Assembly (NCBI GenBank): GCA_903922465.1
Contig: CAIXTV010000182.1
Span: forward strand, 1 to 38,147
Reading direction: 5' to 3'
Source: an uncultured bacterium
Lineage (GTDB): Bacteria > Bacteroidota > Bacteroidia > Bacteroidales > CAIXTV01
Length of the DNA: 38,147 bases
In this document: positions 1-38,147 of the stretch, piece after piece
How the letters are laid out: each line of letters begins with the position of its first letter
How positions within the stretch are numbered: the first letter of the stretch is position 1
The notes under the pieces: model-generated
What the model was told of the DNA's origin: nothing
Databases searched by the model: none
The model's input: the letters and a program-made list of their open reading frames with translations, nothing else
Translations under genes and position numbers: made by a program

Positions 1-1
1 A

Positions 2-133
2 ATAGCAACTCGTCGCGAAAAGGAACTTATTAGCAATTTAACTGTTGGACAGAAATATTGGATACGTATCGCCAACGTAACCCAAGCTGACATCATTGAA
101 TTCGAAGAAGCCTTTTCGGTAATTGTGACCTAA
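2..133 (+). CDS. C-terminal end of a fibronectin-III-like protein (5' truncated)
   Basis: An open frame enters from the window edge and ends at a TAA at 131-133. The 43 visible residues contain LTVGQKYWIRIANV followed by a terminal FSVIVT. This is the F and G strand pattern of a fibronectin type III domain, where a tyrosine-tryptophan-containing strand precedes the final strand. The start and most of the protein lie outside the window, so the overall role cannot be given. No sorting domain follows the Fn3-like end. The call rests on the strand pattern only. Confidence 0.6.
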   Translation: MATRREKELISNLTVGQKYWIRIANVTQADIIEFEEAFSVIVT

Positions 134-140
134 AAAAAAA

Positions 141-216
141 CGTAGGGGCGATTCGTGAATCGCCCCTACACACATTGGGGCGATTCGTGAATCGCCCTTA
201 CATGAATCGCCCCTAC
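141..216. repeat. Palindromic intergenic repeat, two and a half copies
   Basis: GTAGGGGCGATTC at 142-154 is a perfect 13-bp inverted match to GAATCGCCCCTAC at 157-169, with only GT between. A second copy with one change lies at 175-201, and a third half-copy at 202-216. The structure is REP-like, and it sits between the stop of the upstream gene and the promoter of the dehydrogenase. On RNA it could form a strong hairpin and end the upstream transcript, but there is no clear T-run after it. A 67-residue open frame across it (from 175) is an artefact of the repeat. Confidence 0.85.
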
Positions 217-220
217 GTAT

Positions 221-249
221 TTGTTATTCGGAAATTATGTTTAATTTTA
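221..249 (+). promoter_or_regulatory. Possible Bacteroidota promoter for the SDR gene
   Basis: TTG at 221-223 and TAATTTTA at 242-249 are separated by 18 nt. The second element matches TAnnTTTG at seven of eight positions. It lies 16 nt before the ATG at 266. The match is imperfect and the call is tentative. Confidence 0.4.
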
Positions 250-265
250 TCGCAAATTGATACAT

Positions 266-1075
266 ATGAAAAACAAAGTAGTCATAATCACCGGAGCTTC
301 ATCAGGAATAGGCAAAGCCCTTGCCGAAGAATGTGCTCGAAAAGGCGCACTCACAGTGCTTTCTGCGCGAAACTTTGAAGCCATAAGCGAAATCTCCAAT
401 TCTTTAAATCAAAAGAATTATTCAACGGTTGCCTTTCAGGCAGATGTGAGCATTGAAGAAGATTGCAAAAACTTAATCGACTTTTGTATTAAAACCTATG
501 GCAAAATTGATGTGATGATAAACAATGCCGGCATTTCGATGAGGGCTGTGTTTTCGGAACTCGACCTGGATGTAATACGAAAAGTTATGGACGTAAACTT
601 CTGGGGAGCTATTTATTGCACTCATTATGCTTTACCACATTTATTAAAGTCAGGAGGTTCAGTTGTTGGCATTTCTTCAATTGCCGGGAACAAAGGTTTG
701 CCTGCCCGAACGGGTTATTCGGCATCAAAATTTGCTCTACAGGGCTTTCTGGAAGTCTTGCGTATCGAAAATCTAAAAACTAATTTGCATGTTTTAATCG
801 TTTGTCCGGGCTTCACAGCTTCCAATATTCGCAAAACAGCCCTATCAAAAGATGGCAGCATGCAAGGCGAATCGCCTCGCGATGAAGATAAAATGATGAC
901 TTCCGAAACTGTTGCCAAGGAAATCATCAAAGCGATTCATAAACGAAAAAGACTTCTTTTACTCACTCCACAAGGGAAATTTATCGTTTGGATGAATAAA
1001 TTTTTCCCTGCTTTAATGGATAAAATAATATACAATCACATGTTAAAGGAGCCCAATTCGCCTTTGATAAAATAA
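266..1075 (+). CDS. SDR family NAD(P)-dependent oxidoreductase
   Basis: A 269-residue classical short-chain dehydrogenase/reductase, predicted cytosolic, using NAD(P)H to reduce or oxidise an unknown carbonyl/alcohol substrate. The nucleotide-binding motif TGASSGIG lies at residues 9-16, NNAG at 86-89, the structural Asn at 111 (VNFWG), catalytic Ser at about 137-138 (ISSIAG), and the YxxxK pair at Tyr151 and Lys155 (YSASK). PGF follows at the usual place. All catalytic residues are present, and the length fits the family with a modest C-terminal extension ending near the membrane-type SDR7 pattern. I chose the ATG at 266 over a TTG three codons upstream because the Rossmann strand starts directly after it. 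Substrate cannot be read from the sequence. Confidence 0.92.
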   Translation: MKNKVVIITGASSGIGKALAEECARKGALTVLSARNFEAISEISNSLNQKNYSTVAFQADVSIEEDCKNLIDFCIKTYGKIDVMINNAGISMRAVFSELDLDVIRKVMDVNFWGAIYCTHYALPHLLKSGGSVVGISSIAGNKGLPARTGYSASKFALQGFLEVLRIENLKTNLHVLIVCPGFTASNIRKTALSKDGSMQGESPRDEDKMMTSETVAKEIIKAIHKRKRLLLLTPQGKFIVWMNKFFPALMDKIIYNHMLKEPNSPLIK

Positions 1076-1101
1076 TATCCTGTTTAAATTCACATTTTTA
1101 T

Positions 1102-1109
1102 TACCTTTG
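1102..1109 (+). promoter_or_regulatory. TAnnTTTG -7 element before the C1 peptidase gene
   Basis: TACCTTTG is a perfect match to the Bacteroidota -7 consensus, 20 nt before the ATG at 1130. No well-spaced TTG -33 element is visible, so only half the promoter is supported. Confidence 0.5.
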
Positions 1110-1129
1110 ATGTTTATAAAAAAGAAAAT

Positions 1130-4100
1130 ATGATTAAAAAAATAAGCCTTATATCTCTGCTTTTATGCGTCTGTTTTTCCATGCATCTTCGTGCTCAACT
1201 TATTGAACAAGCACCGAATACGCATAGCCAATACAATGGAATTCAACTAAATGAAGTTGATTTGCTCCAGCTGAGCAACATCCCCGAATTCCCCATGCCC
1301 GAAAGCTATAAGCATGGCAAGGGACCCTTGCTCCCTTCTTCCGTTGACAACTCTGTTCAACCTTATTTTCGCCCTATTATTTACCAATCGGGCTACGAAT
1401 GTGGTCAAATGGCAAGCATCGCCTTTAACTTCACCTACGAAATGGCCTTTCGCAGAACGCTGAGTGCAAATATTGCGGCCAATCAATACCCAACCCATTT
1501 TGCCTGGAACTTCATGAACAATGCCTACAATTATCAGGGAGTTAGTGCCTTCGATACTTGGGAGATTTTAAGACATTGCGGAACTCCCAACGTGGTTGAT
1601 TACGGTGGCAGCCTCAACTTCGGAGGCTTCAGACGTTGGATAAGTGGTTACAGTGCCTATTACAATGGAATGAAGAACAGAATAAACGATTTTTACGCCA
1701 TACGTTGCGATGCGCCCGAAGGAATTGAGAAGATGAAACACTATCTAAACGATCATCTCGAAGACTTAAGCATTGGTGGCCTGCTCAATTTTTATGGACA
1801 ATATTTTACGCCCACCGAAGTGCTGGCTGCAGGAACTCCCGAAGCAGGAAAAGCTTTTGCTTCAAGCTGGGGAGGAAGTCCTTCACACACTTGGGTGATG
1901 GTTGGCTACAACGACTCAATTCGATGGGACTATAACAACGATGGATTATTTACCAATAATATTGACATCAATGGCGATGGAATTGTGGATGTGAAAGATT
2001 GGGAAATAGGAGCCTTTAAGTTTGCTAATATCTATGCCGGGACTTCCTGGGGCAACAGCGGTTTTTGCTATAGCTCCTACAGAGTCCTTGCAGTTGGCAT
2101 TGCCTACGGAGGAATCTGGAATCAATGTGTGTATTTGAATAAAGTGAAGAAAGAATTCAGCCCTCAGTTAACGATGAAGGTGAATCTGAAACATAGCTCA
2201 CGCAACAAAATAAAAGTCATAGCAGGCATAGCACTCAATACCGCTGCCCTCCTCCCCGAAAAGACCATGGAATTTCCAATTTTCAACAATCAGGGAAGTT
2301 TTCTTTATATGCAAGGCGATTCAATAGAAGCTAACAAAACTATCGAGTTCGGCCTCGATGTTACTCCCTTACTTTCGTATATTAACAGTGGACAAAGCGC
2401 CAAATATTTCCTTCAGGTAATCGACACCGACCCCAATAACGAAGGCACCGGCGAAGTTCAACATCTTACTTTAATTGATTACACCTCCGGAGTCGATTCC
2501 AGCGTTTCAGCCAGCACCTTCGTGCCTATTGTGAACAACTCCACCACAACGCTATCGGTAATTCGAACTGTTAATTTCAGCAAACCAATCATCAGCACCG
2601 ACACTCTTGCTGTTGCAAAACTCATGGAACCCTATTCGGCCCAGCTAACAGCCATCAACGGAACCCCTCCCTATCGTTTCGAATTGAATAAAACCTATGC
2701 CGAATCGAATAGCCTTACTGCCTTTCCTCAAATAAACACTGAAACCCTCGTTCCTTCGAGCTACGACAATGGTTACTGCATTAAAACTATCGATTTCGAT
2801 TTTCCTTTTTATGGGAAAACCTTCACCAACATTTATGTATATGCTGATGGCTTTATAAAATTCGATAACCTTCTCTACACATGGCCATTCCTTACAGATA
2901 AATACGCTTTGTTTAAGAACACCGCATTTATCTCGCCTATGTTTTGCGATTATGTAGCCACTCCCTCTTCTGGCGAAGGAATTTGGTATGAAGGTAACTC
3001 CACTCACGCTTCATTCAGATGGAAAGCACACCAAAACGGAACCTCCAACCCCATCAATGTTGTTATTACAATATATCCTAACGGGAATATAGAATTTAGC
3101 TATGGAAGTATCACCCTTGTTAATACCACTTCATGGTTTGCAGGGATATCGGGAGGCGATGGAAGAAACTGGCAATATCTTAGCAACTCTGGAAGCTATC
3201 TAACCAATATCACTGAAAAGAAATTCACACTTACAGCACCCAATTATCCCCCTGGTCTCGCAATGTCGGAAGAAGGTTTGCTAAGTGGAACCCCCACCAT
3301 CGAAATGACCAACTTCCCACTTAGCTTTAAAGTCACCGACAATAGTAATATTGTTAATACAAAAAACTTTAATTTTTCCACCAAAGGAATTATCATTTCA
3401 AATTATAGCATTCAGGCTGGAGGCGACACTATTGTTGATGCAGGCGACACAGTTTTATTAAGTGTTACACTGAAAAACGTTAGTCTTACAACGGCTAATA
3501 ATGTAAGCATGAGTCTTTCCGACACCTTAACAAGTATTTTGATGTTGGATAGCTTGCAAGCAGTTGGAAATATCGCCGCAGGAGCATCTATTAATCTTGT
3601 AAATGCTTTTAAATTTGTGGTTGACTCTAGCGTTGTCGATGGAAGTTTCATCTATTTATTATCTAAAATAATCGACCCCGTTGACACCTTCAACAGCAGC
3701 ATAAAGCTTAGAGTCAACACCCAACGTCTGAAGCTAGGGAACATCACTGTTGCCGACGGCAATAATGGCATACTTGAACCTGCTGAGACATCAGCCCTCA
3801 TTGCTATTATTGAAAATGTGGGAGGATCTGCCGCAATAAACGTTGAGGCGAAAATCACTACCTGGGACCCTTATGTAACCATACTCTCCAACACTGCTAA
3901 CATACCTACTATACCTTCTAACTCAAACAGGAGTGCTTTCTTCCTTATTGAAGCCGCAGCCAATGCGCCTCTCGGACATTTAGTGATTTTCGACATGCAT
4001 GTTACAACTTCCAATGGTTTTGCCCGCACCTTCTACATTTGCCTTACCATAGGTGAACTGGCCGAAAAGTTCGAAACTGCCGATTTTAGTCTCTATCCAT

Positions 4101-4798
4101 GGCAACAAGGAGGTATTGCACCTTGGCATATATATGACACCATTCCTCAAGAAGGACTTCATTGTGCTCAATCAGGCCTCATCACCCACAATGAGGAGTC
4201 ATCCATGTTTATCACCCTCAATGTGTTGAATGATGGAAACATTAGCTTCTATCGCAAAGTGTCTTGCGAAGCTGACAACACCAATCATAACTACGATTAC
4301 CTTTCTTTTTCTATTGATGGCCTTGAAATGAACCGTTGGGACGGGCAAACAGGATGGGACAAGTATACTTACAACGTTGATGCCGGCCTGCGTACTTTTA
4401 AATGGCTTTACCATAAGGATCTATCTGTAAGCAATAATTACGACTGCGCATGGATTGACTACATTCTCCTCCCTACTTTTGGTAACCCAGGCCTAAACAT
4501 TAACGAAATTGAAAACAGCAAAACTGAACTCTTGCAGAACATCCCCAATCCCTTTAATGGAGAAACTGTTATTGGTTTTAACTTAAGTGAAAACGCAAAG
4601 GTTAATTTAGAAATCTACAATCTCAATGGTGAAAAATTGAACACTTTGCTATCACAGACATTAACTAAGGGTTCTCATACCCTCAGTTGGGATGGAACTG
4701 ATAGCAGGGGAAATCATCTGGCCGACGGAATATATTATTACAGACTGAATGCCGGGAAATTTACTGCTACCAAAAAATTAATCAGGATTGGGAATTAA
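1130..4798 (+). CDS. Secreted C1 (papain-like) cysteine peptidase with T9SS sorting domain
   Basis: A 1222-residue secreted protein. A signal peptide (about 1-22, ending LRAQ) is followed by a papain-like peptidase domain. Likely catalytic Cys91 lies in YECGQMAS after Gln86, His253 in SHTWVMVGY, and the C1-type WG.SGF end (AGTSWGNSGF) has Asn300 a plausible third residue. Between His253 and Asn300 sits an insert (about 265-293) with DYNNDG and DINGDGIVD, resembling dockerin or EF-hand calcium loops. Downstream are a putative-Ig segment ending GLLSGTP, CARDB-like beta-sandwich repeats, a jelly-roll-like region (about 980-1115), and a FlgD/T9SS type A C-terminus (IPNPFNGET ... DGIYYYRL). It is predicted to be exported and either surface-bound or released. 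The substrate is unknown. The active-site Cys spacing differs slightly from papain (Gln+5 rather than +6). Confidence 0.85.
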   Translation: MIKKISLISLLLCVCFSMHLRAQLIEQAPNTHSQYNGIQLNEVDLLQLSNIPEFPMPESYKHGKGPLLPSSVDNSVQPYFRPIIYQSGYECGQMASIAFNFTYEMAFRRTLSANIAANQYPTHFAWNFMNNAYNYQGVSAFDTWEILRHCGTPNVVDYGGSLNFGGFRRWISGYSAYYNGMKNRINDFYAIRCDAPEGIEKMKHYLNDHLEDLSIGGLLNFYGQYFTPTEVLAAGTPEAGKAFASSWGGSPSHTWVMVGYNDSIRWDYNNDGLFTNNIDINGDGIVDVKDWEIGAFKFANIYAGTSWGNSGFCYSSYRVLAVGIAYGGIWNQCVYLNKVKKEFSPQLTMKVNLKHSSRNKIKVIAGIALNTAALLPEKTMEFPIFNNQGSFLYMQGDSIEANKTIEFGLDVTPLLSYINSGQSAKYFLQVIDTDPNNEGTGEVQHLTLIDYTSGVDSSVSASTFVPIVNNSTTTLSVIRTVNFSKPIISTDTLAVAKLMEPYSAQLTAINGTPPYRFELNKTYAESNSLTAFPQINTETLVPSSYDNGYCIKTIDFDFPFYGKTFTNIYVYADGFIKFDNLLYTWPFLTDKYALFKNTAFISPMFCDYVATPSSGEGIWYEGNSTHASFRWKAHQNGTSNPINVVITIYPNGNIEFSYGSITLVNTTSWFAGISGGDGRNWQYLSNSGSYLTNITEKKFTLTAPNYPPGLAMSEEGLLSGTPTIEMTNFPLSFKVTDNSNIVNTKNFNFSTKGIIISNYSIQAGGDTIVDAGDTVLLSVTLKNVSLTTANNVSMSLSDTLTSILMLDSLQAVGNIAAGASINLVNAFKFVVDSSVVDGSFIYLLSKIIDPVDTFNSSIKLRVNTQRLKLGNITVADGNNGILEPAETSALIAIIENVGGSAAINVEAKITTWDPYVTILSNTANIPTIPSNSNRSAFFLIEAAANAPLGHLVIFDMHVTTSNGFARTFYICLTIGELAEKFETADFSLYPWQQGGIAPWHIYDTIPQEGLHCAQSGLITHNEESSMFITLNVLNDGNISFYRKVSCEADNTNHNYDYLSFSIDGLEMNRWDGQTGWDKYTYNVDAGLRTFKWLYHKDLSVSNNYDCAWIDYILLPTFGNPGLNINEIENSKTELLQNIPNPFNGETVIGFNLSENAKVNLEIYNLNGEKLNTLLSQTLTKGSHTLSWDGTDSRGNHLADGIYYYRLNAGKFTATKKLIRIGN

Positions 4799-4874
4799 AC
4801 AGCCACCTCTGTTGCTCTTGATGATGAAAAAAGAGTTAAAAATCTGGGAAATTTATTTTCCGATTGAAATTACG

Positions 4875-4923
4875 GACATTTAAACCCAAGCCCTTGTTTT
4901 TAATAAGACTGGGTTTAAATGTC
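4875..4923. terminator. 14-bp perfect inverted repeat downstream of the peptidase gene
   Basis: GACATTTAAACCCA at 4875-4888 pairs perfectly with TGGGTTTAAATGTC at 4910-4923 across a 21-nt loop. It follows the peptidase stop by about 75 nt. There is no T-tract after either arm, so it may be a terminator, a processing hairpin or a protein-binding dyad. Confidence 0.45.
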
Positions 4924-5004
4924 ATAATATCACTGCTTTTTCTATACACTTCGAAATGAAGTCGAACTTAATTAGGGTATAATATTTGTTAATCATTATT
5001 TCCT

Positions 5005-5036
5005 TTGCCTTTATTCGGGCAATAATTCTAACTTTG
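5005..5036 (+). promoter_or_regulatory. Bacteroidota promoter for the TamA-like/helicase unit
   Basis: TTG at 5005-5007 and TAACTTTG at 5029-5036, a perfect TAnnTTTG, are spaced by 21 nt, inside the usual range. The predicted transcription start falls only about 12 nt before the TTG codon at 5055. This supports that non-ATG start. Confidence 0.75.
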
Positions 5037-5054
5037 TAACATACTTCATCTCAC

Positions 5055-7487
5055 TTGAAACGGAAAAATAATCATATAAAAAGCTTCCTTCTTATTGCCA
5101 TTGCTGCGGTTATCACTTCTTGCAGTTCAGTGAAATATTTAAAAGAAAAAGAATCTTTACTGATAAAAAACCGCATTCAAAGCGACAATATTCTTGTCAA
5201 CAAGGATGAAGTGGTTACTTATATGAGGCAAAAGCCTAATCGTACAATACTCGGCTTTATCCCTCTCAAACTTTGGATTTACAATTGGGTGAACCCCGAA
5301 AAAGAAGAAGCCCGCGACTTTAAGAGAGAGAGAAAACTCATCGAAATCAATAAAAAAAGAGAAGCCAAGGGCAAAAAACCCACCACCAAATCATACTTTA
5401 CAAAATGGCTATTGAAAAACGGAGAAGCTCCTGCTATTCTTGACACTTCTCTTAGTATAAACACTGCTGATATCATCAAGAAATATATTATTTCCAAGGG
5501 TTTCTTTAATGCAGAAGTCACCTCCAACATTGAATATAAGAAGAGAAAGAAAGCAATAGTAACATATGAAATTACTACCCATAAACCATGGCTTATTAAA
5601 AGTATTACCTATGCTTCATCTGATACAAATTTACTAAATTATGTCCTTTCCGATACCTCCTCTTCCCTAATAAAACCTGCAATGCTTTGCGATTTTGATG
5701 TCCTTGATTACGAAAGAGAACGTATAGCATCTAATTTGCAGCAACATGGTTTCTATTACTTTAATAAGGATTTCATAAGCTATCGCCTCGATAGTGCAAA
5801 TAAAGATAATAGTGTTACTGTGTTGGCTCTTATTAAAAAGAACACTTATAAGCTTAGCGGAGATGATAACATCTATACTGAAAACCATAAACAATATGCT
5901 ATTCATAATATCTATGTTTATTCCGATTATCCAATAAAGCCCATTAAGGATGCACCTGCAGACACATTGGTTCATTCTGTATTAAGGCAAAAAAAGAATT
6001 TAGGTGACAGTATTTATTTTATTCATCAAATTTTAAAGATCAATCCAAGTGTTCTCTCTTATGCCATCACCATAAAACAGAACGAAACTTATGCAAAGCA
6101 AAGCGCCGAACAAACAATTGCAAGATTAACTAGCTTGAAAGTCTTTAAGTTTGTCAACGTTAACTTTCTGGATATAACTAAAGACAGCATCCTTAACCCT
6201 TATGGACGAAACCTACTTGACGCCAGAATACAATTAAACAGGAGTCCGGTTCATGTTTTAACCCTTCAGGGTGAAGGGACCAACTCATCAGGAAACTTTG
6301 GAGTAGCAGCCAACATCGTTTATCAAAACAGGAACTTGTTTAAAGGGGCTGAAATCTTCTCCTTTAAACTTAACGGGTCAATGGAAATCCAACAATTATT
6401 CACGGCAACAACAGCCACCAATAATTATTTATTTAACACCTTTGAAACTAGTTTTGAAACAGGACTTGAAATTCCACGTTTTTTACTCCCCATGCGTCAG
6501 GAAAGATTCTCAAAAAGCTTTCGTCCGACCACTAACATTCAATTAGGATTAAACTATCAATTCCGCCCCGATTATAATCGTACTATTGCAAGGGTTTCCT
6601 TTGGTTACGATTGGAAAGAAAGTAGATTTAAACGTCATCTTTTATATCCCATCGAAATAAATTCTGTTAAAATAAACCCTGATTCTACCTTCATGGCATA
6701 TATTCAGAATTTATCGGATAACAGAGTGAAATATCAATACACTAATCACTTAATCTCAGCACTTAAATATAGTTTCCAATACAATAATCAGGAGATTAAT
6801 AAAACCAAGAGTTTTACATGGTTTACTTTTAATTATGAAGGATCAGGTAACCTTTTAAGAATTAGCAATGTTCTCCTAAACACACCCAAAAATTCCGATA
6901 ATCAGTTTGAACTTTTTAATATCCCCTACGCACAGTATCTTAGGTTTGAATTTGACTTCAGAAGGTATATTGTAATAAATCGTCAAAACCAGGTGGTTTT
7001 TCGGGCCAATGCCGGAATTGGTTTTGCATATGGTAACTCTCCCGCTTTGCCTTTCGAAAAAGGTTTTTATGCTGGTGGTTCTAACGGCATAAGAGGTTGG
7101 AGAAATCGAACCCTTGGACCTGGTTCCTATAGCAGCGTTTCCGAACTTGAAAGAATTGGCGATAACAAACTCGAGTTTAACATCGAAAGTCGTTTCCCTC
7201 TCTATAAAATAATCAAAGGAGCTGCCTTTTTCGATGCTGGAAACATCTGGCTTAACAAGAAGAATCCCGACTTTCCTGGCGGAGAATTTCAATTGGATAA
7301 GTTTCTCGACGAAATTGCTTTTAGTGGAGGCATCGGCATTCGTCTTGATTTTGATTATTTTATCATACGTGGCGATCTTGCAGTTCCTTTGAAAAATCCT
7401 GCTCTGAACAACGATAAACGCATAACTATAAATTCCCTTTCATTTAAAGACCTTATACTTAACTTCGGCATTGGTTATCCATTCTAA
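5055..7487 (+). CDS. BamA/TamA family outer-membrane protein (lipoprotein, POTRA plus barrel)
   Basis: An 810-residue outer-membrane protein. The N-terminus is a lipoprotein signal with Cys23 in ITSCSS, so the protein is likely acylated. POTRA-like segments follow; for example, residues around 150-260 carry IISKGFFNAEVTS and the pattern of a short helix plus GYY/GFYYF turn. The C-terminal half is a beta-barrel of the Omp85/surface antigen D15 type. It includes FYAGGSNGIRGWRNR, the conserved barrel-loop motif in which the (V/I)RG(F/W) arginine is kept, and ends in an aromatic residue (GIGYPF). Family members insert or move proteins across the outer membrane. The start is TTG; no in-frame ATG occurs before the signal is lost, and the promoter ends just upstream. 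The helicase gene follows by 9 nt. Confidence 0.9.
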   Translation: MKRKNNHIKSFLLIAIAAVITSCSSVKYLKEKESLLIKNRIQSDNILVNKDEVVTYMRQKPNRTILGFIPLKLWIYNWVNPEKEEARDFKRERKLIEINKKREAKGKKPTTKSYFTKWLLKNGEAPAILDTSLSINTADIIKKYIISKGFFNAEVTSNIEYKKRKKAIVTYEITTHKPWLIKSITYASSDTNLLNYVLSDTSSSLIKPAMLCDFDVLDYERERIASNLQQHGFYYFNKDFISYRLDSANKDNSVTVLALIKKNTYKLSGDDNIYTENHKQYAIHNIYVYSDYPIKPIKDAPADTLVHSVLRQKKNLGDSIYFIHQILKINPSVLSYAITIKQNETYAKQSAEQTIARLTSLKVFKFVNVNFLDITKDSILNPYGRNLLDARIQLNRSPVHVLTLQGEGTNSSGNFGVAANIVYQNRNLFKGAEIFSFKLNGSMEIQQLFTATTATNNYLFNTFETSFETGLEIPRFLLPMRQERFSKSFRPTTNIQLGLNYQFRPDYNRTIARVSFGYDWKESRFKRHLLYPIEINSVKINPDSTFMAYIQNLSDNRVKYQYTNHLISALKYSFQYNNQEINKTKSFTWFTFNYEGSGNLLRISNVLLNTPKNSDNQFELFNIPYAQYLRFEFDFRRYIVINRQNQVVFRANAGIGFAYGNSPALPFEKGFYAGGSNGIRGWRNRTLGPGSYSSVSELERIGDNKLEFNIESRFPLYKIIKGAAFFDAGNIWLNKKNPDFPGGEFQLDKFLDEIAFSGGIGIRLDFDYFIIRGDLAVPLKNPALNNDKRITINSLSFKDLILNFGIGYPF

Positions 7488-7496
7488 TTATGAAGC

Positions 7497-8930
7497 ATGA
7501 TTGATAAATGGCAAACTTTAAAAGGGCATATACTTAAATTCTTTTCCTACGAGCCCACTTCTTGTCAGGACACCTTGCTTACTGTTTTGCTTGACTTTTT
7601 AAGTACAAAATCAGAGAAGCCACTATTAGTTATCAGAGGATACGCAGGAACAGGGAAAACAACTATTATTAGCGCCCTTGTCAAAGCACTTAAACTTACA
7701 AAAGTAAAAGTTGAACTCATGGCTCCAACTGGAAGAGCTGCTAAGGTTTTTTCTTCTTATTCGGGTGTTATTGCAAACACAATACATCGAAGGATATATT
7801 TTATCTTCACTAATAAAGACGGTTCCCTAAAGATCAGTTTGCAGAAAAACACGCATAAAAATGCCATTTTCATTGTTGACGAAGCTTCAATGATACCTGA
7901 CGACAGTCTTTCTACTGAAATGACTTTATTTCCAAGCAGAAATCTATTAGATGACTTATTAGAATTTGTATATCAGGGAGAAAACTGCCGTTTGATTTTC
8001 TTAGGAGATTTAGCCCAACTTCCACCCGTTGGTTTATCTGTAAGCCCTGCGCTAGATGGCAGATATTTAAATTCCCGTTATCAAATTACTTTATATGAAT
8101 CAGCTCTCACTACCGTTGTCCGTCAAGAAGAGGATTCTGGAATTTTATTTAATGCCACTCAACTTCGTCTTAAACTCAGAAGCAAAGATTACCAAGCTCC
8201 TTTTTTCAACATTAATGATTGTGCCGACATGGAAAACATTAGTGGAACAGACTTTCAGGACAAACTTCAACAATCATATTCTGAATGTGGTTATAAAAAC
8301 ACTACCCTAATTTGTCGTACAAATAAAAGGGCCAATATTTTTAATCAACAAATACGCAATCGTATTCTATTTCGTGATGATGAAATTTGCACGGGCGACA
8401 TACTTATGGTGGTTAAAAACAATTATTACTGGCTTGCCGATCGTAAAGATTTTGTTGCGAATGGAGATATTATTGAGTTGATGAGCATTCAGCGAATTAC
8501 TGAAAACTTTGGCTTTCGCTTTGCTGATGTAAGAGTAAAAATGATTGACAAAGAAGATGCTTATACAACCGAAGTTAAAATCATTTTAAATACTTTACAA
8601 TCGGAAGGGCCTGCTTTGTCGAAAGAAGACTCCAATATTCTGTATAATGCCGTAAGAGCCGATTATGCTGAATCCTTTCCTAAAAAAGAAATCCCTGAAC
8701 TGATGCGTATTGATCCTTTTTTTAATGCGCTGCAGGTTAAGTTTGCTTATGCTCTCACTTGTCATAAAACACAAGGCGGGCAATGGGAACATGTGTTTAT
8801 TGAACAAGGTTATGTAACTCCCGATATGTTAAATCGCGAATACTTACGCTGGTTGTATACTGCATTAACGCGAGCAACAAAAAAGGTGTATCTGATGAAT
8901 TTTAAGGAAGATTGTTTTGTGGAAAAATAA
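7497..8930 (+). CDS. RecD-like superfamily 1 DNA helicase
   Basis: A 477-residue ATP-dependent helicase of the RecD/RecD2-like SF1B type, cytosolic. Walker A is GYAGTGKTT (48-56), motif Ia MAPTGRAAK (75-83), Walker B IFIVDEASM (124-132), motif III GDLAQLPPVG (170-179), motif IV CRTNKRA, motif V LTCHKTQGGQW and motif VI YTALTRATKK (454-463). All core motifs are intact. It is shorter than RecD2 because it lacks the N-terminal extension, and it matches the compact AAA/UvrD-C type common in Bacteroidota. Likely role: DNA unwinding in repair or recombination. It starts 9 nt after the TamA-like gene and probably shares its transcript. Confidence 0.9.
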   Translation: MIDKWQTLKGHILKFFSYEPTSCQDTLLTVLLDFLSTKSEKPLLVIRGYAGTGKTTIISALVKALKLTKVKVELMAPTGRAAKVFSSYSGVIANTIHRRIYFIFTNKDGSLKISLQKNTHKNAIFIVDEASMIPDDSLSTEMTLFPSRNLLDDLLEFVYQGENCRLIFLGDLAQLPPVGLSVSPALDGRYLNSRYQITLYESALTTVVRQEEDSGILFNATQLRLKLRSKDYQAPFFNINDCADMENISGTDFQDKLQQSYSECGYKNTTLICRTNKRANIFNQQIRNRILFRDDEICTGDILMVVKNNYYWLADRKDFVANGDIIELMSIQRITENFGFRFADVRVKMIDKEDAYTTEVKIILNTLQSEGPALSKEDSNILYNAVRADYAESFPKKEIPELMRIDPFFNALQVKFAYALTCHKTQGGQWEHVFIEQGYVTPDMLNREYLRWLYTALTRATKKVYLMNFKEDCFVEK

Positions 8931-9043
8931 TGAAGGTGGATTATAGGTAATCGGTTAGGGGTATTTGGTATTTGTTTTGGAATAAGTAAAGGTTAATGAA
9001 TTGATATTGTATGCTTAATGTTGTTCGTGTATTAGTGAATCGT

Positions 9044-9270
9044 GTAGTTAACCGTGCGAAAACTCTAGTTAACCGTGCGAAAACTGTAGTTAACCGTGCG
9101 AAAACTGTAGTTAACCGCGCGAAAACTGTAGTTAACCGTGCGAAAACTGTAGTTAACCGTGCGAAAACTGTAGTTAACCGCGCGAAAACTGTAGTTAACC
9201 GTGCGAAAACTGTAGTTAACCGCGCGAAAACTGTAGTTAACCGCGCGAAAACTGTAGTTAACCGCGCGAA
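9044..9270. repeat. Tandem array, 21-bp unit, 11 copies (array 1)
   Basis: Units start every 21 bp from 9044 to 9254. The core is AGTTAACCGTGCGAAAACT, preceded by GT (CT once). Each unit contains the palindrome GTTAAC. Units differ mainly at one position (CCGTGCG or CCGCGCG), and these variants are mixed along the array. The last unit decays after GCGAA. The array lies in the 468-nt gap between the convergent ends of the helicase gene and an antitoxin-like gene. It holds open frames on both strands (144 and 69 residues) because 21 is a multiple of three and the unit has no stop. I do not regard these as genes. The rest of the gap shows nothing else firm. Confidence 0.95.
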
Positions 9271-9398
9271 TCACGTGGATAAACTGACGAAAAATGTGGA
9301 TGAAACATTTACAATGACACTGTCCCGTAAAGTGTGTAAACTAAAAAAGTTGATTGATTCAACATTTCAATCTGGTGTCAAAAATAATCATAAATTGG

Positions 9399-9644
9399 TT
9401 ATAAATAATTCCCCACTTTCTGATAGGTTGTGTCCATTTTCTTGAGTTCCTCAATATTTGAGGAAAATTTCAGTTTTCCTGATTTATTTTCTTCAACAGA
9501 TTGTTTGTGGTTATTTGCAATCTCATCTCTTCTGGCATCAGCTATATTATGCTCTAACAGAATTTTAATCTCTATTCTGTTTTCGAGGGGCAAACCATAA
9601 ATACTTTCAATAATATTATTGAATTTTAAAGTTTGAGTTTTCAT
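9399..9644 (-). CDS. Small antitoxin-like protein
   Basis: An 81-residue protein starting MKTQTLKFNNIIESI, with a helical, charged middle (PLENRIEIKILLEHNIADAR) and a C-terminal FSSNIEELKK segment. The form resembles the small putative addiction-module components widespread in Bacteroidota that sit in front of PIN or RelE toxins. Here no toxin follows on its downstream side; the PIN pair lies upstream, 69 nt away. A perfect TATGTTTG element 17 nt before the ATG suggests its own promoter. Possibilities are an orphan antitoxin or a third gene of the PIN unit. Function is inferred from shape and context only. Confidence 0.65.
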   Translation of the reverse strand: MKTQTLKFNNIIESIYGLPLENRIEIKILLEHNIADARRDEIANNHKQSVEENKSGKLKFSSNIEELKKMDTTYQKVGNYL

Positions 9645-9660
9645 TATATTACATTTGCTA

Positions 9661-9668
9661 CAAACATA
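9661..9668 (-). promoter_or_regulatory. TAnnTTTG -7 element for the small antitoxin-like gene
   Basis: On the minus strand this reads TATGTTTG, a perfect match, 16 nt before the ATG at 9644. No clear -33 TTG is visible. Confidence 0.45.
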
Positions 9669-9713
9669 GATATTTTATCATTATCTGAATAAAAACCACA
9701 TAAGGTAAATGTT

Positions 9714-10157
9714 TTACTTTTTCCCAAGTTGCTTTTCATATAATTCATCAGTGGAGATAAATTTATTCCAGCCTTTTTTCAATAATCCTTTTTGAAGTTC
9801 TTTATCTCCGCTCCAAAACTTTCCTTTGATGTGCTCTGTCAGTGCAATAAATTCAGTGTCGTCGATATCAATGTCAAAAGTCAAATTTTCAGCAAATTTA
9901 TACGATTCTTTTGAGACCAATTTAATATTGATAAATCTAATTTTATCTGTAATCAATTTTATAACTTTATACAAATCAAAGTCAGAATAGCCGGATAGTT
10001 GTTTGATTTTGTCTTTATGATTTTCTATCTCAAACAGCAGCTGTTCTGTTGAGTAAAAATTAATTTTATTTTTGGGTTGCAAAATAATACGGGCTATTTT
10101 GCTATTGGTGTTTAAAATGGCACTAAAGACTATATTGGTATCTAAAACAATACGCAT
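9714..10157 (-). CDS. PIN-domain toxin (putative ribonuclease)
   Basis: A 147-residue PIN-domain protein. The first acidic residue lies in MRIVLDTNIVFSAIL (Asp6), a second in LLFEIENHK, and the C-terminal acidic pair in DIDDTEFIALTEH and WSGDKELQKGL. This is the metal-binding pattern of PIN endoribonucleases, which usually cleave tRNA or mRNA in VapBC-like systems. The start is the ATG at 10157, not an upstream codon giving ten more residues, because this ATG overlaps the stop of the upstream antitoxin gene as TGATG. That overlap implies translational coupling. The toxin active site looks complete. Confidence 0.85.
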   Translation of the reverse strand: MRIVLDTNIVFSAILNTNSKIARIILQPKNKINFYSTEQLLFEIENHKDKIKQLSGYSDFDLYKVIKLITDKIRFINIKLVSKESYKFAENLTFDIDIDDTEFIALTEHIKGKFWSGDKELQKGLLKKGWNKFISTDELYEKQLGKK

Positions 10158-10357
10158 CAGATAAGTTGTTGCTTTGTTTTTTCCCAACGACCTTTTTTAA
10201 TTTCCTTTACAAGCATATCGACATCTTTCTGGCTTGCCTTTGATTTTTTTGTGATTTCCTTATATTCAAACAAGTTTGTCAAATCTTGCAAATCATCAAC
10301 ATTTAAATCGTAGGGCAACCGAAAGATAATTTCGCTTTTTGTTCTTTCAATTATCAT
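10157..10357 (-). CDS. Antitoxin partner of the PIN-domain toxin
   Basis: A 66-residue protein starting MIIERTKSEIIFRLP, followed by a helical DLQDLTNLFEYKEIT segment and a basic, Trp-containing tail (KKGRWEKTKQQ). Small proteins of this shape precede PIN toxins in many Bacteroidota. The N-terminal strand may form the DNA-binding or dimer part, and the tail would bind the toxin; this is inferred. It overlaps the toxin start by one base. A TAACTTTG element lies 17 nt upstream of the ATG. Autoregulation is typical of such pairs but cannot be seen here. Confidence 0.75.
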   Translation of the reverse strand: MIIERTKSEIIFRLPYDLNVDDLQDLTNLFEYKEITKKSKASQKDVDMLVKEIKKGRWEKTKQQLI

Positions 10358-10374
10358 AACCGTATTTTTTTTTG

Positions 10375-10382
10375 CAAAGTTA
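10375..10382 (-). promoter_or_regulatory. TAnnTTTG -7 element for the toxin-antitoxin pair
   Basis: The minus strand reads TAACTTTG, a perfect consensus match, 17 nt before the antitoxin ATG at 10357. The -33 element is not obvious. Confidence 0.45.
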
Positions 10383-10473
10383 ATGAAAATCTAAATTGTA
10401 ATGAAGGCTTAGCAGAAAAAATAAATTCTAAGAGCATTTGAATTAGCAAATGCAGTTTTTAAGAAAGGAAAGT

Positions 10474-10593
10474 CTATGTTATCCACTCAAAATCATCATA
10501 CTTATCTTCCATCTTCTCCCAAAAGCCATTGCTCCAATCCATAATCACTGCGGGGTTCCAATCTTTGGGTAAGTCTTTAAGGATGGCATGCAC
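10474..10593 (-). pseudogene. C-terminal fragment of a lost gene
   Basis: Too short for a normal gene call. Reading down from 10593 after a TAA, the frame gives a 39-residue piece including LPKDWNPAVIMDWSNGFWEK and ending DDFEWIT at a TAG (10474-10476). The composition, rich in Trp, Asp and Gly with no low complexity, looks like the end of a real globular protein. The only start is a GTG. No identifiable N-terminal part lies upstream, where the broken UDG-like gene ends only 24 nt away. I do not know the parent family. It could also be a tiny intact gene. Confidence 0.5.
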
Positions 10594-10616
10594 TTAATGT
10601 TGACATAGTTTATATT

Positions 10617-11333
10617 TTAATCCCAATTAAACTTTTCAAAAACTTTTCCTTCAATCAATAAACTGCAAAGGTTTTCAAATAAATCTTCTTTATTAAAAGC
10701 ATACGAAGGATGATAAAAGTTAATCACTAACCGGTTATTATGAGTCCAGGCTGAACTCTCCGAAGTAGTGTTCCAAGCATAATGTAATTGATTTTTATCT
10801 TCAATATTATCATACACAGCATTTCTAAAAGCATGAAATGTTCCTCCACAAATTATTACATTAGGAGAGATTAAGTCAATTTGTTCTTTTAAAAATGTCT
10901 TGTCCCTTTTAGCATAATTAACAATATCTCCATTATCACTTTTTGATTTACCTTCATTTGCTTTTTTAACATCCACAATTGCAATATCATCTATTTTATC
11001 AGGTAAAATTCCATTAATATCTTCAAATGAAATTTCTTAATTTCGATCAATATATAAATCTCTTATTATTTGTCTCCAGCGAGCAATATTCAAATTAAAA
11101 TCCTTACCCCTTCCTACATCAATACCACTTCTAAGATCATAATCCCGATCCCAATTTTCTTTCAATAAAAATAAAATCTTCGGTTTGGATTTGTTATAAT
11201 TATCAAAATTTGCAATTCCATCATGAGTAAAGCAGTTTTCACCTAATTCATATTCTGGTCTAGCTTTCTTCCACTCATCAAACAGATGGTTTATTTTTTC
11301 TTCATATTCTATTTTTTTCATATTAATTTTCAT
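10617..11333 (-). pseudogene. Uracil-DNA-glycosylase-like protein, interrupted by one in-frame stop
   Basis: Two open frames, 11333-11037 and 10976-10617, lie in the same reading frame and are separated by one TAA at 11037-11039. The 20 codons between that stop and the GTG at 10976 also read sensibly (EISFEDINGILPDKIDDIAI), so this is one gene of about 238 codons with one nonsense codon. The N-terminal half has PKILFLLKENWD. The C-terminal half has AIVDVKKAN, PNVIICGGTFHAF and INFYHPSYAF. This order matches the UDG-superfamily fold, where a hydrophobic strand with acidic loop comes first and an HPS-type motif last. The true enzymatic role is unknown. Alternatives to decay are a sequencing error or two separately made halves. 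Confidence 0.75.
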
Positions 11334-11367
11334 TAGTTGGTTATTACAAAAAGTAAAATATTTATCA

Positions 11368-12288
11368 TTACAAATATTTTTGAGCAGCTCCCAAATGCAT
11401 CTCCCTAATCTTATCCACTAAAACTTTTGGCTTCAAGACTTTCACCCTATCGCCATGAGATAGCAACTCCATTAGAAAATCGTAAGTGATAAAGAGTTTG
11501 AGTTGTATTTGCAATTCGTTTTCATTGTCGAGAATGATTTGTTGGGTTTCGTGGAGAGGTAGCGTTTTAATATATTTTCCTTGATTGACATCGAATGAAA
11601 GCAGAATATTTTCGGGCTTATCGGCATTGGGGCTGATGATTCCAAAACAATAACGAAAACTTTCTTCAATATCGAAATCGAAAGGGGCTAGAAATGTTTT
11701 CTTTGTTATTTCCATTTTCGTAAGACGATCGAGGGAGAAACTTTTAATTCCCTGGTCTTTTAAATCTTTTGCCATTACATACCATCGGTTTTTAAATTCC
11801 TTTAAGGCATAAGGTTCTGCAATGCGATGGCTTATTTCATCATCATCAAACTTTTGATAGGTAAAGCGTATTTGAAACTTATTTTGAATGGCATGTAGCA
11901 AACCATTAAAATTCTCAGTTCCTTGTGGCTTGCGTTTTTCGAAATGAATAAAAGGTGTTGAATCCTTAGTGCTGTTGAGCATATTAAACAAATCGAAAGC
12001 TTCCATCATGCGCTGAAAATTCATATTTTCCATTTCATTATTACTGATAAAATACCCTTTGTTGTTGGCACTATATTCAATGTCGATGCCAAAGAGATTC
12101 CTTATTTCACTGATATCTCTTTGAAATGTACGTTTCGAAAAGCCAACGCTTAAATTATCTTCTTTGTCTTTTAGATAATCTAACTGATAATCGAAACTGT
12201 TTTGGAGTTCATCAAAAGAAGAATAGGGCTTAACTTTAAGCTTTTTAATGATGATTAGGTAGCGGGATATGTAGCCTTTTTTGGACAT
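11368..12288 (-). CDS. WYL-domain transcriptional regulator
   Basis: A 306-residue regulator. The N-terminal 70 residues form a winged-helix-like HTH (GFSKRTFQRDISEIRNLFG), with a beta-hairpin turn before GYFIS. Residues about 130-205 form a WYL domain, including IRFTYQKFDD, the AEPYALKEFKNRWYVMAKD core and FSLDRLTKMEIT. The WCX-like C-terminus ends in a helical segment. WYL domains sense nucleic acid or nucleotide ligands, and such regulators often sit near defence or DNA-repair genes. Here the neighbours are the UDG-like pseudogene and a DEDDh exonuclease on the same strand. The local target is not known. Confidence 0.88.
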   Translation of the reverse strand: MSKKGYISRYLIIIKKLKVKPYSSFDELQNSFDYQLDYLKDKEDNLSVGFSKRTFQRDISEIRNLFGIDIEYSANNKGYFISNNEMENMNFQRMMEAFDLFNMLNSTKDSTPFIHFEKRKPQGTENFNGLLHAIQNKFQIRFTYQKFDDDEISHRIAEPYALKEFKNRWYVMAKDLKDQGIKSFSLDRLTKMEITKKTFLAPFDFDIEESFRYCFGIISPNADKPENILLSFDVNQGKYIKTLPLHETQQIILDNENELQIQLKLFITYDFLMELLSHGDRVKVLKPKVLVDKIREMHLGAAQKYL

Positions 12289-12340
12289 AAGATTGTTTTA
12301 TTATTGTATTTACTCTAAAGATTTTAATTTTGAATAATAT

Positions 12341-12396
12341 GCCACAGATTCACTGATTTGTGAATTACAAAATTAATTAATCTGTGAATCTGTGGC
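12341..12396. repeat. 13-bp inverted repeat between exonuclease and WYL gene
   Basis: GCCACAGATTCAC at 12341-12353 is perfectly inverted at 12384-12396 (GTGAATCTGTGGC). A partial internal copy, TTTGTGAATTAC, lies in the loop. The plus side runs into a T-rich stretch after 12396. It could act as a hairpin ending the exonuclease transcript or as a dispersed palindromic repeat; similar wording is common in Bacteroidota intergenic regions. Confidence 0.75.
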
Positions 12397-12434
12397 TTTT
12401 TCATTTCTTTTTTAAGTGAATCAAAAGTACAAAA

Positions 12435-12923
12435 CTATGCCGTTGCTTTTTGATGCATCATAAATAATTTTGCACATGCCAGTGCATCACTCAATGCATC
12501 GTGATGATTTAAAGGAATATCATATTCCTTGCATAAAGAGGGAAGATTGCTTTTGTAAATCTTATAGGTGCAATATCTGTTGTATTGAGGGATTTTGATA
12601 TCGTAATACTCAAGTGTTTTATCTAAACAATGAAAATCGAAACCAAAACCATTATGGGCTACTACATTCTGATCGGTAATATAAGGCTCGATATATTTCC
12701 ATGCTTGTTCGAAAGTAGGTGCTGTTAAAGTTTTAAAAGCATTGATGCCATGAATTTCGGTGAATTTTGGCCAATAAAAATTATTGGGAGGTTTAACCAA
12801 ACCATTTATTTGTCGGGTGATGATTCCGTTTTCAACCCTCACTAAACCTATTTGACAGATACTATGATGCTTTGGATGAGCTGTTTCGAAATCAATAGCT
12901 GTGTAATTTTGTAATGTATTCAT
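12435..12923 (-). CDS. DEDDh 3'-5' exonuclease (DnaQ-like)
   Basis: A 162-residue stand-alone exonuclease of the DnaQ/RNase T fold. Exo I is AIDFETAH with Asp11 and Glu13, Exo II is VVAHNGFGFDFHCL with Asp96, and Exo III is NHHDALSDALACAKL with His141 and Asp146, the DEDDh set. IHGI (57-60) and the closing HDAL motif are conserved in epsilon-like proofreading exonucleases. It removes nucleotides from 3' ends with two metal ions; the physiological substrate is not shown. The length is close to the minimal catalytic domain, and no BRCT or GIY-YIG domain is attached. A TACTTTTG element lies 23 nt upstream. Confidence 0.9.
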   Translation of the reverse strand: MNTLQNYTAIDFETAHPKHHSICQIGLVRVENGIITRQINGLVKPPNNFYWPKFTEIHGINAFKTLTAPTFEQAWKYIEPYITDQNVVAHNGFGFDFHCLDKTLEYYDIKIPQYNRYCTYKIYKSNLPSLCKEYDIPLNHHDALSDALACAKLFMMHQKATA

Positions 12924-12946
12924 GAAGTTTCATTTAATATTTGAAG

Positions 12947-12954
12947 CAAAAGTA
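12947..12954 (-). promoter_or_regulatory. TAnnTTTG -7 element for the exonuclease gene
   Basis: The minus strand reads TACTTTTG, a consensus match 23 nt before the ATG at 12923. The expected -33 TTG at normal spacing is not visible. Confidence 0.4.
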
Positions 12955-13116
12955 AACCCCACCAACGCCAAACTGTGTCGTCGTTAAAAATATTTTTAAA
13001 AAAAGTTTTTCTCTTAGTCTATAAAGATAGTTCTAAAAGCTAGGTTTCCCTTTATTTTGAAGGAGTGCGGCCATAGAAAATATATTTCTAGAGCCAAAAA
13101 TAATTTTAAAATTAAA

Positions 13117-13776
13117 TCATTCTAATATCATTTTCTCGCATCCTATGAAACTTCCGTTTCGAATAAGTTTGAGGAAATATATACCCGGAGAAATATTTTC
13201 GAAGGATATTTTTAGCTGTTTCAAATCGTGCTGACTGATTTTTTTTATTTCTCGTCCGAAGAGATCACAAATACTTATGTCGTATAGGGCCGAAAATTCA
13301 GCATCGTCAATAGTTATAAATGCAATGCCTGAACATGGATTTGGGAAAATGCTGATTTTTGTTTCCTCGCGGGTGTTTGACTTTATTGCACTTGTAGTTC
13401 CCACGCAAAAAGAAAGCGAATCCATATCATAGGTTATTGGCAAAGCCGTATCAGACATATAAAACAATAGCTGATAACAACCTTCAGTGAGGACTCCTGC
13501 AATGATTGTATCAACTGAAGAGCAAGTGACGGTTAACATACCCGGAGGATAATGGGTTTGGACGTAAATTTGAGGGGGGTTAATGGTAATGAAATGTTTT
13601 TCTAATCGACAAGGTGCCGAGGGTTGATAAGTATATGCCACAATTTTCACCGTGTCGGTGTTAAGTGGAGTGGAAGGAATGATTCTCAGGCTATCGATGT
13701 GTGCTTGAGGAAAGGCAGCATTTGTTTGAATAAACATCAACACAAATGCTAAAACTGAAAGTTTAAGTGTTTTCAT
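13117..13776 (-). CDS. Small T9SS-sorted secreted protein
   Basis: A 219-residue secreted protein of unknown function. I chose the ATG at 13776 because a clean signal peptide (MKTLKLSVLAFVLMFIQTNA) starts there; an upstream codon would add 14 charged, Cys-rich residues. The central part (about 30-125) is beta-rich with several cysteines. The last 80 residues form a T9SS type A sorting domain: KISIFPNPCSG, YDISICDLFGREI and ISPGIYFLKLIRNG. The protein is expected to pass the inner membrane by Sec, then be exported and anchored by T9SS. No catalytic motif is evident. Confidence 0.85.
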   Translation of the reverse strand: MKTLKLSVLAFVLMFIQTNAAFPQAHIDSLRIIPSTPLNTDTVKIVAYTYQPSAPCRLEKHFITINPPQIYVQTHYPPGMLTVTCSSVDTIIAGVLTEGCYQLLFYMSDTALPITYDMDSLSFCVGTTSAIKSNTREETKISIFPNPCSGIAFITIDDAEFSALYDISICDLFGREIKKISQHDLKQLKISFENISPGIYFLKLIRNGSFIGCEKMILE

Positions 13777-13814
13777 ATTCAAATTTTTTATGCACTTACA
13801 AAGAAACGTAGGCA

Positions 13815-13891
13815 TCATTGCGAGGATGGCGAAGCAATTTCAATAATCGTTCGTAAAAAAGATTGCTTCGTCATTCCTGAGCGCAACGACC
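13815..13891. repeat. Imperfect long inverted repeat (REP-like)
   Basis: The arms GCGAGGATGGCGAAGCAAT (13820-13838) and ATTGCTTCGTCATTCCTGAG (13862-13881) are inverted relatives, with a perfect GAAGCAAT/ATTGCTTC core. The outer parts also pair imperfectly (CATTGC against GCGCAACG). It lies in the 354-nt gap upstream of the small T9SS gene. The remaining part of that gap (13892-14130) is AT-rich, and I see no gene or clear site in it. Confidence 0.7.
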
Positions 13892-14130
13892 TTCCAAGCT
13901 CTTTTGGGTGCGTTAATATTAAATTTCACTACAAAATTAATCTTTTTTCGATTTACAAACAAAATATCTTGCCTCTTTCTTCAAATTAAAAAAATCAATT
14001 TTGTTTAGAAGAAATTTTTCGGCTGAGTTCTTTTCAGAATATCATTGACTGGAATTAATATTCGGCAGGGGATTCATCAAATCAATGGATTAAATTCTTT
14101 TTAAAGAATTTCAATTTTCGAGTATTGTCC

Positions 14131-14655
14131 TTACTTGGGACTATATTTTTTCATTTTCACATGCTTCCATCTCGATTTAAGTCCTTTCAAACTATCGAGT
14201 TCGAGACTTTCCATAATGAGCTCGATTTCGTTTATCAATAAAGGTTCTTTTTCGGCGAAAAGCAAGAGAATATTGAGCGAATAATAGCGCAATGCAATGG
14301 GTTCTTTGTTGGAAGCGAGCCAATCGAAACAATAATTTAGCAATAAAGCCTGGTGAGGAAGTTTTTCGAGAGGAACAGTATCAAAAATTATTTTCAGATA
14401 ATTGCGTCTGACTCCGCTTGTTTTTGTTTGGATAATTTGGGGAATAATGTCTTCAAGAAAAGGGAAAATTGCATCCGTTTCTGTTTCGCAATAAATTTGG
14501 ATGACTCGCGAAGCCCGCATATTATAAGGATAAGGCTTAGTGAAGCTCAAATCTATCATTTCGCTGAAAAGCGTTTTACTTTCCCTTATAAGACTCCCGG
14601 CAATTTCGGCCGTAATGCGGCCCGAATCGGACAAAATATCTTTATAGTCTTCCAT
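14131..14655 (-). CDS. Conserved helical protein, HEAT-repeat-like
   Basis: A 174-residue soluble protein made almost wholly of predicted amphipathic helices, such as SGRITAEIAGSLIRES, AIFPFLEDIIPQIIQT, and PIALRYYSLNILLLFAEK followed by LINEIELIMESL. The repeated pattern of paired helices resembles HEAT or Armadillo-like scaffolds. There is no signal peptide and no catalytic motif. The codon before the ATG at 14655 is a GTG; I prefer the ATG. It is divergent from the YyaL-like gene, with a 782-nt gap containing a tandem array between them. I do not recognise a named family. Confidence 0.7.
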   Translation of the reverse strand: MEDYKDILSDSGRITAEIAGSLIRESKTLFSEMIDLSFTKPYPYNMRASRVIQIYCETETDAIFPFLEDIIPQIIQTKTSGVRRNYLKIIFDTVPLEKLPHQALLLNYCFDWLASNKEPIALRYYSLNILLLFAEKEPLLINEIELIMESLELDSLKGLKSRWKHVKMKKYSPK

Positions 14656-14913
14656 CACTTTAGTTTATATTTTACGGCTTAACATCAAAAAATTAATGCG
14701 TAAAATTAATCCTAAACTTTTTATGTTCCACCATTTTTAAAAACTATTTTCCGAATTCGGGTGACAGGCTTTTAGTATGATTTTTAAAAAGAAAAAAATA
14801 ACACATTCTTTGATTTGCTTTCGGGCAACGACATTGTTCTCTCACGAATTGCATTAGCTTATCTTATGCTGACTGAAAAAAATAATGGAAGATTTAAATG
14901 TACTTTGATAATT

Positions 14914-15208
14914 CGATTTGTCAAAAGGAAGCCCGATTTGTCAAAAGGAAGCTCGATTTGTCAAAAGGAAGCTCGATTTGTCAAAAGGAAGCCCAATTTG
15001 TCAAAAGGAAGCTCGATTTGTCAAAAGGAAGCCCGATTTGTCAAAAGGAAGCTCGATTTGTCAAAAGGAAGCTCGATTTGTCAAAAGGAAGCTCGATTTG
15101 TCAAAAGGAAGCTCGATTTGTCAAAAGGAAGCCCGATTTGTCAAAAGGAAGCCCGATTTGTCAAAAGGAAGCCCGATTTGTCAAAAGGAAGCCCAATTTG
15201 TCAAAAGG
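14914..15208. repeat. Tandem array, 20-bp unit, 15 copies (array 2)
   Basis: TCAAAAGG recurs exactly every 20 bp from 14921 to 15201. The unit is CGATTTGTCAAAAGGAAGCY, with single C/T and G/A variants. It contains the dyad TTTG-T-CAAA. The last unit runs into AGGGGTTTC. Because 20 is not a multiple of three, all three forward frames carry the same shifted 20-residue peptide repeat without stops, giving three overlapping false open frames. The array fills the middle of the 782-nt divergent gap between the helical protein gene and the YyaL-like gene. Flanks at 14815-14913 and 15209-15306 are also open in one frame, but I see no family signature there. Confidence 0.95.
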
Positions 15209-15437
15209 GGTTTCAAATAATAATAAAGTTTAATTTGGTAGAAGAAAAACAATCAAGTTGGTCTCTTGGACTTAATTATGGGCAGATGTTTAATTATCCA
15301 ATCTAAAAAATAAATATTTGCCAAAGGAAGCATGCCTTCATCCTCAATTATATTATTTCAGCTTTTTCTCTCCACTTCAATCTTAATTTTCAAACAAAGC
15401 CAGTTTTCGACTGTTTATCATCCATAAACAATATTAT

Positions 15438-17429
15438 ATGGCCGCAAATCTTTTACATCTCGAAACGAGCCCCTATTTGCTTCAACATGCGAACAATCCT
15501 GTAAATTGGCAGGCCTGGTCGGAAGAAGCTTTTATTCAGGCAGGAAAAGAACAAAAACTCATCATATTAAGTATAGGTTATGCCGCCTGTCATTGGTGCC
15601 ACGTTATGGAACACGAATCGTTTTCCGATGCGGAAGTTGCCCAAATAATGAATCAAAATTACGTTTGTATTAAAGTAGATAGAGAAGAACATCCCGAAAT
15701 TGACCATATTTATATGGATGCAATTCAATTAATAAACGGACAAGGAGGTTGGCCGCTGAATTGTTTTTTGCTTCCCAACAAAATGCCTTTCTATGGAGGC
15801 ACCTATTTTGCTAAAGAAAATTGGAAGGATGTTTTGATGAAAATTCAGGAATTATATAAGTCGCAACCGCATGCTTTAATACGGAATGCCGATGAAATCA
15901 AGAAGGGAGTCGAACAACATCTGAATAATTTTCATGCCTCCCAATCGGAATTTTCGCATGAAATTAGCAAAAATGTTTGGGGGAAAATAAAACCTCAGCT
16001 CGATTTTGTTGAAGGAGGACTAAAACATGCGCCCAAATTTCCTATGCCAGTGGTTTTAAACATGCTGCTTCAATATGCCTACCATTTTAAAAGTCAGGAA
16101 ACAGATGATTTTATAAAACTCACTCTCGATAAAATGGCGATGGGCGGGATTTACGATCAAATTGAAGGAGGATTTTCACGCTATTCGACCGATGAATTTT
16201 GGAAAGTTCCCCATTTTGAAAAGATGTTGTACGATAATGCCCAACTTATTTCAGTTTACGCTCACGCCTATCAGAAATATAAAGATCCATTGTTTAAAAA
16301 GGTGGTGTATGAAACTATTGGCTTTGTAAAAAACGAACTTACATCAACAGAAGGGGGATTTTATGCTTCAATTGATGCCGACAGCGAAGGCGAAGAAGGG
16401 AAATATTATGTTTGGGAATATGATGAATTTAAAAATTCATTTGGCGAATCGGGGCAAATGATGGCTTCTTTCTATCATGTGATTCCTGAAGGAAATTGGG
16501 AAGGGAATAATATTTTATTTAGAAAAGAAGATGAAAAAAGCTTTGCTGAAAAAAATCATATTGAGCTGAATGTCTTTGAAGAATATCTGAAAGAATCTAA
16601 ACGATTGTTATCTGAAAAAAGAAAAAAACGCATCCCTCCTATCACCGATCAAAAAATCATAACTTCATGGAATGCATTGATGCTTAAAGCGCTTATAGAT
16701 GCATATCGAGTATTTAATGATGAAGATTTTCTGGAAATGGCCCTGAAAAACGCTGATTTTATCAAGACCCATCTTTATGATGAAAATGTTTTACAACATG
16801 TTTACCGAAAACCGGGCTCGAAACAAATTTCAGGATTTTTGGATGATTATGCTTTCACTGCTGATGCCTTTATATGTTTGTATGAAGCAAGCTTAGATGA
16901 AAAATATTTATTTTTTGCAAAGAAATTAAGCGAATATGTTTTACTGCACTTCAAAAACGAGAAGCTATCGATGTTTTCCTATACCGATAGTGAAACTGAA
17001 AAGTTATTTGCTCAGCCAATGGAAATATATGATAATGTGATGCCCTCTTCGAATTCGGTGATGGCAAATACGCTCTTTAAACTTGGCGTTTATTTTGAAA
17101 ACACAAACTATTATCAGTCTACGTCAAAAAATATGCTTTTGGAAGTGATAGATAAAGCGGAACAATTTCCACAGGCATTTGCTAATTGGTATTGCCAGCT
17201 TTTTCGTTTTTCGGAAGGCAGCAAGGAAATTAAAATTAAAGTAGCGAATCCTAAAACTGTTAGAGAAGAATTAGACTGCTATTATTTTCCCGATATGATA
17301 ATAATGGGAGAAATATCTTCGAATAAGAATCAACCACCTGAAGCTGAAGGCATATATTTGTGTAAAAAAAACACTTGCTTCCCTGCCACCACCAAAGTTG
17401 AGGAATTGATTGAAATGATAAAAACTTAG
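15438..17429 (+). CDS. Thioredoxin-domain protein of the YyaL/DUF255 family
   Basis: A 663-residue protein, the usual family length. The N-terminal thioredoxin-like domain (about 1-165) has CHWCHVM at 51-57, a CxxC motif, together with [24 protein letters not shown] and GQGGWPL. These are hallmarks of the YyaL/spermatogenesis-associated protein 20 group. The rest (about 190-640) is an alpha/alpha toroid-like domain with [32 protein letters not shown] and ITSWNALM, resembling N-acyl-glucosamine epimerase or cellobiose-epimerase folds. The physiological substrate is unknown. It has no signal peptide and is therefore likely cytosolic. It ends at a hairpin terminator shared with the convergent gene. 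Confidence 0.93.
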
Positions 17430-17439
17430 CCAAAACAAA

Positions 17440-17460
17440 ACGCCGGAATAAATCCGGCGT
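17440..17460 (-). terminator. Intrinsic terminator between convergent genes
   Basis: ACGCCGGA (17440-17447) and TCCGGCGT (17453-17460) form a perfect 8-bp GC-rich stem with a 5-nt ATAAA loop. Read on the minus strand, the stem is followed by TTTTGTTTTGG, a T-rich tract. It therefore best ends the Cys-rich membrane protein transcript, and it may also stop the plus-strand YyaL-like transcript. Confidence 0.85.
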
Positions 17461-17487
17461 AATGTAAAATAGCTTTGATAAGAATAA

Positions 17488-17883
17488 TTATTTCTTGTGA
17501 TGTTCGCACATACCAGGCTTGCAAGCTTTTGAAGGATCGCAATTTTTCACCATCGTGCTATCCCCTTTTGGGCAACAAGTGCTGTCTTTAACACCATCCT
17601 TGCACATCATTTCGCATTTTTCCATTTGGAACTCTTTATACTGTAAGTTGTTATTGTACCATTGATTGTACAATTCATATTTGCGTTGTTTGTAACATTT
17701 TTTGCAAACCTGAACACCACCAATTGTAAAAAGAACAACGGCGACAGTCAAAAGGATAGTACCCATCTTAATCTTAGCGGGTAATTTATTGACAAAGCCG
17801 TCAACAATTGAGATTAGACCAAATAATAGGCTAAGCGTTACGATTAAGCCTATAACATAAGCGATGATTGTAAATGCTGTCAT
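17488..17883 (-). CDS. Two-helix membrane protein with Cys-rich tail
   Basis: A 131-residue protein. Two hydrophobic segments (about 4-27 and 40-58) indicate insertion in the inner membrane. They are followed by CKKC (60-63), a Tyr/Gln-rich helix and a Cys-rich C-terminus with MCKDG, CCPKG and CDPSKACKPGMCEHHKK; there are ten cysteines and two histidines near the end. The spacing suggests metal binding or disulfides, but no named domain is recognised. With both termini on the same side, the tail is probably cytosolic or periplasmic as a unit. A perfect TATATTTG element lies 38 nt upstream, and a strong terminator follows the stop. Confidence 0.75.
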   Translation of the reverse strand: MTAFTIIAYVIGLIVTLSLLFGLISIVDGFVNKLPAKIKMGTILLTVAVVLFTIGGVQVCKKCYKQRKYELYNQWYNNNLQYKEFQMEKCEMMCKDGVKDSTCCPKGDSTMVKNCDPSKACKPGMCEHHKK

Positions 17884-17921
17884 AATTAATTTTTTTAAAT
17901 GAATAATTAGAATTTCGGGTA

Positions 17922-17929
17922 CAAATATA
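17922..17929 (-). promoter_or_regulatory. TAnnTTTG -7 element for the Cys-rich membrane protein
   Basis: The minus strand reads TATATTTG, a perfect match, 38 nt before the ATG at 17883. No -33 element at good spacing is visible. Confidence 0.45.
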
Positions 17930-17989
17930 ATAAAATGAGCGAAAACAGATTATTTTTATTTTTTTTTATTTTGCAAGCAACCTTTTTAC

Positions 17990-17997
17990 TATTTTTG
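17990..17997 (+). promoter_or_regulatory. TAnnTTTG -7 element for the PKD-domain gene
   Basis: TATTTTTG matches the consensus. A TTG at 17971-17973 lies 16 nt upstream, a spacing slightly short of the common range. The ATG at 18035 is 37 nt downstream. Confidence 0.45.
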
Positions 17998-18034
17998 GTG
18001 TCTACTTAAATAAATACAAACCAACTCATTTATT

Positions 18035-20296
18035 ATGAAAAAGATTTTCCTTACTTTGATCTGTGCAATAAGTATTATTTTTACTTCAAACGCGCAGTTT
18101 TTAGGCATTAGCGGAAACGTTTTACAAATTTCCACCAACGCAGCTGTTCCAAATCACACGGTATACATTACTTCTGATAGCACAAGCGGAGTTTTGTATA
18201 CAAGTACTACGCAAACTGATGTCAATGGACATTATAGTTTCCCAATTAATTTCATTTCGCCCCAAATGCTTTTGCATGTGACGACTTATGATTGTCAGAA
18301 CTATCCTCACACAATGAATCTCGTATATTCGAATACTCCACTTGTGGCAGACTTTTTAATTTGTTACAATCCACCCAATCCTTGTAATATTCAATTTACA
18401 TATCAACAAGACTCAATGATTACAAACAGCATTCATTTCACTCCTGTTTTAAACTCAAGTTCTGTAAATTGCTCAGCACTATGGTCATTTGGAGATGGAA
18501 GTTCTTCAACTCATTTCGATCCTATTCATACATACAATGCTGCTGGTTACTATACTGTTTGCCTTACCATTGCTGATTCTGTTTTAGGTTGCACAGCAAC
18601 GATTTGTGATACAGTTACTGTTGGCACATCTTTAAATTGTCAACCCAGTTTCACATTTGCCTCTTCAGGGCTTTTAGCTAATGAAATTCATTTTACATAT
18701 ACTGGAAGTAACTCGGCTAATACACAATATGTCTGGAATTTTGGAGATGGAACAAGTTCTACATTACAAAATCCAGTTCATGCATATAGCACTGGCTATA
18801 ATGTTTATGAAGTTTGTGTAACCATAACTGAAAATAATTGCACTAGCACTTATTGCCATCACATAACTATTGGAACTCCTCCATGTAATATCAGTTTTTC
18901 ATGGCTAATTGACTCATCAAGTGCAACCGGATACACTTATCAATTCCATCCTACAGTTTCAAGCCCATCTAGTGCAGCTACAGTTATATGGACTTTTGCT
19001 AATGGAACTACAGTAACACAGTACAGTCCTACTTATACTTTTCCAACAGTGGGTTCTTATGTAGTTTGTATGTATTATAATGATGCTAATTCAAATTGCT
19101 CAGGTACTGTTTGCGATACTATTGTAATCGACTCGAATAACACTTCTGCTTGTCATGCAAGTTATACTTATGTTATTACAGGAAACGAAGTACATTTTAC
19201 ATATACAGGAAGTGCAAGTGTTAACAATCAATACTTATGGAACTTTGGAGACGGCACTTCTTCTACAGTCCAGAATCCAACCCATTTATTTAGTGCTACT
19301 TCGACAACACATACCGTTTGTTTGACATTATTCAATACAAATTGTCAGGATTCGTATTGTTCAACATTTACAACTGGAACTCCTCCTCCTTCTTATGAGG
19401 TTCATGGGATGGTTACTATTGGCACCAGTCTTCCTGCTGATGTTGGTTATGTTACTTTGTATTCAATAAATCCTGCTGCAACTCCTTTTGTAACTATTCA
19501 AACCACCACCATTCATCACGATAGTCTTGGCAATGCTTTTTATGCTTTCAATACAGTTGTTGATGGTTATTATCTTGCTAAAGCTTCTTTAACTCCCAAT
19601 TCACAATATTACTTAACCACTCTTCCTACTTATCATTTAAGTTCAGTAGATTGGAGCACAGCTGATATGATTAATGTTAACGGAGCAAGTGTTACGGCAC
19701 ATATCAATATGATATTAGGCAGCAATACCAGTGGAAATGGAACTATTACCGGAAATGTTATTCAAGGAGGTTCGAAAGGTCCTGGCGATGCTTTAGCCGA
19801 TGTAGAAATTGTTTTACTAAATGCAGGCGGAATTGCAGTTAAACATACTATTTCTGCAGTGGACGGAACTTTTAGTTTTACTAACTTAGCTTATGGAACT
19901 TATCAGATTTTAGCTGAAATTGCAGGTATAAGTTGTACTCCTTATTCAATTACCCTCAATTCTTCACAAACTTCAGGAAGCAGCGTTACCGTTACTGTGA
20001 ATACTAACAATGCTATAATTAACCAGATTGAAAAATTAGACCAAATAAATATCATTAGCGAAGTATTCCCAAATCCTTCATCAGGGAACTCTTATATTGA
20101 TATTAATGGAAAAGACAAAGTGAAGGTTAACATCTATAATGCAAGTGGCGTTATGGTTTCTTCAACTGAATATGCAATTAATGGCACAAAAAGAATTTCC
20201 TTAAACACTCAGCAACTTCCAATTGGAGTTTACACGGTTAGTGTTGAGAACACTCTTAAAAATAATGTTTTTCGTAAACTTATCATTTCAAAATAA
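18035..20296 (+). CDS. PKD-repeat T9SS surface protein
   Basis: A 753-residue secreted protein. Signal peptide 1-20 (ending SNAQ) leads into a carboxypeptidase-regulatory-like domain (about 23-110). Four PKD-like domains follow at about 117-197, 202-280, 284-366 and 373-448. Domains 1, 2 and 4 carry FGDGSSS or FGDGTSS; domain 3 has a degenerate FANGTT. Each has a Cys pair at matching places (C-T-C near the end), probably disulfides. Two further beta-sandwich segments include a second carboxypeptidase-regulatory-like domain (about 570-650, with DGTFSFTNL). A T9SS type A sorting domain closes the protein (VFPNPSSGNSYIDI ... LPIGVYTVSV). Likely an adhesin or structural surface protein; no enzyme domain is seen. 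It ends just before an intrinsic terminator. Confidence 0.9.
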   Translation: MKKIFLTLICAISIIFTSNAQFLGISGNVLQISTNAAVPNHTVYITSDSTSGVLYTSTTQTDVNGHYSFPINFISPQMLLHVTTYDCQNYPHTMNLVYSNTPLVADFLICYNPPNPCNIQFTYQQDSMITNSIHFTPVLNSSSVNCSALWSFGDGSSSTHFDPIHTYNAAGYYTVCLTIADSVLGCTATICDTVTVGTSLNCQPSFTFASSGLLANEIHFTYTGSNSANTQYVWNFGDGTSSTLQNPVHAYSTGYNVYEVCVTITENNCTSTYCHHITIGTPPCNISFSWLIDSSSATGYTYQFHPTVSSPSSAATVIWTFANGTTVTQYSPTYTFPTVGSYVVCMYYNDANSNCSGTVCDTIVIDSNNTSACHASYTYVITGNEVHFTYTGSASVNNQYLWNFGDGTSSTVQNPTHLFSATSTTHTVCLTLFNTNCQDSYCSTFTTGTPPPSYEVHGMVTIGTSLPADVGYVTLYSINPAATPFVTIQTTTIHHDSLGNAFYAFNTVVDGYYLAKASLTPNSQYYLTTLPTYHLSSVDWSTADMINVNGASVTAHINMILGSNTSGNGTITGNVIQGGSKGPGDALADVEIVLLNAGGIAVKHTISAVDGTFSFTNLAYGTYQILAEIAGISCTPYSITLNSSQTSGSSVTVTVNTNNAIINQIEKLDQINIISEVFPNPSSGNSYIDINGKDKVKVNIYNASGVMVSSTEYAINGTKRISLNTQQLPIGVYTVSVENTLKNNVFRKLIISK

Positions 20297-20315
20297 GTTA
20301 AGTGAATAAGTGTTG

Positions 20316-20343
20316 AGCCGACTCGAAAGGGTCGGCTTTTTTG
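20316..20343 (+). terminator. Intrinsic terminator after the PKD gene
   Basis: AGCCGAC (20316-20322) pairs with GTCGGCT (20331-20337) across an 8-nt loop, and the arm runs straight into TTTTTTGTTT. It is a classic Rho-independent form, 20 nt after the PKD-gene stop and partly overlapping the promoter of the next gene. Confidence 0.9.
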
Positions 20344-20345
20344 TT

Positions 20346-20353
20346 TAGTTTTG
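20346..20353 (+). promoter_or_regulatory. TAnnTTTG -7 element for the EamA transporter
   Basis: TAGTTTTG, a perfect match, lies directly after the T-tract of the terminator and only 10 nt before the ATG at 20364. The upstream terminator stem occupies the -33 region, and no TTG is seen there. Confidence 0.45.
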
Positions 20354-20363
20354 CCACCTGATT

Positions 20364-21275
20364 ATGATAACAACCCATTTAGGCGAATTCGCCGCTTTAC
20401 TCACTGCAGTATTCTGGACATTCACCGCTTTGGCATTTACGGATGCCGGGAACAGAATAGGTTCCTTAGCTGTTAATTTCTGGCGCCTAATTGTTGGAAT
20501 GCTTTTACTTACCGCTTTCGTGTGGATATATTATGGAGTCCCTATCCCTAAAGACATCCCTTCCGATGCATTTATGTGGCTTGCCCTTTCGGGTTTTGTG
20601 GGGATATTCCTTGGCGATTTATTTCTTTTTAAAGCATTTGTTATAACAGGTCCGAGGGTTGCACTGCTTATAATGTCATTATCTCCTCCCTTAGCTGCTT
20701 TTATCAGTTGGATAGCCATGGGTGAATTGCTCACTTATTGGGATTTATTCGGAATGATTTTGACCATAACTGGAATCATGATAGTGATACTTAAAGGGCA
20801 TAAGGCCGAAGGACAAAACATGCGATTTGCCTTACGTCATTCATCAAAAGGCATTTTCTATGCAGTGCTAGGAGCAATCGGCCAGGCATCGGGTTTGGTG
20901 ATGAGTAAGTTGGGCGTTTTACAAGCACATAATGCCTTTTCGGCAACACAGATTAGAGTTGCAGCTGGAATTGTAGGCTTTGTTATTTTAATTACTGTGC
21001 TTAGACGTTGGACACCTGTAATGCAATCGCTAAAAAACAAAAGAGCCTTAGTATCCTTGACAGTGGGTTCTTTTTTTGGCCCCTTCCTGGGAATTTCCTT
21101 TTCTCTAATTGCCGTAAGCTATACAAATCCAGGAATAGTGCAAACCATAGTTTCCATCAATCCCATTTTGATTATTCCGTTTTCGGTTTGGTTCTTTAAA
21201 GAAAAAATTACTTGGCGCGAACTTATTGGGGCAATTATAGCAGTTGGGGGTGTAATGGTGTTTTTTATCTCCTAA
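20364..21275 (+). CDS. EamA/DMT family transporter
   Basis: A 303-residue inner-membrane transporter with about ten hydrophobic helices arranged as two EamA repeats (about 6-142 and 157-302). The second repeat begins SSKGIFYAVLGAIGQASGLV. Typical repeat-end motifs are GELLTYWDLFGMILTITGIM in the first half and KEKITWRELIGAIIAVGGV in the second. Each pairs a charged or aromatic loop with a closing glycine-rich helix. Family members export or import metabolites such as amino acids, nucleotide sugars or purines; the substrate cannot be told from this sequence. It is convergent with the TonB-C protein gene, only 20 nt apart. Confidence 0.9.
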   Translation: MITTHLGEFAALLTAVFWTFTALAFTDAGNRIGSLAVNFWRLIVGMLLLTAFVWIYYGVPIPKDIPSDAFMWLALSGFVGIFLGDLFLFKAFVITGPRVALLIMSLSPPLAAFISWIAMGELLTYWDLFGMILTITGIMIVILKGHKAEGQNMRFALRHSSKGIFYAVLGAIGQASGLVMSKLGVLQAHNAFSATQIRVAAGIVGFVILITVLRRWTPVMQSLKNKRALVSLTVGSFFGPFLGISFSLIAVSYTNPGIVQTIVSINPILIIPFSVWFFKEKITWRELIGAIIAVGGVMVFFIS

Positions 21276-21295
21276 AAACCCCTTCCTTTGATTTT

Positions 21296-22039
21296 TTAAA
21301 GAGTGAATTTCACAGGCATGTTAAACTGAACCATAACAGGCTTCCCTTTTTGTTTACCTGGTTTCCAATTAGGCATAAGTTTCACTACCCTAAGCACTTC
21401 TTCATCGCAACCACCCCCTATTCCTTTTAATATCTTTATATTAGAAAGCGAACCATCCTCATTAATTACAAAGGTAACATATACCGAACCCTGAATTTTT
21501 TTATTTAGGGCTTCTAAGGGATATTTAATATTTTCTTTTAGAAATTCTATTCTGGCTTTATCGCCTCCAATATATTGAGGCATATCTTCAACAATAGTAA
21601 ATTTCAGCGATTTATTTGTATCAATTGTAGTATCTTTAACTATCTCTTTAGGAACATCTAAGGCGAATTTAACAGGCAGAGTGTACTCCACTCTAACTGC
21701 CTTACCTGCTATTTTCCCAGGATTCCAGGGAGGCATAAGTTTAATCACCCGAACTACTGCATCGTCGCAACCACTTCCGATGCCACTTATAGTTTTTATA
21801 TCTGAAAGTGAGCCATCAGTATTCACTACAAATGTAGAGTATACGGTTCCTTGCACTTTACTTCTTCGCGCTTTAACAGGATAAATCAAGTTTTCGTTTA
21901 TAAACCTTGTCCTTTCTTTAATGCCTCCCTTGAAAGAGGGCATTTCATCGGAAATGGAATAAATGGTATCTTTCTGTGCAAATAACTGAACAGTAAGCAT
22001 AAATAAAACCATCAATATCAAGCTATTTTTTGTTTTCAT
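21296..22039 (-). CDS. Secreted protein with two TonB C-terminal domains
   Basis: A 247-residue protein with a signal peptide (1-21, ending LFAQ) and two tandem TonB C-terminal-like domains, about 30-127 and 150-246. Each carries the same sequence pattern: YPVKARRSKVQGTVYSTF or YPLEALNKKIQGSVYVTF, then a DGSLSDIK or DGSLSNIK turn, a GIG-GCD segment and a WNPGK or WKPGK turn. There is no N-terminal transmembrane anchor of a normal TonB, only a cleavable signal. It is therefore probably a periplasmic or surface protein built from TonB_C modules rather than a proton-driven energy transducer. A TAATTTTG element lies 11 nt upstream. Confidence 0.9.
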   Translation of the reverse strand: MKTKNSLILMVLFMLTVQLFAQKDTIYSISDEMPSFKGGIKERTRFINENLIYPVKARRSKVQGTVYSTFVVNTDGSLSDIKTISGIGSGCDDAVVRVIKLMPPWNPGKIAGKAVRVEYTLPVKFALDVPKEIVKDTTIDTNKSLKFTIVEDMPQYIGGDKARIEFLKENIKYPLEALNKKIQGSVYVTFVINEDGSLSNIKILKGIGGGCDEEVLRVVKLMPNWKPGKQKGKPVMVQFNMPVKFTL

Positions 22040-22050
22040 GAAGTTTTCTT

Positions 22051-22058
22051 CAAAATTA
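22051..22058 (-). promoter_or_regulatory. TAnnTTTG -7 element for the double-TonB_C gene
   Basis: The minus strand reads TAATTTTG, a consensus match 11 nt before the ATG at 22039. No -33 element is visible. Confidence 0.4.
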
Positions 22059-22158
22059 CTAATATTATAATAGATGTAATGAATTCGGAAAATATTTCTT
22101 TTAAAACCAAATTTGACCTAACTCGATAAATTTCTTCCAGAATTAGAAATATTTCTAG

Positions 22159-22578
22159 GAGTAATATAAATTATAATTAGGGTAATATAAATAGCAATTA
22201 GGGAAATGATGATTGATTTTTCAGAAAAACAGATCATTTTTTACCAAATGCAAGTGCTTTTCACAAAAAGTCAATTATTTTTCAGGAAAAATCAATAGGA
22301 ATAAGGATAAAATGAATTACCCTAATGGAATTATAAATAATAATTATGGTATTATAAATAGTCTATGGAAATTCCCACTTGTTTTTCTGGAAATCCAAAG
22401 AGAATTACTTAAAAATATAATTTGATTTCTCGAAAAGCTAAATAGATTTCTAGTAATAACAAGAAGACTTCCGATAAACATTTTAGATTTTCCAAAAAAA
22501 AAGATAGAATTTCTGAATAAAAAGCCAGAATTTCCGGGAAAATAAGTAGATTTTCGAGAAAATAAATTCAGATATTTT
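22159..22578. repeat. Degenerate tandem array, about 21-bp unit, about 20 copies (array 3)
   Basis: Cut every 21 bp from 22159, the sequence lines up into about 20 related units. Examples are those starting 22180 (GGGTAATATAAATAGC), 22285 (GGAAAAATCAATAGG), 22432 (GAAAAGCTAAATAGATTTC) and 22537 (GGAAAATAAGTAGATTTTC). One 20-nt unit and one 22-nt unit (22474, 22494) compensate each other. Junctions of the better units read TTTCnnGAAA, a dyad. Units are much more diverged than in arrays 1, 2 and 4. The array dominates the 847-nt gap between the divergent TonB_C and arylsulfotransferase genes. The remaining parts hold the promoter at 22830 and a short open frame at 22686. Confidence 0.75.
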
Positions 22579-22685
22579 CAAATTAAATGTCGGACATCAA
22601 AATTGTCACCGATAATGTAAATTAGGGTGATGGGGATTATGTTTATTCTAAATATGACAAATTGAATTCGCACAAATAATATTAA

Positions 22686-22805
22686 AATTGTCTTTTAGGA
22701 AGAGGCTTTACATATCATTTTATTTACGACAATAATGATGAATCGAATCTACTCAAAGGATTCAGAAAAAGTGTTCGTGCTCAAAATTTAGGCTTTCATA
22801 TATAA
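22686..22805 (+). other. Short open frame, possible gene remnant
   Basis: A frame of 39 codons directly after a TAA reads with a protein-like composition (GRGFTYHFIYDNNDES and KGFRKSVRAQNLGFHI) to a TAA at 22803-22805. It has no start codon of its own and is probably noncoding or a decayed tail. It lies between array 3 and the arylsulfotransferase promoter. I do not recognise it. Confidence 0.2.
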
Positions 22806-22829
22806 AATCTGATTTTCTATATATATTAA

Positions 22830-22861
22830 TTGCATTAAATTTACATTAAGTTTTATATTTG
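22830..22861 (+). promoter_or_regulatory. Bacteroidota promoter for the arylsulfotransferase-CotH-VTC operon
   Basis: TTG at 22830-22832 and TATATTTG at 22854-22861, a perfect TAnnTTTG, are spaced by 21 nt. The first gene starts 25 nt downstream at 22887. This is the only clear promoter before a run of ten tightly packed genes, so it probably drives most of them. Confidence 0.75.
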
Positions 22862-22886
22862 CCTCAAATTTTAAAATCGAATCAAT

Positions 22887-25088
22887 ATGAAAAAAAGCAG
22901 TTTAATGAAATTTCAATTCATAGTTTTAATGACTTTATTTTGCTCATTCCATTCTACAGCTCAGCAATGGGGTTTATATACTCTGTATGCTACAAAAAAC
23001 GGGACTCAAGCATTTTTAATCGACACAGCCGACACACCTGTTGTTTATAAGACATGGACTTTTCTCTCGACAAAAAAATCGGGTTATTCTGCATATTTAG
23101 TTCCAGGCGACACTTTAGTAAGGTCGTTTTCCAACTCGGGAAATGTATTGTCGGGGGGTGGGATAACAGGTGGAGTTCAAAAAGTTACTTGGAACGGAAC
23201 CGTTGTTTGGGATTTTGTGTATTCTTCTTCAACCTATTGCATTCATCACGACATTTGCCCCATGCCCAACGGAAATGTTCTGATGATTTCATACGATGTG
23301 CGAACAGGAACCGAAGCAACTTTAGCCGGTTCATCTTCAAGTTCAACATTTTACTCTGAAAAACTTATCGAAGTGCATCCCACCGGACCAACAACAGGAA
23401 CTATTGTATGGGAATGGAAACTTTGGGATCATATGTGTCAGAATTACGATGCCACAAAAAATAATTATGTAACTTCTATTGTCAATAACCCACAATTATT
23501 AAACATCAACTATAATGGTAGCGGTTCACTACCAGACAGGTATCATATGAACGGAGTTGATTACAACCCAACTCTTGACCAGATAGTAGTGAGCATGCAT
23601 TTCATGAATTCTGTTTTTATAATTGACCATAGCACTACTACAGCTCAAGCTGCAGGGCACACCGGAGGTAATTCAGGTAAAGGTGGTGATTTTTTATATC
23701 GCTGGGGAAATCCTGCTTCTTATGGAGTAACAGGAACCACAGCTAACTTTGTCACAGTTCATGACGCACATTGGGTTCCAAGCGACAACCCTAACTATCC
23801 GAACTATTTAGCAGGATATAACAATCAGGGCGGAACAGGTGGGAAAACCGCAATTGATATTTGGAATCCGCCTTATAATGGGTACAACTACACACTCACT
23901 GTGGGACAAGCATACACTCCTGCAGCATATGCCTATAGATTTAACTCCCTCTTCACTGCAACTAACGAAGGTAACTCACAACAACTCCCTAACGGAAACA
24001 TGTTGGTAAACAATGCATTTGGCGCTATTTATGAAGTAAATGCCACGGGGACACAACTCTGGACTAAAGCATCAGCCAACTCATCTCATGCCTATCGATA
24101 TTCGAAATGTTATGTTAGAGGGCCTTTATCCAGTGCAACAGCTACTGCAACTCAAATTCTTTCAGGCACAAGTGACACTTTAAAAGCAACTGCCATTTCC
24201 CAAACAGAAACTAGCCCTACTTACACATATGCATGGTCATCATTGCCAGCCGGATTCACTTCAAATTTGCAAAACCCCGTAATTAGCCCAACAACTTCAG
24301 CTACCTACACAGTAACCATAACCAACACAGCATTATCTTGCTCAAGTTCAGCCAATGTAGTGGTAAACGTTAATGGCAGCAGCATTCTCTCGACAAGTTC
24401 AACCGCAAACCCACAAACTATTTGTGATGGCGATCAGGTACAACTGAATTCTAATCCATCAGGTGGAAATAATTATACCTATCAATGGTCATCTTTACCA
24501 AGTGGATTCGCATCTCCAGACCAAAATCCAACTATCAATCCTAGTTCAACAACAACCTATTATGTAACCGTATACAGCGGCACCGATTCAGCAAGTTCTT
24601 CAGTCAGCGTAACCGTAAATCCTATTCCTTCTCTACCCATCATTAGTCAAAACGGGAACATACTTTCGTCAAGCTCAACTACCGGGAATCAATGGTATTA
24701 CAACAGCACTATTATTTCGGGTGCCATCAGCCAAAATCACACAGCTCTTAACGCAGGAAACTACCAGGTGAAAGTTACTAATGCATACAGTTGCACTTCA
24801 ATGTCGTCAATATACACTTTTAATCCTGACAACATTAATGATGTCGACAAACAAAGCAACATTTTAATTTACCCGAATCCTGTTAATGACATGTTGCATA
24901 TAGAAGGCATCACTGACAACAATAAACCCATTGAAGTATGCCTGTATAATTCTATAGGAAAATGTATTTACAAAGCAAGTAATACTAATTCAATAAACAT
25001 GTCAAATTTTGAAGCTGGGCTTTATTTTATATCAATAAGCTTTAACAACGAAACTAATTATAACAAAAAAGTCTTTTTATTTAAGTAA
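22887..25088 (+). CDS. Secreted arylsulfotransferase-like protein with T9SS domain (paralog 1)
   Basis: A 733-residue secreted protein. Signal peptide about 1-25 (STAQ) precedes an ASST-type beta-propeller (about 27-415). It shows YCIHHDICPMPNGNVL (His120, His121), YHMNGVDYNPTLDQI (His220), FLYRWGNP and VHDAHWVP (His292, His295), which carry the His residues expected of the arylsulfotransferase family. These enzymes move sulfate between phenolic compounds through a sulfo-His, without PAPS. Two Ig/PKD-like domains follow (about 417-600, each with YAWSSLPAGF or YQWSSLPSGF), then a T9SS type A domain (IYPNPVNDM ... NFEAGLYFISI). The true acceptor is unknown. A second paralog begins 12 nt downstream. 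A later ATG (residue 7) would also keep a signal peptide. Confidence 0.87.
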   Translation: MKKSSLMKFQFIVLMTLFCSFHSTAQQWGLYTLYATKNGTQAFLIDTADTPVVYKTWTFLSTKKSGYSAYLVPGDTLVRSFSNSGNVLSGGGITGGVQKVTWNGTVVWDFVYSSSTYCIHHDICPMPNGNVLMISYDVRTGTEATLAGSSSSSTFYSEKLIEVHPTGPTTGTIVWEWKLWDHMCQNYDATKNNYVTSIVNNPQLLNINYNGSGSLPDRYHMNGVDYNPTLDQIVVSMHFMNSVFIIDHSTTTAQAAGHTGGNSGKGGDFLYRWGNPASYGVTGTTANFVTVHDAHWVPSDNPNYPNYLAGYNNQGGTGGKTAIDIWNPPYNGYNYTLTVGQAYTPAAYAYRFNSLFTATNEGNSQQLPNGNMLVNNAFGAIYEVNATGTQLWTKASANSSHAYRYSKCYVRGPLSSATATATQILSGTSDTLKATAISQTETSPTYTYAWSSLPAGFTSNLQNPVISPTTSATYTVTITNTALSCSSSANVVVNVNGSSILSTSSTANPQTICDGDQVQLNSNPSGGNNYTYQWSSLPSGFASPDQNPTINPSSTTTYYVTVYSGTDSASSSVSVTVNPIPSLPIISQNGNILSSSSTTGNQWYYNSTIISGAISQNHTALNAGNYQVKVTNAYSCTSMSSIYTFNPDNINDVDKQSNILIYPNPVNDMLHIEGITDNNKPIEVCLYNSIGKCIYKASNTNSINMSNFEAGLYFISISFNNETNYNKKVFLFK

Positions 25089-25100
25089 ACCAAAACCACT

Positions 25101-26819
25101 ATGAAAAAACTCACTTTCATACTTATCTGCATATTTTGGGCCATTTCGGTTGAAGCACAACAATGGGGCTTATACACTTTATATGCTCCCATCAACACCA
25201 CTCAAACCTATCTGATAGATACAAACGGGACCACCTTTAAAACATGGACCCATAGTTCTACTCAAAAAAACGGCTTCTCTGTTTATTTAACCCGTGGTGA
25301 CACCCTCATTAGACCCATAGCCCTCACTGGGACAACTCTTACTGGTGGAGGCATGACAGGAGAAGTTCAGAAAGTTACCTGGAATGGCACAGTAGTGTGG
25401 GATTTTGTTTATTCATCCACTACCTATTGTTTACATCACGATGTATGCCCAATGCCTAACGGTAACGTTCTAATGACATGTTATGAAGTAAAATCAGGCA
25501 CAGAAGCCACCGCTGCTGGATGCTCTCAAAATATCACTATTTGGTCAGAGAAACTTATCGAAGTGCAACCAACAGGCGCCACAACCGGAACTATAGTTTG
25601 GGAATGGCATCTATGGGACCATTTGTGCCAAACTGTAAATTCAGCCCTTCCAAATTATGTAAGTTCAGTTTCTCAAAATCCACAATTAATGAATATTAAT
25701 TATAATACTTCGAAAGACTGGATTCACATGAACGGAATTGATTACAATCCAACCCTCGACCAAATTACTTTCAGTTCGCGCACAATGAACGAAATATATG
25801 TTATTGATCACAGCACAACTACTGCAGAGGCAGCTTCACATTCGGGTGGGAACTCTGGAAAAGGAGGCGACTTTCTTTATCGCTGGGGAAATCCTGTTGC
25901 CTATGGTGTAACCGGAACAAAAGTGTTTAATGTTGTGCATGATGCCCATTGGATTTCAAACGATAATATAAAATACCCTAATTATTTATGTGGATTTAAT
26001 AATGGTGGGGCAACAGGGGGAAAATCATGTATTGATATAATCAGCCCACCTTATAGTGGTTATGAATATACTTACACAGCTGGGGCAGCAATGCTTCCAT
26101 CTACTTATGCCTACAGACATTCAAGTACCTATACTTCAAACTCCAACGGAGCTTCACAAGAACTTCCAAATGGCAATATACTAATTTGTATATCTACTGC
26201 AGGTTATTTATATGAAATAGATTCGATTGGAACCATACTTTGGTCGAAAACCGTTACTGGTTCACCTGCTAATGCACTTCGTTATGATTTATGTTCTGTA
26301 AGAGGCCCTATTGCAACAGCAACAGCCTCTTCAAATCTAATTACAGCAGGAACACCCGTAACCTTAAACTCATCAGCTGCTTCAGTCACTGAAACCAACC
26401 CTGCTTATACATACTCATGGACATCTGTTCCTGCAGGATTTACTTCTACTTCATCCAACCCAACTTTCACCCCTTCTGCAAATACCATTTATTCGGTAAC
26501 AATTACCGATACCACCATTGGATGTTCGACTACTGCTTCAGTAAGTGTCAACATTGCTACCGGTTTAAATGATCAGGATGAAAGTAAAAACTTTAAAATA
26601 TATCCAAATCCCACCAAAGGGATCATAAACCTAGAATGGATTGTTGCTGAAAATAAAAATTACGAAATAAGCATACTCGATTCATACGGAAAACTTATAT
26701 TGAAAGACGAAAATGTTAAATCGATAGATATTTCCGAATATAACAATGGAATTTACATATTGAGTATAAAACCTGAATATCAAAATGTTATTAATAATAA
26801 AATAATCTTAATCAAATAA
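25101..26819 (+). CDS. Secreted arylsulfotransferase-like protein with T9SS domain (paralog 2)
   Basis: A 572-residue tandem paralog of the preceding gene. Signal peptide 1-19 (VEAQ) leads to the same propeller, with QQWGLYTLYAP, YCLHHDVCPMPNGNVLM (His112, His113), WIHMNGIDYNPTLDQI, FLYRWGNP and VHDAHWIS. The candidate catalytic histidines are all kept. It has one Ig-like domain (YTYSWTSVPAGF) where paralog 1 has two, which explains the shorter length. It ends with a T9SS domain (IYPNPTKGIINL ... NNGIYILSI). The pair probably arose by local duplication, with loss or gain of one Ig domain. It lies 12 nt after paralog 1 and 3 nt before the propeller gene, in one operon. Confidence 0.87.
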   Translation: MKKLTFILICIFWAISVEAQQWGLYTLYAPINTTQTYLIDTNGTTFKTWTHSSTQKNGFSVYLTRGDTLIRPIALTGTTLTGGGMTGEVQKVTWNGTVVWDFVYSSTTYCLHHDVCPMPNGNVLMTCYEVKSGTEATAAGCSQNITIWSEKLIEVQPTGATTGTIVWEWHLWDHLCQTVNSALPNYVSSVSQNPQLMNINYNTSKDWIHMNGIDYNPTLDQITFSSRTMNEIYVIDHSTTTAEAASHSGGNSGKGGDFLYRWGNPVAYGVTGTKVFNVVHDAHWISNDNIKYPNYLCGFNNGGATGGKSCIDIISPPYSGYEYTYTAGAAMLPSTYAYRHSSTYTSNSNGASQELPNGNILICISTAGYLYEIDSIGTILWSKTVTGSPANALRYDLCSVRGPIATATASSNLITAGTPVTLNSSAASVTETNPAYTYSWTSVPAGFTSTSSNPTFTPSANTIYSVTITDTTIGCSTTASVSVNIATGLNDQDESKNFKIYPNPTKGIINLEWIVAENKNYEISILDSYGKLILKDENVKSIDISEYNNGIYILSIKPEYQNVINNKIILIK

Positions 26820-26822
26820 ACA

Positions 26823-28046
26823 ATGAAAGCAAAAACACTTTACGCCACGATTATAAGTATTATACTGATGGCTGCGACCTTTAACTCAATGGCACAAACT
26901 TTCACAAATTATTCAACCACAAACGGCCTACCCGATAATTTCTGTGTTGGCGGAATAGCAGTTGATACTAATAACAATGTGTGGGTAGGAACTGCAGCCG
27001 GAATCGCCAAATTTGATGGAACTTCCTGGTTATCTTTAACCACAACCCAAGGACTTGTAGATAATTACACCAACTGCATTGCGGTTGATAAAAACAATAA
27101 TATTTGGGTTGGCACTAATATGGGGATTAGTAAATTCAACGGGACTACATTCACCACATACACCATAGCTAATGGCTTAATTGACAATGGAGTAAAATAC
27201 ATTAATGTGGATATGAATAATAACCTTTGGATTGGCACTGATGTAGGAGTTTCAAAATACAACGGAAGCACATTCACTAATTATACTGTTTCCGATGGTT
27301 TACCAACCAATGTAATTACTTATATTACGTCTGACACATTGAATAACAAATGGTTTGCAACTCAAATGGGAGGCATTTCAAAATATAATAACGCTACATT
27401 CACCACAATTTCAACAATAACCGTAGACAGTTTATTGGACAACAACACATTTGCAATTGCAGTTGATAAATTCGAAAACAAATGGATTGGCACCTGGATG
27501 GGAATTACCAAGATTAATGCTGCAGGCAATTGGGTTGCTAATTACCGAACTATCGATGGCATGTATAACGATTACGTTAGAGATCTTAAGTTTGATTCTA
27601 AGGGTAATTTATGGATAGGTTTATTTGCCGATTATAATCTCGACGGAGGAATCTCCCGTTTTAACGGAACCAATTGGATTTCATACACAACAGCTGACGG
27701 CTTAGCCGACAAACAAGTTATTAGACTTGCGGTAGATAAGAATGATGACATTTGGATTGCAACCGGCAATGGAGTATCAAAATTAACAAGTCCTTCGGCT
27801 ATTTCCGTTAACAATCAGGAAAGAATAAGTGTTTACCCAAATCCAGTTTCTGATTATTTGTTTATCCAACTAAAAAATCACACAACTCAATTTACTATTT
27901 CTGATATTACCGGCAAAACAATTTCTCATCACATTATTTCAGAAAACTCGAACAAAATAGATGTGAGCAATTTATCACCTGGAGTCTATTTGCTACAAAT
28001 TATTGGGAAAACTGAAACATCCTCCGTTAAATTTGTAAAACAATAA
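26823..28046 (+). CDS. Secreted two-component-regulator-type propeller protein with T9SS domain
   Basis: A 407-residue protein. Signal peptide 1-24 (SMAQ) is followed by about seven propeller repeats between residues 28 and 320. Each has the pattern DxNNNxWVGTxxGIxKFDGTxW; examples are NNVWVGTAAGIAKFDGT, NNIWVGTNMGISKFNGT, NNLWIGTDVGVSKYNGS and DDIWIATGNGVSKL. These are Reg_prop blades, normally the sensor part of hybrid two-component proteins. Here they stand alone and secreted, ending in a T9SS domain (VYPNPVSDYLFIQL ... LSPGVYLLQII). The role may be ligand or glycan binding outside the cell; no kinase domain is attached. It begins 3 nt after the arylsulfotransferase paralog 2. Confidence 0.88.
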   Translation: MKAKTLYATIISIILMAATFNSMAQTFTNYSTTNGLPDNFCVGGIAVDTNNNVWVGTAAGIAKFDGTSWLSLTTTQGLVDNYTNCIAVDKNNNIWVGTNMGISKFNGTTFTTYTIANGLIDNGVKYINVDMNNNLWIGTDVGVSKYNGSTFTNYTVSDGLPTNVITYITSDTLNNKWFATQMGGISKYNNATFTTISTITVDSLLDNNTFAIAVDKFENKWIGTWMGITKINAAGNWVANYRTIDGMYNDYVRDLKFDSKGNLWIGLFADYNLDGGISRFNGTNWISYTTADGLADKQVIRLAVDKNDDIWIATGNGVSKLTSPSAISVNNQERISVYPNPVSDYLFIQLKNHTTQFTISDITGKTISHHIISENSNKIDVSNLSPGVYLLQIIGKTETSSVKFVKQ

Positions 28047-28082
28047 TATCATTTCACTCCACATTTCATCAGAGTTTTTAAT

Positions 28083-30368
28083 TTGAAAAATCAACATTAT
28101 TTCTTAACAGTCATCTTCTCTATATTAATGAGTGTGAATGCTATTTCTCAAGATAGTTTTTACGACATTCAACATATCAGCGAGATAAGACTTAATTTCA
28201 CTCAAACTAATTGGGATGCTACTTTAGATAGCCTCTTCCTAAATTACGGAGAAGATGGTCGTTTAATTGGCAATATTTCCATTGATGGGAATTTACTTAA
28301 AAATGTAGGAGTCAGATACAAAGGCTATAGCTCCTGGAATGTTGATGATAAAAAGAGCCCATTTAATGTTGAATTGGAATACACCCAAAATAACCGAAAT
28401 TATTTGGGCTATACTAAATTAAAACTGAGCAACGTCATCCACGATCCTTCTTTCATACGCGAAGTTTTATCTTACGAAATTGCCAGAAAATATATGCCTG
28501 CATCAAAGGCTAATTTTGCGAATATCTATGTTAACGACACTTTGCTCGGATTATACACTAATGTTGAATCGGTTGACAAAATTTTTATCGGAAAACATTT
28601 TAGCTCATCCGGCAATAGCTTCTTTAAAGGAGCTCCTGAAAATCTAATATATCCATTTGGTCAAAATGCAAATCTCGCATATACTCACGGAACTGATTCG
28701 AGTGGTTATATGCCATACTATAAGCTGGAGTCAGACCTTTATGGCTGGAAAGATTTATTGCAATTAATTTACACTTTAAATGTTGACACCACACATATCC
28801 CAGAAATCCTGAATGTAGACAGAGCTTTATGGATGCATGCTTTTAATTATGTTCTACTAAATCTGGATAGTTATATTGGTTATTCGCAAAACTATTACCT
28901 TTACAGGGATGATAACGGACAGTTTAACACTATTCCCTGGGATTTCAATATGTCGTTTGGAAGTTTCAGACACTCTGATGGCACTATGCTGAATTTAACA
29001 ATTGCAAAAATGAAACAGCTTAGTCCTTTGCAGATCTTAAACACAACCCCTTTTACTCCTCGCCCTCTAATAAAAAATCTTTTGCAAAATCCTACTTACA
29101 AGAGAATGTATCTTGCACATATGCGAACAATTATTGATGAAAATTTCCGCAACAATGAGTACTATATAAGAGGCCAAATCATTCAAACATTAATTGATTC
29201 TTCTGTTAAAAATGATACCAATAAATTTTATCCTTATGCAGACTTCCAAAACAATTTAAATAGTGACGTTGGAACTACGGCGGATCAATATCCCGGAATT
29301 AAAAGCTTAATGGATGCACGTATTAGTTATCTTGACACTTTCCCTGGTTTTAGTGGGGCCCCTATGATTACGGCTATACAACACACACCTCTTCATCCTA
29401 AATTAAATAATGATTTATGGATAAATGCAACTATTCTGTCATCTGTATCACAAATATTATCTTACCGCTTTAACACTAATGGTCTTTTCACCTCTACCCT
29501 GATGTATGACGATGGAAACCATCAGGATGGGATTGCAGGCGATAATATATATGGTGCAAAAATTATCTTGTCAGGAAAAACCATTCAATATTACATTTAT
29601 GCTGAGAATGATTCGGCAGGTAGGTTTTCTCCTGAAAGGGCAGCCTATGAGTTTTTAAGTATTCAACCCGGAATTAGCCCAAGTGATTTTGCTATTAATG
29701 AGTTCATGGCAACTCCTCAAACTGTTGCTTCAAACCCTAATGGAAATTTCGAAAATTGGATTGAGTTTATTAACACAACTAACGAAAAAATGAATCTTAA
29801 AGACGTTTATTTATCAAATGATAAAAACAACCTCTTAAAATGGCAATTTCCCGACACTACTCTTAACCCAAAAGCATATCTAATTGTTTGGGCAGATAAT
29901 ACAACTTCACAAAATGGCATTCACGCTAACTTCAAACTTTCGGAAAATGGAGGGCAGTTTTTTGTTACTAATGCAGACTTAGCTCCAATTGATAATGTCA
30001 CTTACTTAACTCAAGTAAGCGGCATGACGACTGGGCGATTCCCGAATGGCAGTGGTCCATTTGTAAATATGCAGCCTACATTTTCCAAATGCAACAGCAT
30101 GATTACTACTGATAAATCTGTTTCCATTTTCCCTAACCCTGCATTCGGGAAGGTATATCTTGAAGTATGGAATCAATTTAATCCTTTTACATTTGAAATC
30201 TATAGTGCTAACGGACAAATTATGAAAACAGAATATTTTTCATCTGGGGTGGAAGAATTTTCTTTCACAACAAAAGAAATTGATATTAGCAATTTTCAAA
30301 AAGGAGTTTACATTTTAAAAATCTCAATTAAAGATACTACATTTACCAAAAAATTAATCGTACTCTAA
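28083..30368 (+). CDS. Secreted CotH-type kinase with lamin-tail domain and T9SS signal
   Basis: A 761-residue secreted protein. Signal peptide about 1-22 (NAISQ) precedes a CotH kinase domain (about 30-320). It has VRYKGYSSW (Lys80), KLKLSN, REVLSYEIARKY, NLDSYIGYSQN (Asp262) and FNTIPWDFNMSFG (Asp287), the acidic residues expected for catalysis. CotH proteins are Fam20C-like atypical kinases; the best known phosphorylates spore coat proteins. A lamin-tail (LTD) domain lies at about 540-660 (NEFMATPQTV, NWIEFIN, YLIVWADN), then a T9SS domain (IFPNPAFGK ... FQKGVYILKI). The start is TTG at 28083; no ATG precedes the signal. In many genomes CotH genes neighbour VTC and DUF4956 genes, as here. 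A secreted kinase needs a phosphate donor outside the cytosol, which is notable. Confidence 0.9.
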   Translation: MKNQHYFLTVIFSILMSVNAISQDSFYDIQHISEIRLNFTQTNWDATLDSLFLNYGEDGRLIGNISIDGNLLKNVGVRYKGYSSWNVDDKKSPFNVELEYTQNNRNYLGYTKLKLSNVIHDPSFIREVLSYEIARKYMPASKANFANIYVNDTLLGLYTNVESVDKIFIGKHFSSSGNSFFKGAPENLIYPFGQNANLAYTHGTDSSGYMPYYKLESDLYGWKDLLQLIYTLNVDTTHIPEILNVDRALWMHAFNYVLLNLDSYIGYSQNYYLYRDDNGQFNTIPWDFNMSFGSFRHSDGTMLNLTIAKMKQLSPLQILNTTPFTPRPLIKNLLQNPTYKRMYLAHMRTIIDENFRNNEYYIRGQIIQTLIDSSVKNDTNKFYPYADFQNNLNSDVGTTADQYPGIKSLMDARISYLDTFPGFSGAPMITAIQHTPLHPKLNNDLWINATILSSVSQILSYRFNTNGLFTSTLMYDDGNHQDGIAGDNIYGAKIILSGKTIQYYIYAENDSAGRFSPERAAYEFLSIQPGISPSDFAINEFMATPQTVASNPNGNFENWIEFINTTNEKMNLKDVYLSNDKNNLLKWQFPDTTLNPKAYLIVWADNTTSQNGIHANFKLSENGGQFFVTNADLAPIDNVTYLTQVSGMTTGRFPNGSGPFVNMQPTFSKCNSMITTDKSVSIFPNPAFGKVYLEVWNQFNPFTFEIYSANGQIMKTEYFSSGVEEFSFTTKEIDISNFQKGVYILKISIKDTTFTKKLIVL

Positions 30369-30400
30369 AATTCCAAATTATGATTAAACAAATTAACATT

Positions 30401-30805
30401 ATGAAGAAAAACATTTTCAAAACTATTTCGATTATTGTGCTGAGTATTATATTGTTCTCATGCTCAAAAGAACCCGGACAAGGCGGAAGTTCAACAATTA
30501 AAGGTAAGGTTTATGCAAAGTATTATGATAAAACCTTCACCGTGCTTCAGGGCGAAGGCTATATGCCGGAACTTGATGTGTACATCATTTATGGAAACGA
30601 TGCTTCATTTAGTGATCGCACACGAACAAATTATGATGGCATTTACGAATTCAAATATCTTAGAAAAGGAGATTATAGGGTTTATGTCTATTCAAAAGAC
30701 TCTACTTTAACCATCCCCTCTGGACTCTATCCTGTAATTGCTGATGTGAAAATCACCGAAAATGATCAAACCGTTGAAGTTCCCAATTTAAACATCTTTC
30801 AATAA
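30401..30805 (+). CDS. Lipoprotein with carboxypeptidase-regulatory-like domain
   Basis: A 134-residue lipoprotein. The signal MKKNIFKTISIIVLSIILFSC has Cys21 in the lipobox LFSC. The mature part is a small beta-sandwich (STIKGKVYAKYYDKT, DGIYEFKYLRKGDYRVYVYS, DVKITENDQTVEVPNL), the transthyretin-like or CarboxypepD_reg pattern. I chose the second ATG at 30401, seven codons after an ATG at 30380, as the better signal-peptide start; both give the lipobox. It is probably in the outer-membrane inner leaflet or on the surface. It lies between CotH and the YwqK-like gene. No enzyme motif is seen. Confidence 0.8.
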   Translation: MKKNIFKTISIIVLSIILFSCSKEPGQGGSSTIKGKVYAKYYDKTFTVLQGEGYMPELDVYIIYGNDASFSDRTRTNYDGIYEFKYLRKGDYRVYVYSKDSTLTIPSGLYPVIADVKITENDQTVEVPNLNIFQ

Positions 30806-30816
30806 TTAACTTCTTT

Positions 30817-31311
30817 ATGAAAGTCAAACATTCAATATTATTTCTTTTTTTATTGTTTATTGCATTAAACACTTCGGCTCAGAGCAAAAAAGACATTAAG
30901 AACAATAAAATTGCCTCTGAAACTTCAATGATTACAACATCGGAAGATGGAAAAGAGGTGACTTATAAAGATTCCTATACGGTATACGATAAAAACGGAT
31001 GTGTGACCGAACAGTTAGATTATGCAAAAGATGGCACTGTTAAAAGAAAAGAAATCAACAAATACAACTCAAAGAAAGATAAACTTGAAGAAACCATTTG
31101 GAACTATAAAGATAAAACCTATAAGAAAACTTCATATGCTTATGATTTGAATGGCCTCAGAGTTGGAGAAATTGAATATGATGAAAATGGAAAAACAGTA
31201 AAGCAATGTCTTATCTTTTACAATAGCAAAGGTTTTAAAACCGAAAAAAGGACTTATGATGGAAATAAAAAACTTATTTCCACTAAAAAATTCAACTATA
31301 CGAAATTTTGA
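30817..31311 (+). CDS. Secreted YwqK/MORN-like repeat protein
   Basis: A 164-residue protein with a signal peptide (1-22, NTSAQ) and three to four imperfect repeats in the mature part: YDKNGCVTEQLDYAKDGT, YDLNGLRVGEIEYDENGK, YNSKGFKTEKRTYDGNKK. The YxxNGxxxxxxxYxxxG spacing is the MORN/YwqK-type or RHS-like antitoxin-like strand repeat. It lacks a T9SS domain and a lipobox and is thus probably periplasmic. There is no catalytic motif, and function is unknown. It starts 11 nt after the lipoprotein stop and ends 10 nt before the polyphosphate polymerase ATG. Confidence 0.75.
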   Translation: MKVKHSILFLFLLFIALNTSAQSKKDIKNNKIASETSMITTSEDGKEVTYKDSYTVYDKNGCVTEQLDYAKDGTVKRKEINKYNSKKDKLEETIWNYKDKTYKKTSYAYDLNGLRVGEIEYDENGKTVKQCLIFYNSKGFKTEKRTYDGNKKLISTKKFNYTKF

Positions 31312-31321
31312 TATTTACAAA

Positions 31322-32077
31322 ATGGATGTAATTGAAAATATACTTAACACATTTCAACCTATCACCTTAGAAGAGATGGATAGCGTGCGATTAATGAACC
31401 GCACCGATACTAAATATCTTTTCAATTATAGACATTTAGCTGATATTTTAGAGCAACTTACTGAGGATTTCTATGTATTAGATGTTGACGGAGTAAAAAT
31501 CAACCCTTACGAAACCGTTTATTACGACACTGATGATTTTTACTTTTATCATCAACACCAAAGAGGAAAAATGAATCGTTTTAAGGTCAGACTGAGGACA
31601 TATGTTACTTCTAATATTCATTTTTTTGAAATCAAACATAAGAACAATAAAAACCGAACTCTGAAAGTTCGTATTAAAAGAAAAGAACCTAAACTCGACT
31701 TGGGTGAAAAAAGCTCTGCTTTTGTCGAATCGAAAATTAACATGCTTGCTACTTCTCTTTCTCCTAAACTTTGGGCTAATTATTCGCGTATTACGTTAGT
31801 TAATAAGCACCAGCCTGAACGTTTGACTATCGATACTCAATTATTTTATAAAAACAACACTTCCGAAAAAGCTTTTCCCGAAATTGTTATTGCTGAACTT
31901 AAACAAGATAAAAACAGCAAATCAGCTTTTTCACAACTCATGCACAAACTTCACATTTCAAACACTTCCATTAGTAAATATTGTTTTGGCGTTCTTTTCC
32001 TATATGAAAACGTACGTATTAATAACTTCAAACCTAAACTACTCACCTTTAATAAAATTTGTAATGACACCCTATAA
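31322..32077 (+). CDS. VTC-domain polyphosphate polymerase
   Basis: A 251-residue cytosolic VTC (vacuolar transporter chaperone) domain protein. Key residues visible are MNRTDTKYLF (Lys31), YYDTDDFYFYH, RFKVRLRTY (Arg86, Lys88, Arg90), FFEIKHKN (Glu103, Lys105), VRIKRKEP, RLTIDTQL and EIVIAELKQ. These form the basic and acidic tunnel of VTC/triphosphate-tunnel enzymes, which in yeast make polyphosphate from ATP. In Bacteroidota and Firmicutes such genes often sit with CotH and DUF4956 genes. I chose the ATG at 31322 because upstream frame overlap with the YwqK-like gene has no protein-like features. It overlaps the start of the next gene by 14 nt. Confidence 0.88.
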   Translation: MDVIENILNTFQPITLEEMDSVRLMNRTDTKYLFNYRHLADILEQLTEDFYVLDVDGVKINPYETVYYDTDDFYFYHQHQRGKMNRFKVRLRTYVTSNIHFFEIKHKNNKNRTLKVRIKRKEPKLDLGEKSSAFVESKINMLATSLSPKLWANYSRITLVNKHQPERLTIDTQLFYKNNTSEKAFPEIVIAELKQDKNSKSAFSQLMHKLHISNTSISKYCFGVLFLYENVRINNFKPKLLTFNKICNDTL

Positions 32078-32870
32078 ATTTCACATCCTTCTTGTTCTGT
32101 TTTTATTATTCAGTGCTCCCGTGAAAGTTATTTTCGCTCAGGAGTCTTTGTCCGGAGTCCAAACTGAAATTGTTCCTACTGATGAAACCCTAACAACAGA
32201 CAAAAAGAAAGATAAAAAAAAGAACAAAGAAACCGAGAAAGATCAACTCGAAATTAGTGAAACTTTCATTGTTAGTTTGCTTATTAATCTGGCAACTGTT
32301 TTCATTATTATTATGTTTATTTATTATCCAAACTATCATAATCAGGAAATCATTTTCACTTACTTCCTTTTCAATATCGCCATTTTCCTGCTTACGTTTC
32401 TGCTGAATAAAATTAAAATATCGATGGGGGCTGCCTTTGGCTTGTTTGCAGTCTTCTCCATGTTAAGATATCGAACCGAGGGCATCTCAATGAAAGATAT
32501 GACCTATCTGTTTATTGTGATTGCGGTGGGTTTGATAAGTGCAGTTCAGCTCGAATATTACGAACTTGGCATCATTAGTGGCATTCTAATTATTGCTACT
32601 TTCTTATTAGATGGTAATGTTTTGATTAAACGTGAGTATTCGAAACAAATTCGTTATGAAAACATTGAATTAATTAAACCCGATCAGAAAGAAAAGCTGA
32701 TTGAAGACTTAAAAAACAGAACCGGTTTAGATATTCATAGAGTTTCAATAGTTAAGATTGATTTCTTAAGAGACATGGCTAATATTACCGTGTATTACTA
32801 TCTACCAAAGCATAGTAAAGATGGTTATAGTAGCTCTCAAATGGAATACACACCAAACGACATTGATTAA
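32064..32870 (+). CDS. DUF4956 membrane protein
   Basis: A 268-residue protein. It has an N-terminal hydrophobic signal-like segment (1-26), a Lys-rich stretch (about 46-60), then about four transmembrane helices between residues 68 and 185. The family core is GAAFGLFAVFSMLRYRTEGI (122-141) followed by SMKDMTYLFIVIAVGLI, the best conserved part of DUF4956. A cytosolic C-terminal alpha/beta domain (about 190-268) contains DIHRVSIVKIDFLRDMAN. It overlaps the VTC gene by 14 nt, which indicates coupled translation and cooperation. It may help move or retain polyphosphate across the membrane, but that is inference from neighbourhood only. I chose the ATG at 32064 because it starts a proper signal; an in-frame open region upstream lies within the VTC gene. 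Confidence 0.87.
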   Translation: MTPYKFHILLVLFLLFSAPVKVIFAQESLSGVQTEIVPTDETLTTDKKKDKKKNKETEKDQLEISETFIVSLLINLATVFIIIMFIYYPNYHNQEIIFTYFLFNIAIFLLTFLLNKIKISMGAAFGLFAVFSMLRYRTEGISMKDMTYLFIVIAVGLISAVQLEYYELGIISGILIIATFLLDGNVLIKREYSKQIRYENIELIKPDQKEKLIEDLKNRTGLDIHRVSIVKIDFLRDMANITVYYYLPKHSKDGYSSSQMEYTPNDID

Positions 32871-32874
32871 GCTC

Positions 32875-33582
32875 ATGTATAATAAAATTAAAATCTTATT
32901 TCTTTTCATTTTGCTCCTTTCTAGCTTATGCATTAAAGCACAAGTTACCAATGATGCAGGTTTGTGGACAACCCTCAGCATAGAAAAAGAATTCACGAAA
33001 AAGTTTTCGGTTTCTGTTGACGAAGAAATTCGTTTAAAAGAAAACTTCACCCAATTGAATCTTCTTTATACTAATCTTGGGCTCAATTACAAATTCACTA
33101 AAGCCTTCAAAGTTTCGCTAACCTATCGTATGATAGAAAAATACATGCCCGACGATTGGTTGAGTTTCCGTCATCGTTTGATGCTTGACATCTCTTATAA
33201 ACAAAAAATAAAATCTTTTTCATTATCTTACCGTAGTCGTTTTCAGTCGGAAGTGCAACAGTATTATTCAACTGAGTTTGGAAAAATCCCCGAATGGTAT
33301 TGGCGTCATAAGTTCGAATTAAAATATAATCTGAACAAGTTTTCTCCTTACCTTGGCACCGAATTGCGTTATCAATTTACCAATCCTCGAAGCGTTGAAA
33401 ATGATTATGGCTGGCATCGCATTAGAATGTTTGCTGGCACAGATTATAAAATCGACTCCCGCAATACCGTAGGTTTGTACTACCTCATTCAACAAGAATA
33501 CGATGTGAAAAATCCTTCAAACCTTTATATTGTAGGACTTGAATACTCTCTTACTTTACCCTGTAAACAAGAAAAAAAATAA
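32875..33582 (+). CDS. DUF2490 outer-membrane beta-barrel protein
   Basis: A 235-residue protein with signal peptide 1-22 (CIKAQ) and a barrel-like mature part: TNDAGLWTTLSIEKEF, EEIRLKENFTQLN, YTNLGLNYKFTKAFKVSLTY, WRHKFELKYN, YLGTELRYQF, YDVKNPSNLYIVGLEYSLTL. The alternating beta-strand pattern and the N-terminal LW..LSIEKEF plus DEEIRLKEN motif match DUF2490. Family members are thought to be small outer-membrane barrels. It is 4 nt after DUF4956 and one base before the sensor kinase. Position in the operon suggests a port or anchor for the surface system, unproven. Start at 32875; an upstream in-frame extension would lie in the DUF4956 gene. Confidence 0.85.
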   Translation: MYNKIKILFLFILLLSSLCIKAQVTNDAGLWTTLSIEKEFTKKFSVSVDEEIRLKENFTQLNLLYTNLGLNYKFTKAFKVSLTYRMIEKYMPDDWLSFRHRLMLDISYKQKIKSFSLSYRSRFQSEVQQYYSTEFGKIPEWYWRHKFELKYNLNKFSPYLGTELRYQFTNPRSVENDYGWHRIRMFAGTDYKIDSRNTVGLYYLIQQEYDVKNPSNLYIVGLEYSLTLPCKQEKK

Positions 33583-33583
33583 A

Positions 33584-34657
33584 TTGAAATTCAGCTCTAT
33601 CATAAGTAAAAGAATTGTTCTATTTCTGCATGTTATCATTTGGATACTTTTACTAATTATACCGGCATTTATTTTACAATACAACAGTAATTTCGATCAG
33701 CATATGCTGATAATTACTTATTTGCAGATTATTTCTTATGCCATTATTTTCTATTTACATTACTTAATCCTCATTCCTAAACTGTTTTTCGGCAATAAGA
33801 AAATATTATATTTTGCTATTAGTGTAGTGCTTATTTTCGCTTTAGGCTTTGCTACTGAAATGCTGAGTCATCCACCGGAAATGGAAAACATGAATCATCC
33901 TTTTTCAGAAGAAGCTCATCATCCACATCACGAGCGTCCTGATTTTCCGTCTCAGAAAAATCTACCCGTCTATAATTTCTTTCTCACATCCTTTTTAGTA
34001 ACAGGCTTTAGCTTGGGACTTAGGTTTTCCGATAAATTATTGCACAACGAAAAACTTCGTAAGGAAACTGAAAACGAAAAGATAAACTCAGAATTGGTTT
34101 TCCTCAAAAGCCAAATGAATCCTCATTTCTTCTTTAATACTTTAAACAATATTTATGCTTTGGTTAGCACCAAATCAGACGATGCTCCCTTTGCAATACT
34201 TAAACTTTCGAAGTTGATGCGATATATGCTTTACGAAACCCAAAAAGGCAACACTCTTTTAGGTCAGGAAATAGAGTTTATGAAAAATTATTTCGACTTA
34301 GTGAAGTTGCGTTTGAGTAATAAAGTTATCGTAAACATTCATTTCCCCGATTCTTATGCCTACATGAGCATTCCGCCTCTATTGTTCATCCCTTTTATCG
34401 AGAATGCATTTAAACATGGCGTGAGCTACAAGGAAGCTTCCACCATTAACATTTCGCTGAAAGTTGAGCAAAACAGCATACATTTCATTTGCGTCAATTC
34501 TATATTCCAGAAAGAAAATGTTAGCCTTGACGACTCCGGAATTGGGCTCGAAAACATTAAAAAACGCCTTGCTTTATTATTTCCCGGCAAGCATAGTTTA
34601 AATATCAGCAAAACCGACAATTTGTTTTCGGTTAACCTTAATATTGAAATGGTATAA
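33584..34657 (+). CDS. LytS-type sensor histidine kinase with His-rich periplasmic loop
   Basis: A 357-residue inner-membrane kinase. Four transmembrane segments lie at about 10-31, 41-64, 74-94 and 127-147. Between the third and fourth is a loop (about 95-126) rich in His and Met: SHPPEMENMNHPF and EEAHHPHHERPDF, with six histidines. By topology it is periplasmic. The cytosolic part has KSQMNPHFFFNTLNNIYAL with phosphoacceptor His181, and an N-box IPPLLFIPFIENAFKHG, then GIGLENIKKRL. This is the His_kinase (PF06580-type) architecture that pairs with LytTR regulators. The start is TTG at 33584, one base after the DUF2490 stop, because a later ATG would delete the first helix. The His-rich loop could bind metal ions; this is inference. 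The LytTR regulator follows 125 nt later. Confidence 0.88.
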   Translation: MKFSSIISKRIVLFLHVIIWILLLIIPAFILQYNSNFDQHMLIITYLQIISYAIIFYLHYLILIPKLFFGNKKILYFAISVVLIFALGFATEMLSHPPEMENMNHPFSEEAHHPHHERPDFPSQKNLPVYNFFLTSFLVTGFSLGLRFSDKLLHNEKLRKETENEKINSELVFLKSQMNPHFFFNTLNNIYALVSTKSDDAPFAILKLSKLMRYMLYETQKGNTLLGQEIEFMKNYFDLVKLRLSNKVIVNIHFPDSYAYMSIPPLLFIPFIENAFKHGVSYKEASTINISLKVEQNSIHFICVNSIFQKENVSLDDSGIGLENIKKRLALLFPGKHSLNISKTDNLFSVNLNIEMV

Positions 34658-34782
34658 AATTTCACACATAACTAAAGTCCTAAGTTCATAGAATAACTAA
34701 TAAGGGAAAAGGTAAAACCTATAAATAAAATAAATCGGGGCCTCCCCTTTCATTAAATTCATTCACTCAACACGAGAATAAA

Positions 34783-35496
34783 ATGCTAAAAGTAATTGCA
34801 ATTGACGATGAACCCTTAGCTTTGCAACTTGTTACAAGTTACATCAAGCAAACTCCTTTTCTTGAACTCGTCGAGAGTTTCGATAGTCCGACCAACACCA
34901 TTGAATATCTCGAAAATGAACATATCGATTTAATCTTTCTAGACATTCAAATGCCCGACCTTAGCGGAACTGAATTTGCACGCATGATAAAGACCGGACC
35001 TAAAATAATTTTCACTACTGCTCACGCTAAATATGCAATTGAGGGATATAAACTCGATGCGGTAGATTATTTATTGAAGCCTTTTAGCTATAATGAGTTT
35101 CTGTTAGCTGCTCAAAAAGCACAACGTCAAATCGAGCTCGAAAACAAATCGGTTGCACAACTCTATACCAACAATGAATTTTTATTCATTAAATCAGATT
35201 ATAAGATACGCCGAATTAATTTCAACGACATCATGTATATCGAAGGGCAGAAAGAATATGTAAAAATCTTTGTCAAGAACGAAGAAATCCCTATTCAATC
35301 AATTATTTCGATGAAAACTCTTGAAAGTAAGCTTCCCGAAACAAAATTTATGCGTGTGCACCGTTCCTTTATCGTAAATCTCGATTGCGTGACCACAGTA
35401 GAACGCTCTCGCATTGTTTTCGGCAAAGTTTATATCCCCATCACTGACCAATATAAAGATAACTTCCAGGATTTTTTGAATAGGAATTTCATATAG
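34783..35496 (+). CDS. LytTR response regulator
   Basis: A 237-residue regulator. The receiver domain (1-120) has Asp8 and Asp9 in AIDDEPLA, phosphoacceptor Asp54 in FLDIQMPDLSG, the Thr switch in IIFTTAH and Lys99 in LLKPFS. The LytTR DNA-binding domain (about 135-237) shows LFIKSDYKIRRINFNDIMYIEGQ and FMRVHRSFIVNL. This pairs with the LytS-type kinase just upstream, as in many Bacteroidota AgrA/LytR systems. It likely binds direct repeats before target genes. No target site could be proven, although the operon promoter at 22830 is one candidate. The 125-nt gap before it shows no clear promoter; a GGGG-CCT-CCCC hairpin lies near 34738. Confidence 0.92.
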   Translation: MLKVIAIDDEPLALQLVTSYIKQTPFLELVESFDSPTNTIEYLENEHIDLIFLDIQMPDLSGTEFARMIKTGPKIIFTTAHAKYAIEGYKLDAVDYLLKPFSYNEFLLAAQKAQRQIELENKSVAQLYTNNEFLFIKSDYKIRRINFNDIMYIEGQKEYVKIFVKNEEIPIQSIISMKTLESKLPETKFMRVHRSFIVNLDCVTTVERSRIVFGKVYIPITDQYKDNFQDFLNRNFI

Positions 35497-35757
35497 CTAT
35501 ATAATAATTGCTTTTATTACCGAAAGGATTTGAAGAAAGTGCAATTACATTAGTAAGAAGTATAAAATTATGCGACGACTAAGCGTATAAAAAGGTGGGC
35601 AATTAAAATTCCTTAAAATAAATATGTTGGGAAGTAAAACTCACTAAAAAACTTATTACTTCAGCCTTAAACCATCATATTCAGGCATATAAGAATTGTG
35701 TTTTGAACTTCATTCGATGCAAAAAGAGCCAATATCAATCCATTTCTAGATTTTGCA

Positions 35758-35988
35758 ACATGAATCAGGTTGATTCATATATGAATCAGAGTGATTCATA
35801 TCGAAATCAGGTTGATTCGTATATGAATCAATTTAATTCATGTTGAAAACAGTTTATTTCGTATATGAATCAATTTAATTCATGTTGAAAACAGTTTATT
35901 TCATATATGAATAAATTTAATTCATGTTGAAAACAGTTTAATTCATATATGAAACAGTTTAATTCATATATGAATTGGAGTGATTCAT
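35758..35988. repeat. Tandem array, 21-bp unit, 11 copies (array 4)
   Basis: Eleven consecutive 21-bp units run from 35758 to 35988, with units starting every 21 bp (35779, 35800, 35821 and so on). The main unit is ATATGAATCAATTTAATTCA plus T, nearly palindromic (TGAATCA ... TGATTCA). Units at 35842, 35884 and 35926 are a variant starting GTTGAAAACAGTTTA. These variants alternate with the main form from 35821 to 35946, giving a 42-bp higher-order period. The array lies in the 833-nt gene-free gap between the LytTR gene and the LolD-like gene. The first part of this gap (35497-35757) shows no feature. Confidence 0.95.
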
Positions 35989-36198
35989 GTTGTTAAGAGA
36001 TTTATTGAAAATAATGAAGATACAATCGGCCGAAATAAAGAGTTTTTTTAAGTAGATTTATACTACAAAATTTCTTACAATTAATCTATAATACCTTGGT
36101 TATTTGAATTTTGGATTTTGGTCTTAAGGCTTGCTAAAAGCTTAAATGTCTAATCGACTAAACGCCCCTATTTATTAACTAAGGACGTAACAAGAACC

Positions 36199-36233
36199 AA
36201 AACCTAACAGGTTGAAAAAACCTGCTAGGTTTT
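36199..36233. repeat. Imperfect hairpin repeat
   Basis: AAAACCTAACAGGTT (36199-36213) pairs with AACCTGCTAGGTTTT (36219-36233), a 15-bp stem with one mismatch and a GAAAA loop. It resembles common dispersed hairpins of Bacteroidota intergenic DNA. The T-run at the 3' end (GGTTTTCC) is short; weak terminator activity is possible. Confidence 0.75.
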
Positions 36234-36251
36234 CCAATCAAATAAAATTCC

Positions 36252-36296
36252 AAAAAAGCTAAAAGCTTAAAAGCCTAAACACCTAAAAAGCTAAAC
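36252..36296. repeat. Short simple repeat of the type AAAAGCTTA
   Basis: The stretch iterates AAAAGCT, AAAAGCTT, AAAAGCCT and AAAAAGCT with spacer TAAAC/ACCT. A shorter form of the same wording lies at about 36135-36150 (CTAAAAGCTTAAATG). It is imperfect, and I see no gene or clear site in it. It lies just before the LolD-gene promoter. Confidence 0.5.
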
Positions 36297-36317
36297 TATA
36301 AATCTAGAAATATTCCC

Positions 36318-36325
36318 TACCTTTG
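36318..36325 (+). promoter_or_regulatory. TAnnTTTG -7 element for the LolD-like gene
   Basis: TACCTTTG, a perfect match, ends 4 nt before the ATG at 36330. The transcript would have almost no leader. The -33 element is unclear. Confidence 0.5.
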
Positions 36326-36329
36326 CCCC

Positions 36330-36983
36330 ATGATTAAAGCAAGGGACATCTATAAATCATACGGAAACGTCAAGGTTTTAAAGGGCATAGAATTCGAAGC
36401 GCAGAAAGGCGAAATTGTGTCGATTGTAGGCGCATCGGGAGCCGGGAAAACCACTTTTCTGCAAATTTTGGGTACGCTCGAAAAAGCCGATTCGGGAAGC
36501 ATCCTTATTGAAGACACTGAAGTGCAAAAGCTCAACGAGAAAAAGCTTTCGGCATTTCGCAATAAATCGATAGGATTTGTGTTTCAATTCCATCATCTCC
36601 TACCCGAGTTCACCACTTTGGAAAACGTATGCATTCCGGCATTAATAGGGAAAACGCCCAAGGCAGAAGCCATTAAAAGAGCCACTGCCCTGCTCGAACA
36701 ACTGGACCTCAGCGACCGTCTTTCGCACAAACCTTCCATGCTTTCGGGTGGCGAACAACAGAGGGTGGCAGTTGCCCGTGCCCTCATCAACAATCCCGCA
36801 GTGATTTTGGCAGACGAACCTTCAGGCAATCTCGATTCGAAGAATGCCAAAGAATTGCATGCGCTTTTCTTTAAATTACGCGATAAATTTCAACAAACCT
36901 TCATCATCGTCACCCACAACGAAGAACTTGCCAATATGGCCGACCGCAAATTGACCATTGCTGATGGACTGATTAATTATTGA
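36330..36983 (+). CDS. lolD: LolD-type ABC transporter ATPase
   Basis: A 217-residue cytosolic ATP-binding subunit of the MacB/LolD group. Walker [10 protein letters not shown] (34-42), Q-loop Gln86 in [18 protein letters not shown], signature [15 protein letters not shown] (138-152), Walker [13 protein letters not shown] (158-169) and H-loop His196 in IVTHNEEL are all intact. The [10 protein letters not shown] segment with a conserved glutamate-rich loop is typical of LolD, which powers release of lipoproteins from the inner membrane for delivery to the outer membrane. No LolC/E permease gene lies beside it here. In Bacteroidota the ATPase and permease genes are often separate. The lolD assignment rests on motif wording; MacB- or FtsE-like relatives are possible. 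Confidence 0.85.
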
Positions 36984-37040
36984 AATCTTTATTTTATTGA
37001 TTTTAAAACAAAACACTTCTCATTAGAATCAAACAAATTT

Positions 37041-37048
37041 TATCTTTG
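37041..37048 (+). promoter_or_regulatory. TAnnTTTG -7 element for the UDP-glucose dehydrogenase gene
   Basis: TATCTTTG, a perfect match, lies 26 nt before the ATG at 37075. No -33 element is visible in the expected place. Confidence 0.5.
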
Positions 37049-37074
37049 CTCTCTCAAACTAAACAAAACACTAT

Positions 37075-38147
37075 ATGAAAATTGTAATCGTAGGCACCGG
37101 ATATGTAGGACTCGTTTCCGGAACTTGCTTTGCCGAAGCAGGTATTGATGTTACCTGTGTTGATATTGATAAAACTAAAATTGATAAACTAAACCAGGGA
37201 ATTTCGCCCATCTACGAACCGGGTTTGGATGAAATGATCATTCGCAACATGGAAAAAGGGAAACTCCATTTCACCACCGACTTAACTTCTTGTCTGAACG
37301 AGGTGGAAGTGGTGTTTAGTGCCGTGGGGACTCCTCCCGACGAAGATGGCAGCGCCGATTTGAAATACGTGCTCGATGTTGCCCATACGGTTGGCAAACA
37401 CATGAACAAACACCTGATGATGGTGACCAAAAGCACCGTTCCCGTAGGCACGGCCAATAAAGTAAAGAAAGCCATTGAAGAAGAACTTCAGCTAAGAGGA
37501 CTTAATATCGATTTTGATATTGCTTCCAATCCCGAATTCTTAAAAGAAGGCGATGCCATTTCCGATTTCATGAAACCGGACAGGATAGTAGTGGGCGTGG
37601 AGTCGGAACGCGCTCAGGAATTGATGAGCAAACTCTATAAACCCTTTACCCTGAATGGTCATCCCATCATTTTCATGGATGTCCCTTCAGCCGAAATGAC
37701 AAAATATGTTGCCAATTCGATGCTGGCAACCAAAATCAGTTTCATGAACGACATTGCCAACCTCTGCGAAATCATAGGTGCCGATGTCAACATGGTTCGT
37801 AAAGGCATAGGCAGCGATTCGCGCATTGGGAATAAATTTATTTATCCCGGAGTAGGCTATGGCGGCTCCTGTTTCCCTAAGGATGTAAAAGCTCTCATAA
37901 AAACTGCTGGCGAAAATGGTTATAGCTTAAGAGTATTAAAATCGGTAGAAGAAGTGAACGACGATCAAAAGTCGGTTCTGTTCAACAAGCTACACAACTA
38001 TTATATAGGCGATTTACAAGGCAAAACCATTGCCATCTGGGGATTATCATTTAAACCCAACACCGACGATATGCGCGAAGCCCCTTCGCTGGTGATTATT
38101 GATAAACTGCTGCAACATGGCTGCAAAGTAATAGCCTACGACCCTGT
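37075..38147 (+). CDS. ugd: UDP-glucose 6-dehydrogenase (3' end cut by window)
   Basis: The visible 357 residues are an almost complete UDP-glucose/GDP-mannose dehydrogenase. The N-terminal NAD-binding Rossmann domain has [17 protein letters not shown] (7-23), VDID and VGTPPDEDG. Next come [20 protein letters not shown] and PDRIVVG, then the dimer helix with [20 protein letters not shown]. The catalytic cysteine is Cys266 in [10 protein letters not shown]. The C-terminal domain begins at about 325 ([23 protein letters not shown]) and runs off the window at residue 357. The enzyme oxidises UDP-glucose to UDP-glucuronate with two NAD+, for capsular and surface polysaccharides. The gene is separated from the LolD gene by 91 nt with its own -7 element. 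Confidence 0.95.

Follow-up and report, generated by a model that had tools for sequence, protein, structure and literature searches.

A recurrent module of arylsulfotransferase-type, CotH and VTC-domain genes in uncultured bacteria suggests a charged-group decoration of the cell surface

CotH and VTC-domain genes have been described side by side in other bacteria. Gram-positive Pel loci carry the contiguous accessory set CotH - poly-phosphate polymerase - DUF4956 (- DUF4832), and the sole function suggested for it is a regulatory role of CotH (PMC7112168). Likewise, CotH and VTC-domain genes occur together in NELoc-2 of C. perfringens (PMC2879425). For the arylsulfotransferases (ASST), the mechanism of the E. 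coli enzyme (EcAST) consists of the sulfation of His436, assisted by His252, His356, Asn358, and Arg374. The natural substrates of bacterial ASSTs are not known (PMC13426309).

We analyzed a contig of 38,147 nucleotides (CAIXTV010000182.1, hereafter the window) from an uncultured bacterium of the Bacteroidales. The source genome has 5.02 Mb in 312 contigs, and the window is one entire contig. The locus at 22887-35496 consists of eleven co-directional open reading frames on the plus strand. The open reading frame list and the Pfam/NCBIfam matches confirm the genes and families named in the original prediction.

22830-22861, plus strand: candidate promoter TTG-N21-TATATTTG (pattern scan), about 25 nt 5' of the first ATG
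22887-25088, plus strand: ASST1, predicted secreted PAPS-independent arylsulfotransferase-type propeller, with Ig-like repeats and a T9SS tail (PF05935, E 6.8e-14)
25101-26819, plus strand: ASST2, second arylsulfotransferase-type propeller, with a T9SS tail (PF05935, E 9.5e-19)
26823-28046, plus strand: Reg_prop beta-propeller with a T9SS tail (PF07494, E 6.9e-22)
28083-30368, plus strand: CotH atypical kinase with a lamin-tail (LTD) domain and a T9SS tail, TTG start (PF08757, E 6.2e-45; PF00932, E 1.1e-11)
30398-30805, plus strand: small beta-sandwich-like lipoprotein with an LFSC lipobox (weak SdrD_B/CarboxypepD_reg matches)
30817-31311, plus strand: small secreted protein, conserved, between the lipoprotein and VTC (relatives adjoin VTC elsewhere)
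31322-32077, plus strand: predicted VTC-domain polyphosphate polymerase, cytosolic, with no TM (PF09359, E 7.2e-30)
32064-32870, plus strand: DUF4956 inner-membrane partner (PF16316, E 2.7e-51)
32875-33582, plus strand: DUF2490 outer-membrane beta-barrel candidate (PF10677, E 6.3e-26)
33584-34657, plus strand: LytS-type sensor histidine kinase, start at 33539 or 33584 (PF06580, E 5e-24)
34783-35496, plus strand: LytTR response regulator (PF00072, E 2.3e-22; PF04397, E 2.9e-19)

The genes are closely spaced (12, 3, 36 nt and so on). The VTC and DUF4956 reading frames overlap by 14 nt, and 125 nt precede the LytTR gene, in agreement with the spacing predicted before. Inspection corrected the starts of VTC (31322), DUF4956 (32064), and DUF2490 (32875). 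The sensor kinase probably starts at TTG 33584 rather than at 33539. A promoter had been proposed at 22830, and the pattern scan found there a candidate motif of the Bacteroidota type. The flanks encode an EamA transporter, a TonB-type protein, an ABC ATPase, and an open frame reading as UDP-glucose dehydrogenase. Neither these nor the more distant genes show an obvious connection with the module.

Like the Pel-linked set, the locus has CotH, a VTC-domain protein, and DUF4956 in one contiguous run. Unlike that set, it places a lipoprotein and a small protein between CotH and VTC, belongs to a Gram-negative envelope, and lacks DUF4832 and pel genes (none was found among the scanned flanking ORFs of the window). 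It also adds the T9SS-tailed ASSTs, a propeller or carbohydrate-binding (CBM) protein, the LTD domain, the lipoprotein, the small secreted protein, DUF2490, and LytS/LytTR. Our search of the open-access literature found no description of an ASST combined with CotH, T9SS, DUF2490, or DUF4956. The CotH-VTC-DUF4956 triad is already known, and the ASST-containing, T9SS-tailed form with its distinct ASST clade is apparently new.

Across many uncultured bacteria that are only distantly related, the module of adjacent genes recurs in a near-constant order. VTC was looked for in two genome samples, 296 from the phylum and 295 from the order; the latter sample was also searched for ASST and CotH. Other members of the window's own family were not returned among the close relatives searched. 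In 13 of the 295 genomes of the order, no more than 15 kb separates an ASST from VTC, against 0.69 expected (P about 7e-13). Next, we labelled the surroundings of VTC (up to 20 kb) at 80 loci with profiles built from the genes of the window. Counting these and the window, DUF4956 adjoins VTC in all but one; DUF2490 is present in 58, CotH in 28, and ASST in 14. Relatives of the lipoprotein and of the small secreted protein lie near VTC in 32 loci each (about 80 VTC loci). Among the 80 neighbourhoods, CotH is unmatched in 52 and ASST is absent from 66, which indicates that the VTC core also works without them.

The second survey started from the ASST. Its alignment was scanned against a collection of 84,980 species, and the best 80 loci were used. 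CotH lies within five genes of the ASST in 48 of these best 80, whereas at most about 7 would be expected, even if each genome is liberally credited with 21 copies of CotH. VTC lies within 12 genes in 25. ASST, CotH-LTD, VTC, and DUF4956 are all present in 28 distinct loci. The usual order is ASST, propeller/CBM, CotH, lipoprotein, small secreted protein, VTC, DUF4956, and DUF2490. Median gaps in the 28 loci are 7 nt from ASST to the middle gene, 7 nt from this gene to CotH, and then 20, 6, 0, -14, and -1 nt. The mean pairwise identities across the same loci are 0.42-0.49. The constancy of the spacing despite this divergence argues for one transcription unit. Moreover, the gene distances are correlated over the 28 loci (Mantel r 0.36-0.84), and none of 5000 permutations was as high.

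In this strain, the genes could also have come together by accident or form two operons. A second promoter-like motif, found by pattern scan at 28003-28035 immediately 5' of CotH, would fit this reading. However, the motif is not conserved: a similar one precedes just 1 of the 31 CotH genes in complete loci, and we rejected a separate CotH promoter. Together with the 28 distinct complete loci and the P of about 7e-13, this makes the accidental reading barely credible. Chance adjacency in one strain is ruled out at the gene-neighbourhood level by the recurrence. The neighbourhood search proposed with the original prediction was carried out, and the module recurs, tightly spaced, in distant families and several phyla; it is not a single-strain linkage.

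We placed 110 ASSTs in a tree with a quick IQ-TREE search. The ASSTs of the module form one clade of 79 rows (SH-aLRT 100), and 63 of them adjoin CotH and/or VTC. More precisely, 35 have both neighbours, 25 CotH, 3 VTC, and 16 neither. The classical ASSTs, outside this clade, are beside neither CotH nor VTC. The ASST-CotH pair is conserved more widely than the ASST-VTC pair. According to record titles, Ignavibacteria, Calditrichaeota, and Electryonea supply the early branches of the clade, so the link with CotH looks ancestral in the clade, in a tree where some long branches leave the outer placements uncertain. Some of the 16 rows with neither neighbour are near contig ends. Likewise, some of the 25 ASST-CotH rows are on contigs that end early.

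The two ASSTs score 52.1 and 68.1 bits against PF05935 (curated cut-off 24.2). The AlphaFold model of ASST2 (pLDDT 91.9) has as its nearest solved folds Cpz4 (9kf6, Z 30.9, 18% identity) and the E. coli ASST (3ets, Z 26.5); other propellers reach Z of 22.8 or less. A direct sequence search of the PDB with ASST2 and VTC gave nothing useful, and profiles and a bridge sequence were required. Through this bridge (L142, aligned to 3ELQ at 1e-54), H280, H113, H209, and N211 of ASST2 correspond to His436, His252, His356, and Asn358 of EcAST. None of the four residues varies in a set of 16 relatives, nor in one of 33 (numbering shifted by 19 there). ASST1 retains the equivalents of H252, H356, N358, and H436. 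The Arg374 position holds Arg in ASST2 (SSR) and His in ASST1 and most relatives. Thus, the modelled fold and the aligned sulfo-histidine pocket are preserved, and sulfotransferase activity is predicted.

Like the E. coli AssT (3ELQ/3ETS) and the Streptomyces Cpz4 (9KF4/9KF6), these proteins have the beta-propeller fold and the sulfo-histidine pocket residues. They differ in their low identity (about 17-18%), the T9SS tail, the linkage with CotH, the frequent His at Arg374, and the absence of the N-terminal beta-sandwich domain. These last two differences, the separate clade far from classical ASSTs, and a neighbouring gene expected to produce polyphosphate would agree with a propeller that left sulfate chemistry. 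Its pocket might then handle phosphate, with a phospho-histidine receiving phosphoryl groups from exported polyphosphate, or the protein might just bind a polyanion. Nevertheless, neither the Asn nor any pocket histidine varies, and a sulfotransferase, Cpz4, provides the nearest fold. We find this alternative improbable and keep the predicted sulfotransferase.

CotH reaches 154.5 bits against PF08757 (cut-off 23.8). By sequence, its match in the PDB is the spore coat kinase CotH (5jd9, E 3.3e-7). The residues D262, N270, and D287 are invariant in 15 relatives. The alignment puts D287 on the PWD Asp of 5jd9 and offsets the other Asp by 3 residues; D262 would be the counterpart of the catalytic Asp. 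The two proteins share the CotH domain. However, the one in the locus has a T9SS tail and an LTD domain and is predicted to be extracellular.

In total, four proteins of the locus carry T9SS sorting tails (PF18962/TIGR04183, Por_Secre_tail): ASST1 (3.3e-12), ASST2, the propeller, and CotH. The host genome has the T9SS (SprA, 2639 bits). The propeller was also considered as PorZ. Its NCBIfam score was 61 bits against a cut-off of 260, and we took it as a Reg_prop repeat match. In many other loci, this slot is filled by a carbohydrate-binding (X25/CBM48-like) T9SS protein. Among the matches listed in both collections, which have some genomes in common, ASST is followed by a propeller gene in 26 cases, a CBM-like gene in 25, CotH in 9, and another ASST in 9. 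Cthe_2159 carbohydrate-binding proteins occur near other VTC loci. Together with the CBM-like proteins in the propeller slot, they point to a glycan.

The VTC protein has about 252 amino acids, and the VTC domain (104.7 bits against PF09359, cut-off 23) spans nearly its whole length. The residues R29, K33, R92, R94, E105, K107, R158, D173, E194, and K196, counted from 31316, are invariant in 25 sequences. The positions of the tunnel active site align with VTC4, and the first solved-structure match of the VTC profile is Vtc4 (3g3q, E 1.4e-5). At this E value the bacterial proteins are distantly related to VTC4, and polyphosphate synthesis is predicted for them. They share the catalytic domain and the matching active-site positions with the yeast VTC complex (Vtc4 core, 3G3Q). 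Unlike it, they have no SPX and no fused C-terminal TM domain; the membrane partner is a separate protein, DUF4956, and the gene is linked to secreted enzymes. A product other than polyphosphate, either a different polyphosphorylated polymer or a nucleotide, would remove the polyphosphate basis of the system. The similarity to VTC4 is only remote, and PMC4641920 describes the tunnel-enzyme superfamily as functionally diverse. The polymerase-type positions do align, however, and show no variation across the 25 sequences, and we judge another product improbable. The predicted polyphosphate polymerase is thus retained here. The source genome also encodes a separate, ordinary PPK1, so VTC is not required for ordinary storage polyphosphate.

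DUF4956 adjoins VTC in 153 of 155 distinct loci. It has an N-terminal signal/TM, about five helices, and a C-terminal alpha/beta domain in the predicted model (pLDDT 77.8). We looked for a relationship with a known channel. Foldseek returned no solved relative under E 0.06, and VIA-align gave Z of 6.2 or less, with no clear relative in either. Since no solved relative is recognisable, the channel role is a guess. Beside the VTC-DUF4956 pair, DUF2490 is present in 75 of the 155 loci and an adaptor called HlyD-like (HlyD_3 above cut-off in 1 of 5 tested) in 47; both together are in none. This exclusivity suggests export through the envelope. Exchange between a barrel of the outer membrane and an adaptor of the periplasm is as expected of an envelope-crossing export step, an argument tempered by the two partners tracking two VTC subtypes, so that shared descent may contribute. 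The VTC subtype with the HlyD-like adaptor also has neighbouring ASST and CotH (L284, L285).

The observed composition, order, recurrence, and co-inheritance of the module, its retained active sites, and its T9SS tails suggest a charged-group decoration of the cell surface by an undescribed route. We propose a conserved system in which VTC would make polyphosphate, which would be exported, and surface-located CotH and ASST would phosphorylate and sulfate a glycan or glycoprotein. We hold this reading tentatively, with a confidence somewhat below even for the chain short of its last step. It has five steps, and their security falls from the first to the fifth. First, VTC would convert ATP to polyphosphate. 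Second, the chain may cross the inner membrane via DUF4956, and DUF2490 or the adaptor would lead it to the periplasm or the surface. Third, the T9SS would put ASST, the propeller or CBM protein, and CotH on the cell surface. Fourth, CotH would phosphorylate and ASST would sulfate a glycan or glycoprotein of the surface that the CBM or propeller binds, with ASST acting by a sulfo-histidine ping-pong and an aryl or other sulfate ester as its donor. Fifth, the phosphoryl groups for CotH might come from the exported polyphosphate, directly or via nucleotides, where ATP is scarce. The specific form of the proposal, in which polyphosphate exported via DUF4956 and DUF2490 or the adaptor replaces ATP for the secreted CotH in phosphorylating a glycan or protein, and the neighbouring ASST sulfates it too, giving an ATP- and PAPS-free route to a polyanionic surface, we consider doubtful, and rather unlikely as a whole.

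Several points go against the surface-decoration model, among them the distant relation of the bacterial VTC proteins to VTC4, the guessed channel role of DUF4956, and the VTC neighbourhoods lacking CotH or ASST. ASST requires a sulfate-ester donor, and the operon supplies none. Arg374 has a His counterpart in ASST1 and most relatives. Finally, many ASST-CotH pairs lack VTC (25 tree rows). Together with the many VTC-DUF4956 pairs lacking CotH or ASST, and with the CotH-PPP-DUF4956 set adjoining Pel polysaccharide genes in Gram-positives (PMC7112168), such pairs are also consistent with a regulon for matrix production. VTC-DUF4956-DUF2490 would then export polyphosphate for its own sake, as a polyanion for structure or storage, and CotH and ASST would use their own donors on other surface proteins or glycans. 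One operon would unite them because all are needed at biofilm or capsule formation. A tighter coupling is suggested by the fixed gene order and by the genome counts: CotH is present in 122 of 143 genomes with VTC and in 62 of 152 without it (odds ratio 8.4, P 7e-16). This test counts CotH whether adjacent or not, and ignores the relatedness of the genomes. We regard the matrix regulon as unlikely, though a serious contender.

If the surface-decoration model is right, there is an additional bacterial route to sulfated and phosphorylated surface polymers. The model suggests a role for bacterial ASSTs and for the widespread VTC-DUF4956 pair, both without a known physiological substrate. The source of phosphate for a kinase exported to an ATP-free place also becomes a directly testable question.

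The original prediction joined all these genes into one extracellular group-transfer system. Its single recurrent and tightly spaced module stands, but the two-component pair as a fixed part does not. The pair had been called dedicated to the system. Instead, LytS/LytTR is an optional part of the module, present in 11 of the 28 complete loci. In some lineages it would control the system, and the pair is sometimes upstream of ASST.

The HlyD-like periplasmic adaptor (~356 aa) immediately precedes VTC-DUF4956, the polyphosphate polymerase domain and its membrane partner, in 47 distinct VTC loci, including L284, L285 and L005. DUF2490, a candidate outer-membrane barrel, does not co-occur with the adaptor in any of them (n = 47 distinct loci). 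Cthe_2159 carbohydrate-binding proteins adjoin VTC-DUF4956-DUF2490 loci lacking arylsulfotransferase (ASST) genes:

L101:7825-9651, Cthe_2159 carbohydrate-binding protein
L089:6387-8177, Cthe_2159 carbohydrate-binding protein

The operon of L241 (Aureispira MAG) presents DUF4956 before VTC, and CotH before the propeller.

A further tandem ASST pair, with no adjoining CotH or VTC, recurs in three genomes (L288, L289 and L290). L288 (contig C78:40001-60000) holds the second tandem ASST pair of the genome that contains the window. The same genome carries a CotH reading frame with three internal stop codons (contig C297:6526-7386).

In the window, AT-rich tandem repeats with a unit of about 21 bp are present at both flanks of the operon. 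The features are as follows:

22147-22555, AT-rich tandem repeat, upstream flank, unit ~21 bp
35760-35975, AT-rich tandem repeat, downstream flank, unit 42 bp
9043-9270, near-perfect tandem array, 21-bp unit, 10.9 copies
14914-15208, near-perfect tandem array, 20-bp unit, 14.8 copies
37075-38145, UDP-glucose/GDP-mannose dehydrogenase-like open frame (acidic sugar precursor), incomplete, crossing the contig end

The two near-perfect arrays result in spurious repetitive ORFs. Upstream of the dehydrogenase-like frame lies an ABC ATPase.
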